Below, one piece after another: positions 1 through 64,000 of a DNA stretch of 64,000 nt. A model generated the notes under the pieces. That model was not told the DNA's origin. It worked only from the letters and a program-made list of their open reading frames with translations, and ran no database searches. The DNA comes from Bacteroidota bacterium (GTDB lineage: Bacteria; Bacteroidota; Bacteroidia; Bacteroidales; UBA7960): positions 1 to 64,000 of the forward strand of contig JAGXRQ010000019.1 in NCBI GenBank assembly GCA_018335675.1. Reading direction: 5' to 3'. The position numbers and the translations under genes are program-made. Within the stretch, counting starts at the first letter, position 1, and each line of letters opens with the position of its first letter.

Positions 1-1
1 T

Positions 2-211
2 TCATGGGAACGAGGTGCTAATGAAAATATAAATGGGCTTATCAGGCAATACTTTCCTAAAGGGTCTTCTTTTGAAAATATTACTAATCAACAAATTCAA
101 TATGTTCAACACAAGTTAAATAACAGACCAAGAAAAAAATTGGGGTTCTTATCACCAATTGAATTTTTATCATTAAATTTGATTAAACAAAAAGTTGCAT
201 TTGTGACTTGA
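2..211 (+). mobile_element. IS30-family transposase, C-terminal part (cut by window edge)
   Basis: An open frame enters from the left edge and ends with TGA at 209-211, giving 69 residues. It reads SWERGANENINGLIRQYFPK near its start and NNRPRKKLGFLSPIEFL later. Both are hallmarks of the C-terminal catalytic region of IS30-family DDE transposases; the W-x-RG-x-NEN-x-NG stretch surrounds the last catalytic acidic residue. The rest of the gene lies outside the window, so whether the element is intact cannot be judged. No convincing terminal inverted repeat was identified downstream, although a strong hairpin follows at about 300-385. Confidence 0.88.
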
Positions 212-304
212 ATTCAGCATTTTTAAGATTGAAGATTTATTATAATGCACTAATATCAGTATAGAGCAGTGCGCAGGGCCGGCAGCAGAAGCCATAAGAA
301 TCCG

Positions 305-385
305 GAAGTTTCCAGTTCCTTCGGAAGCTGGAAATTCCTTTCGGCAGAATGAACTGGAAGCTTCCGAAGGAACTTCCAGCTTCTA
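305..385. repeat. Hairpin-forming inverted repeat downstream of the transposase
   Basis: The 15-mer AGTTCCTTCGGAAGC at 314-328 is repeated exactly as its reverse complement at 360-374, with a 31-base loop. Further weak pairing continues outwards, and a small perfect palindrome GGAAGCTTCC lies at 356-365. It could be a transcription terminator for the transposase, a REP-like element, or part of the IS end. The sequence alone does not decide. Confidence 0.7.
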
Positions 386-425
386 AAAGACAAAACCAAA
401 ATTCTCCTACACAATTTTTTTATGC

Positions 426-433
426 TAAATTTG
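426..433 (+). promoter_or_regulatory. Promoter -7 element (TAAATTTG) for the acyl-CoA synthetase
   Basis: TAAATTTG matches the Bacteroidota -7 consensus TAnnTTTG and lies 48 bases before the start codon. No clear -33 TTG is seen at the usual spacing. Confidence 0.5.
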
Positions 434-481
434 TAGCCGAAAAATAATTAACCACTGCTGCTAGCATTAAAAAACCCTGAT

Positions 482-2254
482 ATGGAGATTAAAAGAAACT
501 TCGATTTATTAGAGAAATATAAAGCAAATTCACAAAAAGAAGATGCTCTTTGCTTTAAGCAAAATGGAGTATGGAAAAAGTTTAGTGCAAAGGAATATGT
601 CGATCTTGCATACAGCTTTTGTTATGGACTTTATGAAATGGGTTTTAGAAATGGTGATAAAATAATTACAATTTCAAATAATCGTCCTGAATGGAATTTT
701 GTTGATCTCGGCATGGCAATGCTTGGAGTTGTCCACGTACCTGTATTTACTTCTCTTAATGTTGCTGAATACGAATATGTTATTAAGCATTCTGAAGCAA
801 AAATGGTTATAATTTCAGATGTTAAGCTTTTTAAATCTGTGTTTCCGGCAGTTGATGATAATCAATCTAAGGTTTTGGTTTATACATTTGACGAGATTAG
901 TGAAGCAAGTAATTGGATGGAAATTGTAAATATAGGAAAGTCAGCTTCAGAACAAACAAAAGCTGAAATTGAGAAAATAAAGATAGGTATTACTGAAGAT
1001 GCTTTTGCAACTCTTATCTATACATCCGGAACAACAGGCCAGTCAAAAGGTGTAATGCTATCACACAAAAACCTAGTGAGCAATTTCCTATCTGCTGCTA
1101 AGGTGTTCAATCTTAAGCCTTCTGATAAGTATCTTAGCATTCTTCCTCTATGTCATGTTGGTGGGCGCCTTGGCAACTATCAAACTCAATATAGCGGTGC
1201 CGGCATATATTACGCGGAAAATATGGGTACTATTGCAGTGAATATGCAGGAAATAAGACCTGATGGTTTCGACGCTGTGCCTCGTATTATTGAGAAGTTT
1301 TATGAAGTTATAATATCTAAAGGTAAGAAGCTTGATGGTGTTAAGAAGAAATTGTTTTTCTGGGCAGTGAAAGTGGCATCTACATATAAACCGTTTGGCG
1401 AAAATGGATGGTTTTATGAGAGAAAACTTAAACTTGCAGATAAGCTTATATTTAGTAAATGGAGAGCAGCTCTCGGAAATAATGTCAGGATTGTTGGTTG
1501 CGGTGGTGCAAGTTTGCCTTACAAACTGGAAAGAATATTTTGGGCTGCGGGAATTAAAATTGTAAATATGTACGGCCTTACCGAGACTTCTCCTATAATT
1601 ACAATAAACAGAACTAGTAAAGGAGGTTTAAAGCTTGGGTCTGTTGGTAAAACTATTGAAGGTGTTGAAGTGAAAATTGCTGAAGATGGAGAAATCCTTT
1701 GCAAGGGTCCAAATGTTATGATTGGCTATTACAAAGAAGATGATCTTACTAAAGCCGCATTTGACGAGGATGGCTGGTTTAAAACCGGAGATATCGGACA
1801 TGTTGATAAAAATGGTTTTTTGATGGTGACAGACAGGAAAAAGGAAATCTTTAAACTCTCGAATGGGAAATTTATAGCTCCTCAGTTAATTGAAATAATG
1901 TTTAAAGAATCTGCTCTAATCGACCAATTAATGATTGTTGGTGAACACGAGAAATTTGCTGCCGCTATTATATCTCCAAATTTTAAATATTTTGAAGACT
2001 TAAGGTCTAATAATGAAGTTTCTTATGCTGACAATAATGAATTGATTGAAAATCAGTCTATTATTTCTATGATGTCGTCGGAGGTTGAGAAAATGAATAA
2101 AGCTTTAAACCCGCATGAGAAGGTAGTAAAGTTTAAATTAGTAACCGATGAATGGACTCCGGCTACAGGAGAACTTTCGCCAACTCTTAAGCTGCGTAGG
2201 CAGGTAATTGCTGAAAAATATAGTGACTTAATTTCTCAGATATACAAAAAATGA
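482..2254 (+). CDS. Long-chain fatty acid--CoA ligase (AMP-forming acyl-CoA synthetase)
   Basis: The 590-residue product belongs to the ANL adenylate-forming superfamily and should activate fatty acids to acyl-CoA through an acyl-AMP intermediate in the cytoplasm. The P-loop-like AMP motif YTSGTTGQSKGVMLSHK lies near residue 180. A YGLTETSP motif lies near 364. The hinge block FKTGDIGHVDKNGFL with following TDRKKE is near 436-459. The length and the LSNGKFIAPQ segment fit the bacterial FAA1/FadD15-like long-chain branch rather than acetyl-CoA synthetase. The start ATG follows a TAnnTTTG element. The stop overlaps the next start as ATGA, so the two genes are probably cotranscribed. Chain-length preference cannot be read from the sequence. 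Confidence 0.9.
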   Translation: MEIKRNFDLLEKYKANSQKEDALCFKQNGVWKKFSAKEYVDLAYSFCYGLYEMGFRNGDKIITISNNRPEWNFVDLGMAMLGVVHVPVFTSLNVAEYEYVIKHSEAKMVIISDVKLFKSVFPAVDDNQSKVLVYTFDEISEASNWMEIVNIGKSASEQTKAEIEKIKIGITEDAFATLIYTSGTTGQSKGVMLSHKNLVSNFLSAAKVFNLKPSDKYLSILPLCHVGGRLGNYQTQYSGAGIYYAENMGTIAVNMQEIRPDGFDAVPRIIEKFYEVIISKGKKLDGVKKKLFFWAVKVASTYKPFGENGWFYERKLKLADKLIFSKWRAALGNNVRIVGCGGASLPYKLERIFWAAGIKIVNMYGLTETSPIITINRTSKGGLKLGSVGKTIEGVEVKIAEDGEILCKGPNVMIGYYKEDDLTKAAFDEDGWFKTGDIGHVDKNGFLMVTDRKKEIFKLSNGKFIAPQLIEIMFKESALIDQLMIVGEHEKFAAAIISPNFKYFEDLRSNNEVSYADNNELIENQSIISMMSSEVEKMNKALNPHEKVVKFKLVTDEWTPATGELSPTLKLRRQVIAEKYSDLISQIYKK

Positions 2255-2826
2255 GACACATAATTTTAATTTGTTTATTAAGCAGTAGTTTATTTGGGCT
2301 TGCTTCTGAGGGTGAGGCTCCCAGAAATATCTACAGTGGAGGTATGCATATTTTTCAGCCGTCTTTTGTTAGTTATAAAAATCCGCTTGATGAGATTCAT
2401 ACTTATGGTTCAGGGATAGGTGGTATAATGAGGTTTTATCTTTGGTCAAATTTTGCGGCGGGATTTTATGGTGGCCGACATACCGCGGAATATGATACCA
2501 ACGGTTCTGAAAATTCATACATATCACTGGGGCATGGCGGAGGATTTGTTGGATTGACTCATAAGTCAGGGAAATTCCGATACAGCCTGTCAATGGGTGT
2601 TGGCGGAGGCACAATTAAAAACTTGCATATCGTTGAGCAACAAGTTGATGTTTTAGCTGATGCTCATTTTTATAAATATTCAACAATGGTGCTTTTGCCA
2701 TTTACATCAGTCGATTACAGTCTAACAAGACGGTTGTTAATTACGCTTCAAGCGTCTTACTTTATGGCTGATAATATGAATTACACGGCTCCTTCTTTGC
2801 AAATTGGACTTTTATTTAATAGGTAG
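2251..2826 (+). CDS. Small exported protein of unknown function, possible outer-membrane barrel
   Basis: This 191-residue protein starts with a signal peptide (short basic N-terminus, hydrophobic ILICLLSSSLFGL, probable cleavage after LAS). The remainder is rich in Gly, aromatic residues and alternating polarity, in stretches such as GGIMRFYLWSNFAAGFYGG and FRYSLSMGVGGG. It ends in a hydrophobic strand and Arg. This is what short outer-membrane beta-barrels look like, but I do not recognise a family. It overlaps the acyl-CoA synthetase by four bases (ATGA), so translational coupling is likely and a link to lipid or envelope metabolism is possible. That functional link is inference only. Confidence 0.7.
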   Translation: MRHIILICLLSSSLFGLASEGEAPRNIYSGGMHIFQPSFVSYKNPLDEIHTYGSGIGGIMRFYLWSNFAAGFYGGRHTAEYDTNGSENSYISLGHGGGFVGLTHKSGKFRYSLSMGVGGGTIKNLHIVEQQVDVLADAHFYKYSTMVLLPFTSVDYSLTRRLLITLQASYFMADNMNYTAPSLQIGLLFNR

Positions 2827-2929
2827 GTGTTTGTTCTAAAAATATTAATCCTTAATCAATAACATTCAACACCCAAAGTTTTATCAATTTTTATAACCAT
2901 TTGGTTTACAATATCTCAAAAAATACATC

Positions 2930-2937
2930 TAAATTTG
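2930..2937 (+). promoter_or_regulatory. Promoter -7 element (TAAATTTG) for the DUF1573 gene
   Basis: TAAATTTG matches TAnnTTTG. It overlaps the TTG codon at 2935 that would otherwise extend the reading frame, which is why the ATG at 2956 is preferred as start. The implied 5' leader is only about 10-15 bases. Confidence 0.5.
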
Positions 2938-2955
2938 CGCAAATACGCTTGCAAA

Positions 2956-3351
2956 ATGAAGAAGTATCTGTGTTGCTTAATTTTTCTTTACTGGGTTATA
3001 AGCATTCCAACTCATGGTGTTGTTAATGAAAATCATGTTGAACCCATTATTACGGTTTCCGAATCGATAATTGACTTCGGGATTGCAAATCAAGGCGAAA
3101 ATCTTTCCAGACAAATTAAAGTTACAAACACCGGAACCAGAGCTCTCAAAATCTCAAACGTAAGAGGAAGCTGCGGCTTAGCGGTTGTCTCCTTCCCACG
3201 TCAGGAAATTAAACCCGGCGAATCCGGCGTCATACATTTCAGATACGACTCTTCAAGAATTGGCGATTTCGAAAGAATTTTAACGATACACTCAAATAGC
3301 GCTGAAAATACTGTAAAAATTAAAGTTAAAGGAAGGGTAGTTAATAAATAA
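2956..3351 (+). CDS. DUF1573 domain-containing exported protein
   Basis: From the ATG at 2956 the product is 131 residues: a signal peptide (MKKYLCCLIFLYWVISIPTHG) followed by one DUF1573 domain. The domain is recognised by the sequence DFGIANQGENLSRQIKVTN, then TGTRALKISNVRGSCG and a C-terminal IKPGESGVIHF segment. DUF1573 is an Ig-like, ASH-related beta-sandwich found in many exported Bacteroidota proteins, and its biochemical role is unknown. The usual SCGC motif is reduced to SCG here. The longer frame from TTG at 2935 would start inside the promoter element. A block of tandem heptamers begins two bases after the stop codon. Confidence 0.85.
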   Translation: MKKYLCCLIFLYWVISIPTHGVVNENHVEPIITVSESIIDFGIANQGENLSRQIKVTNTGTRALKISNVRGSCGLAVVSFPRQEIKPGESGVIHFRYDSSRIGDFERILTIHSNSAENTVKIKVKGRVVNK

Positions 3352-3352
3352 G

Positions 3353-3429
3353 GGTGTTAGGTGTTAGGTGTTAGGTGTTAGGTGTTAGGTGTTAGGTGTT
3401 AGGTGTCAAGTATCAGGTATCAGGTGTCA
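3353..3429 (+). repeat. Tandem heptamers, GGTGTTA type (11 units)
   Basis: There are seven perfect GGTGTTA units at 3353-3401, then GGTGTCA, AGTATCA, GGTATCA and GGTGTCA up to 3429. The period is exactly 7 bases. It starts right after the DUF1573 stop codon. Confidence 0.97.
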
Positions 3430-3444
3430 GGATTTCAAGATTCA

Positions 3445-3514
3445 GAAACCCGAAACCCGAAACCCGAAACCCGAAACCCGAAACCCGAAACCCGAAACCC
3501 GAAACCCAAAACCC
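3445..3514. repeat. Tandem heptamers, AAACCCG type (10 units)
   Basis: Ten CCC runs recur every 7 bases (3449, 3456 and so on to 3512) as GAAACCC, with the last units drifting to AAAACCC. On the minus strand this is GGGTTTC repeated, which is telomere-like and a candidate G-quadruplex. It ends 14 bases before the start codon of the M24 peptidase. Confidence 0.97.
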
Positions 3515-3528
3515 AAAACCTATTACCT

Positions 3529-4998
3529 ATGAAAAGATATGCCACAATCATCATTTTACTGATTATTATTATTGTTCAGATTTTTATACTAAGGTTGTTT
3601 TTTAGTTTTGAGAAGAAGAGATGTGTTTTGCCTGAAAGGTTTTTGTATGAAATTACAGAAAATGATTACGACGCATTGGCATATAAGAACAGAAGAGATA
3701 GGCTGTATGATGTTGTTTCTGATGGTGTAATTATTATTTCTGCGAAGGCAGGTAATGATTTTAAATATATTACTGGTTTTGATGAGAGGGTAGGAACAGC
3801 AATATTGCAACCTAAAAGCGAAACTCCATTCACACTGTTTGTTGAACCTTATAATCTTTTTGCTGCACAATGGACAGGCGAGTTATATGGCATCGAAGGT
3901 GCAATAGAAAAGTTTGGTGCTGATAAGGCTTTTGATATTGCAACCTTGTTGGAGGAGATTCCCGGAATATTGAAAACTACAAATAAGTTGTTCTTACATT
4001 CTAATGATAAAGAACTTAAATCGGAAGTTGAAAAGCTTATTAAATCATCAAAAAGAAAAATTGAAGTTCTTGATATTGACGCAATTATACATGAAATGCG
4101 AGTAGTAAAAGATGAATGGGAAATTGCGCAAATTCGACAGGCTGTTAATGTTACGGCACTTGCACATAAAAGGGTTTGGGAAACTGTTATGACAGGGCAA
4201 AAAGAATATGAAGTGCAAGCCGAAATAGAATATGTTTACAGAAAGAATGGACTAAAAGTTGGTTTCTATTCTATTATTGGTTCAGGACCTAATGCTACTG
4301 TGTTGCATCATTATAAAAACAACAGAGAAATTATACAGGGAGATCTTCTGCTTGTTGATATTGGAGCCGCTAGTAAAGTAGGATATAACACTGACATAAC
4401 GCGAACAATTCCTGTTAGTGGTAAGTTTTCCAAAGAGCAGAAAATAATTTATGAATTGGTCTTGAAGGCATTCGATGAAGGTGTTAAGGAATTTATGCCA
4501 GGTAATAAAGTCCTCGACCCAAGCCATAAAGCCATTAATGTGCTAGTAAATGGATTGTACGATCTGGGCTTAATAACAGACACAACTCAATGGTGGCAAA
4601 AAAGATTCTATATTCAGCATCGAACTAGTCATTATATAGGCCTTAATGTTCATGATGTTGGACTTTATGGAGATTTCGACATAAACAACCGCGATGAGCA
4701 TATTCTTAGTCCTGAATTCCAAGGTAGGGAACTTCTTCCCGGAATGGTTTTATCTATGGAGCCAGGATTGTATTTTATGGAAAACAAGCTCGACCATCTT
4801 AAAGATCTTTTCGGACACTTAGCCACTGAAGAAGAACTTAATGATTTTGCCCAGAAAGTAAGACCAATATACGAGAAATACCAAGGAATAGGAGTGAGGA
4901 TTGAAGATGTAATACTTGTAACCCAAGATGGGCATGAAAATCTTTCCGGCCATTTACCTAAGAAAGTTTATGAGATAGAGAATTGGTTGAAGGATTAG
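3529..4998 (+). CDS. M24-family metallopeptidase (Xaa-Pro aminopeptidase-like), membrane-anchored
   Basis: The open frame runs back through the heptamer repeats, but the credible start is the ATG at 3529. From there the 489-residue product opens with one hydrophobic segment (YATIIILLIIIIVQIFILRLF), so it is exported and anchored or carries a signal sequence. An N-terminal creatinase-like domain is followed by the pita-bread catalytic domain. The five metal ligands are visible: two Asp in VDIGAASKVGYNTDITR, His in SHYIGLNVHDVG, Glu in LSMEPGLYF and Glu in GVRIEDVILVT. It should remove an N-terminal residue that precedes proline. The region just upstream is entirely heptamer repeat, so its promoter is unclear. 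It may be read through from the DUF1573 gene. Confidence 0.9.
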   Translation: MKRYATIIILLIIIIVQIFILRLFFSFEKKRCVLPERFLYEITENDYDALAYKNRRDRLYDVVSDGVIIISAKAGNDFKYITGFDERVGTAILQPKSETPFTLFVEPYNLFAAQWTGELYGIEGAIEKFGADKAFDIATLLEEIPGILKTTNKLFLHSNDKELKSEVEKLIKSSKRKIEVLDIDAIIHEMRVVKDEWEIAQIRQAVNVTALAHKRVWETVMTGQKEYEVQAEIEYVYRKNGLKVGFYSIIGSGPNATVLHHYKNNREIIQGDLLLVDIGAASKVGYNTDITRTIPVSGKFSKEQKIIYELVLKAFDEGVKEFMPGNKVLDPSHKAINVLVNGLYDLGLITDTTQWWQKRFYIQHRTSHYIGLNVHDVGLYGDFDINNRDEHILSPEFQGRELLPGMVLSMEPGLYFMENKLDHLKDLFGHLATEEELNDFAQKVRPIYEKYQGIGVRIEDVILVTQDGHENLSGHLPKKVYEIENWLKD

Positions 4999-5005
4999 AT
5001 TTGGG

Positions 5006-5105
5006 GGTGTTAGGTGTCAGGTATCAGGTATCGGGTATCGGGTATCGGGTATCGGGAATTGGGTGTCGGTGTTGGGTGTCGGTGTTGGGTATCGGATGTC
5101 AGGTT
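5006..5105 (+). repeat. Tandem heptamers, GGTRTYR type, with a G-quadruplex candidate
   Basis: Units are GGTGTTA, GGTGTCA, GGTATCA, four GGTATCG, GGAATTG, then mixed 6- and 7-base units to about 5105. GGG runs at 5033, 5040, 5047, 5054 and 5061 have 4-base loops, which is a canonical G3 quadruplex pattern. The tract reaches the 3' end of the minus-strand four-helix-bundle gene. Confidence 0.95.
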
Positions 5106-5493
5106 AGGATTTTGGGTGTATTTTTGGTTGTTTGGCAATCCGACTTGTTCTTATATTGATTAGCCTCGTTAACATAGAACAGATATCATCACATTCTTTT
5201 TCAATGGTTTTTAATTCATTTTTTGTAATATATTTAATTTCTTCGGCAATTAATGTTTGAGTTAAGAGTTCAGAAGCTGAACCTCTGGCTATATAGAAAT
5301 GTCTGATTGATTGTTGATTGCTTCCTAGTTGATCTCCTTCAGCAATATTGCTTGGAATACTTACTGCAGCACGCCTCATTTGGTCAATTAGTCCGAAATC
5401 TTTTGAAATACTACCTTTGCTAGTTAACGAGTATATGGCAACAGCAAGGTCTTTTGATTTTCGCCACACATTTAATTTTTTAAATTCCCCCAT
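5104..5493 (-). CDS. Four-helix-bundle protein (S23/23S rRNA IVS family, Avd-like)
   Basis: This 129-residue protein matches the TIGR02436-type four-helix-bundle family. It has FKKLNVWRKSKDLAVAIYSLT in helix 1, then MRRAAVSIPSNIAEG and ARGSASELLTQ. The family includes proteins encoded in 23S rRNA intervening sequences and is related to Avd, the accessory protein of diversity-generating retroelements. These are basic helical proteins thought to bind nucleic acid. No reverse transcriptase or rRNA gene is nearby. The last ten or so residues (AKQPKIHPKS) are read from sequence merging into the heptamer tract, so the original C-terminus may have been replaced. Heptamer tracts in opposite orientation lie on both sides of the gene. 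Confidence 0.88.
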   Translation of the reverse strand: MGEFKKLNVWRKSKDLAVAIYSLTSKGSISKDFGLIDQMRRAAVSIPSNIAEGDQLGSNQQSIRHFYIARGSASELLTQTLIAEEIKYITKNELKTIEKECDDICSMLTRLINIRTSRIAKQPKIHPKS

Positions 5494-5568
5494 AAATCTA
5501 TCTAATATTCTGCAAAATATAAAAATAACACACTAAATAACAATAATATTAATTAAAACAAAAAATTT

Positions 5569-5629
5569 CAACACCCAACACCCAACACCTAATACCTGAC
5601 ACCTAATACCTGACACCTAATACCTAACA
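5569..5629 (-). repeat. Tandem heptamers on the other side of the four-helix-bundle gene
   Basis: Read on the minus strand the units are GGTATTA, GGTGTCA, GGTATTA, GGTGTCA, GGTATTA and three GGTGTTG. It is the same unit family as 5006-5105 but inverted, so the G-rich strands of both tracts run outwards from the repeats into the gene between them. The unit order differs from the left tract. Confidence 0.95.
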
Positions 5630-5706
5630 ATTAAAATAAATTAGGTTTTAAATATTTTTTTTTTGAATTTTGCGACATCTTTTATAAAAACATAAAACCT
5701 ATAAAC

Positions 5707-6906
5707 ATGCCAAAAATATCTGAAAAAGGGCTTATGATGCCCGAGTCACCAATTAGGAAACTTGTTCCCTTTGCAGAAGCAGCTAAGAAAAGAGGAGTTA
5801 AAGTGTATCATCTAAACATTGGACAACCCGACATCCCAACTCCGCAAAGTATGATTGATGCAATGCGAAATCTTAATACAAAGGTTATTGAATACAGCCA
5901 TTCTGCCGGTATTCTTTCATATCGTGAAAAGCTTTGTAAATATTATGAAAAGCATAATATTAAGATTACTCCTGACGACATCATTATTGGTGCCGGTGCC
6001 TCAGAAGCTATCTTATTTGCAGTGCAAACATGTTTAAATCCTGATGATGAGATTATTATCCCTGAGCCATTTTATGCAAATTATAATGGATTTGCTACAA
6101 GTGCAGGAGTGAAAGTTAAACCAATTATTTCTTCTATCGACGATGGGTTTGCGCTTCCTCCTATTGCTGAGTTTGAAAAGGCAATTACTCCTAAAACCAA
6201 GGCTATTATGGTTTGTAATCCTAACAATCCTACCGGTTATCTTTATTCAAAGGAGGAGCTTGAAGTTTTGAGAGAAATTGTTAAGAAATACGATTTGTTC
6301 TTGTTTGCCGATGAGGTTTATAGAGAATTTTGTTATGATGGAACTACCCATTTTTCAGTAATGAATCTTGAAGGTCTGGAAGAAAATGTGGTTTTATTTG
6401 ATTCTGTTTCAAAAAGATACAGTGCATGCGGTATAAGAATAGGAGCAATGATTTCTCGCAATAAGGAGGTTATGAAAACAGCAATGAAATTTGCTCAGGC
6501 AAGATTAAGTCCGCCTTCTCTCGGGCAAATAGCCGCCGAAGCTGCTGTTGAAACCCCTGATTCATACTTCACAGAGGTTATTGAAGAGTACCGCGCGAGA
6601 AGAGACACTGTTGTAAATGGTCTGAATAAAATCCCGGGTGTATTTTGCCCAAACCCAAAAGGAGCATTTTATGTAACTACAAAACTTCCAATCGACAATT
6701 GCGATAAATTCTGCCAATGGCTTTTGGAAGATTTTAATTTTGAAAATCAAACTGTTATGTTAGCTCCTGCAACAGGGTTCTATTCTACTCCCGGTGCCGG
6801 CAAAAACGAGGTAAGAATATCGTATGTTTTGAATGTTGATGATCTTAAAAAATCAATAATTTGCCTTGAAGAAGCATTGAAGGTTTATCCTGGACGCACA
6901 AGATAA
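5707..6906 (+). CDS. Class I/II pyridoxal-phosphate aminotransferase (aspartate aminotransferase-like)
   Basis: The 399-residue product is a fold-type I PLP aminotransferase. The N-terminal block YHLNIGQPDIPTP is followed by the cofactor-binding stretch GAGASEAI, the CNPNNPTGYLYS segment, ADEVYREF with the Asp that contacts the pyridine nitrogen, and DSVSKRYSACGIRIG, in which the Lys forms the Schiff base. The late Arg in NEVRISYVLN binds the substrate carboxylate. This pattern fits the AspC/aromatic aminotransferase Igamma-type group common in Bacteroidota. The exact amino donor cannot be assigned. It stands alone between repeat blocks, with a REP-like palindrome just after the stop. Confidence 0.9.
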   Translation: MPKISEKGLMMPESPIRKLVPFAEAAKKRGVKVYHLNIGQPDIPTPQSMIDAMRNLNTKVIEYSHSAGILSYREKLCKYYEKHNIKITPDDIIIGAGASEAILFAVQTCLNPDDEIIIPEPFYANYNGFATSAGVKVKPIISSIDDGFALPPIAEFEKAITPKTKAIMVCNPNNPTGYLYSKEELEVLREIVKKYDLFLFADEVYREFCYDGTTHFSVMNLEGLEENVVLFDSVSKRYSACGIRIGAMISRNKEVMKTAMKFAQARLSPPSLGQIAAEAAVETPDSYFTEVIEEYRARRDTVVNGLNKIPGVFCPNPKGAFYVTTKLPIDNCDKFCQWLLEDFNFENQTVMLAPATGFYSTPGAGKNEVRISYVLNVDDLKKSIICLEEALKVYPGRTR

Positions 6907-6916
6907 TTCACCCCCC

Positions 6917-6943
6917 GTAGAGACGCCATGCTTGGCGTCTCTA
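6917..6943. repeat. REP-like palindrome, AGAGACGCC type
   Basis: AGAGACGCC at 6919-6927 pairs perfectly with GGCGTCTCT at 6934-6942 around a 6-base loop. A lone half copy (GGCGTCTCTATTAAA) follows at about 6957. It lies between converging genes and could end transcription from either side. Confidence 0.9.
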
Positions 6944-7018
6944 TTTATTTATAACCGGCGTCTCTATTAAATTCCCACCGACGTTTCAATTAATTAAAAT
7001 AATATATGAAATTCAAAC

Positions 7019-7044
7019 AGAGACGCGAGGCATCGCGTCTCTAC
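7019..7044. repeat. REP-like palindrome overlapping a stop codon
   Basis: AGAGACGCGA at 7019-7028 pairs perfectly with TCGCGTCTCT at 7033-7042 around a 4-base loop. The TAG stop of the minus-strand phosphatase gene (7041-7043) lies inside the stem. It is the same family as the palindrome at 6917, with a different inner stem. Confidence 0.9.
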
Positions 7045-9506
7045 AATTTTACACCCATTATTGTTACATCATCTATTTGTTCGTTATACCCTTTCCAATC
7101 TTCAAAAGCTTGTTCTAATAATCCTTTTTGATTCGTCATTGGTTTGTCGGATATTTCGATAAGCAATTCTTTAAATCTTTTAGCGGTAAAACGTTTTTGG
7201 TGCTCTCCACCGAACTGATCTTGAAAACCATCAGTAGCCAGATATATGCTATCTCCTTTGTTTAATGCAATTTGTTGATTTGCAAATGGCTCCATCTTTC
7301 TGTAAATAGCAATAGGTTGTTTGTCCGGCTGCAGAGTTGTGAAATCTTTATTTGCTGTAACAATAAAAACCGGATTCTTGGCTCCGGAAAACAGAAGTTG
7401 GTTATTTGATCTGTCAAGTATGCAAAGCGACATATTTATGCCTTCGTTTTGATCTCCAAAACTTCCTTTTTGTTGCAAAGCTTCAATTATCGAATCCCTT
7501 AAATTATCTAGTATTTCACTTGGCTTTGTAATGCCTTTTTTCCCAATAATTTCTTTTAAGAATGAAATCCCAAGCATACTCATGAATGCACCTGGTACAC
7601 CATGTCCCGTGCAATCAGCAACTGCAAAAACCGTAAGCCCTTTAACATGACTCACCCAGAAAAAGTCACCTGAAACAATTTCTTTGGGTTTGAAAAGTAT
7701 AAAATGTTCTCCCAATAATTTGTCTGAATCTTCATTTGAAGGCAATACAGCAGTTTGTATTACCCTTGCGTAGTTAATGCTATTTGTGATTTTCTCTTTT
7801 TGCTGTTCCAGTAACCTTTTGTGCGATATTACCATATCACGCTGTGCGGTAATTTCATCTTTTTGAGCCTTAATCTCTTCATTGGCTTGTTCTAGTAAAA
7901 CGTTTTTTAGTTTTGTGGTTTGATTGCTACGCCTTTTCTGTCTATATGCAAATAATATGACTGTTAAAAGAATAAATAGCAGAAAAACTACTGTGTATAA
8001 AAATAACTTTTGGGTTTGTTGTCTTTTGCTTTCAACTTCCTGTCTTTCAATGATAAGTTTTTGGTTTGCTATCTCCTGTTGATGTTTTTCAGTTTCATAC
8101 TTAGTTTGTATCTCTGCAATTACCTTGGTTTTTTCTTCACTGAAAAGGCTATCGTTGATTTGAATATATAATAGGGAATAATTATATGCTTTGTTATAAT
8201 TTCCCAAACCATTGTAGGCTAAATGCAAGTTTTGGTATTGCATTTTTTTAAGAGCCAGTGCATTCATTTCTTTTGCAATGTCTAAAGCTTGATATGCGTA
8301 TTCAATAGCTTTCTTATGATAATAGATTTTACTTTTTGTGTCTTTTGAGGTATTTGCAATTTCGTTAGATATAGCAGATAAGTTGCCAAGTGTATGAACT
8401 ATCCCATTTTTATCACCAATTTCTTCTTTTATCTTCAATGATTTTAAGTGAAATTCCACCGCTAAGTCAAAGTTTTTTTGCTCCTGATGGAGAAGCCCCA
8501 TGCTATTATAGCTTATGCTTAATCCATACTTATCCCCAATTTCTTCTCTTATTTTTATTGTTTTCTGAAAATATTCATAGGCTAATTCAAATTTACCCTG
8601 AAGCCTGGCTACATTCCCAATGTTTGTATAACTCATTGCAAGCCCTCTTTTATCTCCGAGTTCCTCGCTAATTTCCATTGATTTTATATAATAGTCGTAA
8701 GCTAAATCATATGAAAACTGTTCCTGATGAATGCCTCCTATATTGTTATAACTTAATGCCATTCCTCTTTTGTCTCCGAGTTCTTCCTTGATTGTTAATG
8801 ACTTGGTATGGTATTCTATGGCCTCCGGAAATGATCCCTGCAATCTATAAATAATCCCAAGGTTGTTATAGCTCATTGCAATACCACTTTTATCGTCCAA
8901 CTCTTGATTTATTTCAAGATTTTTTTTGTAATTCTCAATAGCTAAATCATATAAGCCCTGCAAACGATAAACAATACCCATATTGTTATAGCAAGATCCT
9001 ATCCTTTTTTTATCATCTAACTTTATCCGAACCTCTAACGATTTATTAAAATAATCTAATGCTTGTTGGTAATTACCTGTTGCCTGATGCACATTTCCTA
9101 TGCTGTTATAACAATCAGACAATTCTGGGTCATAGTTTAGTGATTGATATAATTCCATTGCTTTAAGCAGAGATTCTTCAGATTCTTTATATTTTGCCTG
9201 GAAATAATAGACTATGCCCATGCAGTAAAGAGTTCTGGCTTTTTTGTTGGTGTAGAAATCTTTGTGAGCTTGTTTGTGCGACTTTTCAATAAGCTCTATC
9301 GATCTTTGAAGAAAAATAATTGCTGAGTCGGGTTTATTACGTGTATATGCAACACCTAATTCAATGTTGGTTTTAATTTCAGTAGTATCGTGACGGGCGT
9401 TTTTTAACTCTGTGAATAGAGAATCTATCTTGCTACTCTGTCCTAAACCGTTTGAAATGCTTAGCATTAACAATAAAATGACGATTATTATATGCCTTTG
9501 CATCAT
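7041..9506 (-). CDS. TPR-repeat membrane protein with SpoIIE/PP2C phosphatase domain
   Basis: The 821-residue product has a signal peptide (to about residue 22), then about nine TPR units up to roughly residue 420 (repeated YNNIGxxxxxQGxxxxAIEYxxKSLxIxEELGDKxG). A single membrane helix near 499-521 is followed by a coiled coil to about 575 and a C-terminal SpoIIE-type PP2C phosphatase. Metal-binding acidic residues show in SGDFFW, VADCTGHGVPGAFMSM and TDGFQDQFGG. The architecture suggests a periplasmic TPR sensor signalling to a cytoplasmic Ser/Thr phosphatase, as in many Bacteroidota partner-switching or stress proteins. No anti-sigma or STAS gene is adjacent. The TAG stop lies in a REP-like palindrome. 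Confidence 0.9.
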   Translation of the reverse strand: MMQRHIIIVILLLMLSISNGLGQSSKIDSLFTELKNARHDTTEIKTNIELGVAYTRNKPDSAIIFLQRSIELIEKSHKQAHKDFYTNKKARTLYCMGIVYYFQAKYKESEESLLKAMELYQSLNYDPELSDCYNSIGNVHQATGNYQQALDYFNKSLEVRIKLDDKKRIGSCYNNMGIVYRLQGLYDLAIENYKKNLEINQELDDKSGIAMSYNNLGIIYRLQGSFPEAIEYHTKSLTIKEELGDKRGMALSYNNIGGIHQEQFSYDLAYDYYIKSMEISEELGDKRGLAMSYTNIGNVARLQGKFELAYEYFQKTIKIREEIGDKYGLSISYNSMGLLHQEQKNFDLAVEFHLKSLKIKEEIGDKNGIVHTLGNLSAISNEIANTSKDTKSKIYYHKKAIEYAYQALDIAKEMNALALKKMQYQNLHLAYNGLGNYNKAYNYSLLYIQINDSLFSEEKTKVIAEIQTKYETEKHQQEIANQKLIIERQEVESKRQQTQKLFLYTVVFLLFILLTVILFAYRQKRRSNQTTKLKNVLLEQANEEIKAQKDEITAQRDMVISHKRLLEQQKEKITNSINYARVIQTAVLPSNEDSDKLLGEHFILFKPKEIVSGDFFWVSHVKGLTVFAVADCTGHGVPGAFMSMLGISFLKEIIGKKGITKPSEILDNLRDSIIEALQQKGSFGDQNEGINMSLCILDRSNNQLLFSGAKNPVFIVTANKDFTTLQPDKQPIAIYRKMEPFANQQIALNKGDSIYLATDGFQDQFGGEHQKRFTAKRFKELLIEISDKPMTNQKGLLEQAFEDWKGYNEQIDDVTIMGVKL

Positions 9507-9543
9507 TTAAGGGTTTATTAATAATACTGTGGAATATGCTTAA

Positions 9544-9551
9544 CAAATATA
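9544..9551 (-). promoter_or_regulatory. Promoter -7 element (TATATTTG, minus strand)
   Basis: CAAATATA on the plus strand reads TATATTTG on the minus strand, matching TAnnTTTG. It lies 38 bases upstream of the TPR/SpoIIE start codon. The remaining spacer to 9668 shows nothing else. Confidence 0.5.
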
Positions 9552-9668
9552 AACAAAAAGGATTATCAAAATAACTTAATTAACTCTTAATCACGATACG
9601 AAAAAAATATTCATGCAATACATAGGAAAACATTACTAGTGCTATTACTTAGAAAATCACAAAAAGAT

Positions 9669-12500
9669 TTATATTTTTCCTTTAATAAATCTTCCTGTAA
9701 TTGATTTTTGATGCTTAACAATTTCCTCCGGAGTTCCTTCAAAAATAACCTCTCCGCCTTTTTCACCACCTTCCGGTCCAAGGTCAATTATCCAGTCTGC
9801 ACATTTTATCACTTCAGGGTTATGTTCAATAATAATAACTGAATGTCCTCTTTCTATAAGGGCATTAAATGATGCCAGCAATTTATTGATATCGTGAAAA
9901 TGTAACCCAGTTGTCGGTTCATCGAAAATAAACAGTATTTTCCCATTAGACGAACCTTTTGTTAAGAATGAGGCCAACTTAATCCGCTGCGCTTCCCCAC
10001 CTGACAGTGTGCTTGAGCTTTGGCCTAATGTAACGTACCCAAGCCCTACGTCAAGCAAAGGTTGTAGTCGAGCAGCAATCCTCTTACATATGGCAGAACA
10101 ATCTTTTGCGTCGTTGAAAAATGCTATTGCTTCCTCAACTGTCAGACAAAGAATATCCCATATCGTTTTATCATTGAATTTTACATCCAAAACTTCATCT
10201 TTAAATCTCTTCCCCTTGCAAGTATCGCATACAAGTTTAATGTCAGCCATAAACTGCATTTCTATCGTAACTTCGCCTTCTCCGTCACAGTCAGGACATC
10301 TACCACCTTCAACATTAAATGAAAAATATCCCGGTTTGTAATTTCTGCTTTTCGCAAGTGTCTGGTCTGCGTATAAGTTTCTAATGTCGTCGTAGGCTTT
10401 AATATATGTAACCGGATTTGATCTGGATGAGCGTCCTATTGGATTCTGATCAACAAATTCTACATCAGAAATAGTTTTTATATCACCGGCAAGATTGTCG
10501 TACTTTCCGCTTATCTCGCCATAATCACCATAAATCTTTTTTAAAGCAGGGTATAATATGTTTTTTATAAGAGTAGATTTTCCTGATCCGCTAACTCCGG
10601 TAATTACGGTGAATATATTCAATGGAAACTTTACATTAATATTCTTTAGGTTATGTTGCCTGCATCCCTGAACTTCAATAAATTCTTTCCACTTTCTTCT
10701 CTTCTCAGGAGTGTCTATTTTTAGTTTACCACTAAGGTATTTGCCTGTAAGTCCTATTTCTCCGGATATCAAGTCATTTGTTTTACCTTGAAAAATAACT
10801 TCGCCTCCATGCCTTCCGGCTAATGGACCAATGTCAATTATTTGGTCAGCTTCACGAATTATCTCCTCGTCATGTTCAACGACAATAACAGTATTTCCAA
10901 GCTCTTTAAGCTTCTTCAGAACAGATATTAACCTTTGATTATCTCTTTGATGCAGTCCAATGCTCGGCTCATCAAGAATATACATAGAACCCACAAGACT
11001 GCTACCTAATGAAGTAGCCAGATTTATTCTTTGAGATTCGCCTCCTGAAAGACTTGATGATAGTCGGTTTAGAGTAAGATATCCCAATCCAACATTGCAT
11101 AAATAGTCAATTCTGTTTTTAATTTCTGTAAGAAGTCTTTTTGAGACCTCCATTTGATATTGATCTAAAACTAAATTATTGAAAAACTCCATTAGTTGTT
11201 CAATAGGCATAAGTACTAACTCGGAAATCGATTTTCCTGATATCTTAACGTAATTTGCATCTTTTCTTAATCGGGTTCCCATACAATCAGGGCAGGTTGT
11301 TTTGCCTCTGTATCTTGAAAGCATTACCCTGTATTGAATTTTATAAGTTCCCTCTTCGAGCATTGCAAAAAAACTGTCTAAGCCATGAAAATATTTATTT
11401 CCTTTCCATAAAAGTTTTCTTTGCTCATCTGATAACTGATAAAAGGGCTTATGAATCGGAAAGTCAAACTTATATGCATTCTTTAAAAGTCTATCCTTCC
11501 ATTTACTCATTTTCTCACCCTTCCAGCATACTATTGCATCTTCGTATATCGACAAGTTTTTGTTTGGTACAACAAGGTCTTCATCTATTCCAATAATACT
11601 TCCAAATCCTTCACAAGTTTTGCATGCGCCATAAGGATTGTTGAATGTAAATAAGTTTACAGATGGCTCTTCAAATACAATTCCGTCAATCTCAAATTTG
11701 TTTGAAAAGTAATGACGGTTTACTTCAATCGCATTATCAGTATCAATAAAACACTCTCCATGACCTTCATAAAAAGCAGTTTGCACTGAATCTGCAATCC
11801 TGGTATAAACATCTTCCTCTTCGTTATTTGTGTTTTTAACTCTGTCTATTAGGATAGCCGGTTTCTTCTTGATTGTTAGGGTTTTGATGGTCGGCAGTAT
11901 TTCGTCTATCTTTTTTATCTCGTCGTTTAGCAACACCCTGCTAAAACCTTGCTGCATCAATACTTTTAATTGTTCTTCTATTCGCCTTCCGATATCTATA
12001 TCCAAAGGTGCATATATGCTAACTTTTGTCTCTTCTTCCAACGTTTTACAAAAGTCAACAATGTCTGTAATGTTGTGTCTGTTTACCAGATTTCCAGATA
12101 TTGGGCTGTATGTTTTGCCAATTCTTGCATATAGTAGCTTTAAATACTCATAAATTTCAGTTGATGTTCCAACAGTAGATCGGGGGTTTCTTGTATTTAC
12201 CTTTTGTTCAATAGCTATAGCAGGCGAAATACCTTTTATATAATCAACTTCCGGTTTGTTCATCCTTCCGAGAAATTGCCTTGCATAAGAGCTCAGACTT
12301 TCTACGTATCGCCTTTGTCCTTCTGAGTAAAGTGTATCGAAAGCAAGTGATGATTTTCCGGAGCCAGACAAGCCAGTAATAACAATAAGTTTATTCCGCT
12401 CTATTGCTACATCAATATTTTTAAGGTTGTGAACTCTGGCTCCTTTTATAAGAATGTATTTGTCAGCGCCAAGTTTTTCTATGTCGAATGTTTTCTGCAT
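9669..12500 (-). CDS. uvrA: Excinuclease ABC subunit A
   Basis: This 943-residue protein is the damage-recognition ATPase of nucleotide excision repair, which acts as a dimer with UvrB. Two ABC ATPase modules are present. The first has Walker [10 protein letters not shown] near residue 42 and signature LSGGESQRI. The second has Walker [10 protein letters not shown] and signature [12 protein letters not shown]. Zinc-binding Cys pairs are visible in [23 protein letters not shown] and CDTCKGKRF. The length is normal and no key residue is missing. The gene is monocistronic, with a TAnnTTTG element about 20 bases upstream. No uvrB or uvrC is nearby. Confidence 0.98.
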
Positions 12501-12519
12501 TATAAATTTTCATTATATG

Positions 12520-12527
12520 CAAATTTA
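12520..12527 (-). promoter_or_regulatory. Promoter -7 element (TAAATTTG, minus strand) for uvrA
   Basis: CAAATTTA on the plus strand gives TAAATTTG on the minus strand, 20 bases before the uvrA start, leaving a leader of about 12-15 bases. Confidence 0.55.
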
Positions 12528-12700
12528 TCAAAACATAGCTTTAATTTTAGCTTAATTATGAATTCTTTTCAAAGTAAATGTCAATATTTTTATTTTGGCT
12601 AAATTTTTGATAAACAATAAATTAAGAAAGAGTACAACTATAAATATTCATTTTTTTTTAGTCAAAATTAAGAAAGTGTTCAAATGTTAAAATATTTATT

Positions 12701-12708
12701 TATCTTTG
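12701..12708 (+). promoter_or_regulatory. Promoter -7 element (TATCTTTG) for the ECF sigma gene
   Basis: TATCTTTG fits TAnnTTTG and implies a leader of about 110 bases before the sigma factor start at 12827. The gap 12501-12826 also holds a short inverted repeat GCCT-AAC-AGGC near 12724 and a five-codon ATG frame (MEGEL) at 12764-12781. Nothing else was seen there. Confidence 0.5.
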
Positions 12709-12812
12709 GCTTAATGAAACCTGCCTAACAGGCACTTGCAAAGAAATAAATTACAAACTTAAAATGGAGGGCGAATTATAGAATAAAACTTTACTCTTGA
12801 CCAATTAAATAT

Positions 12813-12818
12813 AGGAGG
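12813..12818 (+). promoter_or_regulatory. Strong Shine-Dalgarno site AGGAGG
   Basis: AGGAGG lies 8 bases before the ATG of the sigma factor. A perfect Shine-Dalgarno is unusual in Bacteroidota and supports the ATG at 12827. Confidence 0.8.
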
Positions 12819-12826
12819 ACATTATT

Positions 12827-13411
12827 ATGAATGCCCAGATTATCACTGATCAGGAGTTAGTTCGCCACTACATCGCAGGTGACCACTCAGCACTAGAAAA
12901 TCTAATAAAAAGACACCAGAGGAAAATTTTTTCCTATATCCTTATGATTGTAAAAGATAGGCCACTGGCTGAAGATCTTTTTCAGGATACCTTTATTAAA
13001 GTTATTAATACTTTAAAAGCAGGTGCCTATAATGAGGAAGGAAAGTTTCTACCTTGGGTTATGAGAATTGCTCATAACCTTGTAATTGACTATTTTAGGA
13101 AGTCAAAACGTATGCAATACGTTGAAAATCAAGAAGATTATGATATTTTTGAAACATTGAATCTTTTTGAAGATAATGTTGAGGATAAAATTATTATCGA
13201 GCAAATACACGAGGACGTGAAAAAGCTTATAAAGTATCTTCCTGAAGAACAAAAGCAGGTCTTGATAATGAGACATTATCTGGATCAAAGTTTTAAGGAT
13301 ATTGCTGAGCAAACAAACGTTAGCATTAACACTGCTCTGGGAAGAATGAGATATGCTCTGATAAATCTCAGGAAAATTGCTGAGGAGAAATCAGTTATTT
13401 TAACTAGGTAG
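12827..13411 (+). CDS. ECF-type RNA polymerase sigma factor (sigma-70 family)
   Basis: The 194-residue product has sigma region 2 at about 25-90 (RHQRKIFSYILMIVKDRPLAEDLFQDTFIKV, a block typical of sigma2, then LPWVMRIAHNLVIDYFRK). Region 4 lies at about 130-185 (LPEEQKQVLIMRHYLDQSFKDIAEQ, helix-turn-helix). It should direct RNA polymerase to a subset of promoters. No anti-sigma gene or FecR-like partner is adjacent, so it is not the SusC/FecR-type ECF arrangement. It has a perfect AGGAGG site and a leader of about 110 bases, suggesting high or regulated translation. A terminator follows 28 bases after the stop. The regulon cannot be inferred. Confidence 0.93.
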   Translation: MNAQIITDQELVRHYIAGDHSALENLIKRHQRKIFSYILMIVKDRPLAEDLFQDTFIKVINTLKAGAYNEEGKFLPWVMRIAHNLVIDYFRKSKRMQYVENQEDYDIFETLNLFEDNVEDKIIIEQIHEDVKKLIKYLPEEQKQVLIMRHYLDQSFKDIAEQTNVSINTALGRMRYALINLRKIAEEKSVILTR

Positions 13412-13438
13412 TCAGATATTGTTTATTACAATTTTAGT

Positions 13439-13472
13439 AGGGCTGTTTTTAGACAGCCTTATTTTTTTTTTA
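13439..13472 (+). terminator. Rho-independent terminator after the sigma factor
   Basis: GGCTGT at 13441-13446 pairs with ACAGCC at 13453-13458, with outer G-T and A-T pairs and a 6-base loop. A run of T follows to about 13471. Confidence 0.88.
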
Positions 13473-13500
13473 TAATTTTGGATGAAACCTATTGAAGCAA

Positions 13501-14517
13501 ATGGAAAAACATTATAATTACTCCCTTAAAAAACTTAACACCTTTAATATTGATGTTAAAGCAAAAATATTTACTGAGGTAAATTCGACTGAAGACATTG
13601 AAGCTCTTATATCTGATGATACATTTTTGGTGAATGAAAGACTTGTATTGGGCGGAGGTAGCAATATCTTATTTACCAAGGATTTTGATGGGATAGTTGT
13701 GAAAATTGCTAATAAAGGAATTACCGTTGTTGACGAAGACCAAGATTTTGTTTATGTGAAAGCGGAAGCTGGAGAAGTTTGGGATGATTTAGTTGATTAT
13801 TGTGTAATGAACAATTGGGGTGGGTTAGAAAATCTTTCTCTTATACCCGGGCAAGTAGGGGCTAGTCCAATTCAAAATATTGGGGCTTATGGTGTTGAAA
13901 TTAAGGATGTTTTTCATTCATTACTTGCTGTAAATATTTTTTCCGGAGAAAAAAGGGAATTCTTTCCGGATGATTGTCGATTTGGATATCGTGATAGTGT
14001 TTTTAAAAATTCCGAAAAGGGTAATTATATTATATTTTCGGTAGTTTTTAAATTAAAAAAACACAAGCATAATATCAATGTTGATTATGGCAATATTAAG
14101 GATGAATGCGCAAAATTGAATATCACTAATCCTTCAATTCAGGATATTAGAAAAATTATATGCAGTATTAGAAATGCCAAGCTTCCTGAAGTTGGGGAAA
14201 TTGGGAGTGCTGGTAGCTTTTTTAAAAATCCTGTTGTTGATTATGATAAGTTTGTTGAATTAAAGTCAAAGTTTCCTGAATTGGTGTCGTTTCCTGATAA
14301 CGATAAAGTAAAATTAGCTGCAGGTTGGCTTATCGATAAAGCCGGCTGGAAAGGCTTTAGAGAGGGCGATTATGGCGTATTTCCTACTCAGGCATTGGTT
14401 CTTGTGAATTATGGGAATGCTAAAGGAATGGATGTTTTTTCTCTTGGGATGAAAATTATTGAGAAAGTAAGAGATATGTTTGGAATTGAATTGGAAACCG
14501 AAGTTAATGTTCTGTGA
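13501..14517 (+). CDS. murB: UDP-N-acetylenolpyruvoylglucosamine reductase
   Basis: MurB is the FAD- and NADPH-dependent enzyme that reduces UDP-GlcNAc-enolpyruvate to UDP-MurNAc in cytoplasmic peptidoglycan synthesis. FAD-binding blocks are seen: LVLGGGSNILF near residue 54 and LSLIPGQVGASPIQNIGAYG near 115. The catalytic Ser lies in GSAGSFFKNP, and the late Glu in ELETEVNV is the second catalytic residue. An upstream in-frame TTG at 13492 would add three residues, but the ATG at 13501 fits the family start (about 338 residues). It follows the sigma factor terminator, so it is probably transcribed separately. Confidence 0.97.
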   Translation: MEKHYNYSLKKLNTFNIDVKAKIFTEVNSTEDIEALISDDTFLVNERLVLGGGSNILFTKDFDGIVVKIANKGITVVDEDQDFVYVKAEAGEVWDDLVDYCVMNNWGGLENLSLIPGQVGASPIQNIGAYGVEIKDVFHSLLAVNIFSGEKREFFPDDCRFGYRDSVFKNSEKGNYIIFSVVFKLKKHKHNINVDYGNIKDECAKLNITNPSIQDIRKIICSIRNAKLPEVGEIGSAGSFFKNPVVDYDKFVELKSKFPELVSFPDNDKVKLAAGWLIDKAGWKGFREGDYGVFPTQALVLVNYGNAKGMDVFSLGMKIIEKVRDMFGIELETEVNVL

Positions 14518-14569
14518 GCATTATCAGACATAATCTATTCTCAATATTATCTAATTCTTAATAAAAAAT

Positions 14570-14599
14570 TGACTTCGTAAAAAAATGTATTTACATTTG
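14570..14599 (+). promoter_or_regulatory. Full Bacteroidota promoter: TTG - 19 bases - TACATTTG
   Basis: TTG at 14570-14572 and TACATTTG at 14592-14599 are separated by exactly 19 bases, the consensus spacing. The start codon of the membrane protein follows 29 bases later. Confidence 0.8.
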
Positions 14600-14628
14600 C
14601 TTTAAATACTCGATTTATAAAATATGTT

Positions 14629-15210
14629 ATGAGAAAATTTGAAAAAATCGGTGGTGCAATTGTCTTTTTGTTGTTTTTGTTGAGGGTTTTTATTGGAACT
14701 GATTTTAATGTAGTTTTAAGACTTGGGTTATTATTCCTGTCATTGTTCTATTTGTGGTTTGGGTTTTTCCTTTTTAACCGGATAGGATTTTTAGATTTGT
14801 TGAATAAAGAAGCTAGGAGTAAATTAAATGCTTTCACCATTACTGTTGGAATAATAATGGGTATAGTTTATTCTTTTTGCATACTTTCAATTATTTATGT
14901 TATCTATTTTTATGCTTTAATGCAGTTTCTGATAGTTACGGCAGCAATCAGTATAATTGCGACAACATTGCTGATAGGAGTTTATAATACTCTTAATATG
15001 CCATTACAAAAGTTTTACAATCAGTTTTATAAAAGATCTTTGATAATAGGATCAGTTATAATTGCATTATGGCATACACCTATAGACAAAAGACTGGATA
15101 TTTTATTCAAAAAACATCCAGACTTTATTGATGCTTATAAAGAACATAGAGAAAATCCTAGCGAACAAAACCTCGAAAAACTTAAAGAGGCAAGGAGTTT
15201 ATTTAAATAA
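14629..15210 (+). CDS. Integral membrane protein of unknown function
   Basis: The 193-residue product has four or five hydrophobic segments: roughly residues 8-24, 28-48, 68-92, 95-118 and 133-147. A hydrophilic tail (PIDKRLDILFKKHPDFIDAYKEHRENPSEQNLEKLKEARSLF, given here only as landmark residues P150 to F192 region) is probably helical and cytoplasmic. I recognise no family or catalytic motif. It has its own consensus promoter and converges with the phosphohexomutase gene, 5 bases apart, so it is a single-gene unit. The well-formed promoter and typical codon use support it as a real gene. Confidence 0.75.
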   Translation: MRKFEKIGGAIVFLLFLLRVFIGTDFNVVLRLGLLFLSLFYLWFGFFLFNRIGFLDLLNKEARSKLNAFTITVGIIMGIVYSFCILSIIYVIYFYALMQFLIVTAAISIIATTLLIGVYNTLNMPLQKFYNQFYKRSLIIGSVIIALWHTPIDKRLDILFKKHPDFIDAYKEHRENPSEQNLEKLKEARSLFK

Positions 15211-15215
15211 TTCTA

Positions 15216-16952
15216 TTAAATATTTAGCGATTTAATCACATTTTCGATTTTGGAATCTAGCTCTTTATCAACTTTTTCAAAGTCTGATTTATTGTTCAGT
15301 TTTCCAAATACTCCAAAATAAAATTTGATTTTTGGTTCAGTGCCGCTTGGACGCATCGTTATTTTAGTCCCATCTTCCAGGAATATCTGTATAACATTAG
15401 ATTTTGGAAGATTGATTACTTTTTCAGTTCCTGATTTAATGTCTTTTTCAATAGATAATTTATAATCCTTAATCAAAACAACTTCTGAATTATTAATTGA
15501 TGAAGGAGGATTATTTCTCACATCATTCATCATCTTTTGAATTTCCTCTAAACCTTCTTTGCCCTTCTTAGTGATGGAGATTAGTTTTTCTTTATAAAAA
15601 CCGAAAAGAACATAGATTTCAACAAGCAATTCGAATAGTGACTTATTGTATTCTTTTGCCCAGGCAGCCGCTTCAGCAATAAAACAGCAAGATATAACTG
15701 CATCTTTGTCTCTTGTAAGGTCGCCAATTAAATATCCATAGCTCTCTTCACCTCCTCCAATGAATTGTTTATTCCCTTCGAGGTTCCGGATTATTTCAGC
15801 AATGTATTTAAATCCAGTAAGCACATCATAGCACTCAACATTATATACATTAGCAATTTTGGTCAAAAGCTCTGTTGTTACAATAGTTTTAACAATAAAC
15901 TCTTTGCCCTTAATTTTGTTTTTTTGCTTCCACTGTTCAAGTAAGTAGAAAATTAAAATGGATGCAGTTTGATTTCCATTTAATGGGATAAGCTCACCTT
16001 TAAGGTCTTTTACTGCAATCCCAACTCTGTCGCCATCAGGGTCTGTTGCCATTACAATCTCTGCATCAACAGATTTGGCTTTATCCATCGCCATTTTCAA
16101 TGCAGCAGCTTCCTCAGGGTTAGGGTAATTAACAGTAGGGAAATTGCCATCTGTAATATCTTGCTCCGGAATATTTATGATATTATTGAAACCGAATTTT
16201 TTAAAAGCTAATGGAGCTATTTTGTATGTTGTTCCGTGTATAGGTGTAAATACAATTTTAAGATTTTTATGTTTTGCTATAATGTTTGGTGAAAGTGAAA
16301 GTGATGATATTTCTTCAAGATAACTTTCAATTATTGAGTCAGGTATGGATATGATGTTTTTTTCAACTCTCTCAAACTTAATATCGTCGACACTTTTTAT
16401 ACTTCTTACTTCATCAATAACTTGTTTATCCTGGGGGGAAATTAATTGTCCGCCATCAGGTCCATATACTTTATAACCGTTGTATTCTTTTGGGTTGTGC
16501 GATGCTGTTATTACAATGCCTCCCTGGCAATTCAACTTTCTTACGGCATATGAAAGCAGGGGAGTAGGTTGCAATTCATTAAATAAATATGCTTCAATGT
16601 TATTGCCGGAAAGAACTTCTGCCGATATTTGAGCGAAATATTTGCTGTTGTTTCTGCAATCATATGCAATTGCTACTTTTATCTTTTTTTCACTTGGAAA
16701 GTTCTTAATCAGGAAATTTGCAAAACCTTGAGTTGCCATTCCTACAGTGTACTTATTCATTCTATTAGTGCCAACACCCATTATTCCTCTAAGACCTCCT
16801 GTCCCAAATTCAAGGTCGGTATAAAAAGATTCAATTAGCTCTTTATGATCTTTATTGAGAAGGTTAGAAACCTGAGCTTTTGTATCAGCATCATAATTGC
16901 CTTCTAACCATATATTGGCCTTTGCAATAATGGCAGGATCAATTTTTTCCAT
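15216..16952 (-). CDS. Phosphoglucomutase/phosphomannomutase family phosphohexomutase
   Basis: The 578-residue product belongs to the alpha-D-phosphohexomutase superfamily and should interconvert hexose 1- and 6-phosphates. The phosphoserine loop TASHNPKEYNGYKVY lies near residue 150. The metal loop DPDGDRVG is near 306, the sugar-binding GGEESYGYL near 397 and the phosphate-binding RPSGTEPKIKFYF near 535. The length fits the long PgcA/PGM2-like branch. A split between glucose and mannose substrate is not readable. It lies upstream of the TPR protein gene with 29 bases between converging transcription units on the same strand order, so it may be the last gene of a minus-strand series. Confidence 0.92.
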   Translation of the reverse strand: MEKIDPAIIAKANIWLEGNYDADTKAQVSNLLNKDHKELIESFYTDLEFGTGGLRGIMGVGTNRMNKYTVGMATQGFANFLIKNFPSEKKIKVAIAYDCRNNSKYFAQISAEVLSGNNIEAYLFNELQPTPLLSYAVRKLNCQGGIVITASHNPKEYNGYKVYGPDGGQLISPQDKQVIDEVRSIKSVDDIKFERVEKNIISIPDSIIESYLEEISSLSLSPNIIAKHKNLKIVFTPIHGTTYKIAPLAFKKFGFNNIINIPEQDITDGNFPTVNYPNPEEAAALKMAMDKAKSVDAEIVMATDPDGDRVGIAVKDLKGELIPLNGNQTASILIFYLLEQWKQKNKIKGKEFIVKTIVTTELLTKIANVYNVECYDVLTGFKYIAEIIRNLEGNKQFIGGGEESYGYLIGDLTRDKDAVISCCFIAEAAAWAKEYNKSLFELLVEIYVLFGFYKEKLISITKKGKEGLEEIQKMMNDVRNNPPSSINNSEVVLIKDYKLSIEKDIKSGTEKVINLPKSNVIQIFLEDGTKITMRPSGTEPKIKFYFGVFGKLNNKSDFEKVDKELDSKIENVIKSLNI

Positions 16953-16981
16953 AATGTAATAGTTAAGTAAAGAGAAATGAA

Positions 16982-17878
16982 TTATTTAGGTCTGGATCTT
17001 TCCATAATTTTTTCTGCTTCTTTATTCCCAAGATTATATGATCTTGTGGAATATTCATAGGCAAAGTTTGGCTGCCTAAGATTTGTATATGCCATTGCAA
17101 CATTCAAATAGAGCTTTCCCCATTCTTCATCACTCATTCTGAAATCATATTTTTGGATTAACTCTATAGCTTTCAGATAGTCATTCACTTCTCTACGATA
17201 ATCCTTAACACTATTATATGCAACAGCTCTGCCCAAAAAGCCATCCCAATTTTGATCATCATATCTAATTGCAAGAGAATAATCGTCAATTGCGGAATAG
17301 AAACCAGCACTTTTTTGCGACTGCATTTTAACAAAAGCTCTGTTTATTAGAATTTTGGCAATCTCCTTTTCTACTTCTTTCCTCTCCTGCGAATTTCTGG
17401 GTGTTGTATCAATTGTTCTAATTGCAATATTAACTGCATTGGTATAGTCATTTAATAATGCTTGATAATTTCTGCTTTTCTTTCTTTCTATTTGTTCTTC
17501 GAGTGTTAATCGCACTGAACCCCTATATTTATATGCCTCAATATTTCTATCATTATATTCAATTGCTTCGTTAAGCAATGCAAGTGCTCCTTCAAAATTA
17601 TTCTGTCTGATTTCTCTTTCAGCCTGTCTTGTAAGTTCTGTAGATCTAATTGTATTAATATTTTTCTCATCCTGTTTAACAGCAATTTTATTTAATGTTT
17701 CTCGTCCTCTGTCAAAAACTTCAATGGCTTCTTTTATCTTTCCCGCTTCCATTCTGGCAATTCCTTCAAGCATCAGTTTTTTTACAGTTAAAGTATCTTC
17801 TTGTGCTCTTAGGTTTTCCGATGAAAAAATAAAAGTGGAAATTATTGCAATAAAAAATAATCTGGTCATTTTCTTCAT
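16982..17878 (-). CDS. Exported TPR-repeat protein
   Basis: The chosen start is the ATG at 17878 because the product then begins with a proper signal peptide (MKKMTRLFFIAIISTFIFSS, cleavage probably near LRAQ). The longer frame from 17953 would put 25 polar residues in front. The mature part of about 270 residues carries several TPR-like helical pairs, such as KIKEAIEVFDRGRETL, NFEGALALLNEAIEY, and a late YLNVAMAYTNLRQPNFAYEYSTRSYNLG. It is probably a periplasmic or outer-membrane scaffold. No partner is indicated by the neighbours (phosphohexomutase, anmK). A TATTTTTG element lies about 90 bases upstream. Confidence 0.8.
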   Translation of the reverse strand: MKKMTRLFFIAIISTFIFSSENLRAQEDTLTVKKLMLEGIARMEAGKIKEAIEVFDRGRETLNKIAVKQDEKNINTIRSTELTRQAEREIRQNNFEGALALLNEAIEYNDRNIEAYKYRGSVRLTLEEQIERKKSRNYQALLNDYTNAVNIAIRTIDTTPRNSQERKEVEKEIAKILINRAFVKMQSQKSAGFYSAIDDYSLAIRYDDQNWDGFLGRAVAYNSVKDYRREVNDYLKAIELIQKYDFRMSDEEWGKLYLNVAMAYTNLRQPNFAYEYSTRSYNLGNKEAEKIMERSRPK

Positions 17879-17966
17879 ATTATATTTGTTTGTGTTGCCT
17901 ATTTGTGTAAATACTTTTTGCCTTAAACGGATTATCCTAATTGTTTTAAACAAAATTTTCGAATTA

Positions 17967-17974
17967 CAAAAATA
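17967..17974 (-). promoter_or_regulatory. Promoter -7 element (TATTTTTG, minus strand)
   Basis: CAAAAATA on the plus strand reads TATTTTTG on the minus strand. It would start a transcript about 80 bases before the TPR gene start at 17878. Confidence 0.4.
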
Positions 17975-18073
17975 ATGAAATTTGGAAATTTTGTTGTTAT
18001 ATAATTGTTATTTCAACTAAGAATTTTTGGATTATTCAAAAGAAATTATGAAACAATAACATTAACAACCCAC

Positions 18074-19189
18074 TTAAATTGTCTTCCCTATATATATACT
18101 TCCGCCAATGCTATTTGCTGAACTTCCGGTAACTGATGACAGGCTATTTTCTATTTGCAATATTCTTAGTAGTCCCATAAATGCAAATATCATAGCTTCT
18201 TTATATTCTATAATTTTCTTAGAAGGAATAGTAATAGTCTTGCTTATATGCTTTTTTAGGAGCTTTATTAAATATTTGTTATAAGCACCACCTCCGGATA
18301 TTAAAATTTTATTTCCCTCTTCTCTTTCAACTATGTCTTGAATTTGCATTACTATATGATGATAGAATGTGTTGAGAGTATTTTCAATCGATAAGTTGAA
18401 TTCTTTAAATATTGGATAGATATTTTCATTTACCCACTCTTCTCCAAGGCTTTTTGGTCCCGGAATTTTGTAATGTTTTATTTCGTTAAGTTTATTCAAC
18501 ATCTGCATATTAGGTTTCCCTTTTGATGCAATATATCCATCAGGGTCGCAGCTCAAAAACTCTGAGTTATTGCTTACGCAGAAAAAATCCTTTACAGGAA
18601 TCTTAGCATCTAAAATAACTTTATTTATAACAAAGTTTGCCGGACAGATGTCGAAAGCTACCGGTATATTATTTTTCTTGAATGATATATTTGCAAAACC
18701 ACCCAAATTGATGCAAAAATCATATTCTCCAAAAAGCAGTGTATCTCCAATTGGAACTAATGGTGCTCCTTGTCCCCCCATTGCAACATCTAATGACCTG
18801 AAGTCTGCTATAACAGTCTTTTTTGTTTCTGCTGCAATTGATGCTGCATTGCCAATTTGAAATGTCATCTGCTTTTCGGGTTGGTGAAATACAGTATGAC
18901 CATGACTAGCAATAAACTCAGGTTCAAAATTTTTATGTGCCGATAAGTATTTATTAACCTGTGTGCCTAAATATCTTCCGTACTCATTATGCAATAATAT
19001 CAAATCTCTGCCTGATAAAAGTGGTGCAAGGCGTAGTTTATTTTCCCATTCTTCAGTATATGGATAGGTTTCAGCGTTTAATATTTCATACTCCCAGTTT
19101 CCATCATTCAATTGAAACTTGCAATATGCAATGTCTAGCCCATCTAGTGATGTTCCTGACATAAGCCCTATACCTTTATGGATGTCCAT
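18074..19189 (-). CDS. anmK: Anhydro-N-acetylmuramic acid kinase
   Basis: AnmK phosphorylates and hydrolyses 1,6-anhydro-MurNAc to MurNAc-6-phosphate in peptidoglycan recycling. The 371-residue product has the ATP-binding start GLMSGTSLDGLDIAYC near residue 8, SHGHTVFHQP near 95 and INLGGFANIS near 162. The late ISGGGAYNKYL nucleotide motif is also present. Length and motifs are normal. It lies 7 bases after murF on the same strand, so murF-anmK are probably cotranscribed, which joins synthesis and recycling of the cell wall. Confidence 0.96.
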   Translation of the reverse strand: MDIHKGIGLMSGTSLDGLDIAYCKFQLNDGNWEYEILNAETYPYTEEWENKLRLAPLLSGRDLILLHNEYGRYLGTQVNKYLSAHKNFEPEFIASHGHTVFHQPEKQMTFQIGNAASIAAETKKTVIADFRSLDVAMGGQGAPLVPIGDTLLFGEYDFCINLGGFANISFKKNNIPVAFDICPANFVINKVILDAKIPVKDFFCVSNNSEFLSCDPDGYIASKGKPNMQMLNKLNEIKHYKIPGPKSLGEEWVNENIYPIFKEFNLSIENTLNTFYHHIVMQIQDIVEREEGNKILISGGGAYNKYLIKLLKKHISKTITIPSKKIIEYKEAMIFAFMGLLRILQIENSLSSVTGSSANSIGGSIYIGKTI

Positions 19190-19196
19190 ATTTCAG

Positions 19197-20525
19197 TTAT
19201 AATGAAGTTAATAATACTTCAAGTTTTATTCCACGTGAACCTTTAATTAAAACGGTCGATTTGTTTATTTCGTTTTGGGCAATCCATTTATTAGCTGCAT
19301 TTACTTCCTCAAAATAATGATAAGTTTGATATTTGTTCTGCAGGGAATGAAAGACTTTTCCTATTAATAAAACCTGTTGAAACTTATGTTTGTCAATCCA
19401 TCTTAAAATGTTCTCATGCTCTTGTTCTGCATAATCACCCATTTCCAGCATATCACCAAGGATAAGCACTTTTGGGTCAGCTCCAAATGTTAAAAAGCTT
19501 TCCAAAGATGCCAGCATACTAGTGGGGTTTGCATTATAAGCATCCATGAAAATAAGGTTATTACCATTATTAATAATCTGAGAGCGGCTATTATCAGGTG
19601 TGTATTCTTCGATAGCCTTATTAATATCTTTTTCTGAAACTCCAAAATAAAGCCCAACGGAAATAGCAGACAAAATATTCTCAAAATTATAAATGCCCGT
19701 AAGATGTGATTCCACTATTGAATCAACATTTCTTTTGCAAGCACCGAATATTGAGTTAGTAAAATATTCTACTTTTAAAAATTCTTTTGAATTTATTAAA
19801 GTTCCTTGAAGCTCATTATTTGAACCTTCTCCATATTTAATAATGCGGTTGTATGCTAAAGAAATGTTTTTTAGAATTTCATTTTCACCTCTTTGAAAAA
19901 TTACTCCACTATTTTTTATCAGATGACGATATAACGCTCCCTTAGTTTCAATAATAGTTTCAATGTTTTTAAATCCTTCTAGGTGTGCTTTACCAATATT
20001 GGTGATAATTCCATGCGTAGGGTTAACAATTTCGGAAAGCATTGCTATTTCGCCCGGTTGGTTTGCTCCAATTTCAATAATAGCAATTTCATGAGAATTC
20101 TTTAATTCGAGAATAGTTAATGGTGCTCCGATATGATTATTTAAGTTTCCTTTTGTTGATAAAACGTTGAATTTTTTTGAAAGGACTTTTGTAATGAGCT
20201 CTTTAGTTGTAGTTTTTCCGTTGGAGCCTGTAATAGCTAGTACAGGGATTTCAAATTGATTTCTATATTTTTTTGCTAACTCTTGTAAGAACAACAAACA
20301 ATTATCAACCTTTATTATTTTCGGGTGCTTATCTTTAATGTCTTCATCTATTATAGCATATTCACAGCCTGATTCAATAGCATTCAAAGCAAAATTATTC
20401 CCATTAAACAGATCTCCTTTAAGTGCTATAAATATATTTCCTTTCGTTGCTTTTCTACTATCAGTGCAAATTTTATAACCTTTTTTTATCAGATTTATTA
20501 TCAGGTCAAGATTTTTATTCATCAA
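19197..20525 (-). CDS. murF: UDP-N-acetylmuramoyl-tripeptide--D-alanyl-D-alanine ligase
   Basis: MurF adds D-Ala-D-Ala to the UDP-MurNAc tripeptide in the last cytoplasmic step of peptidoglycan precursor synthesis. The 442-residue protein has the Mur ligase P-loop ITGSNGKTTTKEL near residue 100. The IEIGANQPGEI block, NPTSMLASL and LGDMLEMGDYAEQEHE follow. The N-terminal UDP-binding part (ICTDSRKATKGNIFIAL) is intact. There are two possible starts, consecutive ATG codons at 20525 and 20522. It lies downstream of gldJ, a pairing also known from flavobacterial genomes, but a terminator separates them here. Confidence 0.96.
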   Translation of the reverse strand: MMNKNLDLIINLIKKGYKICTDSRKATKGNIFIALKGDLFNGNNFALNAIESGCEYAIIDEDIKDKHPKIIKVDNCLLFLQELAKKYRNQFEIPVLAITGSNGKTTTKELITKVLSKKFNVLSTKGNLNNHIGAPLTILELKNSHEIAIIEIGANQPGEIAMLSEIVNPTHGIITNIGKAHLEGFKNIETIIETKGALYRHLIKNSGVIFQRGENEILKNISLAYNRIIKYGEGSNNELQGTLINSKEFLKVEYFTNSIFGACKRNVDSIVESHLTGIYNFENILSAISVGLYFGVSEKDINKAIEEYTPDNSRSQIINNGNNLIFMDAYNANPTSMLASLESFLTFGADPKVLILGDMLEMGDYAEQEHENILRWIDKHKFQQVLLIGKVFHSLQNKYQTYHYFEEVNAANKWIAQNEINKSTVLIKGSRGIKLEVLLTSL

Positions 20526-20596
20526 TAGGTGTTATAAATGGTTAGTAGTAATAACATTTATTTGCATTAATGACTTTTGATATTTTTAGCGGTAAA

Positions 20597-20630
20597 AAAA
20601 CCCATTTGCAGAAGCAAATGGGTTTTAAAA
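20597..20630 (-). terminator. Rho-independent terminator after gldJ
   Basis: AAAACCCATTTGC at 20597-20609 pairs perfectly with GCAAATGGGTTTT at 20614-20626, around the loop AGAA. On the minus strand a T-rich run follows the stem, so it ends the gldJ transcript. The A/T flanks make it potentially bidirectional. Confidence 0.92.
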
Positions 20631-20648
20631 ACCTTTGTATAATAAGTA

Positions 20649-22121
20649 TTAATATCCTCCTACAGCACTTCCAACTCTGTTCATAGCGCAGCGGAATCCA
20701 ATATCGTTTGTAGATTCATTCTCGTCAAGGAATCTTCTAGTTCCAGGAACAATCCAGTATGCACGATCTTTCCAGCTACCACCTTTGTAAACGCGTGATT
20801 GGTCGTTTATTAAAGTAGTGATGCCATGTTCGTACATGATTTTTCCAGGCTCATTTGCTTTATCTTCTTGATCGAAGAAGATACTTGATGCATGGTCTCC
20901 ATCTCTGTAGCTAATATTGTCGGCATAACGATAGTTGCGGCGAGTAAGATTTTCCTCAAGAGTAACATCTCTCCATATCAAGCGGCCAAGGCTGTCTTTT
21001 GGAACAATCTGATTTTCTTCGTCTTTAAGAAGGGTTTGGAAAACATTACCTCTAAAAGGTCTGAAGTCAGAAAGATCTTCTGCAGATATTGGTCTGTAAA
21101 CATCTTTTACCCATTCACTAACGTTTCCTGCCATGTTGTATAAGCCATAGTCGTTTGGCCAGTATGCATAAACAGGTGCAGTAACGTCAGCTGCATCATT
21201 TAGATTTCCTGATACACCCATCATATCACCACGACCACGCTGAATGTTAGCCATAAAATTACCCATTGATTTTGGTTGAGAGCTGCGAACATTATGCCCG
21301 TCCCATGGGTACATCCTTCTTTCAACGATTCTTTCATAAACAGTGTTTCCGATTAGACCAAGTGCTGCGAATTCCCATTCTGCTTCTGTAGGCAAACGGT
21401 ATGCAGGAAGTAATAATCCATCCTCGCGACGAACTCTTCTTTCTCCAGTACCTCTTGGGTCTAGGTCGCGAAGATTTTGTATAATCATTCCTTCATATTG
21501 TCCAACAATATAGGCTTCAGTATTAAAATTTCTTTCATTTACCTGATCAGGATCCCAATCAAGAATTCCTTCACGGATAAGAATATATTCATTAACCCTG
21601 TCAGTTCTCCAAGCAGCGTATTCTCTAGCTTGACGCCAGCTGATTCCAACTACAGGATGTTCCCTGTAAGCAGGGTGCCTTAAATAGTCATATATATAAG
21701 GCTCATTATAGGCCAGCCTGTCTCTCCAAACAAGAGTGTCCGGAAGAGCATTTATATATACCTCAGGGTATGTAGCTCCGAATACACGGCTAATCCAATA
21801 TAAATATTCACAATAGTCTAGGTTTCTAACCTCAGTTTCATCCATATAGAATGATGCAACAGTAACGCGGCGAGGAATATTGTTCCAATCGAACAATACG
21901 TCTTGCTCGGTACGTCCCATAACAAATGTACCACCTTCTATAAAGACTAAACCGGGGCCTGTTTCCTGGCCTTGGTATGCTCTTACTTCAAAACCTCCTG
22001 TACGGGAGTCGTTATAGAACCACCCTGTTGCAGGTGAGGATTCTTGTTTGCACGATGAAAATAGAGACATTGCAAAAATAAATGCAAAAATTAACATCAA
22101 GTTTTTGGAATTCCTTGTCAT
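20649..22121 (-). CDS. gldJ: Gliding motility/T9SS lipoprotein GldJ (FGE-sulfatase fold)
   Basis: The 490-residue product is a lipoprotein with a lipobox ending at Cys24 (AMSLFSSC). It has a formylglycine-generating-enzyme-like domain marked by FIEGGTFVMG, SFYMDETEVRNLDYCEYLYW, YRLPTEAEWEFAALG, NMAGNVSEWVKDVY and YKGGSWKDRAYW. In Bacteroidota with T9SS, GldJ and GldK share this fold without the sulfatase-activating role and take part in the secretion and gliding machinery. Assignment to GldJ rather than GldK rests on the length, the insertions and the location next to a porP/sprF gene, porU, porV and murF. A TATTTTTG element at 22147-22154 inside the end of the upstream gene may give it its own promoter. 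Confidence 0.87.
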   Translation of the reverse strand: MTRNSKNLMLIFAFIFAMSLFSSCKQESSPATGWFYNDSRTGGFEVRAYQGQETGPGLVFIEGGTFVMGRTEQDVLFDWNNIPRRVTVASFYMDETEVRNLDYCEYLYWISRVFGATYPEVYINALPDTLVWRDRLAYNEPYIYDYLRHPAYREHPVVGISWRQAREYAAWRTDRVNEYILIREGILDWDPDQVNERNFNTEAYIVGQYEGMIIQNLRDLDPRGTGERRVRREDGLLLPAYRLPTEAEWEFAALGLIGNTVYERIVERRMYPWDGHNVRSSQPKSMGNFMANIQRGRGDMMGVSGNLNDAADVTAPVYAYWPNDYGLYNMAGNVSEWVKDVYRPISAEDLSDFRPFRGNVFQTLLKDEENQIVPKDSLGRLIWRDVTLEENLTRRNYRYADNISYRDGDHASSIFFDQEDKANEPGKIMYEHGITTLINDQSRVYKGGSWKDRAYWIVPGTRRFLDENESTNDIGFRCAMNRVGSAVGGY

Positions 22122-22155
22122 AATAGTGCTTTTTTAATGAATTTCACAAAAATAA

Positions 22156-23118
22156 CTAAAAAGTTGGACAATTTAGTATACGATATTTCGATTTTTTTCT
22201 TTTACAATCAAATTTCAGTGAAACACTGAGTTCGTGGACTCCCGTAGTAATTCCGTAAAGTCCTGATAATGAATAATCATAGCTGTATCCAATGCGGTAA
22301 AACCCATTGTTAACACCTAATAAAAAAATTGCATAATAATTATTTTTTAGATCATATCTAAGCCATCCTCCGACGGTCATGATCCAATAATCTACATATA
22401 ATCCGGCATTAATTCTCTGAAATAAAGCTTGATTTTGGTAAATAACATTTGGGGAAATTCTCAAATCTTCATTATTCCCTTTGCCATAAAAGAAGTTATA
22501 GCCCAAATGAGCTGTATATTTAATTGGTAGCCTGTCAGGCGTATAAAACCCCATATCAGGCCTTGATAAGTGATATGCTGAAATACCGCCATACAAATTT
22601 TCTGAATATAGCAATATGCCTGCAGCAAAATCAGCACTGTGCTTCATGTCTGTCGGGGGTGGTGTTTCTCCTGTTGGCATGTAACCGCTGCTAAATGGGT
22701 TGTACTGATCTGCAAAAATATAATTATCCCAATTTAACTCTTTTCTATAGTATGCAGCTTTAACTCCAAAACTTGCCGAATATTTATCTGATAAGTTCAG
22801 GTGATATGCATAAACACCGCCGATAGAATATGTTGCCAACATTCCGGATTGCCTGTCTGCAAATGCTAATATTCCCAAACCACCTGATAAAGTAGGAGAA
22901 TCACTATCATAAGAAACACTGTATGTTGAATATGTTCCAAAAGTTGGCCAAGGGTGATTCCTGTAGTTAATACTTAGCTTTTTACATTGTGTGCCGGCAA
23001 AAGCGGGATTCAGATATAGTGGATTGGCATAGAATTGAGAAAAAATAGCATCTTGTGCGATGCCGATAATTGGCATACAACAGACAATCAATATTGTTAT
23101 GATGGTTTTTCTTTTCAA
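22156..23118 (-). CDS. PorP/SprF-family T9SS outer membrane protein
   Basis: The 320-residue protein has a signal peptide (IITILIVCCMPIIGIAQD) followed directly by AIFSQFYANPLYLNPAFAG. This is the diagnostic N-terminus of the PorP/SprF family. The remainder is a predicted beta-barrel with repeated aromatic strands (YAYHLNLSDKYSASFGVKAAYY, GLYGITTGVHELSVSLKFDCK). Family members bind PorE/PorK-type components or guide particular T9SS substrates such as adhesins. Paralogues are usually numerous, so PorP itself versus an SprF-like partner cannot be settled here. It lies upstream of gldJ and diverges from porU. A motif shared with the PagL-like gene lies 91 bases upstream. Confidence 0.88.
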   Translation of the reverse strand: MKRKTIITILIVCCMPIIGIAQDAIFSQFYANPLYLNPAFAGTQCKKLSINYRNHPWPTFGTYSTYSVSYDSDSPTLSGGLGILAFADRQSGMLATYSIGGVYAYHLNLSDKYSASFGVKAAYYRKELNWDNYIFADQYNPFSSGYMPTGETPPPTDMKHSADFAAGILLYSENLYGGISAYHLSRPDMGFYTPDRLPIKYTAHLGYNFFYGKGNNEDLRISPNVIYQNQALFQRINAGLYVDYWIMTVGGWLRYDLKNNYYAIFLLGVNNGFYRIGYSYDYSLSGLYGITTGVHELSVSLKFDCKRKKSKYRILNCPTF

Positions 23119-23451
23119 TTTCTCAATATTTATGCACTAAATGATTAAACGTTAAAGAGATAGTACAAGTTTCAAAAAAGATTTTTATATTTTCAAGTTT
23201 GATTTATTCCAGATGCGAAAATATACTTTTTTATTAATACGATTTATAAGTTTGTAAAGTATATTAATGTCAAAAATAAATTGCGTTTTTTTCCGTTGGT
23301 AAAAATATCATGTTTTTTAATATTGTCAAAATTATTTTAATTATATGATTGTGTTGTTTGTCAAGGTTTTAAGTGATTTCTTGAAAAACAATTTTACTTT
23401 TTATTTGTTATTTTATTAAAGTTGTTGACTTTTATAGTGAAAAATAAATCT
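23119..23451. other. Divergent promoter region between porP/sprF-like gene and porU
   Basis: This AT-rich stretch holds a TAAGTTTG (TAnnTTTG) at 23247-23254 on the plus strand and a TATTTTTG at 23271-23278 on the minus strand. Both are far from the starts. CCAGATGCGAAA lies at 23209-23220 and is also found before the PagL-like gene. No small gene was seen. Confidence 0.5.
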
Positions 23452-26400
23452 ATGTACATCTTGTCAAAGTTAAAAATAATACTTGTTTTTGTGTTTTTAT
23501 GTGCCTTATATAATAATATACAGGGCGCAAGTTTTTCTGTTACTGATACTGTCAAAGTGGATATAACCTGGGAAGGCGTAAAAGATTACATTATAGATAA
23601 AGAAAATAAATTACAGTATCTCTCATTTCAAGGTTCTAAATATATTGGCGAACCCTCAGGAGTAGAAGTTTTTAATCATAGATTTACCTTAGATGTTCCT
23701 CATTTCTATCCGGAAATATATTTGTCAGAAATAATTACAGAGCCTGCAACAATTGATGAAAGTTTGTTTCTCGAAAATCTGGGGTATTTACATGAAGAAT
23801 TTCAAGAAATCTTTAAAAATGAAGGTTCAGGAAATCAATTTTTTCTTGATTATTTTGTTGTTCCTGTGAGGTATAATTCCGAAATGGGCATTTATGAAAA
23901 GCTCCAAAGCTTTAGCTTGATATATAATTATATATATAATCCAAAACATACTTACGGAGGTATTCATGAATATGCCGATAATTCAGTATTAGCTTCAGGG
24001 AGTTGGTACAAACTGTGTGTTAATGAAACAGGAATATACAAGATTAGTTATAATGATTTGATAGCATTGGGTGTAAATCCGGCTCAAATTCAGAAATCAT
24101 CTATTGCGCTTTATGGTAATAGAGGTGGGATGTTGCCTGAGCCAAATGATGTGCCCAGACCTGATGATTTAATTGAAAATGCAATTTTTGTAAGTGGAAG
24201 CTCAGGGGGGGTTGGCCAAAATGATTATATATTGTTTTATGGGCAAAGTCCTCATAGTTGGGAGTTTGATAATTCAAGCAAGTTATTCAATCATAAAGTT
24301 CATCTGTATGCTGATGAATCTTGTTATTTCCTGACAACATCTGCAACAAACGGTAAGCGCATACAGAGTCGACAGTCGGCAACTGAAGCAGCAACTCATC
24401 AGGTTGCAAAATTTCAGGATTATGCCTTTCATGAAAATGATATGTATAACCTTATTGAAAGTGGCAGAGAATGGTATGGTGAAATATTTGATATTACTCT
24501 TTCAAGAACATTTGATTTTAATTTTCCCAATATAGATAATGCATCCAAAGTAAGCATTGTTTTGGATGCGGCTGCAAGATCTACATCAGCTAGTAGTTTT
24601 GTAGTAAAGTCGGGAAGTAACCAGAAAATTATAAATATAAGTTCGATAGACCCTGCAGCCGTGACATCTTATTATGCAAGACCAGGAAGGGGTGTCCTCG
24701 ACTTTTTTCCGCAATCTGGAAATAATATATCAGTAGAAGTTATTTATAATAAAACGGCTACAGGTGGAAGAGGATGGTTAAATTACATTGCTGTTAATGC
24801 TACACGTAATTTGCAATTTTCTGGTTCTCAGATGGGTTTCCGAAATGTTATGAATATAGGAAGCGGCAACATTTCTAATTATGCAATGGGGAATGCTAAT
24901 AATCAAATTATTATTTGGGATGTGACAGATCCTTATAATATTGTTAGTCAAAGTTATCAATTGTCAGGTAGTCAGGCGGCTTTTCGGGTCGAGACAAGTA
25001 TTTTAAGAGAGTTTTATGCATTTAATGGAACATCATTTAAAACAGCTAATTTAAAGGGAGCTATCCAAAATCAAAACTTGCACGCAATTGCCGGTGTGGA
25101 TCTAATTATAATTTGTCCTGATGTTTTTTTGTCTGAAGCTACCAGACTGGCAAATTACAGACTTGAGAATGATGGGCTTACCTCTATAATAGTGACACCT
25201 GAGCAAGTTTATAATGAATTTTCATCAGGTGTTCGAGATATTGCTGCAATAAGGAATTTTTTAAAAATGTTTTACGACAGAGCTGATGGTTCTGATAATT
25301 ATCCTAAATATTTGTTGCTATTCGGAAACGGCACTTATGACAATAGAGATATATTAGGTTACGGGGGTAATCTAATTCCAACGTTTCAAACATTGGAATC
25401 ATTACATCATGGTGAATCATGGATGACAGATGATTTTTTTGGGTTGTTAGATGACATTGAAGGAGATGGCGCAACCGGAATGCTGGATATTGGTATTGGG
25501 CGATTCCCTGTTAGAAGTTTAGAGCAAGCCAAAAACACAGTTGATAAAGTGATTAGGTATGATAATAGAGTTGAAGGATGGGATCCGGGTAGTGACGATT
25601 TATACTGGCTTAGTAAAATTTCTAATTACTCCGACTGGAGAAATATGATAACATTGATAGCCGACGATCAAGATGTGAATATTCACTTTAATCAGGCTGA
25701 AGCTATATATCAAACACTTCACACTCAGTATCCTGTTTATAATATTGAGAAAATTTATCTTGATGCTTATGAACAAACTAACTTGGCCGGAGGATCAAGA
25801 TATCCTGAGGTAAATAAAGCTATTAATAATAGAGTAAATCAAGGAGCTTTGCTTGTAAATTATATCGGACACGGTGGTAGGCTTGGACTAGCCCACGAGA
25901 GGATAGTTACTTTTGATGATATCAATACTTGGAATAATTTTTACAATATGCCTGTCTTCTTAACAGCCACGTGTGAATTCAGTGCTTTTGATATTGCCTC
26001 GCCTGAAGATCTTTCAGCTGGAGTAAGAATTTTTCTTAAAAAAGATGGCGGAGCAGCAGCCTTGTTTACTACTACAAGATTAGCTTGGTCAAGTGCTAAC
26101 TTTTCTCTTAATGAAAGGTTTATTGATAATGCCTTTAAACCGATGAGTAATGGAAAAATGCCTAGACTTGGTGATTTGCTTAGATTGTCAAAGACTTCCG
26201 CTGATAAAGTTAAGAATTTTGTATTGCTTGGCGACCCATCAATGCAAATGGCCTACCCTAGGTATAATGTAGTAACAGAAATAGTCCCGGATACAATTAA
26301 GGCATTCCAATTGGTTGAAATATCAGGGTATATTACCGACCAAAACGGTAATATTGCAGATACTTATAATGGTGTAGTTTTTCCTAAAGTGTATGACAAG

Positions 26401-27315
26401 AAAAAGAGATACACAACCCTCGCAAATGATGCCGGAAGCACGGCAAGTAATTTTGATATGCAAAATTCTGTTATCTATAAAGGAAAAGCCAGCGTTGTAA
26501 ATGGTAGGTTCACATTTTCTTTTGTGGTTCCTCAAGATATCAATTATTCCTACGGCGCAGGAAAACTAAGTTATTATGCTGACGATGGAAGTATTGACGC
26601 AAAAGGATTTAGTAAGGATTTTATCATTGGAGGAACATCTGATAATTATAATGCTGATAATATTGGACCAAAAATCAGATTATTTATGAATGATACAACT
26701 TTTGTGTCAGGCGATATTACTGATGAGAATCCTATTTTGATTGGCTTTCTTTATGATGAAAGCGGCATTAACGTTACCGGAAATCTCGGGCATGATCTTA
26801 TCGCATTTCTTAATAATGACAGAGCCAATACTTTTGTTCTGAATCAGTTTTATGAAGCTGATTTAGATACATATAAAAGTGGTAAGCTAGCATATCCGTT
26901 TTTTAATATTTCTGAAGGAAGTCACACTCTTACATTGAGAGCTTGGGATGTTTTTAATAACTTTTCTGAAGAGTCGATTGATTTTGTTGTAAGTAGCTCG
27001 GCGGTGCTTGCACTTTATGATATTTTGAATTATCCAAACCCTTTCAATATTAAAACAAACTTTGTTTTTAAACATAATATTCCTGCTGAGGAAATGGAGG
27101 TTAGTATTGATATTTATAATATCAACGGACAAATCGTAAAGAATCTGAACACAGAAATTGAATCAATAGGATATCAATCGCCGCCTATAGAATGGGATGG
27201 AAAAGACAATTATGGGAAGCTAATTGGTTCAGGAATTTATGTTTACAGAATAGTTGTAAAAACTATTGATGGAAGAAGGGTTTCGGGATCAAGTAGATTG
27301 GTGATAATAAGATAG
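23452..27315 (+). CDS. porU: Type IX secretion system sortase PorU
   Basis: PorU is the surface C25-family cysteine protease that removes the C-terminal signal of T9SS cargo and transfers the cargo to anionic LPS. The start is taken at the ATG 23452, since the longer frame begins at TTG 23422. The 1287-residue product then opens with a signal peptide (KIILVFVFLCALYNNIQGA). The catalytic pair is visible: His about 807 in VNYIGHGGRLG and Cys about 841 in FLTATCEFSAFD. The C-terminal 90 residues (NYPNPF, IYNINGQIVKN, GSGIYVYRIVVK) form a type A T9SS C-terminal domain, as in known PorU proteins. Length and order with porV are typical. Confidence 0.96.
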   Translation: MYILSKLKIILVFVFLCALYNNIQGASFSVTDTVKVDITWEGVKDYIIDKENKLQYLSFQGSKYIGEPSGVEVFNHRFTLDVPHFYPEIYLSEIITEPATIDESLFLENLGYLHEEFQEIFKNEGSGNQFFLDYFVVPVRYNSEMGIYEKLQSFSLIYNYIYNPKHTYGGIHEYADNSVLASGSWYKLCVNETGIYKISYNDLIALGVNPAQIQKSSIALYGNRGGMLPEPNDVPRPDDLIENAIFVSGSSGGVGQNDYILFYGQSPHSWEFDNSSKLFNHKVHLYADESCYFLTTSATNGKRIQSRQSATEAATHQVAKFQDYAFHENDMYNLIESGREWYGEIFDITLSRTFDFNFPNIDNASKVSIVLDAAARSTSASSFVVKSGSNQKIINISSIDPAAVTSYYARPGRGVLDFFPQSGNNISVEVIYNKTATGGRGWLNYIAVNATRNLQFSGSQMGFRNVMNIGSGNISNYAMGNANNQIIIWDVTDPYNIVSQSYQLSGSQAAFRVETSILREFYAFNGTSFKTANLKGAIQNQNLHAIAGVDLIIICPDVFLSEATRLANYRLENDGLTSIIVTPEQVYNEFSSGVRDIAAIRNFLKMFYDRADGSDNYPKYLLLFGNGTYDNRDILGYGGNLIPTFQTLESLHHGESWMTDDFFGLLDDIEGDGATGMLDIGIGRFPVRSLEQAKNTVDKVIRYDNRVEGWDPGSDDLYWLSKISNYSDWRNMITLIADDQDVNIHFNQAEAIYQTLHTQYPVYNIEKIYLDAYEQTNLAGGSRYPEVNKAINNRVNQGALLVNYIGHGGRLGLAHERIVTFDDINTWNNFYNMPVFLTATCEFSAFDIASPEDLSAGVRIFLKKDGGAAALFTTTRLAWSSANFSLNERFIDNAFKPMSNGKMPRLGDLLRLSKTSADKVKNFVLLGDPSMQMAYPRYNVVTEIVPDTIKAFQLVEISGYITDQNGNIADTYNGVVFPKVYDKKKRYTTLANDAGSTASNFDMQNSVIYKGKASVVNGRFTFSFVVPQDINYSYGAGKLSYYADDGSIDAKGFSKDFIIGGTSDNYNADNIGPKIRLFMNDTTFVSGDITDENPILIGFLYDESGINVTGNLGHDLIAFLNNDRANTFVLNQFYEADLDTYKSGKLAYPFFNISEGSHTLTLRAWDVFNNFSEESIDFVVSSSAVLALYDILNYPNPFNIKTNFVFKHNIPAEEMEVSIDIYNINGQIVKNLNTEIESIGYQSPPIEWDGKDNYGKLIGSGIYVYRIVVKTIDGRRVSGSSRLVIIR

Positions 27316-27361
27316 ATGATTGTAAATTTATTTTTTAGCAATAACCTAGTTTTTTTATCGT

Positions 27362-27369
27362 TATATTTG
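27362..27369 (+). promoter_or_regulatory. Promoter -7 element (TATATTTG) before porV
   Basis: TATATTTG matches TAnnTTTG and lies about 100 bases upstream of the porV start and 46 bases after the porU stop. porV may therefore have its own promoter. Confidence 0.5.
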
Positions 27370-27469
27370 CGCCCTGATTTATAAAGCTTTGATTATAAAC
27401 TTTGAATATAATGTCCAGGGCTTTAATTGTTTGTTAACGAATATATTAGTTTGAAAATCAAAATTAAGT

Positions 27470-28642
27470 ATGAACATGAATATTAGTTTTTTGAAAAGAT
27501 TATTCTCGTTATTACTCTTGTTAATGGTTAGTTATTCAATCTCATATTCTCAGGATGATAATGGTTCGTCTAACAATGATAAGGTTAACACTGTTACTAC
27601 AGCGGTTCCTTTTCTTATGATTACACCTGATGCAAGAGCAGGTGCTATGGGTGATGCAGGTGTTTCGTCAACTCCTGACGTGTTTTCAATGCATTGGAAT
27701 CCTGCAAAATATGCTTTTACAGAATCAAAATTTGCTGCAGCATTAAGTTATACACCATGGCTGAGAAATCTTGTTAATGACATTGGTTTGTCATATTTGA
27801 GTGGCTATTATAAAATTGATGAACTTCAAACAATTGCTGCATCTTTGATGTATTTTTCGCTTGGGGAAATTCAGTTTACAGATATCAATGGATTGCCAAT
27901 GGGGACATACAAGCCAAACGAAATGGCGATTGATTTTGCATATGCAAGATTGTTGGGAGAGCAACTTTCAGGCGCTATTGCAGTAAGATATATATATTCA
28001 GATTTAACTCAGGGTCAGGTTGTGGAAGGTATGCCCACAAAGCCTGGACGTGCTGTTGCAGCCGATGTTTCAGCATATTATAAAAATGAGCTTGAATGGA
28101 AAACTCCTGCGTTGTTTGCTTTTGGGTTTAATATTTCGAATATAGGTAATAAGATCTCTTACACTGATGATGTAAATGCCAATTTTATTCCTATCAACCT
28201 TAGGTTGGGGCCATCTATGTTATTCGATTTGGATGATTTCAATCAGTTTGCCGTTATGGTCGATATGAACAAATTGCTTGTTCCTACTCCTAATCCTGAG
28301 AGAGCCGAAGAAATTCAAAATATGTCGGTTGTTTCCGGCATGTTTAATTCTTTTTCAACAGCTCCGGGTGGATTTAGCGAACATCTAAATGAAATTACTT
28401 ATTCTGTTGGGATGGAATATCTTTATGATAAGCAATTTGCAATTAGAGCAGGTTACTTCAACGAGCATAGACTTAAAGGAAATCGTAAATATTTCAATAT
28501 GGGATTTGGTCTTAAATATAATGTTCTCGCCCTTGATTTCAGTTATCTTGTGCCGGTTGGAGTGCTCAGTCCATTACAAAATACAATTCGTATTTCTTTG
28601 TCGTTCGATTTCCATTCATACGCAGTACAACAAAGGCAATAA
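27470..28642 (+). CDS. porV: Type IX secretion system outer membrane channel/shuttle protein PorV
   Basis: The 390-residue protein has a signal peptide (LFSLLLLLMVSYSISYSQD), then the PorV family signature TAVPFLMITPDARAGAMGDAGVS followed by HWNPAKYAF (quoted here as landmarks at about residues 45-80). It is a FadL-like outer membrane beta-barrel that carries folded T9SS cargo from the SprA translocon to the PorU sortase. The barrel ends in IRISLSFDFHSYAVQQRQ. The order porU-porV is the conserved Bacteroidota arrangement. ispF follows 24 bases downstream on the same strand. Confidence 0.95.
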   Translation: MNMNISFLKRLFSLLLLLMVSYSISYSQDDNGSSNNDKVNTVTTAVPFLMITPDARAGAMGDAGVSSTPDVFSMHWNPAKYAFTESKFAAALSYTPWLRNLVNDIGLSYLSGYYKIDELQTIAASLMYFSLGEIQFTDINGLPMGTYKPNEMAIDFAYARLLGEQLSGAIAVRYIYSDLTQGQVVEGMPTKPGRAVAADVSAYYKNELEWKTPALFAFGFNISNIGNKISYTDDVNANFIPINLRLGPSMLFDLDDFNQFAVMVDMNKLLVPTPNPERAEEIQNMSVVSGMFNSFSTAPGGFSEHLNEITYSVGMEYLYDKQFAIRAGYFNEHRLKGNRKYFNMGFGLKYNVLALDFSYLVPVGVLSPLQNTIRISLSFDFHSYAVQQRQ

Positions 28643-28666
28643 CTTCTTTAATTCAAAACATAATCA

Positions 28667-29146
28667 ATGGATATAAGGGTTGGTATAGGATATGATGTTC
28701 ATAGACTTGAGGAAGGATACAAACTATTCATTGGGGGTGTAAAGGTACCATACGAAAAAGGAGCAGTCGGACATTCAGATGCAGATGTGCTAATTCATGC
28801 AATAATGGATGCTCTATTGGGTGCTGCTGCACTGAGAGACATAGGATTTCACTTTCCTGATACAGATAATAGCTATAAAGGAATTGATAGTAAAGTGCTG
28901 CTTAAGAAAGTTAAAGAAATATTGGATTACCATAATTGGGCTATTGTTAACATCGACACGGTAATTTGCCTTCAAGCACCCAAAATATCATCTCTTATTC
29001 CGGATATGCAACAAAAAATTGCTGATGTTTTAGGGTTGGAGCCAGATAAGGTTAGCATTAAAGCCACAACTACTGAAAAGCTTGGATTTATTGGAAGAGG
29101 AGAGGGAATAAGCGCTCAGGCTGTATGTTTGATTGCTAAGAAGTAA
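28667..29146 (+). CDS. ispF: 2-C-methyl-D-erythritol 2,4-cyclodiphosphate synthase
   Basis: IspF makes the cyclic diphosphate intermediate of the MEP isoprenoid pathway. The 159-residue protein has the metal ligands in GYDVHRLEEG (Asp and His near residues 8-13) and HSDADVLIHAIMDALLGAAA (His near 42). GFHFPDTD and the C-terminal KATTTEKLGFIGRGEG complete the active site. The length is standard. It is 24 bases after porV and probably cotranscribed with it. Transcription converges on lptB across a short heptamer-like repeat. Confidence 0.98.
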   Translation: MDIRVGIGYDVHRLEEGYKLFIGGVKVPYEKGAVGHSDADVLIHAIMDALLGAAALRDIGFHFPDTDNSYKGIDSKVLLKKVKEILDYHNWAIVNIDTVICLQAPKISSLIPDMQQKIADVLGLEPDKVSIKATTTEKLGFIGRGEGISAQAVCLIAKK

Positions 29147-29163
29147 GTTGTAAGTCGAAAGTC

Positions 29164-29207
29164 GGCATTAACCATTAACCATTAACCATTAACAATTAAC
29201 CATTACC
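29164..29207. repeat. Tandem heptamers, ACCATTA type (about 6 units)
   Basis: CATTA-AC units recur every 7 bases between the convergent genes ispF and lptB. On the minus strand the unit is GGTTAAT, which has the GG-NN start but not the T-Y-R end of the main family. Confidence 0.9.
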
Positions 29208-29210
29208 AAC

Positions 29211-29966
29211 TTACCTATCAAGTTTAAAGCTGGTACCCAAATACACTCTTCTTACTTCTTCATCCATTGCTAGTTCTTCAGCTGTTCCCGACTTAAGGAT
29301 TTTTCCTTCGAATAATAAATAAGCGCGGTCTGTAATGTTTAATGTTTCGTGAACATTATGGTCGGTAATCAGAACGCCAATGTTTTTGGCTTTGAGTTTT
29401 TTTACAATAGATTGAATATCTTCAACTGCAATAGGGTCGACTCCGGCAAATGGTTCATCAAGCAATATATACTTTGGGTCAACGGCTAATGAACGAGCAA
29501 TTTCTATTCTTCTTCTTTCACCTCCTGAAAGCGTATTTCCTTTGCTTTTTCGGATTGCCTGAAGTCCGAACTCCTCAAGCAGTGACTCTAGTTTTTCTTT
29601 TTGTTCTTGCTTGCTTTTTTTTGTAAATTCCAATACAGCCTTAATGTTATCTTCAACACTTAAATTTCTAAATACACTTGCCTCTTGTGCTAAATACCCA
29701 ATTCCCCTTTGCGCTCGCTTATACATTGGTAACTTTGTTATATCTTCATTTCCTAGAGAAATTGTGCCTTCCAATGGTTTAATTAATCCCACAATCATGT
29801 AAAAAGTAGTTGTTTTGCCAGCACCGTTTGGACCTAAAAGTCCGACAATTTCTCCTTGGTCTAGAGATATTGACACATTATTTACTACAGCTCTGTTTTT
29901 GTATTTTTTAACCAGATTTTCAGTATATAGCCTTAAGCCCTTGTTTTCTGAAGATACTTTTTCCAT
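29211..29966 (-). CDS. lptB: LPS export ABC transporter ATP-binding protein
   Basis: The 251-residue ATPase powers LptFG extraction of LPS from the inner membrane. Walker [15 protein letters not shown] is near residue 44. The Q-loop region [18 protein letters not shown], the signature [15 protein letters not shown], Walker [14 protein letters not shown] and the H-loop [11 protein letters not shown] are all present. The GIGYLAQE and [12 protein letters not shown] wording is diagnostic for LptB among ABC ATPases. The protein is slightly longer at the N-terminus than the E. coli form. A TATTTTTG element lies 33 bases upstream on the minus strand. No lptA or lptC is adjacent. Confidence 0.95.
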
Positions 29967-29998
29967 AAATTGAGGTTATATTTTTTGAGTATAAATGA

Positions 29999-30006
29999 CA
30001 AAAATA
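29999..30006 (-). promoter_or_regulatory. Promoter -7 element (TATTTTTG, minus strand) for lptB
   Basis: CAAAAATA on the plus strand, 33 bases upstream of the lptB start, reads TATTTTTG on the minus strand. Confidence 0.45.
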
Positions 30007-30103
30007 TATAATTAGAAAAATTAGTAAATATTATTTTGCGCTGATAGATAATAGTGCTATATTTACGTTACAAATGTATAGAATTTATTAATAAGGTTGG
30101 CGG

Positions 30104-32299
30104 ATGGAAACCAAGTGTGATATTTCACTACGAGATTTGTTAAAAAAAATATTTGGGTATAGCAATTTCAAGGGTGATCAAGAAATAATAATTCAAAATC
30201 TTCTTCAGGGTAAAGACTCATTCGTTATAATGCCGACTGGTGCCGGCAAATCAATGTGTTATCAACTTCCTGCTTTGATCAGTGAAGGGACGGCTATAAT
30301 AGTTTCTCCTTTAATTGCATTGATGAAAAATCAGGTAGATGCTATTAGGAATTTTGCATCACACGACGGAATAGCACATGTGTTAAATTCTTCTCTTACA
30401 AAGAATGAAATTGTTAAAGTTAAGCAAGACCTTACAGCAGGAATAACAAAAATGTTATATGTTGCTCCAGAATCTCTTACTAAGGATGAAAATATTCAGT
30501 TTCTTAAGGATATAAATATTTCTTTTTTTGCTGTTGATGAAGCTCATTGTATTTCTGAGTGGGGTCATGATTTTAGACCGGAATATCGAAGATTAAGGCC
30601 TATTATTAATGCATTAGGAAAGCCTGTTCCTGTTATTGCTCTTACAGCTACTGCAACTCCTAAAGTGCAGCAGGATATTCGCAAAAATCTAAATATGCAG
30701 AATGCAACCTTGTTTATTTCATCATTTAATAGGCCAAATCTTTATTATGAAATAAGGCCAAAGAATGAAAATTCAATTAAAGATATAATAAGGTTTGTGA
30801 AGGCAAACCCCGGGAAATCCGGAATTATTTATTGCCTGAGTAGAAAAAAAGTTGAGGAAGTTGCTGAAACTCTTCAGGTTAACGGTATTAGAGCATTGCC
30901 TTATCATGCAGGATTAGAAACAAATGTGAGAGTTACTAATCAAGATAAGTTTCTTATGGAGGATGTTGATGTTATTGTTGCAACAATAGCATTTGGGATG
31001 GGAATAGATAAACCAGACGTAAGATATGTAATTCATTACGACATTCCTAAAAGCTTAGAGGGCTATTACCAGGAAACAGGGCGCTCGGGAAGAGATGATG
31101 GAGAAGGAAATTGTATCGCATTCTACTCTTATGAGGATATTAAAAAATTAGAAAAATTTCTAAAGGGTAAACCGGTTGCTGAACAGGAAATTGGCATGCA
31201 ATTATTGTACGAAACCGTTGCCTATGCTGAGTCTTCATTATGTCGTAGAAAGGTGCTGTTAAACTATTTCGGAGAAAATTATCCAAACGAAAATTGTGGG
31301 GCATGCGATAATTGTTTATATCCTAAAGAAAAATTTGAAGGAAAAGAATATATTTGCCTGCTGATTGAAACAGTAATTGAAATTAAAGAATTATTCAACG
31401 CAAAACATGTAATTAACATACTTATGGGAAAAAATTCAGCAACCATAAAATCCTGCAAACACAATAATTTAGAGGTTTTTGGGAAGGGAGCCGACCAGGA
31501 TGAGAAATTCTGGAGCGCTGTGATCAGACAGAGTCTGGTAGAGAGATTATTAGATAAAGATATTGAAAATTATGGTCTTCTTAAGGTTACATCTAAAGGT
31601 AAGAAGTATCTTGAATCACCTACTTCAATTAAACTTAGTAAAGATCATGATTATAACAGCCCTGATGATGACCCAATGGGCAGAGGCGGTCAAAAAACCA
31701 GCGCCAGCGACAAAGTATTATTCGCACTTTTAAAAGACCTTAGAAAGGAAATTGCTAAGAAAAATAATCTGCCTCCTTTTGTAATCTTCCAAGACCCATC
31801 GCTTGAAGATATGGCAATTCAATATCCTATCAACCTTAACGAATTGAAACAAATTACAGGTGTTGGTGCCGGAAAAGCTGAGAAGTTCGGTAAGCCTTTT
31901 GTTGAACTTATCACCAAATATGTTGAGGAAAATGAAGTTGAAAGGCCAATGGATATGATTGTTAAATCTGTTGTGAATAAATCAGGTCTTAAAGTTTATA
32001 TAATTCAAAATATTGACAGAAAAGTATCTTTAGAGGATATTGCATTTACAAAAGGCATTGAATTCGAAGAAGTATTGGCTGAACTTGAAAGCATTGTCGC
32101 CTCCGGAACAAAAATCGATATAAGCTATTATATTAATCAAGTGATTGAACCTGATAAACAAGAAGAGATTTTTGAATATTTTTCCACTGCAGAAACAGAT
32201 TCTTATCTTGATGCTCTGAAAGAGCTTGGAGAAGACGATTATACCGAAGAAGAAATAAGATTGATGAGAATCAAGTTTATGTCGGAAATGGGTAACTAA
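30104..32299 (+). CDS. recQ: ATP-dependent DNA helicase RecQ
   Basis: The 731-residue protein is a superfamily 2, 3'-5' helicase of recombination and repair. Motif I is MPTGAGKSMCYQLPAL near residue 41. The DEAH-box motif is DEAHCISEWGHDFRPEY near 146. Motif VI is QETGRSGRDDG near 324. The RecQ-Ct zinc site shows CRRKVLLNYFGE with CGACDNC near 385-405. An HRDC domain lies about 530-600 (LRKEIAKKNNLPPFVIFQD), and a C-terminal helix-turn-helix-like part follows. The protein is longer than E. coli RecQ because of that tail, as is usual in Bacteroidota. It is followed by a long palindrome. Confidence 0.96.
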   Translation: METKCDISLRDLLKKIFGYSNFKGDQEIIIQNLLQGKDSFVIMPTGAGKSMCYQLPALISEGTAIIVSPLIALMKNQVDAIRNFASHDGIAHVLNSSLTKNEIVKVKQDLTAGITKMLYVAPESLTKDENIQFLKDINISFFAVDEAHCISEWGHDFRPEYRRLRPIINALGKPVPVIALTATATPKVQQDIRKNLNMQNATLFISSFNRPNLYYEIRPKNENSIKDIIRFVKANPGKSGIIYCLSRKKVEEVAETLQVNGIRALPYHAGLETNVRVTNQDKFLMEDVDVIVATIAFGMGIDKPDVRYVIHYDIPKSLEGYYQETGRSGRDDGEGNCIAFYSYEDIKKLEKFLKGKPVAEQEIGMQLLYETVAYAESSLCRRKVLLNYFGENYPNENCGACDNCLYPKEKFEGKEYICLLIETVIEIKELFNAKHVINILMGKNSATIKSCKHNNLEVFGKGADQDEKFWSAVIRQSLVERLLDKDIENYGLLKVTSKGKKYLESPTSIKLSKDHDYNSPDDDPMGRGGQKTSASDKVLFALLKDLRKEIAKKNNLPPFVIFQDPSLEDMAIQYPINLNELKQITGVGAGKAEKFGKPFVELITKYVEENEVERPMDMIVKSVVNKSGLKVYIIQNIDRKVSLEDIAFTKGIEFEEVLAELESIVASGTKIDISYYINQVIEPDKQEEIFEYFSTAETDSYLDALKELGEDDYTEEEIRLMRIKFMSEMGN

Positions 32300-32328
32300 A
32301 ACACTAATGTTAATTAACCAAACTAATT

Positions 32329-32370
32329 TTCAGCATTATTTATAAGGTTAACCTTATTTATAATGCTGAA
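32329..32370. repeat. 42-base palindromic hairpin between recQ and the OmpH-like gene
   Basis: TTCAGCATTAT at 32329-32339 pairs with ATAATGCTGAA at 32360-32370. Inside it lies the perfect 16-base palindrome ATAAGGTTAACCTTAT. Only two positions per arm fail to pair. There is no long T run, so it may be a terminator, a processing site or an operator. Confidence 0.9.
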
Positions 32371-32399
32371 TTATTTGAATAAAACTAAACTATTGAATT

Positions 32400-33035
32400 A
32401 TGGAAAACGAAAAAATTGAAAAATGTTCAGGCAATACTAAATTTAGTGTGTTTGCAGCAATTAATATTATTACACTTTTAGCTGTTGTTATACTATTTGT
32501 TTTGCATTTTACAAATGGAAGTAAAACTGCAGTGGTTGAAACAACTTCAAATGATAGTACGTCAACAGAAGGAATTAGAGTAGTGCACGTAAATAGCGAT
32601 GAAATTGTTGAGCAATATTATCTTACAGGTATTCTTAAAAAAGATTTTGAAAAAGAGAAAAAAAGCCTTGAGAATGAATTTGGAAGAAGACAGAGAGCTT
32701 TCCAGAAGGATGTTGAGACTTTCCAAACTAATGTTCAGCAAGGAAAAATATCTAATGAAAATGCAATGAAAAGGGAAAGGGAGCTTATGCTAACCCAACA
32801 GGAATTGTATGAACTTAACGAACAGTTTACAGAAAGATTAATGATGTTGGAAATGGAAATGCAAAAGCAAATTACAGATAGCCTTACAACCTTTTTAGCT
32901 CGTTATAATCAGAATAAAAACTATGATTATATTCTTGGTTACGCTCGTGGAGGTGGAATTCTTTTTGCAAGCCCAGGTGTTGATATAACTCAAGAAGTTA
33001 TTGAAGAATTGAAGAAAACTGAACCTAAGAAATGA
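32400..33035 (+). CDS. OmpH/Skp-family protein with N-terminal membrane helix
   Basis: The 211-residue protein has one N-terminal membrane helix (about residues 19-40), a short linker, then an OmpH/Skp-type region. That region opens with RVVHVNSDEIVEQY and continues as a long charged coiled coil (about residues 75-150). It ends with the family's YDYILGYARGGGILFASPGVDIT block. Skp-like proteins hold unfolded outer-membrane proteins in the periplasm. A retained helix rather than a cleaved signal suggests an inner-membrane-tethered form. It overlaps the asparaginase-like gene by four bases (ATGA), so the two are cotranscribed. Confidence 0.88.
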   Translation: MENEKIEKCSGNTKFSVFAAINIITLLAVVILFVLHFTNGSKTAVVETTSNDSTSTEGIRVVHVNSDEIVEQYYLTGILKKDFEKEKKSLENEFGRRQRAFQKDVETFQTNVQQGKISNENAMKRERELMLTQQELYELNEQFTERLMMLEMEMQKQITDSLTTFLARYNQNKNYDYILGYARGGGILFASPGVDITQEVIEELKKTEPKK

Positions 33036-34036
33036 GAAAAATAAAAAGCATTCTTGTTATTTTCCTTCTGATTCATTTGGTGTTAATGCCGGCATATATC
33101 TTTGGCGGTGATAATTTTACATTGGTTATTCATGGAGGATCGGGTAATATACCTCGTGAAACCATTACAGAACAAGAGATGATTGAGTATGAATCAGTCC
33201 TTGCACTTGCATTAAAGCACGGTGAGCAGATGTTGAAAAGTGGAGCCGATGCCTTAGATGTTGTAGTGGAAGTGGTTAAAATTCTTGAAGATTCTTCATT
33301 GTTTAATGCAGGTAAAGGCTCTGTGTTTAATATTGATGGAAGAAATGAGCTTGATGCCTCAATAATGTGCGGTAAAACAGGCAATGCGGGTGCTGTTGCC
33401 GGTGTTACAACAATAAAAAACCCAATTGAAGCGGCAAGAAAAGTAATGGAGAAGTCCCCTCATGTTATGATGATTGGCAAAGGTGCTGAATTATTTGCTT
33501 TTGAACAGGGTGTTACAATTGTTGATCCTTCTTATTTCTTCGACCAGAAGAGATGGAATCAATACAGGGAAGTACTTAGGAAAAGCCAGGGAAGCATTGA
33601 TAATGAAGACCAAAATGAAAAAATGGGAACTGTTGGTGCTGTTGCACTTGATAAGAATGGCAACATGGCAGCTGCTACTTCAACCGGAGGTATGGTTGCA
33701 AAAAAATATGGTAGAGTTGGCGACAGCCCGATAATTGGAGCAGGTACATATGCGGAAAATGGAGTTTGTGCAGTATCAGCTACCGGACACGGTGAGTTTT
33801 TTATAAGAAATGTTGTTGCTTATGATATAGCTGCACAGGTAAAATATGCAGGTAAAACAATTGAAGAAGCTGCCGGCAATATAATTAAAGGCAAATTAGC
33901 TGATTTAAAAGCTAATGGCGGGGTTATAGTTTTGGATAAAGATGGAAATGTTGCTATGGTTTTTAATACAACAGCTATGTTTCGTGGATATATCAATCAT
34001 AAAGGAGAGTCGCAGGTAAAAATATTCGAAGATTAA
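33032..34036 (+). CDS. Isoaspartyl peptidase/L-asparaginase (Ntn hydrolase), exported
   Basis: The 334-residue protein has a signal peptide (SILVIFLLIHLVLMPAYIFG) and the plant-type asparaginase fold. It starts FTLVIHGGSGNIP. It carries LNAGKGSVFNIDGRNELDASIM and the autocleavage site MGTVGAVALD, where Thr200 becomes the N-terminal nucleophile. GDSPIIGAGTYAEN and SATGHGEFFIR complete the active site (motifs quoted separately). It should hydrolyse isoaspartyl peptides and asparagine in the periplasm. It is translationally coupled to the OmpH-like gene and converges with the dCMP deaminase gene 3 bases away. Confidence 0.93.
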   Translation: MRKIKSILVIFLLIHLVLMPAYIFGGDNFTLVIHGGSGNIPRETITEQEMIEYESVLALALKHGEQMLKSGADALDVVVEVVKILEDSSLFNAGKGSVFNIDGRNELDASIMCGKTGNAGAVAGVTTIKNPIEAARKVMEKSPHVMMIGKGAELFAFEQGVTIVDPSYFFDQKRWNQYREVLRKSQGSIDNEDQNEKMGTVGAVALDKNGNMAAATSTGGMVAKKYGRVGDSPIIGAGTYAENGVCAVSATGHGEFFIRNVVAYDIAAQVKYAGKTIEEAAGNIIKGKLADLKANGGVIVLDKDGNVAMVFNTTAMFRGYINHKGESQVKIFED

Positions 34037-34038
34037 AA

Positions 34039-34539
34039 TTATTTCTGATTCTCATATTGCATAATCTCATCATTAAAATAATCTAATATTACACCTGCAT
34101 CAGCAAACATTTTTTCTGATTCTGCACCTGCGTGATATTTCTTCTCGCAAACAACTCTTTTTATTCCACAGTTAATAATTAGCATTGCACAAACCCTGCA
34201 TGGAGTCATGCGACAATATAATGTTGCCCCTTCAATGCTTATTCCCAATCTGGCAGCCTGGCAAATAGCATTTTGCTCAGCATGCACTGTTCTAACACAA
34301 TGCATGGTTGTACTTCCATCTTCATGAAGCATTTTCTTCATCTGGTGACCAACATCATCGCAGTGAGGCAGGTTTTTCGGAGAACCAACATAACCTGTAA
34401 CAAGTATTTGTCTGTCGCGTTCAATTACACAACCGCTCCTTCCTCTGTCGCATGTGGCTCTCTTGCTTACTGTATGGGCTATTTCCATGAAATATTCATC
34501 CCAACTGGGGCGATTGTACTCGGATGTTTTGTCCTGCAT
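34039..34539 (-). CDS. dCMP deaminase family protein
   Basis: The 166-residue protein is a zinc-dependent cytidine/deoxycytidylate deaminase. The zinc site is visible as HAEQNAI (His ligand and catalytic Glu) and PCRVC (two Cys ligands). The start SWDEYFMEIAHTVSKRATCDRG and the GYVGSPKNLPHCDDVGH stretch are typical of dCMP deaminase/ComEB proteins, which make dUMP for thymidylate synthesis. A competence role, as for ComEB, cannot be inferred. A TTG-18-TAATTTTG promoter lies just upstream on the minus strand. Confidence 0.94.
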   Translation of the reverse strand: MQDKTSEYNRPSWDEYFMEIAHTVSKRATCDRGRSGCVIERDRQILVTGYVGSPKNLPHCDDVGHQMKKMLHEDGSTTMHCVRTVHAEQNAICQAARLGISIEGATLYCRMTPCRVCAMLIINCGIKRVVCEKKYHAGAESEKMFADAGVILDYFNDEIMQYENQK

Positions 34540-34565
34540 ATGTCTGTTTCTTTTATTTTGCGTTC

Positions 34566-34594
34566 CAAAATTATAACATTTACTTGAACATCAA
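34566..34594 (-). promoter_or_regulatory. Promoter: TTG - 18 bases - TAATTTTG (minus strand) for dCMP deaminase
   Basis: CAAAATTA at 34566-34573 and CAA at 34592-34594 on the plus strand read as TAATTTTG and TTG on the minus strand with near-consensus spacing. The start codon is 27 bases downstream of the -7 element. Confidence 0.65.
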
Positions 34595-34637
34595 TTTTTA
34601 AAAGAATTTTTTTTGATAAATATGGACTAAATTTCCT

Positions 34638-34645
34638 TAATTTTG
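34638..34645 (+). promoter_or_regulatory. Promoter -7 element (TAATTTTG) for the LRR surface protein
   Basis: TAATTTTG matches TAnnTTTG, 43 bases before the ATG at 34688. A TTTTG at 34611-34615 could serve as -33 element with a slightly long spacer. Confidence 0.55.
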
Positions 34646-34687
34646 GAATTGCTAATTTTTGCTAAAAAACTCGAAAAGATTACATTT

Positions 34688-37162
34688 ATGAAAAGATTCC
34701 TAACAATAATAGTCGGTGTTTTATTTTTTTTCAAGCTGATTTCTTTTAATTCTGCGAATGCACAAGGGATTTCACAATTAGAATTTGACGCGCTTGTTGC
34801 TTTCTAGAATGCTACAAATGGGAATAGTTGGACAGATAATACTAACTGGAATTTAGCTGCAGACCCTGCAGATGTTGATAGTAACTGGGCCGGGCTTACG
34901 GTTATTGGGGGGCATGTAACTCAAATAATTTTAAATAGTAATAACCTTTCAGGTACGTTGCCTCCAGAAAACGGCGATTTTTCTATGCTTAAGGATCTTA
35001 TCATTCATAATAATAATATAGGCGGAAATCTACCTTCGCAAATTGGTAATCTTACAAATCTTGAATGGGCACGTTTGCACCGAAACCAGTTTACAGGAAC
35101 CATTCCGGCTTCGTTTCAGAATCTAGTTAGTATGGTAAAGCTTGAGCTAAATGAAAATCTTTTCATAGGAAATATTCCCGCCGGATTGGGAAATTTGCCA
35201 AACCTTGAAGAGCTTCAACTTCATCAGAATACATTCACAGGTGATTTGCCAAACACATTTAGCAGTCTAACCAAGCTAAAAGTTCTTACTGTAAGAAATA
35301 ATCAGTTTACTTACGTGCCAAATTTGTCACTAAATACTTCACTGGCTGAGTTAAAGGTTCAGGGCAATAGATTACATTTTGATGGCATTGAACATAATAT
35401 TGGAATAGGCTTGCCAACTTTAGATTACATATATACACCTCAGGCAAAAGTGGGAGTGCTCGAAACTCATAATTTGTATTGTGGGGAGCAGGTGATTTTG
35501 TCGGTAAGCGTTGGTGGGGTTAACAATACCTACAAATGGTTTAGAAATGGCACAGAAATTCCGGGAGCAACAAATACAACGCTAAATATCAGCAGTATGA
35601 CTTCTGCAGATGCCGGAACCTATCATTGTGAAATTAGAAATACTGTTGCTACAGCTCTTGTGCTTACATCTGAAAATAAGGTAGTTAATTACCTTGGTGC
35701 AACAGCGCCGGTTGTTGCTTCAATAGCTGCTTCAGGAATTTCAAACAGTGTTGCAACAATATCTGGAAATGTAAGTTCAGGTGGGTGCGAAACTGTTACT
35801 GAAAGAGGATTCTTTTGGGGGGCATCTGCAAATGTTATAACTACCGGAACAAAAGTAGTTTTAGGTTCTGGTACAGGCAGCTACTTTACCCAAATAACAG
35901 CACTTTCTCCTAATACCACATATTATTTCAGAGCTTATGCGATTAATAGTATGGGCACCGCTTATGGAGATGAACTTAGTTTTGTTACATTGGCAAACCT
36001 GCCAACGGTAATTACTGCTGATGCTACTAATATTCAGGCCTATTCTGCTACTTTGGGAGGAAATGCAACATCAGGAGGCGGATTGGATGTTCTACTCAGA
36101 GGTGTTTATTATAGCACTGAAGAAAATCCTGAAACTACGGGAACACAAGTTGTTATTGGTCATGGTCTGGGTGTTTTTTCTGATGTTGTTGAAGGACTTT
36201 CTCCGGGAACATTATATTATTTTAAAGCATTTGCCACTAATACCCAAGGAATGGCATATGGAGAGCAAAAAACTTTTACTACACTTCCGGTAATCCCAGT
36301 AGTATTTACTGAGGAAGCATATGATATAACTCATAATTCAGCAATTGTTGGTGGATATATTGAATATAACGGAGGAGCTCCTATCACATCTCGAGGAGTA
36401 TATTGGGGTATTCAGCAAAACCCATCTACTACAGGTACTCAGTTTAGAATGGGCACAGGAGCAGGAGATTTCTTCAATACTCTTACAGATCTACAGCCGG
36501 TAACTACATATTACGTGCAGGCTTTTGCAACAAACATTGCAGGAACTGCTTTTGGCGAGCAAGTTGAATTTACTACTTTAGCAACTATCCCGGATGTGGA
36601 AACTATCGATGCTTCTGACATTACTTCAACTTCAGCAAGAATTAACGGACAAGTTGTTTTTGATGGCGGTTCTACTGTTTTTGAAAGAGGCTTCTACTGG
36701 GGTTTGGATGCTTATCCGATGGAAAATGGTGAATTAGTTCAATTGGATCCGGGTGATGGTATGTTTTCTCAATATCTTGATGGTCTTGAGCCATCAACAT
36801 ACTATTATTTTCAGGCGTTTGCAATTAATTCAGAAGGTATGGGAGAGGGTGAAGTTTTAATCTTCTTTACAGAATTAGCTGAACAAATTGTTTTTATTCC
36901 TACTGCGTTTAATCCATACAGTAGCATAGAAGTTAACCGAACTTTCAAGCCAATATTTGAGTTTACTCCTTCCGATTATGTTATTGAAGTTTATAATAGA
37001 TGGGGTTCAAGGGTTTTCTATTCGGATAATTTTAATGATGGGTGGAATGGTTTTGCTAACGGCGTCGAATCGCCAATCGGACCATATCAGTATAAAGTCA
37101 GATATACTGATGAGAAGGGAGAAAAACATATTAAGATTGGGGTTGTGAACCTAGTAAAGTAG
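34688..37162 (+). pseudogene. LRR/Ig/Fn3-like T9SS surface protein, broken by an in-frame TAG
   Basis: The ATG at 34688 starts a signal peptide (KRFLTIIVGVLFFFKLISFNSANAQ) and then GISQLEFDALVAF. Codon 40 is TAG at 34805-34807, and the same frame continues without another stop to 37162. After the stop it reads NATNGNSWTDNTNW, the usual continuation of LRR surface proteins, where Tyr is expected at the stop position. The rest holds leucine-rich repeats, an Ig-like domain (YKWFRNGTEIPGATN), four Fn3-like repeats of about 90 residues (each with RGxxW and LxPxTxYYFxAFAxN) and a type B T9SS C-terminal domain (IFIPTAFNP-like start, then EVYNRWGSRVFY). A downstream restart at 34958 would lack the signal peptide. 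It may be a pseudogene, a point variant or a base error. Confidence 0.88.
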
Positions 37163-37166
37163 AGGT

Positions 37167-37742
37167 TTAATCATTTGTGAGCTTTTGATAAATTTCTTCA
37201 GTCTGATTGTATAATTCAGATACATTTCCATTGTTATTTATAACAAAATCTGCCTGCCTAATGCATTCGGATAAGTTTTGCTTGTTAGGATCTGTAGATT
37301 GCATTTCACGCTTTTCATTTTCGAGGAAAGTTTCAAAACTGACATTGTCGGTCTCTGATGCTCTTTCAACTATTCTTTCATAACGCGTTTTTGATTCGGC
37401 ATCAACTGCCAATAAAAAGAAATTGGGCTTTGACTTTAGCATCTCAATTTCTCCCGGGGTTCGTATACTTTCTATAATACAATTCTTTCCATTTTTGTAT
37501 GCTTTCTCGTATAAAAGCTCAATAAGATATGCGGGGGAGTTATCTGCTCTGAGTTCGTTTGCTAAATTTGTAAGTGTATCTCTATTTACAGGCATTCCTC
37601 TCTTGTTTAGCTCTTCTGTTATAAGACCTCTTACTGAATAATGAACAAAGCCTTTGTTCCTTACCAGATAGTCAACAACGGTTCCTTTGCCTGCTCCTAA
37701 TGTGCCTGTAATACCTATGATTATCATTTGAGTTTTTTTCAA
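37167..37742 (-). CDS. P-loop nucleotide kinase-like protein (AAA/adenylate-kinase fold)
   Basis: The 191-residue protein starts with a strand and P-loop IIGITGTLGAGKGTVVDYL near residue 8-26. SVRGLITEELNKRGMPVNRD and a helical LID-like region with RYERIVERASETD follow. This looks like dephospho-CoA kinase or a dNMP/adenylate kinase relative. The TDNVSFETFLENEKREMQ stretch resembles the archaeal-type UPF0200 kinases. It should phosphorylate a small nucleotide-like substrate, but the substrate is not readable. It converges with the LRR gene 4 bases away. Authentic coaE cannot be claimed. Confidence 0.75.
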   Translation of the reverse strand: MKKTQMIIIGITGTLGAGKGTVVDYLVRNKGFVHYSVRGLITEELNKRGMPVNRDTLTNLANELRADNSPAYLIELLYEKAYKNGKNCIIESIRTPGEIEMLKSKPNFFLLAVDAESKTRYERIVERASETDNVSFETFLENEKREMQSTDPNKQNLSECIRQADFVINNNGNVSELYNQTEEIYQKLTND

Positions 37743-37829
37743 AAGTAAGAAAAAATGAAATTACAAGGCTGATAAATTATTTTTCAAGAATAAAATCAAA
37801 ATTGTACTTTAGCGGCAAATAGTTTTATA

Positions 37830-38738
37830 ATGAAATCATACATAGCAAAAAACATAGTTAACATTCTGTTGTATATATCTTTGGCATTTTTTGTTTGGTA
37901 TTTATACAGCCTGGACTATTTTATACTATCAGAGCTGAAAATCAATTACTACTATCTGTCACTTTCATTGTTTTTGATGTTTTTTGGGTTTTTCCTCACA
38001 GCAGTAAGTTGGTGGTTTATTTTAAAACAACATGGAATAGAAATCGGGATTAAGAAAAGTATAATCTCTCATGGTTTATATGTTTTTACAAAGTATATTC
38101 CCGGGAAAGTTTGGGTAATCTTAGGCAGGGCAGGGGCTGTAAGCAAGTATTCAGGGGTTTCTATAAATGAGCTTGGGGTTATTTCTCTGAAGGAACAGTT
38201 TGTTTATGTAATTTGGGGGTTGATTTTTGGGTTAGTTCCCGTTATTGTAATATTTGGTTTTGGCTTGTATGCAGTAATAGTTGTTTTGACAATAACTGGT
38301 TTATTGCTTTTGTTTTTTTCTAAGCCTATTCACAGACTTGGAATTCTTATTTTGTCAAAACTTTTCAGAAAACCAATAGATATTCCTTATATAAATCTTA
38401 AAACAGCAACTAAGGTTTCAGGATTTATAATACTTTATTGGTTATCATGGTCGGTAGGGTTTTATTTTCTACTCTTTTCAGTTTTCGAAGATGCGCCAAT
38501 TCTTAGCGCCTTCTCATTTCCATTGGGAGTTTCCTTTGGTGTATTGGTGTTGTTTCTGCCGGGAGGTATAGGCGTGAGGGAGTCTATAATTACAGGCTTC
38601 CTTGTTTCCATAGGAGTAACTCTGGAAATGGCAATTACAATCTCTGTGCTTCAAAGGCTTTGGTTTATTTGCGGAGAGGTTTTTATTTTTGTGCTTTCTT
38701 TGGTGTTAAGATCTTTTAAGGGCTCATCTCCGCAGTAA
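37830..38738 (+). CDS. Flippase-like integral membrane protein (LPG-synthase transmembrane/UPF0104 family)
   Basis: The 302-residue protein has about eight membrane segments. It carries the family features of the MprF-like transmembrane domain: an early FWYLYSLDYF helix, SHGLYVFTKYIPGKVWVILGRAG, and a late LFLPGGIGVRESIITGFL with the conserved PGGxGxRE motif. Members are thought to flip or bind lipids such as aminoacylated phospholipids or polyprenyl-linked sugars. No synthetase domain is fused. It lies head to tail against glycosyltransferase genes on the other strand, which fits a lipid-linked sugar role. That is inference from context. Confidence 0.85.
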   Translation: MKSYIAKNIVNILLYISLAFFVWYLYSLDYFILSELKINYYYLSLSLFLMFFGFFLTAVSWWFILKQHGIEIGIKKSIISHGLYVFTKYIPGKVWVILGRAGAVSKYSGVSINELGVISLKEQFVYVIWGLIFGLVPVIVIFGFGLYAVIVVLTITGLLLLFFSKPIHRLGILILSKLFRKPIDIPYINLKTATKVSGFIILYWLSWSVGFYFLLFSVFEDAPILSAFSFPLGVSFGVLVLFLPGGIGVRESIITGFLVSIGVTLEMAITISVLQRLWFICGEVFIFVLSLVLRSFKGSSPQ

Positions 38739-38794
38739 TCGTTAAGATTAGTCGTTGTTCCAAACGATAACGAAGAATTTTAGACACCTTTGTA

Positions 38795-38816
38795 TTGGCA
38801 GGTCAAGCCCTGCCAA
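38795..38816. terminator. Hairpin between converging genes
   Basis: TTGGCAGG at 38795-38802 pairs perfectly with CCTGCCAA at 38809-38816 around a 6-base loop. It sits between the 3' ends of the flippase-like and GT2 genes. There is no long T run, so termination is plausible but not certain. Confidence 0.65.
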
Positions 38817-38824
38817 AACCCACA

Positions 38825-39919
38825 TCAACTTTTATTCAGCTTGTCATTATTCTGAATGTCCATCCACATTGCAAATAACAACGACTGAAATCCGCTGATG
38901 AATGAAAACATAAATGCAATCGCTGTAAGAGGATTAACTGTTAATCCCTGAATTGCCACAGCAATAATTTTTGCTCCATAAGGGATAGATATTCCAAGTA
39001 AGATAAATGCAAAATGATAAAGAATAAACAGTGGATGAAAATCTCTTATCAGATATCTATTCCAGATTCTTTGGAAGAATGATTTTTTCAGCAACCAAAT
39101 GATAGGTAATACTATTTTTCTGACTTTCATTTTTGATTGCTCTCCAACATTGTAAATTGGCTTTATTGGCACTTCCTTTAGTGTGCAGCAAGCTATGTTT
39201 AGTTTAACGAGCATGTCGTTTGGCATTCCGTATCTTGGGTATATTTTGTAAAGTTTGATGGCTTGCAATGCCTTTAATGATATTGCAGTGTAACCTGTTT
39301 GAGTATCTGAAACCGACCAATATCCGCTGGCAACTTTTGTTAGAATTGACAGTATTGAATTGCCAATGAATCGTTTTTTCGGTATAAGAAAAGCTGCGCT
39401 TTTATGAGAGAGTCTGTTGCCTTTTACATAATCTATATTTTCTTCAATTACCGGAAGGCAAATAGATTCAAGTTCGTCAGGATCCATTTGCCCGTCGCCT
39501 GCCATCACAGCTGTGCAATCAATCAGATTGTCTTTGGCCCATTTATATCCTCGGGCAATTGCACCACCAACGCCCGAGTTTTTAAGCAGGTTTATTAATA
39601 CTATCTTCTCATCTTTTTCGCTTGTAATAACTTCTGAAGGCGCAAAATATTCAAGTTCTTTTTTATTTAATTCCTCTAGAATTAAGTCAGCCCTATTATA
39701 AAGATTTTTCTTAACCTTTTCTACTTCAGGGATTGAAGCTTTGTTGAGTTTTCCGAAGTATGTTTTTACAACTTCTGCTGTTTTGTCTTTTGAGCAATCA
39801 TTAACAATCACAATTCTATCAACAAAGTCGGGCATGCTTTCAATCACAAGTCCAATCTGAGTTTCTTCATTATATGCAGGTACTACCACTGCAATGGTTT
39901 TTCCGTTAATCATTTTCAA
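38825..39919 (-). CDS. Family 2 glycosyltransferase with C-terminal membrane segments
   Basis: The 364-residue protein has a GT-A nucleotide-sugar domain: IAVVVPAYNEETQIGLVIES at the start, VIVNDCSKDKTAEVV near residue 37, and the acidic AGDGQMDPDELES motif near 140. An insertion of about 60 residues separates the first two beta-strands from the rest. The C-terminus has two membrane helices (about 290-315 and 328-352), as in polyprenyl-phosphate sugar transferases of the DPM1 type. It probably loads a sugar onto a lipid carrier. Its start overlaps the end of the upstream gene by 14 bases. Together with two GT-C-like proteins this suggests a lipid-linked glycosylation unit. Confidence 0.88.
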   Translation of the reverse strand: MKMINGKTIAVVVPAYNEETQIGLVIESMPDFVDRIVIVNDCSKDKTAEVVKTYFGKLNKASIPEVEKVKKNLYNRADLILEELNKKELEYFAPSEVITSEKDEKIVLINLLKNSGVGGAIARGYKWAKDNLIDCTAVMAGDGQMDPDELESICLPVIEENIDYVKGNRLSHKSAAFLIPKKRFIGNSILSILTKVASGYWSVSDTQTGYTAISLKALQAIKLYKIYPRYGMPNDMLVKLNIACCTLKEVPIKPIYNVGEQSKMKVRKIVLPIIWLLKKSFFQRIWNRYLIRDFHPLFILYHFAFILLGISIPYGAKIIAVAIQGLTVNPLTAIAFMFSFISGFQSLLFAMWMDIQNNDKLNKS

Positions 39920-41384
39920 TAAAAATTTGGTTTATATCCAAAGTGTCTTGTTTAGGCTGTTCTACCTTCTTTTTTGACGGAGGATCAATAGCCACATAAA
40001 TTCCTTTTCTTGCGAGGTCGTAATCAGGTATAGTTATAAGTTGCCAGTATCTTTCTGTAGGTCTGCGCTTTAAAAATGTTTCCCAATAGGCTTCTTTATT
40101 CATCCACCAGTAATGTATTGCTCCCATAATGTATTGTTTAGTTTGGAAATAGCTAAACCATATCAATACAGACAACAACATTAAAGCAGGCAGTTTTATG
40201 AATTTCCTTTGTTCAAGAACAGTAGCCACAACAGATGCAAAAGGTATAGCCATTAAAGCGTATGAATCTACAAATGCTCTTAATCCGAATCCGCCTCCAA
40301 ACCACCACGACCACCAGCAAGATAGGATGTAAATGTTTAAAACTTTGAATACTAATATTGGCAAAAAAGCTCTCTTTAATTTCCATGGTAATAAAAATAT
40401 TCCCAGGAAAGCAATTAACATAAGAGGTGTGTAAACAAACCATCCCTTCTTGTAGCTTAGTAAAATATTGAAAATCTGAGGATTATGCCAGAAGAAGCTG
40501 CCTTCCAACTCTCCGTATGAGAAGAAGAAAATCATTCCTGAAATGTACTTCCAGTATATAAACTGCGGTAGCCAGGCAATTATAAATAGCAAAGCCATTA
40601 TAGCTACAAGATGAAATTTTTTCAGAAAATATAAAAATCTCTCTTTGAATGCGTTAAGGCTATCAACTCCCCATAAAAAGAAAACTATTAGAATTATTAT
40701 ATTCGTAGGTCTTACCAAAGTTATAAAGCCGGCCAGAAAACCCAGCAGCATAATACGTTTTACCGAGCCCGGATTTTCATACCATTTTATCGTAAGTAAT
40801 AAAAACCAAGATATAAGCGCAAAGTTGTAGCTGTGCGACATTGCAGCCTCGTATGATGAATAATAAAAAAGATTTGTGCCAACTACAACTGTTAGAATAG
40901 TGAAAGCAGTAACCCATTTATTAAAATACCTTAGCAATACTTTTTTTAAGGCAAGTAATCCCAATAAGAGGTAAAATAAAGCGCTGAAAACAAGTGCAAA
41001 CCTATAGGGTGCAGTATATCCGTCGGCTTCATAGTCGGAAATCAACGCATAAGCATGTGCCATTAAAAAGAATGGAGAATACAAAACCGACATTCCCATT
41101 GTAGTAATTATAGCCTGCTTACCTGTTGGGGTATTTATTGGCCAGACCAGTTCCCCAAACTTCTCAATATTCTCTTTTCTAAAATTTAAATTAATGTCGT
41201 TATAAATAAATACTGCCGGCAAATAGGCATAATAAGACTTTATGTCCCATTCAATTACTTTGTTCTTATTCCATGCCCTATGCTCAATGTTTGTAACTGT
41301 AATCAATAATGCAATGCCGAGTATTACTACATTGTAAGGCTTTGCAATGAAATATTGTTTTATTCTATTCATTAAAATCTTCAT
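39906..41384 (-). CDS. Polytopic membrane protein, GT-C glycosyltransferase-like
   Basis: The 492-residue product has about eleven membrane segments. Its first periplasmic loop contains EWDIKSYYAYLPAVFI, with an early Asp where GT-C enzymes keep their catalytic residue. A TLVRPTNIIILIVFFLWG helix pattern follows in the middle. This resembles GT39/GT-C family proteins that use lipid-linked sugars, although no exact family is recognised. A second ATG four codons in is also a possible start. The 3' end overlaps the GT2 gene by 14 bases, so the pair is translationally coupled. The next gene upstream, 34 bases away, is a GT39-like protein of the same length. Confidence 0.75.
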   Translation of the reverse strand: MKILMNRIKQYFIAKPYNVVILGIALLITVTNIEHRAWNKNKVIEWDIKSYYAYLPAVFIYNDINLNFRKENIEKFGELVWPINTPTGKQAIITTMGMSVLYSPFFLMAHAYALISDYEADGYTAPYRFALVFSALFYLLLGLLALKKVLLRYFNKWVTAFTILTVVVGTNLFYYSSYEAAMSHSYNFALISWFLLLTIKWYENPGSVKRIMLLGFLAGFITLVRPTNIIILIVFFLWGVDSLNAFKERFLYFLKKFHLVAIMALLFIIAWLPQFIYWKYISGMIFFFSYGELEGSFFWHNPQIFNILLSYKKGWFVYTPLMLIAFLGIFLLPWKLKRAFLPILVFKVLNIYILSCWWSWWFGGGFGLRAFVDSYALMAIPFASVVATVLEQRKFIKLPALMLLSVLIWFSYFQTKQYIMGAIHYWWMNKEAYWETFLKRRPTERYWQLITIPDYDLARKGIYVAIDPPSKKKVEQPKQDTLDINQIFIEND

Positions 41385-41418
41385 AATACTATGCTAAGAT
41401 AACTCAATTTTTTCCGAA

Positions 41419-42897
41419 TTACTTATCTTCACTCTGATAATCAATTATATTTGAAAATACTTTTACTTGAATGTTTTGAAACTCTCTTGATTCGTCGGTT
41501 TCCTGATATTTATTATTTAAATAGTTCACAATATTCTGCTCAGGGTCGGCTACATTATAATGACATAGCACAACAATAATTTTTTCTTTATTTTCTATGT
41601 CAAGTTTTTTTAGTTCACCAATGCTGTTAATGAAAAATATGTTTTCTTTTTCCAATACTTTTCTTGTGTCTTTGTATTTTATAACGTAATCTCTGTTGTA
41701 ATAATATGAGAAAGAAATCCAATGATAATTAGCCGAAACTATTGTGATAGCATTGTTAGTCTTAATTTCATTATAATACACCGAAAGCCTCGCCCAATCT
41801 TCATTTTTTGGAGTTTTTAAATTTAATTTATGAAAAGAAAATGCCAGAAAAACAAATATCAAAATAACTTTTAAAGCCATCGGAAATCTTTTGTGTGATG
41901 CTATAAAAGGTATTAGCAAGTATAAAGCGATTGTTGCGTAAAGAACATATCGGTGTATAAATCTTGGGTTGAAATATACTGAAACCAGAAACAATGATGC
42001 AACAGGTATTATAAGCCATAGAAATAAAAGAGTAACTTTTAAAATGCTTTCTTTTTTTATATCACGAATTGATTTTTTCCTGAAAAGAAATATTGCTGAT
42101 AATGTTACTATTATGACTAAAATGAAGGTTGAGGCTTTGTTTCCAAACAAGAAAAACATGTTGAAAAAGTCTTTGATTTTCGGGATTGGCAGCCAAACAG
42201 TTCCTCCGCTTTCCAGCCAACTGTTGTTTATTACCCAAAAGCTTAGCAAGAATGTAGGAACTGCAATTGATAAGAAGCCTTGTATTAATCTTATTCGGGA
42301 ATTGTAATAGAACAATAGAAATAATCCTTGAGCTGCAAATATAAATATTGATGTAAGGTGGGTGTATAAAAGAATTGTATTGAGCAATATCAGGAAAAAA
42401 GTTTTTAGCCAGCTCGGGTTTTTGATAATTTCAAGAAGTAAGAAGAATGAGGCAGTAACAAGCAGTGTGACTAATGTATAGCTTCTAATTTCATGTGAAT
42501 AGTAGAATTGTAAATGAGAAACCGAAAACAGTAAGCAAGCAAAAACTGCAGTAAAGATGTTGAAATGTCTTTTGGCCAGAAAAAACAAAACAGGAATTGT
42601 TGCTGCGCTAATAATAATCGACAGAAATCTGGTAGCAAACACATCATGTCCGAACAAATCCATCCAATAGCTTAGTAATATAGTATAAACCGGAGCATTG
42701 GGATACCTTAGCGAATGCAGTATAATGTCTTTGGTAGATTCCAACGACATTAAGATTTGTGATGCCTCGTCAAGCCATAATGAAGAGAATGTTACATGCA
42801 AGCTTTTTATAAAGACATTTAATGCCATTAACACCAGGATAAATGGCCAAGGTTTTGCCGAGATAAAGTTTAAAGTTTTTGTAATTGCTTTTTCCAT
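41419..42897 (-). CDS. GT39-family (ArnT/PMT-like) glycosyltransferase
   Basis: The 492-residue protein has about eleven membrane helices. Its first loop reads SLWLDEASQILMSLEST, containing the catalytic D-E pair of GT-C enzymes (family 39: protein mannosyltransferases and ArnT-like transferases). The RFLSIIISAATIPVLF and YSHEIRSYTLVTLL stretches are typical. These enzymes use a polyprenyl-phosphate sugar on the outer face of the inner membrane. The acceptor is unknown; lipid A, protein or a surface glycan are all possible. A GT2 two genes downstream could supply the lipid-linked sugar. Confidence 0.88.
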   Translation of the reverse strand: MEKAITKTLNFISAKPWPFILVLMALNVFIKSLHVTFSSLWLDEASQILMSLESTKDIILHSLRYPNAPVYTILLSYWMDLFGHDVFATRFLSIIISAATIPVLFFLAKRHFNIFTAVFACLLFSVSHLQFYYSHEIRSYTLVTLLVTASFFLLLEIIKNPSWLKTFFLILLNTILLYTHLTSIFIFAAQGLFLLFYYNSRIRLIQGFLSIAVPTFLLSFWVINNSWLESGGTVWLPIPKIKDFFNMFFLFGNKASTFILVIIVTLSAIFLFRKKSIRDIKKESILKVTLLFLWLIIPVASLFLVSVYFNPRFIHRYVLYATIALYLLIPFIASHKRFPMALKVILIFVFLAFSFHKLNLKTPKNEDWARLSVYYNEIKTNNAITIVSANYHWISFSYYYNRDYVIKYKDTRKVLEKENIFFINSIGELKKLDIENKEKIIVVLCHYNVADPEQNIVNYLNNKYQETDESREFQNIQVKVFSNIIDYQSEDK

Positions 42898-42947
42898 AAA
42901 GAATGCTTCAATCTATAAATTATTAAAGGTGTAATGTGTTTTCTATA

Positions 42948-43730
42948 TCAGTCAATCTTATAAATATCACCTTCCCCATATCTTCCAGCGAGTCTGATTG
43001 CAGGATTACCTTTGTAATACACATTGCCATTCATGTGAATTTCTGTAATAATCGAATCCTTGGCATTAATGAATGCATTATTGTTGCTCATATGATTAAT
43101 GTAAACGATATTGCAATCCATTTCCAAAGAGTTAACTACTCCCAAACCTCCGTTGAAAATGCCAAGATAAACAATTTTTTCGCCTTGAAAACTCACATCT
43201 GCTGTTCCGGATTGATAGCTTAAAGTTACATGCCTTGTTGCCGATTCAATTTTTACATTACCGTGCCCTTCAATTATGCGAATCCTAAATGAATGCCCTT
43301 CTATTGGCGACATAGTTTTGATGTTGCCGTAGCCTTGATACTCTATTCTTTGCAGTGTTTTTGTATTCAAATGAACTTCAATTGGCTTTTTATAATCTCT
43401 TGTCCAGTTGCATGTATTAGTGTTCTTTATAACAAGAATAGTATCATTTATTTCGGTAATAACTTTGTCGATCAAATTCTCTCCAGCATAAACTCTTGCA
43501 AAGTTAAAGGTGTCGGGGTAAATGTATAAATCTACATTGTCTGTTAAAAGTATAGTTTTAAAGCTTGCTATTTCTCTGTTTTCCCAAACTAATTCTCCTG
43601 TATTTTTAAAACAGTCGTCGGGAAACCCTGAATCACATGAATTCAATATAATTAGCGCAGCACAAAAAATTGCAAAACAACTTTTTATTGCTGCTGATGT
43701 TAAATCATTATATTTCTTAATTCTAATCAT
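42948..43730 (-). CDS. DUF2807 (GIN domain) lipoprotein
   Basis: The 260-residue protein starts with a signal ending in a lipobox (CAALIILNSC, Cys32). A DUF2807-type head domain of stacked beta strands follows, seen in FKTILLTDNVDLYIYP, then KTLQRIEYQGYGNIKTM and EGHGNVKIESATRHVTLSYQ (separate motifs). DUF2807 is common in Bacteroidota cell-surface proteins and is described as a putative adhesin head. No enzymatic motif is seen. It overlaps the upstream PagL-like gene by 8 bases, so the two are translated together and may act at the same outer-membrane site. Confidence 0.85.
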   Translation of the reverse strand: MIRIKKYNDLTSAAIKSCFAIFCAALIILNSCDSGFPDDCFKNTGELVWENREIASFKTILLTDNVDLYIYPDTFNFARVYAGENLIDKVITEINDTILVIKNTNTCNWTRDYKKPIEVHLNTKTLQRIEYQGYGNIKTMSPIEGHSFRIRIIEGHGNVKIESATRHVTLSYQSGTADVSFQGEKIVYLGIFNGGLGVVNSLEMDCNIVYINHMSNNNAFINAKDSIITEIHMNGNVYYKGNPAIRLAGRYGEGDIYKID

Positions 43731-44823
43731 TTAAAAAAACCTTATATCCGATGCCTAATTCAAAAAACTGAGCTGTAAAAAACTGAGTTTTCAAACTCAA
43801 ATTAAAAACCAAATTGTTGTCAAATGTATGCCTAAAGCCTACCCTGTGGTAAAATAAATTATCCTGGAAATTGTATTTGTCATATATATATATTCCTTTG
43901 TGCAAAAAGAAAGCATTCTTCCCGAAATCCATTTGAAACGCAAAGTATAAACCATGATTAATATGCCATTGAATGTGCTCTTGCTCTCTTTCTACAACAT
44001 GAGAAAGTAAGTTCCTGTTGTTGTAATAATAAAAGAAATCATATCCAAGCCCAATTCTATATTTCAAATTCACAGGGTAAGAATACATACTCGTAATACC
44101 TGCTCTAGGACTCAATTTGCTGCCTGCCGGATATGAAGCTGCCATCCCTCCAAATGCTAATATCAGCAAATCGTTGTCGCGATTGTTTTTATAATCAGTT
44201 GAATCATTTGTGGGTTGCTGATATTTGCTATTATCTATAGAAAACCCTAGTTTCACTGCTGGAATATTTAATCCTCTGTTTGGAGTGTTTGTTCTTCCAT
44301 TGCTGAAATGTGAAAATCCAACTCCTAGTATTGCATTATACCTTTCTTTAAACAGAAATTCATTTTCAAACATTATGTTTACTGCCAGATTTAAATTTGA
44401 ACTAATGGCTGTATTTCTGTAATTCTCTGTGTAGTGATATTTTTTCGTAAGATAACCCACGCCAACAGCATATCTGGCATTCAAACGATATGTTTTGCCA
44501 TTTATAAAGTTGAATTTTATATGTGGCATAATAGAGTATGCATCACCCAATACCTCAGGGTATCCTAATCCTGAATATGAAAAATCGATTCCAAGGTATG
44601 GATATCTGTATAACTGATGCCAATCTTTATTCCCTGTAGTTTTTCCGGAGATTGATATGTGATATGATGAAAACCAACCGCGATATAAATGAGGCATTGA
44701 TTCATTATGAGGCGCAATAAAACCCCTGTGATACGACGCTTCGATGTTGTTGAAAAAATAATTCTGCGAAAACAGGCATAAACTAAATGCTGTAAATAAT
44801 ATCGAAATTATTGTCTGTCGCAT
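43723..44823 (-). CDS. Acyloxyacyl hydrolase/PagL-like outer membrane protein
   Basis: The 366-residue protein has a signal peptide (IISILFTAFSLCLFSQ) and a predicted beta-barrel. The active-site block GFSHFSNGRTNTPNRGLN near residue 170 matches the His-Ser signature (HFSNG...PN) of PagL, the lipid A 3-O-deacylase. The barrel ends with an aromatic-rich strand. PagL family enzymes remove an acyl chain from lipid A in the outer leaflet. At 366 residues this is about twice the length of classical PagL, so it belongs to the larger Bacteroidota acyloxyacyl-hydrolase-like group, whose substrate is less certain. It is the first gene of a two-gene unit with the DUF2807 lipoprotein. Confidence 0.85.
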   Translation of the reverse strand: MRQTIISILFTAFSLCLFSQNYFFNNIEASYHRGFIAPHNESMPHLYRGWFSSYHISISGKTTGNKDWHQLYRYPYLGIDFSYSGLGYPEVLGDAYSIMPHIKFNFINGKTYRLNARYAVGVGYLTKKYHYTENYRNTAISSNLNLAVNIMFENEFLFKERYNAILGVGFSHFSNGRTNTPNRGLNIPAVKLGFSIDNSKYQQPTNDSTDYKNNRDNDLLILAFGGMAASYPAGSKLSPRAGITSMYSYPVNLKYRIGLGYDFFYYYNNRNLLSHVVEREQEHIQWHINHGLYFAFQMDFGKNAFFLHKGIYIYDKYNFQDNLFYHRVGFRHTFDNNLVFNLSLKTQFFTAQFFELGIGYKVFLND

Positions 44824-44935
44824 GAATTATGAAGTTTTTTAAAAATTGTTTCCAGATGCGAAATTAATGTTTTTGAAGATGATTTTATTAGGAAAAAAAT
44901 CTTTCTGATTTTATAGATTTTTAGAAAATATGAAA

Positions 44936-44943
44936 TATATTTG
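44936..44943 (+). promoter_or_regulatory. Promoter -7 element (TATATTTG) for the TetR-efflux operon
   Basis: TATATTTG fits TAnnTTTG, 41 bases before the TetR start. A weak inverted pair ACTAA/TTAGT at about 44953-44972 could be part of an operator, but this is speculative. Confidence 0.5.
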
Positions 44944-44984
44944 CACCAGGTAAACTAAAAACGGGTAATTAGTATATTTTTATA

Positions 44985-45590
44985 ATGGAAGATAAGAATA
45001 CCATATCAAGTAGAATACTCAACAGTGCTTCTGTAATGTTTTTTAAATATGGTTACAGTAAATCTACTGCCGATGAAATAGCTCGTGAGGCCGGCGTGTC
45101 TAAGCGTACAATGTATAAGTACTACCCGGGGAAATCAAATATTTTGGAGCATCTTATTGATATGAAAATAAGCATATTACATCAACAAATGCAAGATATT
45201 CTAAATTCTGATTTTGATTTTCCTGAAAAGTTAAAAAAATCTGTTTCTACTGTAACTGCCACTTTACAGGAAATTAATCGTGATTTTCTTGACGATATAC
45301 GAAAAAGCGTTCCTGAGATTTGGCAAAAAATATCTGATTATAAAAAGGAACTTGTTGAAAAATATTACACTAAGATACTTTTTGAAGGAAAGAAATCGGG
45401 TCATTTTAAAGAGAATATAAATATTGGAGTTGCAGTTTTGCTAATGATGAATGCAATGGAGTTGATTTTAAATCCACCGGCTAAAGGTGGTTTGCCTGAA
45501 GAATTAGAGAAGCATGTTCCTGCAAAGGCTGAAGTTCTTTTTGATGAAGTTCTTGAATTGATTTATAATGGTATCCTTGCTAATGATTAA
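44985..45590 (+). CDS. TetR/AcrR-family transcriptional regulator
   Basis: The 201-residue protein has the TetR N-terminal DNA-binding domain (about residues 10-55) with the helix-turn-helix STADEIAREAGVSKRTMYKYYPGK. A variable ligand-binding helical domain follows. It is the first gene of an operon with tolC-like, membrane-fusion and RND genes, 23 bases before the tolC-like start. It is therefore the likely local repressor of the pump. Its inducer is unknown. Confidence 0.93.
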   Translation: MEDKNTISSRILNSASVMFFKYGYSKSTADEIAREAGVSKRTMYKYYPGKSNILEHLIDMKISILHQQMQDILNSDFDFPEKLKKSVSTVTATLQEINRDFLDDIRKSVPEIWQKISDYKKELVEKYYTKILFEGKKSGHFKENINIGVAVLLMMNAMELILNPPAKGGLPEELEKHVPAKAEVLFDEVLELIYNGILAND

Positions 45591-45613
45591 TAAAGTTTGA
45601 AAAATCGAATAAA

Positions 45614-47098
45614 ATGAAAGGAAAATCAAAACTGATATTATTAGTCTTTTTCTTATTGATTAAGCTAAATGCATATTCTCAAAGGGTATTAACATTAGAA
45701 GAGACAGTGTCTTTAGCGATTGAACATAATCTGGGAATAAAAATTTCAAAGGAATATTCCGGCGCAGCAACTGCAATTAGAAAAGCATCTTATACAAAGT
45801 TTTTTCCTAGCATAGATATTACAGCAAATTATACAAGACTTAACAAGCAATTTAATTTTCTTCAGGATGATATGCTGTTGCCTGTAATTCCAATTAGCGC
45901 GATTGACCCTATTACCGGAGAGGTTGACCCAAACAGATTGTTCGACCCGGAAATCACTCCTCCTCCAACCGGGGTTGTATTTAAACCAAATTCTAATGAA
46001 TATTATACAGATATGTACGGCAATCCTGTTTTTTACAGGTATATGTGGTTGCCTCAAAACATGGCAAATATTGGGAAGAAAAACACTTATATTGCAAATG
46101 TTGGTCTTATTCAGCCAATCTTTACAGGAGGGAAAATTAAAGCTCAGTATAATATTGCTAAATATTTTGAAAGTATAGCCGACAATGAAAGCAAATTAAA
46201 AGTTGCTGAAACTATTATTGAAACTAAGGAATTGTTCTACACCCTGCTTAGTTTACAGGAAAAGGTTCAATTAGCTGAGAAATACAAAGAGATGCTTGAA
46301 AAACTGTCTGTTGATGTTGAAAATTACTTTGAGGAAGGGTTTATTTTGCATAATGATTTGCTGAGGGTAAGGGTAAAGTTAAATGAAGCTGCACTTCTTC
46401 TTTTGAAAGCTAATAATGGCGTTAGCTTGGCCTCTGCAGCATTGAACAGAAATCTTGGATTGCCTCTTGGTGAAAAAATTATTGTAAGCCACGATCTTAT
46501 AGTATCAGATATGTTTTCATCAATAGATAATTTAGTTGAAGAAGCATTGCAAAATCGTTCGGAGTTGGCTATGGCAAATGATTTTGTCGGCATTTCTCAA
46601 TCATCCGAGAAAATGGCCAAAGCAAGGTATTATCCTGATGTGATATTTTCTGCTAATTACTTTTTCGCAAATCCAAACCCATACAGGGGCTTTGCCGATG
46701 AGTTTGGCCACGATTATGCTTTAGGCATCACTATGAAAATACCTGTATATGATTGGAATGAAAAAGGTCATGTTCTTCAGGCAGTGCGACACGGGAAAAA
46801 TGCAATGGAGCTGAAACGACAAGATGCAGCAAAACTAATTGAGCTTGAGGTAACAAAGCTTTTCTTTGAAATGAGCGAAGCAGCTGCAAGTGTATATCTA
46901 ACCGAAAGCTCGTATAATAAAGCTCTTGAGAATTTGCAATTTGCTGAAAGTAAATTTGAGGAGGGAACAGTTACTTCTTCAACTTTATTGGAAGCACAAA
47001 CTTTATACAAACAGGCTTTTACTGATTATATTGAAGCTAAAGCTAATTATCAGCTTTCAATTGCGAAAATGAATAAAGCTTTGGGTAGAATGCCTTAG
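45614..47098 (+). CDS. TolC-family outer membrane efflux protein
   Basis: The 494-residue protein has a signal peptide (LILLVFFLLIKLNAYSQ). The OEP repeat pair starts with VLTLEETVSLAIEHNLGIKI and the second copy follows SSIDNLVEEALQNRSELAMAND. Long helices and the ending TLYKQAFTDYIEAKANYQLSIAKMNKALG (landmark region near residue 460-490) are typical of TolC proteins. It should form the outer-membrane duct of the RND pump encoded downstream. About 300 bases of tandem repeat separate it from the adaptor gene, which is unusual for such an operon. Confidence 0.94.
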   Translation: MKGKSKLILLVFFLLIKLNAYSQRVLTLEETVSLAIEHNLGIKISKEYSGAATAIRKASYTKFFPSIDITANYTRLNKQFNFLQDDMLLPVIPISAIDPITGEVDPNRLFDPEITPPPTGVVFKPNSNEYYTDMYGNPVFYRYMWLPQNMANIGKKNTYIANVGLIQPIFTGGKIKAQYNIAKYFESIADNESKLKVAETIIETKELFYTLLSLQEKVQLAEKYKEMLEKLSVDVENYFEEGFILHNDLLRVRVKLNEAALLLLKANNGVSLASAALNRNLGLPLGEKIIVSHDLIVSDMFSSIDNLVEEALQNRSELAMANDFVGISQSSEKMAKARYYPDVIFSANYFFANPNPYRGFADEFGHDYALGITMKIPVYDWNEKGHVLQAVRHGKNAMELKRQDAAKLIELEVTKLFFEMSEAAASVYLTESSYNKALENLQFAESKFEEGTVTSSTLLEAQTLYKQAFTDYIEAKANYQLSIAKMNKALGRMP

Positions 47099-47116
47099 GA
47101 TGGGGAGGAGTAGGGG

Positions 47117-47222
47117 TTGGGGTATCGGGTGTAAGGTGTAAGGTGTAAGGTGTAAGGTATAAGGTATAAGGTATAAGGGTATAAGGGTATAAGGTATAAG
47201 TATAAGGTATAAGGGTATTTGG
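47117..47222 (+). repeat. Tandem heptamers, GGTGTAA/GGTATAA type, inside the efflux operon
   Basis: Units of GGTGTAA (four) then GGTATAA (several), with some GGGTATAA octamers, fill this stretch. It begins 19 bases after the tolC-like stop codon and is G-rich on the coding strand. Confidence 0.95.
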
Positions 47223-47234
47223 TATGCCGTCGTC

Positions 47235-47261
47235 AGCTCCCCCTTTAGGGGGCCGGGGGGG
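47235..47261 (-). repeat. CCCCCTAAAGGGGG dispersed palindromic element
   Basis: CTCCCCCTTTAGGGGG with flanking GGCCGGGGGG is the reverse complement of the element at 59809-59838 and related to 52336-52357. It sits between two heptamer tracts. Confidence 0.85.
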
Positions 47262-47269
47262 TAAGAAAG

Positions 47270-47328
47270 TTAGGTGTTAGGTGTCGGGTATAAGGTATAG
47301 GGGTATAAGGGTATAGGGGTATAGGGTT
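47270..47328 (+). repeat. Second heptamer/octamer tract inside the efflux operon
   Basis: GGTGTTA, GGTGTCGG, then GTATAAG- and GTATAGG-type units of 7-8 bases continue to about 47328. The 19-mer TTAAGATTGAAGATTTATT at 47365-47383 follows; it also occurs at 223-241. The adaptor start codon is at 47398. Confidence 0.9.
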
Positions 47329-47397
47329 TTAGCTTGTAGTTTGGGTTGGGGGGTGAGTAGGATGTTAAGATTGAAGATTTATTTAAAAAAATAAAGT

Positions 47398-48417
47398 ATG
47401 AGAACATTAAAGATTTTTATTCCATGTGTTTTGTTTCTTATTTCGTGTGGAAATAATAATGAAAAAGTTTCTGTTGCAGAAGAAGGCGTGAATGTTACTG
47501 TATTTCAAGCTGAGAGAAGATACCATAGGGAGGTGTTTGAATATTCCGCTACTTTGAAGCCATTCAGAGAAGCCAATCTTGGGGCTACAATACCCGGTAA
47601 GGTTGAAAAAATCCGAATTCCGAAAGGAAACTTTGTAAAGGAGGGAGAAATTGTTGTTGAAATGTCGGCTGAAGTATTGTTGATGGCACAAATAGAAAAA
47701 GACGCAATAGAAAAAGACTACAACAGGGTTGCAAGGTTAAAGGAAAAAGGTTCAGTTACTCAGCAGGATTACGACCATGTGTTGGCAAAATATGAAGCAT
47801 CAAAATCAAAGGTTGAGCTTTTTGAAAACAACACAAGGATAAGGGCTCCTTTTTCCGGTATAATTGCCGATTATCTGGTGAAAGAAGGTGAAAACTTTAT
47901 GTTTTCTCCCGGCTTTGACATTGGATTGTCTCATACAAGCGGCATTGTTAGGCTAGTGCAGGTAAATCCATTAATTGCATCATTCAACGTGAATGAAAAG
48001 GATATTAGGCATTTTAAAAAGGGCATGAATGCAGAAATTTGGCTTGATGCTTTTCCCGGTGAAAAATTCAAATCTGAAATAATACAGGTTGGGCCATTGG
48101 TTTCAACCTTATCCAGAACAGCTGAGGTTCAGATACAGCTTCCTAATAATGATGGCAAGCTTATGCCGGGAATGTATGCAAGAGTTAAAGTAGAATTACC
48201 CGGCGATACTCTTGTGTTTGTTCCTCGTCATGCTGTTTTAGAATCTGATTTAGGTTTTTATGTTTGGGTTGTTAAAGATAAAAAAGCACAAAAGAAAATT
48301 GTTGTGCCTTTGCTTACAAAACATGGATACACCGCGATAGAAAACATTCTGGAAGGGGAAAATATTGTTGTTGCCGGGATAAACAGGCTTTCAGAAGGAA
48401 TACAAATTAACGAATAA
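47398..48417 (+). CDS. RND efflux periplasmic adaptor (membrane fusion protein)
   Basis: The 339-residue protein has a lipobox (VLFLISC, Cys17), so it is a lipid-anchored adaptor of the AcrA/HlyD group. The first barrel-sandwich half is SATLKPFREANLGATIPGKV, followed by a short helical hairpin (KDYNRVARLKEKGSVTQQDYD as landmark, residues about 102-125). The lipoyl half continues with NTRIRAPFSGIIADYLVKEG. A beta-barrel domain and membrane-proximal domain end the protein. It links the RND permease to the TolC-like duct. It is 11 bases before the permease gene. Confidence 0.94.
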   Translation: MRTLKIFIPCVLFLISCGNNNEKVSVAEEGVNVTVFQAERRYHREVFEYSATLKPFREANLGATIPGKVEKIRIPKGNFVKEGEIVVEMSAEVLLMAQIEKDAIEKDYNRVARLKEKGSVTQQDYDHVLAKYEASKSKVELFENNTRIRAPFSGIIADYLVKEGENFMFSPGFDIGLSHTSGIVRLVQVNPLIASFNVNEKDIRHFKKGMNAEIWLDAFPGEKFKSEIIQVGPLVSTLSRTAEVQIQLPNNDGKLMPGMYARVKVELPGDTLVFVPRHAVLESDLGFYVWVVKDKKAQKKIVVPLLTKHGYTAIENILEGENIVVAGINRLSEGIQINE

Positions 48418-48428
48418 TAGAATAAGAT

Positions 48429-51400
48429 ATGAAGCTTCCAACGCTGGGTGTGCAACATCCTGTTATGACTATAATGTTGTTTTTGGGCTTGTTCCTATTT
48501 GGAGCCCTGGCCTACCAAATGTTGCCTAGAGATGTGCTTCCCGATATTGAAATGCCTGTACTTACGGTAGTAACTATTTATCCCGGTGCTTCGGCCGGTG
48601 ATGTTGAGCAACAAGTTACAAAAGTGCTGGAAACTACTCTGGCCGGTATATCTAATCTTACAAGCATAACTTCTCAGTCAAAGGAAAATGTTTCTTTTAT
48701 CTCGCTTCAGTTCGACTGGGGAAGCGATCTTGATGAGAAAGCAAATGCTGCCAGAGATATGCTTGAGTTTGGACAAAGATATCTTCCTGCTGAGGCTCAA
48801 AAGCCAATTTTGATGAGAATTAACAGTGATTTGTTCCCTGTTGTGATTTATGGTATAAATGCTGATGAAAGTTATAATGATTTAGGAAGAATTGTTGATC
48901 AGGATATCTCTAATGCTCTTAGAAGGGCTGATGGAGTAGGAGCATTGCTTATCCTGGGGAAAATTAAAAAACAACTTCAGGTTGAATTGGATCCTTTTAA
49001 ATTGAAAGCATACAATTTATCGGCTGCACAGGTTTTGGCAGCTTTGAAAACAGAGAATGTTAGCATTCCGGCAGGTAATATGGTTGTTGGATTCGACGAC
49101 CTTGCAGTTACAGTGCCGGGTGAGTTCCTTAGTATTGACGATTTAGAAAATACTCCCATAAGTTCATTAACCGGTACAACAATTTATCTTAAAGATATTG
49201 CAACGATAAAGCCAGGCATCAGGGATAAACACGAAGTAGCGCGTTTAGATGGATTGCCGGGTATTGGTATTTTTGTTCAAAAACAGGCAGGTGCCAATAC
49301 TTTGGAAGTGGTTAATGCTGTTAGAAAACAACTTGAAATAATTAAACCCAATCTTCCGGCAGATGTAACCATTGAAGAGCTTATGGATAACTCTGAGCTT
49401 GTCGTTTTTACCCTGAGAAATCTTAACAACACTATTTTTTATGTTGCAATTTTTGTAATTATTGTTGTGATTTTCTTTCTTAGAAAACTTCGCTCAAGTT
49501 TGATAATAATTCTAACAATCCCATTCTCTCTGATAGTGGCGTTTATCTTTATGTATATAAGCGGCTATTCTGTTAATATTTTTTCTTTAATGTCGCTTGC
49601 AATTGCTTTGGGAATGGTTATAGATAACGCAATTGTTGTATTTGAAAATATTAGTAAACACATCGAAAAAGGTGTTCCTCCAAAACAAGCTGCACTTTTT
49701 GGAACTCGTGAAATGGGAGGTGCTATCACAGCTGCGACTCTTACAACTATTGCCGTGTTTTTCCCTTTGTTGTTTCTGGATGGTATTGTTGGTATAATGT
49801 TTCGTCAATTGGCTGTTATTACTGCCATAACCTTACTTGCATCTTTGTTTACTGCGCTAACTCTTACTCCTATGCTTAGCTCGATTATGATAAAACAAAG
49901 TGTCGTTTCTAATAAGAGCAATAAATTTTATAACTATAGCGAGAAAATTTTCATTAAACTTGAAGATATTTATTATTCATCCTTAAAAGCCGCACTCAAC
50001 AATAGATTGCTAACAGTGATTATCTCTCTGGTAATATTTGGCAGCTCTTTATTACTTACAAGGCTAATAGGCACAGATTATATTCCTGATTTTGATGCGG
50101 GAGATTTAAGCGCTGTTGTGGAAACAAGAATAGGTGCAAGCACTGAAGAGACTCTAAAGCTTACAGATAAGATTGAAAATATATTTCGAGATGAAGTTCA
50201 TGAAATAAAAAGTTTGTACAGTTTAACCGGGCAAAGTGAAGATGGAATACTTAGCTCTGTTGGTTTTAGAGAGGGTAAGAATGTTACAACTGTTTTTGCT
50301 CGTATTGTCCAGCCGGAAGAAAGAACCAGAACGTCTGCCGAAATAGCTGAAGTGTTAAGAGCTAGAATTGCTGAACTTCCTGAAGTAGAAGATTATGTGG
50401 TTAGTGGAGGGAGTTTGCTTTCTGCTGCTGTGCTTGGAAATATTCGCCCTATTGAATTGAAAATTATTGGTACTGATATAGATGAGCTCAACCGTCTCGC
50501 TATTCTTGTGCAAGACTCAATGTTAGCTACAGGCGTTTTTGCAAATATTCAAAGCACTGTGGATAGAGGCAAGCCCGAACTTAGGATAGATATAGACAGA
50601 AAGAAAGCTTCTCTTCTAGGATTAAATACTGCAATGCTTTCTCTTCAACTTCGACAAAGTTTATACGGTGCTTCGGCAGGTACTATGAAAGTTAATAATG
50701 AAGATGTACAGATTTGGGTAAGATACGATAGGAAGTTTGCTTCTTCTCCGGAAGATATTGAGAATGTAATGCTACTCACTCTTAATGGGATGCAGGTACC
50801 TTTAAGAATGGTTGCAAATATTAATGATGGCAGAGGTGTTTTGGAAATAAGAAGAGAAAATCAGCAAAGGGTTGTTTATATAAAGGCTGAACCTAAAGAT
50901 GTTTCATTAGGTGGGGCAACAGAAGTGTTGAAAAATCTTATCAATAATATTGATGTTCCGGAAACAATTACAACAGAATTTGGTGGCCAGGTTTCTGAGC
51001 AATCGCAGTCTTTTCGCAGTCTTTACATTATGTTTGTAATTGGTCTTGTGCTTGTATTTATGGTAATGGCGTCGCAGTTTGAATCTATCAAAAATCCTTT
51101 TATTATCATCTTTACTATTCCGCTTTCAATCACAGGTGTAATCATAGCTTTCTATATTACGGGGTTAACTCTCAGTGCAGTTACTTTCCTTGGTATTATA
51201 ATGCTGCTAGGTATTGTTGTAAATAATGGAATTGTGATTGTTGATTATACTAATTTGCTTAGGTCAAGAGGGCTTAAAGTTAGAGAAGCTATTGTTGATG
51301 CCGGCAGAAGCAGGTTGAGACCTGTGTTGATGACTTCGTTTACAACTATGCTGGGAATGTTGCCAATGGCGGTGAGTAGGGGAGTAGGTTCAGAAATTTG

Positions 51401-51500
51401 GTCTCCGCTTGGTGTTACAATCATTGGCGGGATGTTTGTCTCAACAATGATTACTCTGATATTAATTCCTGTTATTTATTCTTATTTCAATAAGGATTAA
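48429..51500 (+). CDS. RND-family efflux permease (AcrB/MdtBC-type)
   Basis: The 1023-residue protein has the twelve-helix RND topology with two large periplasmic loops. The N-terminal helix is followed by MLPRDVLPDIEMPVLTVVT. The proton-relay helix 4 reads IALGMVIDNAIVVFENISKH, which has Asp-Asn where AcrB has Asp-Asp. Helix 10-11 reads LGIIMLLGIVVNNGIVIVDY. A KPFI-like FESIKNPFIIIFTIPLS segment precedes it. It should export hydrophobic compounds by proton antiport. The stop overlaps the end of the minus-strand yggS gene by 4 bases. Confidence 0.95.
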   Translation: MKLPTLGVQHPVMTIMLFLGLFLFGALAYQMLPRDVLPDIEMPVLTVVTIYPGASAGDVEQQVTKVLETTLAGISNLTSITSQSKENVSFISLQFDWGSDLDEKANAARDMLEFGQRYLPAEAQKPILMRINSDLFPVVIYGINADESYNDLGRIVDQDISNALRRADGVGALLILGKIKKQLQVELDPFKLKAYNLSAAQVLAALKTENVSIPAGNMVVGFDDLAVTVPGEFLSIDDLENTPISSLTGTTIYLKDIATIKPGIRDKHEVARLDGLPGIGIFVQKQAGANTLEVVNAVRKQLEIIKPNLPADVTIEELMDNSELVVFTLRNLNNTIFYVAIFVIIVVIFFLRKLRSSLIIILTIPFSLIVAFIFMYISGYSVNIFSLMSLAIALGMVIDNAIVVFENISKHIEKGVPPKQAALFGTREMGGAITAATLTTIAVFFPLLFLDGIVGIMFRQLAVITAITLLASLFTALTLTPMLSSIMIKQSVVSNKSNKFYNYSEKIFIKLEDIYYSSLKAALNNRLLTVIISLVIFGSSLLLTRLIGTDYIPDFDAGDLSAVVETRIGASTEETLKLTDKIENIFRDEVHEIKSLYSLTGQSEDGILSSVGFREGKNVTTVFARIVQPEERTRTSAEIAEVLRARIAELPEVEDYVVSGGSLLSAAVLGNIRPIELKIIGTDIDELNRLAILVQDSMLATGVFANIQSTVDRGKPELRIDIDRKKASLLGLNTAMLSLQLRQSLYGASAGTMKVNNEDVQIWVRYDRKFASSPEDIENVMLLTLNGMQVPLRMVANINDGRGVLEIRRENQQRVVYIKAEPKDVSLGGATEVLKNLINNIDVPETITTEFGGQVSEQSQSFRSLYIMFVIGLVLVFMVMASQFESIKNPFIIIFTIPLSITGVIIAFYITGLTLSAVTFLGIIMLLGIVVNNGIVIVDYTNLLRSRGLKVREAIVDAGRSRLRPVLMTSFTTMLGMLPMAVSRGVGSEIWSPLGVTIIGGMFVSTMITLILIPVIYSYFNKD

Positions 51501-52153
51501 TGTCTTTCTCCAAAAATGGCTGTTCCTATTCTTACCATTGTTGAGCCTTCTTCAATGGCAATCTTATAATCATCTGTCATGCCTATTGATAGCTCCTTGA
51601 AAATAAGACTGTCTTTAAAGAATTTCTGCTTTATCGATTGGAATGTATTATAAAGACCCGCAAACTCTTTCCTGACTTGATTATGATCGTCGGTAAATGT
51701 TGCCATGCCCATTAGTCCGCATATTCTGGCGTTTTTCAAAGTTTTGAATTCAGGGTCATTAAGTAAACTTTCCAATTCCATTATATCCATCCCAAACTTA
51801 GTCTCTTCTTCTGCTATATGCATTTGCAAAAGACAATCAATAGTCCTGTTGTTTTTTAATGCTTGTTTATTAATTTCTTTAAGAAGTTTCAGGCTGTCAA
51901 CTGAATGAATCATCGAAACAAATGGAGCAATATATTTTACTTTGTTTGTTTGTAAATGACCAACTAAGTGCCAATGAATGTCTTTTGGAAGGTCGTTGAA
52001 TTTCGGGACCAGCTCTTGAACTTTATTTTCTCCAAAAAGCCTGTGTCCGCAGTTGTAAACCTCCATTATCTCTGCTTCTGTCTTCGTTTTGCTTATAACG
52101 ATGAGTTTAAGCGCAGCAGGAATGTTGTCGAAGATTGTTTTGAAGTTGTTCAT
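51497..52153 (-). CDS. YggS-family pyridoxal phosphate homeostasis protein
   Basis: The true start is the ATG at 52153, because the longer frame from 52279 runs through the TCCTGAG heptamers (TQDLGLRTQDLGLG). From there the 218-residue protein is a fold-type III PLP-binding protein without known catalytic activity, which keeps PLP levels balanced. The PLP Lys is Lys22 in LIVISKTKT. The family blocks FGENKVQELVPKF, WHLVGHLQTNKVKYI, IHSVDSLKLL and LSIGMTDDYKIAIEEGSTMVRIGTAIFG are all present (separate motifs). The heptamer array begins only about 10 bases upstream of the start codon, leaving little room for a promoter. Confidence 0.95.
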   Translation of the reverse strand: MNNFKTIFDNIPAALKLIVISKTKTEAEIMEVYNCGHRLFGENKVQELVPKFNDLPKDIHWHLVGHLQTNKVKYIAPFVSMIHSVDSLKLLKEINKQALKNNRTIDCLLQMHIAEEETKFGMDIMELESLLNDPEFKTLKNARICGLMGMATFTDDHNQVRKEFAGLYNTFQSIKQKFFKDSLIFKELSIGMTDDYKIAIEEGSTMVRIGTAIFGERH

Positions 52154-52162
52154 GGTTTTAAG

Positions 52163-52218
52163 TCCTGAGTCCTGAGTCCCAAGTCCCAAGTCCTGAGTCC
52201 TGAGTCCTAAGTCCTGAG
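52163..52218 (-). repeat. Heptamer array, arm 1 of a large inverted repeat (8 units)
   Basis: Eight 7-base units made of TCCTGAG (a), TCCCAAG (b) and TCCTAAG (c) occur in the order a a b b a a c a. The last five units (52184-52218) are repeated exactly, as reverse complement, at 52371-52405. Confidence 0.98.
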
Positions 52219-52266
52219 TTTTGTTTATAATGTATATTTGTGTCTTCAGCAAAGTTACAAAGAATT

Positions 52267-52325
52267 TCAATCTCCACAATCAGAACAATCCATACAATCT
52301 TGACAATCTTGACAATCTTGGCAAT
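52267..52325. repeat. Tandem nonamers, ACAATCTTG type
   Basis: Units ACAATCAGA, ACAATCCAT, three ACAATCTTG and GCAATCTCA recur every 9 bases. They lie in the loop between the two heptamer arms. Confidence 0.92.
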
Positions 52326-52335
52326 CTCATCGATT

Positions 52336-52357
52336 CCCTAGAAGGGGGAACTGCAAA
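52336..52357 (+). repeat. CCCCCTAAAGGGGG-type dispersed element, degenerate copy
   Basis: CCCTAGAAGGGGGAACTGC resembles the better copy at 59809-59838 and continues with the same GCAAA flank. Confidence 0.7.
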
Positions 52358-52370
52358 AATTTATACTCGA

Positions 52371-52443
52371 CTCAGGACTTAGGACTCAGGACTCAGGACT
52401 TGGGACTTAGGACTTAGGACTCAGGACTTGGGACTCAGGACTT
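52371..52443 (+). repeat. Heptamer array, arm 2 of the inverted repeat (10 units)
   Basis: Units CTCAGGA, CTTAGGA and CTTGGGA continue for ten repeats. Read on the minus strand the order is a b a c c b a a c a, using the code of arm 1. The first 35 bases (52371-52405) match arm 1 perfectly, and the first 56 with two mismatches. Confidence 0.98.
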
Positions 52444-52468
52444 TTTTCAATCCTCTTGGGTACATTAC

Positions 52469-52867
52469 CTAATTCTTCTTCCCCTTCTGCCTCTGTTTTA
52501 GCATACAAGCACATTCGCCACTTAGTCTTTCGTTGATGTTGTGAATAAATGGCATTCCGCCTTTTTCCCATTCAACAAAACCTCCTCCAAGAATGAAAAT
52601 CTTTGAAAAGCCTTTTCTCAACATTATTACACTGGCATCTCTACAATTTATTCCTGTTGAATCGGCAATAATATATGTGTCTTCTTTTGAAAGATCAGAT
52701 AGTTTTTCTTCTAATTCCTCGAAAGGCACATTGATGTTTTTGGCAACATCAAAATACTTATATGCATGAAGGTATTCGTCACGAATATCAAGCATTATTG
52801 CTCCTTTTTCGCACAACGATAAAGCCTCTTTTGGGGTGAGACTTTGTATTTTTGGTTTATTATCCAT
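52469..52867 (-). CDS. Rhodanese-like domain protein
   Basis: The 132-residue protein is a single rhodanese domain with the active Cys at about residue 75 (TGINCRDAS). It has the preceding IMLDIRDEYLHAYKYF and following GGGFVEWEKGGMPF blocks. Rhodanese domains carry a persulfide on Cys and act in sulfur transfer or thiol redox chemistry. The tail is Lys-rich with a CACM pair (SGECACMLKQRQKGKK), which may bind metal. It is the last gene of the thiol/metalloid operon, 12 bases after the permease. Confidence 0.9.
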   Translation of the reverse strand: MDNKPKIQSLTPKEALSLCEKGAIMLDIRDEYLHAYKYFDVAKNINVPFEELEEKLSDLSKEDTYIIADSTGINCRDASVIMLRKGFSKIFILGGGFVEWEKGGMPFIHNINERLSGECACMLKQRQKGKKN

Positions 52868-52879
52868 GTTGATGAATTA

Positions 52880-54226
52880 TTATCCAAAGAAATACCCATA
52901 AAATAATCCGGCAAGAGTTGACATTATAACAACTAAAACTACATAAACCAATGTCTTTTTAGTTCCCATTACGCTTCTTATAACAAGCATATTTGGCAAT
53001 GATAATGCCGGGCCTGATAGTAATAGAGCTAGTGCCGGTCCTTTTCCCATGCCCGATGCAATTAGTCCTTGCAAAATAGGCACTTCTGTTAGTGTTGCAA
53101 AATACATGAAAGCACCAATTATAGAGGCATAGAAATTCGAAGCTACTGAGTTTCCTCCTACAAGCCATTCTACCCATTCATTAGGTACTACACCCTGAAT
53201 AGAAATACCATCGTGGTGTGAGCCTAATAAAAATCCTGCTATTACGACACCAATAGCAAGTAAAGGCATTATCTGCTTAGCAAAATCCCAGGATGCTATT
53301 GTCCATTGTTTATTATCTTCATCTGTTTTATCATAAAGTGTGATAAAACTTAATGAAGCAATTGCAACCAACATTGGAACTATAGGTGCAAGTGTGGCAT
53401 TGGCAATGAAGTTTGCTGCTAAAAATCCTGAAATGGCAGTTACTATTACTCCCCCTGCAACTAAGTACCATTTTATCTTCAAAATATAAATCAATGAATA
53501 AACTAAAAACATTGACAAAATCGAAGTTATATGCCATTTGTATGACCATATATAAAACCATGTACTTGAAGTATCGTCTGCGACAGGTTTTCCCCAGTTG
53601 GCAAAAACAAGGATTAACACAAGTGTGAAAAAGTGCAAGGAAGTTTGCCACAATGGTCGTTTTTCAGGAGGAGCAACGATGTTCATCTGCTCTTCTTTCT
53701 TTACCTTTTCTTCTTTTCTGTATATTACAGACATTATCAATCCAATAACAACACTAAAAACCACTGCACCAATAATTCTTGCAACTCCCATTTCAAAACC
53801 AAGAATCCTTGCAGTAAGTATTATAGCTAGAATATTAATTGCCGGTCCTGAATAAAGGAATGCCACCGCCGGTCCTAATCCGGCACCACGCTTATGAATA
53901 CTGGAAAATAATGGAAGAATTGTGCATGAGCAAACGGCAAGTATTGTTCCCGACACAGAAGCAATTGTGTACGACATCCATTTGTTTGCATTTGCACCAA
54001 AATACTTTAGAACGGAGCCCTGGCTCACAAATACAGCTATTACACCTGCAATAAAAAACGCCGGCAATAAGCATAATACCACGTGTTCTCTGGCGTACCA
54101 CTTAACTAAATCTAGTGTTGCAACAATAGCAGTATTGAATCTGGCACTTTCCAATGGCAGGAAAAATGCAGCAGCAAATACTACAAGTATCCAAAACAGT
54201 ATTTTGAGTTCTTTCCTTACTTCCAT
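52880..54226 (-). CDS. DUF318-family permease (SO_0444/ArsP-like metal or metalloid exporter)
   Basis: The 448-residue protein has about ten membrane segments. The family motif is in helix 3: VSGTILAVCSCTILPLFSSI. It is followed by LGPAVAFLYSGPAINILA, and the second half has a mirrored GPALALLLSGPALSLPN. Such permeases (UPF0718/DUF318) export metals or metalloids such as trivalent organoarsenicals or Cu/Zn. The Cys pair in VCSCT is likely important for soft metal binding. The location after ArsG- and ArsF-like genes supports a metalloid or thiol-reactive substrate. The exact ion is not readable. Confidence 0.87.
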   Translation of the reverse strand: MEVRKELKILFWILVVFAAAFFLPLESARFNTAIVATLDLVKWYAREHVVLCLLPAFFIAGVIAVFVSQGSVLKYFGANANKWMSYTIASVSGTILAVCSCTILPLFSSIHKRGAGLGPAVAFLYSGPAINILAIILTARILGFEMGVARIIGAVVFSVVIGLIMSVIYRKEEKVKKEEQMNIVAPPEKRPLWQTSLHFFTLVLILVFANWGKPVADDTSSTWFYIWSYKWHITSILSMFLVYSLIYILKIKWYLVAGGVIVTAISGFLAANFIANATLAPIVPMLVAIASLSFITLYDKTDEDNKQWTIASWDFAKQIMPLLAIGVVIAGFLLGSHHDGISIQGVVPNEWVEWLVGGNSVASNFYASIIGAFMYFATLTEVPILQGLIASGMGKGPALALLLSGPALSLPNMLVIRSVMGTKKTLVYVVLVVIMSTLAGLFYGYFFG

Positions 54227-54237
54227 AATCTATTCAT

Positions 54238-54954
54238 TTAAAAAAACATTATCCAACAAAAATAAACACCCATAATAATAAACAGAACAGCTACAATTCT
54301 TCTAAACCAAATCTCAAATGTTTTTATCTTGTTATAAAAAGACCCAACACTTGAAATGCTGTATGCAATTACCCATGCAAATAAGATTACGGGCAAGCCG
54401 GTTCCAATTGAAAATACAACAGGTAAGAAATAACCGGTGGAAGCAGAAGCTGAAACTGATAGCGGAATTAATCCGCCAAAAAATAATACACCACTGAATG
54501 GGCAAAATGCTAATGCAAATACAATCCCTAGAAATAGGGAATTCCAATATGTACCTTGTTTGCTTTTGCCATCCCTGAGCTTAATATTTATTTTGGGTAA
54601 AAAGTTAAACCTGATAAAATCAAGCATAAATACGCCCATGATTATTAAAAGAGGCCCAAGAACCATAGGACCATAGTTAGTGAAAAACTGGGCAATTTTA
54701 AATGTGCTTATTCCTTGCTTTATGAAATATATCAGCACAATGCTTAAAGCAGTGTAACTAATAATTCTGCCAATCATATAGTAAAGACCATTCAGGAAAG
54801 TTTTTCGCTTGTTCTGAATTTCTTTGCTTATATAACCCATAGCTGAGATATTTGTAGCAAGGGGGCAAGGACTAATGGCCATCATAAGTCCTATTAAAAA
54901 AGCAGTTATTATCGGAAACTGAGAATTGTCAACCAGATTTTGAAGAAATTCCAT
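54238..54954 (-). CDS. ArsG-like/CcdA-related membrane transporter
   Basis: The 238-residue protein has six membrane segments of the DsbD/CcdA fold. The conserved MMAISPCPLATNISAMGYIS carries a Cys-Pro, and a second Cys-Pro lies in FALAFCPFSGVLFFGG. In CcdA-type proteins these Cys residues pass reducing power across the membrane. ArsG of ArsEFG systems and SafE-type exporters share the fold. It sits directly after two thioredoxin-like periplasmic proteins (ArsF-like), so it probably either reduces them or exports the substrate they handle. Confidence 0.85.
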   Translation of the reverse strand: MEFLQNLVDNSQFPIITAFLIGLMMAISPCPLATNISAMGYISKEIQNKRKTFLNGLYYMIGRIISYTALSIVLIYFIKQGISTFKIAQFFTNYGPMVLGPLLIIMGVFMLDFIRFNFLPKINIKLRDGKSKQGTYWNSLFLGIVFALAFCPFSGVLFFGGLIPLSVSASASTGYFLPVVFSIGTGLPVILFAWVIAYSISSVGSFYNKIKTFEIWFRRIVAVLFIIMGVYFCWIMFF

Positions 54955-54955
54955 C

Positions 54956-55348
54956 CTACTTTAAACTATCATTAATTTTAGCAATTAACTTAGTTTTCAA
55001 TTCTTCTTTAGATTTATTTCTATTGTAATCACGAATGATATCAGAAACATCTATTACAGTTTCATTTTTCTTCTTTTTTGCAACAATAACAACAGTTTGT
55101 GATTTTGCATTGTGTTTCTCAACCAAATCTTTGTTTTGCTCATCTGAAATCATAACAGCCTTAAAGGTTACTTTATCGGCTGAGAAATTTGATTCAATAA
55201 TTTGCTTCACTTCACCTTCAAGTTCACTACAAGCTCTTGCAGGGCAACAAGCCAGATTTGCTTTAAAATAAAGTACTTCAGCTTTTTGTGCAATTGATGC
55301 AACGCTAGAAATTGTGACAATAGCCACTGCTAATAAAATCTTTCTCAT
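54956..55348 (-). CDS. ArsF-like exported thioredoxin-fold protein (copy 1)
   Basis: The 130-residue protein has a signal peptide (ILLAVAIVTISSVASIAQKA) and a thioredoxin-like core. The first helix carries KANLACCPARACSELEGE, an unusual CC-x-x-x-x-C cluster in place of CxxC. VTFKAVMISDEQNKDLVEKHN and QTVVIVAKKK follow. It resembles ArsF-type small proteins encoded next to ArsG. The Cys cluster suggests metal or metalloid binding rather than simple disulfide exchange. One base separates it from the ArsG-like start. Confidence 0.78.
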   Translation of the reverse strand: MRKILLAVAIVTISSVASIAQKAEVLYFKANLACCPARACSELEGEVKQIIESNFSADKVTFKAVMISDEQNKDLVEKHNAKSQTVVIVAKKKKNETVIDVSDIIRDYNRNKSKEELKTKLIAKINDSLK

Positions 55349-55351
55349 GTT

Positions 55352-55804
55352 TTAGTTGTTTAGATAGTTGTTTACTTCGTTAATTATTAACTCTTTTATT
55401 TGGTTTTTATCTGAAAATACTATTGGAAAAGTTTCCATTGAAATATCAATATGCTCGTCTTTAGTTGCAATTATAAGGCTGCTGAATGCAACCTCGTATT
55501 TGTTTGTAAGCTCTTGGTTTTCCTTTAATGAAAAGTCGATTTCATAAAACTTAACATCGTCATTGTCTGAATAATATTCGCCAACAGTTTCTCTTGTAAT
55601 CTTTTCAAGTTCGTTGCAAGTAGGGCATCTCATTTTTCCGTGGAAATAAAAAACCGCAACTTTTGTTTTCTCGAAATTTATTTCTTCTGCCTGCCCTTTG
55701 TTTTCCGATTTAGGATTGCAGGAAGTGAAAATCAATGCTGCAATAATTGCAAACAATGTTTTATATGCTAACACTTTAGCATTGAACACATTTCTTCTTC
55801 TCAT
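55352..55804 (-). CDS. ArsF-like thioredoxin-fold lipoprotein (copy 2)
   Basis: The start is taken at the ATG 55804 because the frame then gives a lipoprotein signal ending at Cys29 (FAIIAALIFTSC). A longer frame from 55861 would overlap arsR more. The mature part is thioredoxin-like with FYFHGKMRCPTCNELEKITRE, a proper CPTC motif near residue 69. It is a paralogue of the next gene, but with a normal CxxC. It overlaps the end of the ArsR gene by 29 bases, which suggests translational coupling. Confidence 0.78.
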   Translation of the reverse strand: MRRRNVFNAKVLAYKTLFAIIAALIFTSCNPKSENKGQAEEINFEKTKVAVFYFHGKMRCPTCNELEKITRETVGEYYSDNDDVKFYEIDFSLKENQELTNKYEVAFSSLIIATKDEHIDISMETFPIVFSDKNQIKELIINEVNNYLNN

Positions 55805-56126
55805 CTTTGGCTGTTTTTGGTTGATAATCTTTAAATAGTTCACTAAATATTTTACTTGCATTTTCCCAGTTTTTGAGATTTATGCAATATTTGATAAATG
55901 GAGGATTTATTTCACCCTGAATAAGTTCAGCGTGTTTTAATTCCTTTAAATGTTGCGAAAGCGTAGATCTTCCTATAGGCAGTTCTTCAACCAAATCTCC
56001 GCTATAACAACATGCATCCATTGACGAAAGCTTTTTGAGTATATATACACGAGCCGGATGACTCATCGCCTTAGCAATGGCAGCAAGTTTTATATCATCT
56101 TGAGAAAACTCTATTTTCTTAGCCAT
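55776..56126 (-). CDS. ArsR/SmtB-family winged-helix regulator
   Basis: The 116-residue repressor has the ArsR helix-turn-helix (LVEELPIGRSTLSQHLKELKHAELIQGE, about residues 47-75). Before it lies a Cys pair in MDACCYSGDL, at the position of the metal-binding ELCVCDL loop of ArsR. The C-terminus adds CVQC. These Cys residues are candidates for metalloid or thiol sensing that would release DNA. It is the second gene of the operon, overlapping the thioredoxin gene by 8 bases. A palindrome over the operon promoter is its likely operator. Confidence 0.93.
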   Translation of the reverse strand: MAKKIEFSQDDIKLAAIAKAMSHPARVYILKKLSSMDACCYSGDLVEELPIGRSTLSQHLKELKHAELIQGEINPPFIKYCINLKNWENASKIFSELFKDYQPKTAKDEKKKCVQC

Positions 56127-56364
56127 GAATTTCTTTCTCGATAAGCTTTTTTATTTCTTCTTTGGAAAGTAATGAACCCTTGGAAACAACTTTTTCGTTT
56201 ATAACCATTGCCGGAGTTGATAAAATGCTGTAGTTCATAATCTCAACAATGTCTTCAACTTTCGAAACTTCGGCATCGAATGCATTTTCAGCAACAACCT
56301 CGGATGTTCTTTCTAGTAGAACTTTACACTTTTGGCAGCCGGGACCTAAAATCTTAATGATCAT
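56119..56364 (-). CDS. Small thioredoxin-family protein (MTH895/TM0996-type)
   Basis: The 81-residue protein is a minimal thioredoxin/glutaredoxin fold: IIKILGPGCQKCKVLLERTSEVV with Cys10 and Cys13. The cis-Pro loop STPAMVINEKVVSKG and a C-terminal helix follow. This family is regularly found beside ArsR regulators and DUF318 permeases. It probably reduces the transported compound or the regulator. It is the first gene of the minus-strand operon and overlaps arsR by 8 bases. Confidence 0.92.
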   Translation of the reverse strand: MIIKILGPGCQKCKVLLERTSEVVAENAFDAEVSKVEDIVEIMNYSILSTPAMVINEKVVSKGSLLSKEEIKKLIEKEIHG

Positions 56365-56381
56365 AATTTTTTCATTTTTAT

Positions 56382-56418
56382 ATTTCGCAAAATTACGAAA
56401 TGGAATTTATTATAGCAA
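56382..56418 (-). promoter_or_regulatory. Operon promoter with overlapping palindromic operator for ArsR
   Basis: On the minus strand TAATTTTG (56388-56395) is the -7 element, and TTG (56416-56418) lies 20 bases upstream. The arms ATTTCG (56382-56387) and CGAAAT (56396-56401) form an inverted repeat with an 8-base spacer that is exactly the -7 element. A bound ArsR dimer would block polymerase. The first gene starts about 20 bases downstream. Confidence 0.72.
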
Positions 56419-56465
56419 ATTTTTTTTGATGGAATTGTTTTTCATGTTTATAGAAGGGGGTGACA

Positions 56466-56512
56466 ATAATCAATCTTCAATCTGCACAATCCTTTCAATC
56501 CTTTCAATCTTT
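56466..56512. repeat. Tandem nonamers, CAATCCTTT type
   Basis: CAATCTT, CAATCTGCA, CAATCCTTT, CAATCCTTT and CAATCTTTT recur every 9 bases. They are related to the nonamers at 52267-52325. Confidence 0.85.
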
Positions 56513-56555
56513 TAGTTTCATATTGTGAAAACCCAAAAAACTCCGTAAGGGGTGG

Positions 56556-56692
56556 AATGTCTATAGCAATGTATTGGGTGTGTAGCAACGTGAATCCCGT
56601 AGGGATGAAACAAAAAAAATGTTTCGTTCCTCTGGAACTCCCAATATATTTGCATTCCGTTATTCTATAGACATTTCATCCCTATGGGATTA
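56556..56692. repeat. Long imperfect inverted repeat element (about 137 bases)
   Basis: AATGTCTATAG at 56556-56566 pairs with CTATAGACATT at 56665-56675. TATTGGG at 56572-56578 pairs with CCCAATA at 56640-56646. AATCCCGTAGGGATGAAA at 56593-56610 is repeated inverted at 56674-56691 with one mismatch. No ORF is credible in it. Confidence 0.85.
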
Positions 56693-56758
56693 AAGCAGGC
56701 GAACGATTAAATTCAAATAATTTTAGAATGGCCGGTTTGCAGAGGCATTTCTCAAAAT

Positions 56759-56811
56759 TGGAACACGGATAACACAGATTATACAGATTTTCACTGATTA
56801 AAGCATCATTT
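56759..56811 (+). repeat. Dispersed 'GGAACACGGATAAC' repeat, partial copy
   Basis: It has the same start as the copies at 57008 and 59528, followed by ACAGATTAT and ACAGATTTT units of 9 bases and TCACTGATTA. The second half of the longer copies is missing. Confidence 0.88.
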
Positions 56812-56903
56812 AGTTACACAGTGTCACACAGTGTTTTCACAGTGTTTCACAGTTGCTTCTCTGCGTAAATCAGCGAAATCTGCGGGAGATAAGGCTCCCC
56901 TTC

Positions 56904-56986
56904 GCCCTGAAAGGGCAATATAATTCAGCCCAAAGGCAACGCCTTGGGTTATAAACGAGCGATGTGTATTTGCGCCCTGAAAGGGC
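56904..56986. repeat. GCCCTGAAAGGGC palindrome pair around a second hairpin
   Basis: GCCCTGAAAGGGC occurs at 56904-56916 and again at 56974-56986. Between them CCCAAAGGC-AAC-GCCTTGGG (56929-56948) forms a hairpin. Such blocks are known as dispersed elements in Bacteroidota. The gap 56365-57275 holds these repeats only; I see no gene in it. Confidence 0.85.
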
Positions 56987-57007
56987 AACTTAGAGGGATT
57001 TTTTATT

Positions 57008-57125
57008 GGAACACGGATGACACGGATTATTCGGATTTTCACTGATTAAAATATCAGTTTCCTCTGCGGTTTTTGCGAAATCTTCGCGGCTTTTGCGTGG
57101 AATTTTTTTTTAAGCCACAAAGACC
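57008..57125 (+). repeat. About 115-base direct repeat, left copy, beside the AbiE genes
   Basis: It runs from GGAACACGGATGACACGG through TCAGTTTCCTCTGCGG and TTTTTGCGAAATC to CCACAAAGACC. It aligns with 59528-59636 at roughly 90 percent, with one 8-base gap. Confidence 0.9.
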
Positions 57126-57275
57126 TTGTCGCCATTCCTGTCACCCTTCTGTCACTTTCCTGTCACTCTTCTGAATCTTCCCAACCCCACATTATTACAA
57201 TATTTGTTCATTTTGGTGGGGTTGGTTACATCGGTATATTTACATTGAATACTAATTTCTTGTTGAGTCTATCAT

Positions 57276-58067
57276 TTAAATGTTCTCAATTAATTCTGAT
57301 TTCAACCATGTAAATGCCGCATTTTGATTGTATTTCATTCCTGGTCTTAGAATGGCCTCCATGTCGCCTGTAAACTCAGCACTATTCTCCTTCTCTGCAA
57401 TATTAAGTAAGAATTCCTTTTTGCTTGGTGGTCTTTTCCCTGTAGAAAACGAAATATACTCCTTAAAGCAGCTTATGATTTCTTCATAGTTTAAGTCGAT
57501 ATTTTGCCGTGCATAATCTAAATCAAATAAATCCCTTCCTTTGCTTCGCTGATATAATGCTCTTAGTTTTGTTCCTAAAAGTTCGTTTATATTGTAAGTT
57601 TTTATCTCGGCCATACCGGAAACCCATTCACTTTCAACTTCAAAATGGATATCAACCCAATCAAGCACGTTGAAATGCTCCTTGCAGTTTATTTCCAGCT
57701 TCAGTCGCATTCTTATCTCTTCATATTCCGATGTGAAACGGTATAAAGCTCTAGCTCCATGACCACGAACCTGTGTAGTTCTTTTTTCCTCAAAAAAGGA
57801 AACAACTTCTCCAATCCTTTTCATTATAGGGTTTACCGGACCTGGTTTAATTTGAACCAAATCAATATCCTCAGAATATCGTGAAGCAGGATTAAGGTAT
57901 AATTTATGTAAAGCTGTTCCGCCTCTGAATGCAAGATTTTCTCTTAGGAAATCATCAGAAAATATTTCCACCAACGTTCTTGAAATAATTAGATCCTGTT
58001 CAACCTGAGAAAATTCAATCCACGGTGCCTGTTGCTGCCACTTAGCAATAGATGGTCTTGGAATCAT
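57276..58067 (-). CDS. AbiEii/AbiGii-family nucleotidyltransferase toxin
   Basis: The 263-residue protein is the toxin partner of a type IV toxin-antitoxin (AbiE) system. The nucleotidyltransferase motif FRGGTALHKLYLNP and SEDIDLVQI (the G-G and D-x-D pattern) lies at about residues 47-73. TKLRALYQRSKGRDLFDLDYA follows near 165, where AbiEii proteins keep further catalytic residues. Known members transfer nucleotides to tRNA and stop growth, and with AbiEi they limit some phages. The start ATG overlaps the antitoxin stop (ATGA at 58064-58067), so the two are translationally coupled. Confidence 0.93.
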   Translation of the reverse strand: MIPRPSIAKWQQQAPWIEFSQVEQDLIISRTLVEIFSDDFLRENLAFRGGTALHKLYLNPASRYSEDIDLVQIKPGPVNPIMKRIGEVVSFFEEKRTTQVRGHGARALYRFTSEYEEIRMRLKLEINCKEHFNVLDWVDIHFEVESEWVSGMAEIKTYNINELLGTKLRALYQRSKGRDLFDLDYARQNIDLNYEEIISCFKEYISFSTGKRPPSKKEFLLNIAEKENSAEFTGDMEAILRPGMKYNQNAAFTWLKSELIENI

Positions 58068-58855
58068 AAATCACTTTCTAATTTCACGTTAATATCAACC
58101 TTCCATTTATTCTTAACAGCACCAGCCTTTTCATTTGATTTTGGAGACAGTAACACTGGAAAGAAATTGTTTTGCATTAAGTTATTAAATATCAATTCTT
58201 GATAGTCCTTATGCATCCCTAGTTCTTCTAATAAGAACCCAAGCCTTTGTAAAGCACTCTGGTTTGGATACCAGCTTAAAAGATCTATTAAGTCTGAATT
58301 AGTTAATTCTTCTGATAACTCTTCAATGGTTGCAAGCATTCTATTAATTCCACCCAATTTTGTTTGATGATGTATTAAATCAACAATAGTCAATGCAGGA
58401 CTTGAAATTTTGTAAATACCAGCATCTGATTTTTTCAATTGAATATTCTTATCCGGCCAATTACTTGTTGTAAAAAATCTGATATCAAGATTACTCTTTG
58501 ATATATCGTTAAGTTTTGGCTTTTCAATAATCAAGTAATCTCTTTGAACTTGTTGATGACTTGCGCCATGAAACTTTGCAGCTGAATAAAGAGCTACATA
58601 ATAGTTCCTGTTTAAATATTTAAAAAGTTTCTCGCAATATAGCTGTAATGGCAATTTTTGTGCTGATGAATATCTTGGTGTTATAACAAGATAGAAGCCT
58701 TTTCGAAGACTTATGATTTCTTTTTTAGCAATTAGTCGAGATAGCTCGCTTTTTATGGAAGTCTCACTTTTATGAATATTCTCAATCAATTCATTTAATG
58801 AGAATGAATATTCCTCGTAAGATAATAATTGTTTTATGTAATTTGCGACAGACAA
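58064..58855 (-). CDS. AbiEi-family antitoxin with winged helix (TTG start)
   Basis: The 263-residue protein starts with a winged-helix DNA-binding domain (YSFSLNELIENIHKSETSIKSELSRLIAKKEI, region about residues 15-46). A larger C-terminal domain follows (FTTSNWPDKNIQLKK, ISSPALTIVDLIHH). This is the AbiEi antitoxin pattern. It represses its own operon and neutralises the toxin. The frame opens five codons after a stop and has no ATG before residue 170 or so, so TTG at 58855 must be the start. A weak start would keep the antitoxin low relative to a coupled toxin. The pair is flanked by dispersed repeats. Confidence 0.9.
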   Translation of the reverse strand: MSVANYIKQLLSYEEYSFSLNELIENIHKSETSIKSELSRLIAKKEIISLRKGFYLVITPRYSSAQKLPLQLYCEKLFKYLNRNYYVALYSAAKFHGASHQQVQRDYLIIEKPKLNDISKSNLDIRFFTTSNWPDKNIQLKKSDAGIYKISSPALTIVDLIHHQTKLGGINRMLATIEELSEELTNSDLIDLLSWYPNQSALQRLGFLLEELGMHKDYQELIFNNLMQNNFFPVLLSPKSNEKAGAVKNKWKVDINVKLESDL

Positions 58856-58956
58856 TCTTAGTAAATTTTAGACAAAGATACCCAAATTCAGTAATGTTGT
58901 ATAATTATTACTATTTTTTTCATAGATTTGTTTTATTACTCTCAAAGACATTAATA

Positions 58957-58998
58957 GCACACGGATTTAACGGATTTTCACTGATTGAAGCATCAGTT
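58957..58998 (+). repeat. Dispersed 'CACGGATTTAACGGATTTTCACTGATT' repeat, core copy
   Basis: This is the core part only: CACACGGATTTAACGGATT and TTCACTGATTGAAGCATCAG. It lies between the AbiE operon and the small membrane gene. It is the same family as 57008 and 59528. Confidence 0.85.
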
Positions 58999-59011
58999 AT
59001 TTCTGCATATT

Positions 59012-59296
59012 CTATGAGCCTGCAAATGGTGTCCCAAATAGCCCAACTGCAAGTTCTGCCCAAATGAGAAAGAATACAAGCAAAATTGCTCCACAGATTA
59101 TTAATCTGTATTTGACACTCTTTACCTTTCTAATTACTAATTCGCATAATAAACCCGTGCCTAGCAATAGAACTCCCATTATTATGAAGTCAAATATTTT
59201 CCAATCAACTTCATTCGTAAATTGCATTGCAACTAATGGAATAAGCAGCAATATAAACACTGCTGATAGAATGATTATTAGCCTTTTGTTTTTCAT
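59012..59296 (-). CDS. Small three-helix membrane protein of unknown function
   Basis: The 94-residue protein has three hydrophobic segments: about 6-24, 35-53 and 64-84. Charged turns lie between them (EVDWKIFD, RKVKSVKYR). The wording IFDFIIMGVLLLGTGLLCELVIRKVK is familiar from small Bacteroidota membrane proteins of unknown function. No motif suggests a reaction. It stands alone inside the repeat-rich island, next to the AbiE pair, with dispersed repeats on both sides. Typical codon use supports it as a real gene. Confidence 0.7.
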   Translation of the reverse strand: MKNKRLIIILSAVFILLLIPLVAMQFTNEVDWKIFDFIIMGVLLLGTGLLCELVIRKVKSVKYRLIICGAILLVFFLIWAELAVGLFGTPFAGS

Positions 59297-59527
59297 GGTT
59301 GTCGTTTTTATTTAGTTAAGAGTTTTATTATTTGATCCATGTATTTTTTGAAACTATTATTTGCATTGATTATTGTGTTTGGTTTACATTCGCGAAAATC
59401 TTTTCATATATAATTTATTTTCTTTTTTCTTATGATTTCCAATTACCAACCTAACTCCCATCTGTTGTATCTTAAACAAAATTTTGCTTTTTAAAATAAT
59501 CATATCAAATATAAAGGGTTTTTTAAT

Positions 59528-59640
59528 TGGAACACGGATAACGCGGATTTAATGGATTTTCACTGATTATTGCATCAGTTTCCTCTGCGGTTTTTGCGAA
59601 ATCCTTTGCGTGGAATTTTTTTAAACCACAAAGACCACTA
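59528..59640 (+). repeat. About 110-base direct repeat, right copy
   Basis: It matches 57008-57125 from GGAACACGGATAACGCGG to CCACAAAGACC, roughly 90 percent, with an 8-base gap. It encloses, with the left copy, the AbiE pair and the small membrane gene. Confidence 0.9.
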
Positions 59641-59708
59641 AGAATGCACAAAGCACACAAAGAAAAACTTAGTGCCCTTTGTGAAAACCTTTGTGAACTT
59701 AGTGGTTA
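59624..59708. repeat. Hairpin ACCACTAAG / CTTAGTGGT
   Basis: ACCACTAAG at 59634-59642 pairs with CTTAGTGGT at 59698-59706, with inner CACAAAG/CTTTGTG pairs. It follows directly on the right direct repeat. The gap 59297-60044 contains only this and other repeats. Confidence 0.8.
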
Positions 59709-59808
59709 AAAAACAAATATCATTCTTCACAATCCTGTCAATCGTTCATCCACTGGATATCTCGCTAACGCTCGATATGACGGTTTCCCAATCCATACAA
59801 TCTTTTTC

Positions 59809-59838
59809 ACCCCCCAGCCCCCTAAAGGGGGAGCTGCA
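59809..59838 (+). repeat. CCCCCTAAAGGGGG dispersed element, best copy
   Basis: CCCCCTAAAGGGGGAGCTGC with a CACCCCCCAG left flank. Related copies lie at 47235-47261 (inverted) and 52336-52357. Confidence 0.88.
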
Positions 59839-59865
59839 AACATTTGTGCAATCTCACACCCCTCA

Positions 59866-59900
59866 CCTCAAACCTCAAACCTCAAACCTCAAACCTCAAA
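59866..59900. repeat. Tandem heptamers, CCTCAAA type (5 units)
   Basis: Five perfect CCTCAAA units. On the minus strand the unit is GGTTTGA, one base from the GG-NN-T-Y-R formula. Octamers of the CACATTGG type follow at 59942-59985. Confidence 0.95.
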
Positions 59901-60032
59901 CCCAATACTACTCTATTACCAGCAACATAGTTCATAATATCCACATTAACACATTGGCATATTTGCACATTGGCACATTTTCTTCAATCTTAAAAATCTT
60001 AAAACATTTTTCGAAAAATTATCTCATATCAT

Positions 60033-60040
60033 TATCTTTG
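60033..60040 (+). promoter_or_regulatory. Promoter -7 element (TATCTTTG) for guaA
   Basis: TATCTTTG fits TAnnTTTG and ends only 4 bases before the first ATG of guaA, so the transcript would be leaderless or nearly so. Confidence 0.6.
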
Positions 60041-60044
60041 CAGC

Positions 60045-61574
60045 ATGCATGAGATGATATTAATTTTAGATTTCGGCTCTCAATATACTCAATTGATTGC
60101 CAGACGTGTAAGGGAACTCAACGTGTATTGTGAGATACATCCTTACCATTATAAACCTTCGAACTTCGACAATATTAAAGGTGTTATTCTTTCGGGTAGC
60201 CCTTTTAGTACCAGAGAAAAAGACTCTCCAAGACCTGATCTTTCGGGCATTGTTGGGAAAATTCCTTTGCTTGGTGTATGCTATGGTGCTCAGCTACTTG
60301 CGCTTGAAAATGGTGGCGATGTTGAAGCTTCTGCTACTAGAGAATACGGTAGGGCAAACCTTTGTTTTGTCGATTCAAAGGAAGATCTTCTTGTCGGAGT
60401 TTCTCAAAACTCTCAGGTATGGATGTCGCACGGCGATACTATTACAAAGTTGCCCGCTTCTTACAAAAAGATTGCAAGCACCGCCGATGTCGATATTGCT
60501 GCTTTTCGCGCTAATGGAGATAATGTTTATGGATTGCAATTTCATCCGGAAGTGTACCATTCTACAGACGGTTTTATTTTATTGAGAAATTTTATTGTCG
60601 ATATCTGTGGTTGCGAACAAAGCTGGACTCCTGAATCATTTATTGAAAGCACCGTTGAAAATCTTAAGCAAAAGATCGGAAATGATAAGGTTGTTTTAGG
60701 TTTGTCGGGTGGCGTCGATTCAAGTGTAGCGGCTGTTTTGTTGCATAAAGCTATTGGAACTCAACTGCATTGTATTTTTGTGGATAATGGCTTGTTGAGA
60801 AAAAATGAATTTGAATCTGTACTGGATTCTTATCTGCATATGGGATTGAATGTAAAAGGAGTGAGGGCTGCAGATAATTTTTATAACGCTTTAAAAGGTT
60901 TGACAGACCCCGAGCTGAAAAGAAAAGCTATAGGGAAAGCTTTTATAGAGGTGTTCGATGAAGAAGCTCATAAAATTCAGGATGTTGTTTGGCTTGCTCA
61001 AGGAACTATTTATCCTGATGTTATTGAGTCTGTTTCTGTTAAAGGCCCCTCTGCTACTATCAAATCTCATCATAATGTTGGCGGATTGCCTGATTTTATG
61101 AAGCTTAAAATAGTTGAACCTCTAAGTAGTTTATTCAAAGACGAGGTTAGAAGGGTAGGAAGTGCTCTGCATATTAGCGATCACTTGCTAAAGCGTCATC
61201 CATTTCCCGGTCCAGGACTAGGAATTAGAATTCTGGGAGATATTACTCCTGATAAAGTTAGAATTCTTCAGGACGTGGATGATATTTTTATAAAAGGATT
61301 GCGTGATAGTGGCTTGTATGATAAGGTTTGGCAAGCTGCTGCAATATTGTTGCCGGTGCAGTCAGTCGGTGTTATGGGCGATGAAAGAACATACGAAAAT
61401 GCAGTATGCTTAAGAGCTGTGACCTCAACCGATGGAATGACAGCAGATTGGTCGCATTTGCCATACGAATTTTTGGCAAAAGTTTCAAATGATATAATAA
61501 ATAAGGTAAAAGGCGTTAATAGAGTAGTATATGATATAAGTTCTAAACCGCCGGCAACGATAGAGTGGGAGTAG
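60045..61574 (+). CDS. guaA: GMP synthase (glutamine-hydrolysing)
   Basis: GuaA aminates XMP to GMP using glutamine. The 509-residue protein has the class I glutaminase domain (about 4-190) with the nucleophile Cys in [17 protein letters not shown] and His-Glu in [10 protein letters not shown]. The ATP pyrophosphatase P-loop [18 protein letters not shown] lies near 211-228. The dimerisation domain ends with KPPATIEWE. The start [16 protein letters not shown] matches the family register from the first ATG at 60045. The second ATG at 60054 is also possible. The -7 promoter element ends four bases upstream, so translation is probably leaderless. Confidence 0.98.
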
Positions 61575-61658
61575 GTGTCAGGTGTCAGGTGTCAGGTATA
61601 AGGTATAAGGTATAAGGTAAGATTCTTCCCGATACCTGATACCTGATACCCGATACCC
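61574..61658. repeat. Two opposed heptamer tracts after guaA
   Basis: Three GGTGTCA-type and three GGTATAA units (61574-61618) are followed by GATACCT, GATACCT, GATACCC, GATACCC (61631-61658). The second block is the reverse complement type (GGTATCA/GGTATCG), so the pair can fold into a hairpin. Confidence 0.95.
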
Positions 61659-61703
61659 AAAATAATTCGAGTATTAATTATTGTTTTTGAAAAAAAATCT
61701 GTT

Positions 61704-63752
61704 TTGATTAAAAAGCTAAATATTCTGGTTTTGTTTGCGGTTGTGCTTTCCCTAAATGCTTTTGGGATGCAGGACCCTGTTATCGTTAATCGTTCTGCTA
61801 CTATTCAGATGGTTGATGGAAAAGAATTTTATTTCCATGCTGTATTGCCCGGACAAACTCTTTATTCAATTTCTCGCGCATATGGGGTTTCTCAGGACGA
61901 TATTATAAAGGAAAATCCGGAACTTAGATATGGTCTTAAATCTAATCAGCTTATCAAAATTCCTGTTGTTAAAACTGCAGCAACTGCTACACCTGTTACA
62001 AAACCGCCGAAAAAGGATGTTGAATATCTCGAGCATATTGTTAAGAGAAGAGAGACTTTATACGGAATTGCCCGGCAATATAGTGTTTCTCAGGAGCTTA
62101 TTCTTGAGCATAATCCTGATGCACGAAGGGGGTTGCAGGTTAATCAGGTTCTGAAAATTCCGGTTATAAAAGAGGAGGAGCTTTCTGAAGAAGATTTTTC
62201 GTTTCATTATGTAGCTGCCGGTGATACTCCATACGGTTTATCAAGGTTGTACAATTTGCCTCTAGATACTCTTGCTAGATATAATGAGGGTATTCTTGAA
62301 GGCATTAGAGTTGGACAAAGAATTGCAATTCCAAAGTATAAATATATTCAAAAACCTGATGAAGCTTCTGTTATTGGTGAAAGTATTTTGGAACAGGAAT
62401 ATAAAAAAGATGACCTCCCCGATTCTTACGATGTTGAATATTGCAGCAACCCTGTTTTAAAGAAGCATTATAATGTTGCCCTGATGATTCCTCTGTATCT
62501 TGAAAAACTTACCGAGCAGTATCTTAGTGGAGGCAGAATACCGCAGAATCACCCTTCTTTCGAGTTTATTCAATTTTATGAGGGAATTCTTATAGCATTA
62601 GACTCTGTTCGAAATATGGGAGTTGAAATAACATTGCATGTTTTTGATGTTTGCCAAGATAAAGCTAAGGTTATAAAAGCAATTAATAGCAAGGATTTTA
62701 ATAAAATGGATCTTATAATAGGTCCTTTCTTTGCTGAAGCTATCAAAAGTGTTGTTTATTATGCTGAAAGAAATAATGTTGCAATTATAAGCCCTTTATA
62801 CACAAATGTTGAACAACTAAGTTTTTCAAAAAATGTTATACAAATAACACCTTCATTACAAGTTCAACTTGAAAGTCTTGCCGATTATATCTCAACAACA
62901 TTCCCTGACTATAACATTATTCTGGTTCATTCCGACCAGCAGCATGTTATGGCATCAATTATAAAATTTTCTCAGAAGCTTAATGGGAATCTAAACAGAA
63001 GGCAATTTATTCTCGATAGCATTAATTTGTCGCGCGTAGAACCATATTTCCACAGCAATACTTATGTGGGCGAAAAAACCACCAAGTTTTATCTATTTAA
63101 TGACTCTTTGGTTGCTTCTCACGAAAATAAAAGCAGTAATCAAGATTATGCGCTGTCCAATTACATGAACAGAAATAACATCAAAGAGTTTTCTCTTGCC
63201 AGAGACACTATAGGAGCATTAATTCTTGAGCTTGATTCTTTGAGAAAAAATCTCGTTGTTGGTTTAGTTGGTGGCGATGTTCATGTTTCAAATGTTTTAA
63301 GAAAGCTTCATACATATAAAGATACATTTGATATAACAGTAATAGGAATACCTCAATGGAGAAGTCTTGAAACAGTAGATCTTGATTATATGAATAGTCT
63401 TAGAGTACATCTGTTTGCAAATGATTATGTTGATTATTCTGAGCCAAATATCCAGGATTTTGTTTTGAAATTCCGAGAGACTTTTTATACTGAACCTAAA
63501 GGAGATGCCTTTTTGGGTGTAAGTATTGGGTATTATTTCTTTAATTCATTAAGGCTTTATGGAAAGGAATTTTATCGTTGCTTTGGCTTGATGAATAGCG
63601 AACAAGTAGCTCAGAGCAATTTTAATTTCCGCCGAACTATGGGAGAAAATGCCGGATGGGAAAATACAAAATCCACTATTCTCAGGTATCAAAGGTATAG
63701 AATAGTGGATCTTCTTAAGCGTGCATCTGAGGCTTCTACCTCAGGTCATTAA
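61704..63752 (+). CDS. LysM and periplasmic-binding-protein type 1 domain protein (TTG start)
   Basis: The 682-residue protein opens with a signal peptide (IKKLNILVLFAVVLSLNAFG). Three LysM domains follow at about residues 45-90 (HAVLPGQTLYSISRAYGVSQ), 110-155 (HIVKRRETLYGIARQYSVSQ) and 165-210 (HYVAAGDTPYGLSRLYNLP). The rest, from about 250, is a type 1 periplasmic-binding-protein fold (VALMIPLYLEKLTEQYL near its start). The LysM part should anchor it to peptidoglycan, and the second half may bind a ligand. No ATG exists before the signal sequence, so TTG at 61704 is the start. The 3' end overlaps lolA by 17 bases tail to tail. Confidence 0.9.
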   Translation: MIKKLNILVLFAVVLSLNAFGMQDPVIVNRSATIQMVDGKEFYFHAVLPGQTLYSISRAYGVSQDDIIKENPELRYGLKSNQLIKIPVVKTAATATPVTKPPKKDVEYLEHIVKRRETLYGIARQYSVSQELILEHNPDARRGLQVNQVLKIPVIKEEELSEEDFSFHYVAAGDTPYGLSRLYNLPLDTLARYNEGILEGIRVGQRIAIPKYKYIQKPDEASVIGESILEQEYKKDDLPDSYDVEYCSNPVLKKHYNVALMIPLYLEKLTEQYLSGGRIPQNHPSFEFIQFYEGILIALDSVRNMGVEITLHVFDVCQDKAKVIKAINSKDFNKMDLIIGPFFAEAIKSVVYYAERNNVAIISPLYTNVEQLSFSKNVIQITPSLQVQLESLADYISTTFPDYNIILVHSDQQHVMASIIKFSQKLNGNLNRRQFILDSINLSRVEPYFHSNTYVGEKTTKFYLFNDSLVASHENKSSNQDYALSNYMNRNNIKEFSLARDTIGALILELDSLRKNLVVGLVGGDVHVSNVLRKLHTYKDTFDITVIGIPQWRSLETVDLDYMNSLRVHLFANDYVDYSEPNIQDFVLKFRETFYTEPKGDAFLGVSIGYYFFNSLRLYGKEFYRCFGLMNSEQVAQSNFNFRRTMGENAGWENTKSTILRYQRYRIVDLLKRASEASTSGH

Positions 63753-64000
63753 TAAATGCATCAGGAAATTTATTTTTATCAAAAACAAACTTACCGGCAG
63801 GAATAGTTGGGTTGATTTGAACGTTATTCAGGTTGTAAGTGAAAGTTCCTCCATGTCTGTCATATGCAATGGAATAAACTATCATCTGATCTTTTGCATC
63901 AAGAGCAATCCTGTATTTGTAGAAAGCTTGAGATACCTTTGGCACAAGGTCTATTATATCAACTTTTTTTCCTTTATAAGTTTCTTGTTTGATAAATGTT
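63736..64000 (-). CDS. lolA: LolA-family outer membrane lipoprotein carrier, C-terminal part
   Basis: The frame enters from the right edge and ends at 63736. It reads FIKQETYKGKKVDIIDLVPK, then IALDAKDQMIVYSIAYDRHGG, TYNLNNVQINPTIPAGKF and FPDAFINDLR. This is the C-terminal half of LolA, the periplasmic chaperone that carries lipoproteins to the outer membrane; Bacteroidota copies typically end in a similar VIDLR. A GTG inside it at 63945 is not the start, since family sequence continues upstream. The 5' part lies outside the window. Confidence 0.88.
   Translation of the reverse strand, partial: TFIKQETYKGKKVDIIDLVPKVSQAFYKYRIALDAKDQMIVYSIAYDRHGGTFTYNLNNVQINPTIPAGKFVFDKNKFPDAFINDLR

Follow-up and report, generated by a model that had tools for sequence, protein, structure and literature searches.

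The intergenic locus described here is a variant of the polar, paired heptamer arrays of the Xanthomonas/Nostoc type that lacks regular G-tracts. It lies within a 64,000-nucleotide stretch of Bacteroidota DNA (the window) and carries two mirrored arms whose unit orders match on the loop side. The best explanation, to which we assign a probability of about 0.6, is that the arms arose as separate polar arrays and that their unit order was then matched by template switching.

Under this explanation, the locus would hold two distinct arrays of one polar class of heptamer repeats, one at each edge of the same intergenic region. In each array the 5′ head would adjoin a gene and the tail would point to the center of the region, and two arrays that share a spacer would consequently form an inverted repeat. 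With complementary arms in place, the replicating DNA polymerase may switch from one template arm to the other, and a switch of this kind would transfer the unit order of the template arm to its partner, beginning at the loop side.

Architecture of the mirrored arms

Heptamer units in the arms were coded as a (TCCTGAG), b (TCCCAAG) and c (TCCTAAG). The features of the locus, in window coordinates, are:

51497..52153, minus strand: ORF at the head of arm 1, which we take to be yggS, of the pyridoxal-phosphate homeostasis protein family
52163..52218, plus strand: arm 1, eight TCCYRAG heptamers in the order a a b b a a c a
52181..52219, plus strand: left half of a 39-bp perfect inverted repeat, delimited by base-by-base extension
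52220..52369: spacer between the arms, 150 bp, a mosaic of other repeats
52250..52280, minus strand: candidate yggS promoter, ATTG-N19-TAACTTTG, picked by eye and presumably of the Bacteroidota type
52285..52327, minus strand: nonamers repeated in tandem within the spacer, reading GATTGTNNN on this strand (TRF rows 52285-52326 and 52294-52327)
52332..52369, plus strand: degenerate copy of a dispersed element in the spacer, recognized by sequence match to other loci
52370..52408, minus strand: right-hand counterpart of 52181..52219 in the 39-bp repeat, delimited in the same way
52371..52440, minus strand: arm 2, ten heptamers, read on this strand as a b a c c b a a c a
52469..52867, minus strand: ORF at the head of arm 2, presumably rhodanese-like

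Arm 1 runs antisense to yggS, with its head 9 bp upstream of the start codon of that gene. Arm 2 runs in the sense direction of the rhodanese-like ORF, and its head follows the stop codon of that ORF at a distance of 28 bp. A sequence-only reading of the window had reported the unit orders of both arms with their coordinates, a perfect 35-base inverted repeat (52184-52218 and 52371-52405) and an identity of 54 of 56 bases over eight units. The unit orders and coordinates are exact, and the 54/56 identity was reproduced. The two 35-base segments are exact reverse complements, and the match continues for one more base toward the loop and three more outward, to a total of 39 bp. An inverted-repeat search returned arms of 60 nt with 97% complementarity. 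The shared sequence ends with the arrays, as no match between arm 1 and arm 2 was found beyond the array ends.

Parts of the spacer recur at other loci. The dispersed element also follows array tails at the unlinked C99 (88%, query 5-69) and C69 (83%) loci. The spacer nonamers at 52281-52327 approximate GATTGT followed by three variable bases, and similar 9-mers are found after array tails elsewhere in the genome.

Polarity and pairing of heptamer arrays

Period 7 dominates the tandem repeats of a 364-kb sample, where lag 7 has 16 runs and every other lag between 2 and 13 has 0–3 (14 and 21 being multiples of 7). Triple TCCYRAG units account for 105 matches in the 3.36-Mb genome to which the window belongs, which is 98% complete. 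The AGTCNNN pattern (three spacers) is present in 10 of 29 genomes, this one included with 196 matches, and GGTRTNR units are present in 5 of 29, with 244 matches in this genome. The heptamer unit of the window arrays was found in many phyla, in at least 115 stretches.

Polarity was scored against flanking ORFs, with the head taken as the end of an array that is 5′ on the strand reading TCC or GGT. Gene calls were mechanical ORFs, of at least 100 aa for the polarity and pair counts and shorter elsewhere, and the arrays of the window's own genome were sampled from ~0.55 of 3.36 Mb, mostly regions with a pattern or BLAST match. Among the scorable cases of 58 AGTC-type arrays in this genome, the head is nearer the gene edge in 43 and the tail in 7 (p=2e-7); for 37 GGTRTNR-type arrays, the corresponding counts are 30 and 5 (p=2e-5). 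Three of the 58 AGTC-type arrays and one of the 37 GGT-type arrays lie inside an ORF. Saprospiraceae loci show the head nearer the gene edge in 36 cases versus the tail in 3. No polarity was found in 67 non-Saprospiraceae arrays, taken from 80 of the at least 115 stretches: the head is nearer in 22 and the tail in 21, which rules out polarity as a universal rule.

Array heads lie within 30 bp of a gene 3′ end in 32 of 58 AGTC-type and 19 of 37 GGT-type arrays, versus 7 and 1 for tails. Part of the AGTC-type excess reflects stop codons supplied by the array itself, because 13 heads and 7 tails remain (p=0.26) once the count is limited to 3′ ends 0–30 bp beyond the array. Under this limit, GGT-type arrays retain 16 heads versus 1 tail (p=0.00027). 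Genes at array heads are mostly not truncated. Pfam coverage of ten ORFs at heads is mostly complete to, or nearly to, the domain end, as in a Fis-type HTH (4-42/42), an amidase (1-445/445) and a carboxyl transferase (2-491/493); ThiF (6-200/238) and TAL_FSA (1-238/285) stop short of the profile end.

All 16 opposite-strand neighbor pairs within 400 bp in the own-genome sample are head-out, 11 of them within the same repeat family and 5 between different families. Some regions of the third sampling batch were picked for opposite-strand neighbors visible among the matches listed, and with this batch set aside, 10 of 10 pairs are head-out. Given the polarity and this 16/16 count, two facing arrays in one spacer are expected to look inverted. 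The inverted arrangement is therefore no sign of inverted duplication, since it is the default in this genome, and the polarity of the arrays removes the main reason for which the sequence-only reading had proposed such an event.

The window contains a second head-out pair at 61574-61657, in which GGTGTCA/GGTATAA units face GGTATCG/GGTATCA units across 14 bp and the unit order is unmatched. Heptamer arrays with other units are located at 3353-3431, 3445-3520, 5020-5095, 5570-5629, 29166-29205, 47128-47225, 59865-59902 and 61573-61658 of the window, and their units include GGTGTTA, GAAACCC, GGTATCG, CATTAAC, GGTATAA and ACCTCAA, among others. A conserved core with a variable 3-nt spacer was considered as a general rule for heptamer units and found weak: phase variance is 0.034, against 0.026 after shuffling, and 66 of 114 arrays exceed the mean for shuffles.

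Shared unit order and its explanations

The strongest alternative, though in our view an unlikely one, is chance. Two independent polar arrays would have grown by separate slippage from a few unit variants, and their shared order would be a coincidence picked out by eye. The sequence-only reading held that matching unit order cannot come from separate slippage, a statement that proves too strong: chance yields such a match in 0.8–6% of draws with the composition of the arms, and more often with the unit grammar of the genome. These values come from 60,000 draws per model, with units permuted within arms, drawn independently from local composition (iid) or generated by a genome Markov model. 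Five matching loop-side units have a probability of 0.008, 0.011 and 0.045 under the three models, respectively. For at most two mismatches in 56 bases over eight units, the probability is 0.021 (permuted) and 0.16 (Markov) in the loop-side register, and 0.06 (permuted, 6.3%) and 0.33 (Markov) in any register. Coincidence also gains from unlinked arrays that are equally close over eight units, with C22b and C86 differing by one base and arm 2 and C132 by two. Shared unit words show no genome-wide excess, with 14 pairs observed versus 16.3 expected for five-unit words, and most other head-out pairs are unmatched.

Other comparisons argue against coincidence. At least five tail-end units are shared by 2 of 91 pairs of arrays with five or more units, namely the window pair and one pair composed entirely of a units; the analysis as a whole used 31 coded arrays, in which a few odd units (e.g., TCCCTAG, TCCTTAG) and the C6 and C74 arrays are left out. 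Because only one of the 90 other pairs matches as far as the window pair, and does so trivially, the window arms are probably not independent. The five units shared by the window arms lie in register at the loop side and include the rare b unit, found in 5 of the 58 AGTC-type arrays when both window arms are counted. The match between the window arms is real and probably more than chance, yet not overwhelming, and a common origin of the arms or copying between them is, on balance, favored over chance. Templating is not routine in this genome, since the other ten same-family head-out pairs of the own-genome sample share 2, 1 or 0 loop-side units, compared with 5 in the window pair.

Related composite elements in Saprospiraceae bear on the preferred explanation of separate arrays matched by template switching. 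These elements, carried by Saprospiraceae MAGs and named here after the MAG SAP1, possess (AGTCNNN)n arms on either side of a 68–71 bp palindromic core, with heads at gene ends. They are found at L133, L151, L184, L187, L192, L193, L195, L199 and other loci, and in the SAP1 MAG (G039), where 145 and 146 arm tails correspond to ~145 elements in one genome. In the stretches (at least 115, from many phyla) that carry the heptamer unit, opposite-strand pairs within 300 bp are head-out in 23 of 23 cases among the matches listed, and none is head-in. Like the window locus, SAP1 has head-out AGTC-type heptamer arms with tails pointing inward and heads at gene ends. It differs in its fixed core of ~70 bp and in usually having four units per arm, whereas the spacer of the window locus is 150 bp of unrelated repeats.

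Across 49 distinct SAP1 elements among the matches listed, the two arms of an element have 94 loop-proximal units in common in total, compared with 33.5 when partners are shuffled (2000 shuffles, maximum 59). Identity of the core stem is 0.88 within elements and 0.69 between elements. This within-element matching is what template switching between inverted repeats would be expected to produce, and common descent of subfamilies could account for part of it. Of 20 rare unit variants, 7 occur in both arms and 13 in one, so that SAP1 arms may copy each other yet mutate apart, or subfamilies may contribute. From the loop-side match in the window and, by analogy, from these elements, we infer that template-switch copying may have acted on the window arms. 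According to the sections of PMC8604942 and PMC8794818 considered here, template switching homogenizes the arms of inverted repeats and inverts their spacers. The same sections present this quasipalindrome correction, which predicts arms turning identical together with spacer inversion, for coding DNA of S. cerevisiae and for RNA genes rather than for paired heptamer arrays.

The sequence-only reading had named inverted duplication or templated copying of an array as the source of the second arm. Copying stands as plausible in light of the SAP1 comparison; duplication fares poorly given the uniform head-out arrangement and the unshared flanks. It appears improbable that one event produced the second arm by copying the first. 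Such an event would account for the near identity over eight units and the 39-bp perfect match, but the sequence flanking the arms is not duplicated and their orientation obeys the general head-out rule. In addition, the tail flank of arm 2 is common to the unlinked C99 and C69 arrays, as would be the case for an ordinary member of a dispersed class.

The candidate promoter at 52250-52280, judged by eye from its sequence, would place arm 1 in the 5′ leader of yggS, whose transcripts would then carry arm 1 alone, without the hairpin. For RNA reading through from the rhodanese gene, the predicted hairpin (-155.6 kcal/mol, z -13.6) ends ~10 nt 5′ of the yggS start codon, and insulation of yggS from this read-through would be a possible side effect of the predicted structure. 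An Rfam search of the locus returned no family above threshold, the sub-threshold matches being to eukaryotic hairpin models only. Stem mismatches of SAP1 elements in tandem-gene contexts comprise 37 G-U and 31 A-C, showing no sign of a G-U preference, which argues against RNA-pairing selection alone. Maintenance of complementary arms for an RNA or cruciform function, such as a terminator or insulator between rhodanese and yggS, is very improbable: it would suit the stability of the predicted fold and the recurrence of head-out pairs at gene ends, whereas most head-out pairs in this genome share little or no unit order, some of them across families, SAP1 stems lack a G-U bias and Rfam offers no family above threshold.

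Known repeat systems and relatives

STRR sequences are degenerate heptamers of heterocystous cyanobacteria, and we take the window arrays to resemble them. Polar heptamer arrays of the Xanthomonas and Nostoc type, with GGGAATC or GGGGA(C/T)T units, are described in the sections of Rehm et al. (2015, PMC4692102) considered here as genome-wide and mostly intergenic. They lie less than 50 bp from an ORF, on the sense strand downstream or the antisense strand upstream, and form convergent inverted pairs, 70 in Xcc and 75 in Xac. These arrays prefer four units, a preference that the authors link to G-quadruplexes (PMC4692102).

As far as these sections describe the Xanthomonas/Nostoc type, the window arrays share its 7-base tandem unit at many intergenic loci. 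Arrays of the window's genome likewise lie near ORFs, sense downstream or antisense upstream, and their inverted pairs are convergent (head-out) in all 16 cases. Against the same description, the window units lack regular G-tracts: b alone contains GGG/CCC and occurs twice per arm, so a canonical four-tract G-quadruplex within one arm is impossible. The arms also have eight and ten units rather than four, and several unit families in this genome obey one polarity. SAP1 arms show the four-unit preference described for the Rehm arrays without G-tracts, with exactly four units in 33 of 49 left arms and 34 of 49 right arms; common descent could explain it. The same polarity and pairing in arrays without G-tracts, mostly of four units in SAP1, suggests that the quadruplex does not account for polar arrays in general.

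Intergenic TAACTGA arrays near gene edges are reported from Beggiatoaceae, Cyanobacteria and Bacteroidetes in the part of MacGregor (2015, PMC4679880) drawn on here, and their indels between close strains come in 7-nt steps. They resemble the window arrays as intergenic heptamer arrays near gene edges, Bacteroidetes included. As described there, they differ in their unit and in lying mostly upstream of start codons, with only one indirect repeat reported in that genome. A search of open-library literature gave no record of the TCCYRAG-type unit or the SAP1 element.

The exact TCCYRAG unit pattern is absent from all 38 relatives searched, one of them of the same genus. Among 24 genomes searched, with the window's own in both counts, yggS was found in 23 and rhodanese in 17. 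Inspection by eye of the sequence upstream of yggS at 22 other loci (23 relatives) showed no arrays and no rhodanese-yggS neighborhood, and no one-armed ancestor was found among these upstream regions.

Links to mobile elements were also considered. A RAYT/REPIN link was rejected, as all four Y1_Tnp loci in the window's genome lack the arrays searched for in flanks of up to 1.5 kb and both Y1_Tnp loci in SAP1 lack the core element; no transposase link was found for SAP1. Origin from a telomerase-like reverse transcriptase was likewise rejected, the sole RVT_1 match in the 98% complete genome resembling, by eye, a diversity-generating retroelement enzyme. The reverse transcriptase ORF at L256 1237-2685 (G000:C18) is accompanied upstream by an Asn-rich stretch resembling the template region of a diversity-generating retroelement, and a TCCTGAG array lies ~1.8 kb from this ORF.

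It is possible, if doubtful, that polar heptamer arrays form a sequence-independent class, in which units differ while the same head-at-gene rule holds within one genome, and whose members come to lie head-out in pairs and are then perfected by template switching between them during replication. Intergenic hairpins would in this way arise and persist without RNA selection or G-quadruplexes, with SAP1 as the fully developed form and the window locus as a less regular one. Paired arrays, with their units as natural barcodes, would offer many replicate loci for measuring arm-to-arm copying by polymerases in genomes rather than in reporter genes.

Four IMG/VR viral contigs carry AGTCCTRA arrays, in five stretches (L247-L251). 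A 19-unit array at L025 2963-3095 lies within an ORF of 399 aa in a stop-free antisense orientation and, judged by eye, is apparently translated as a linker following a membrane segment.
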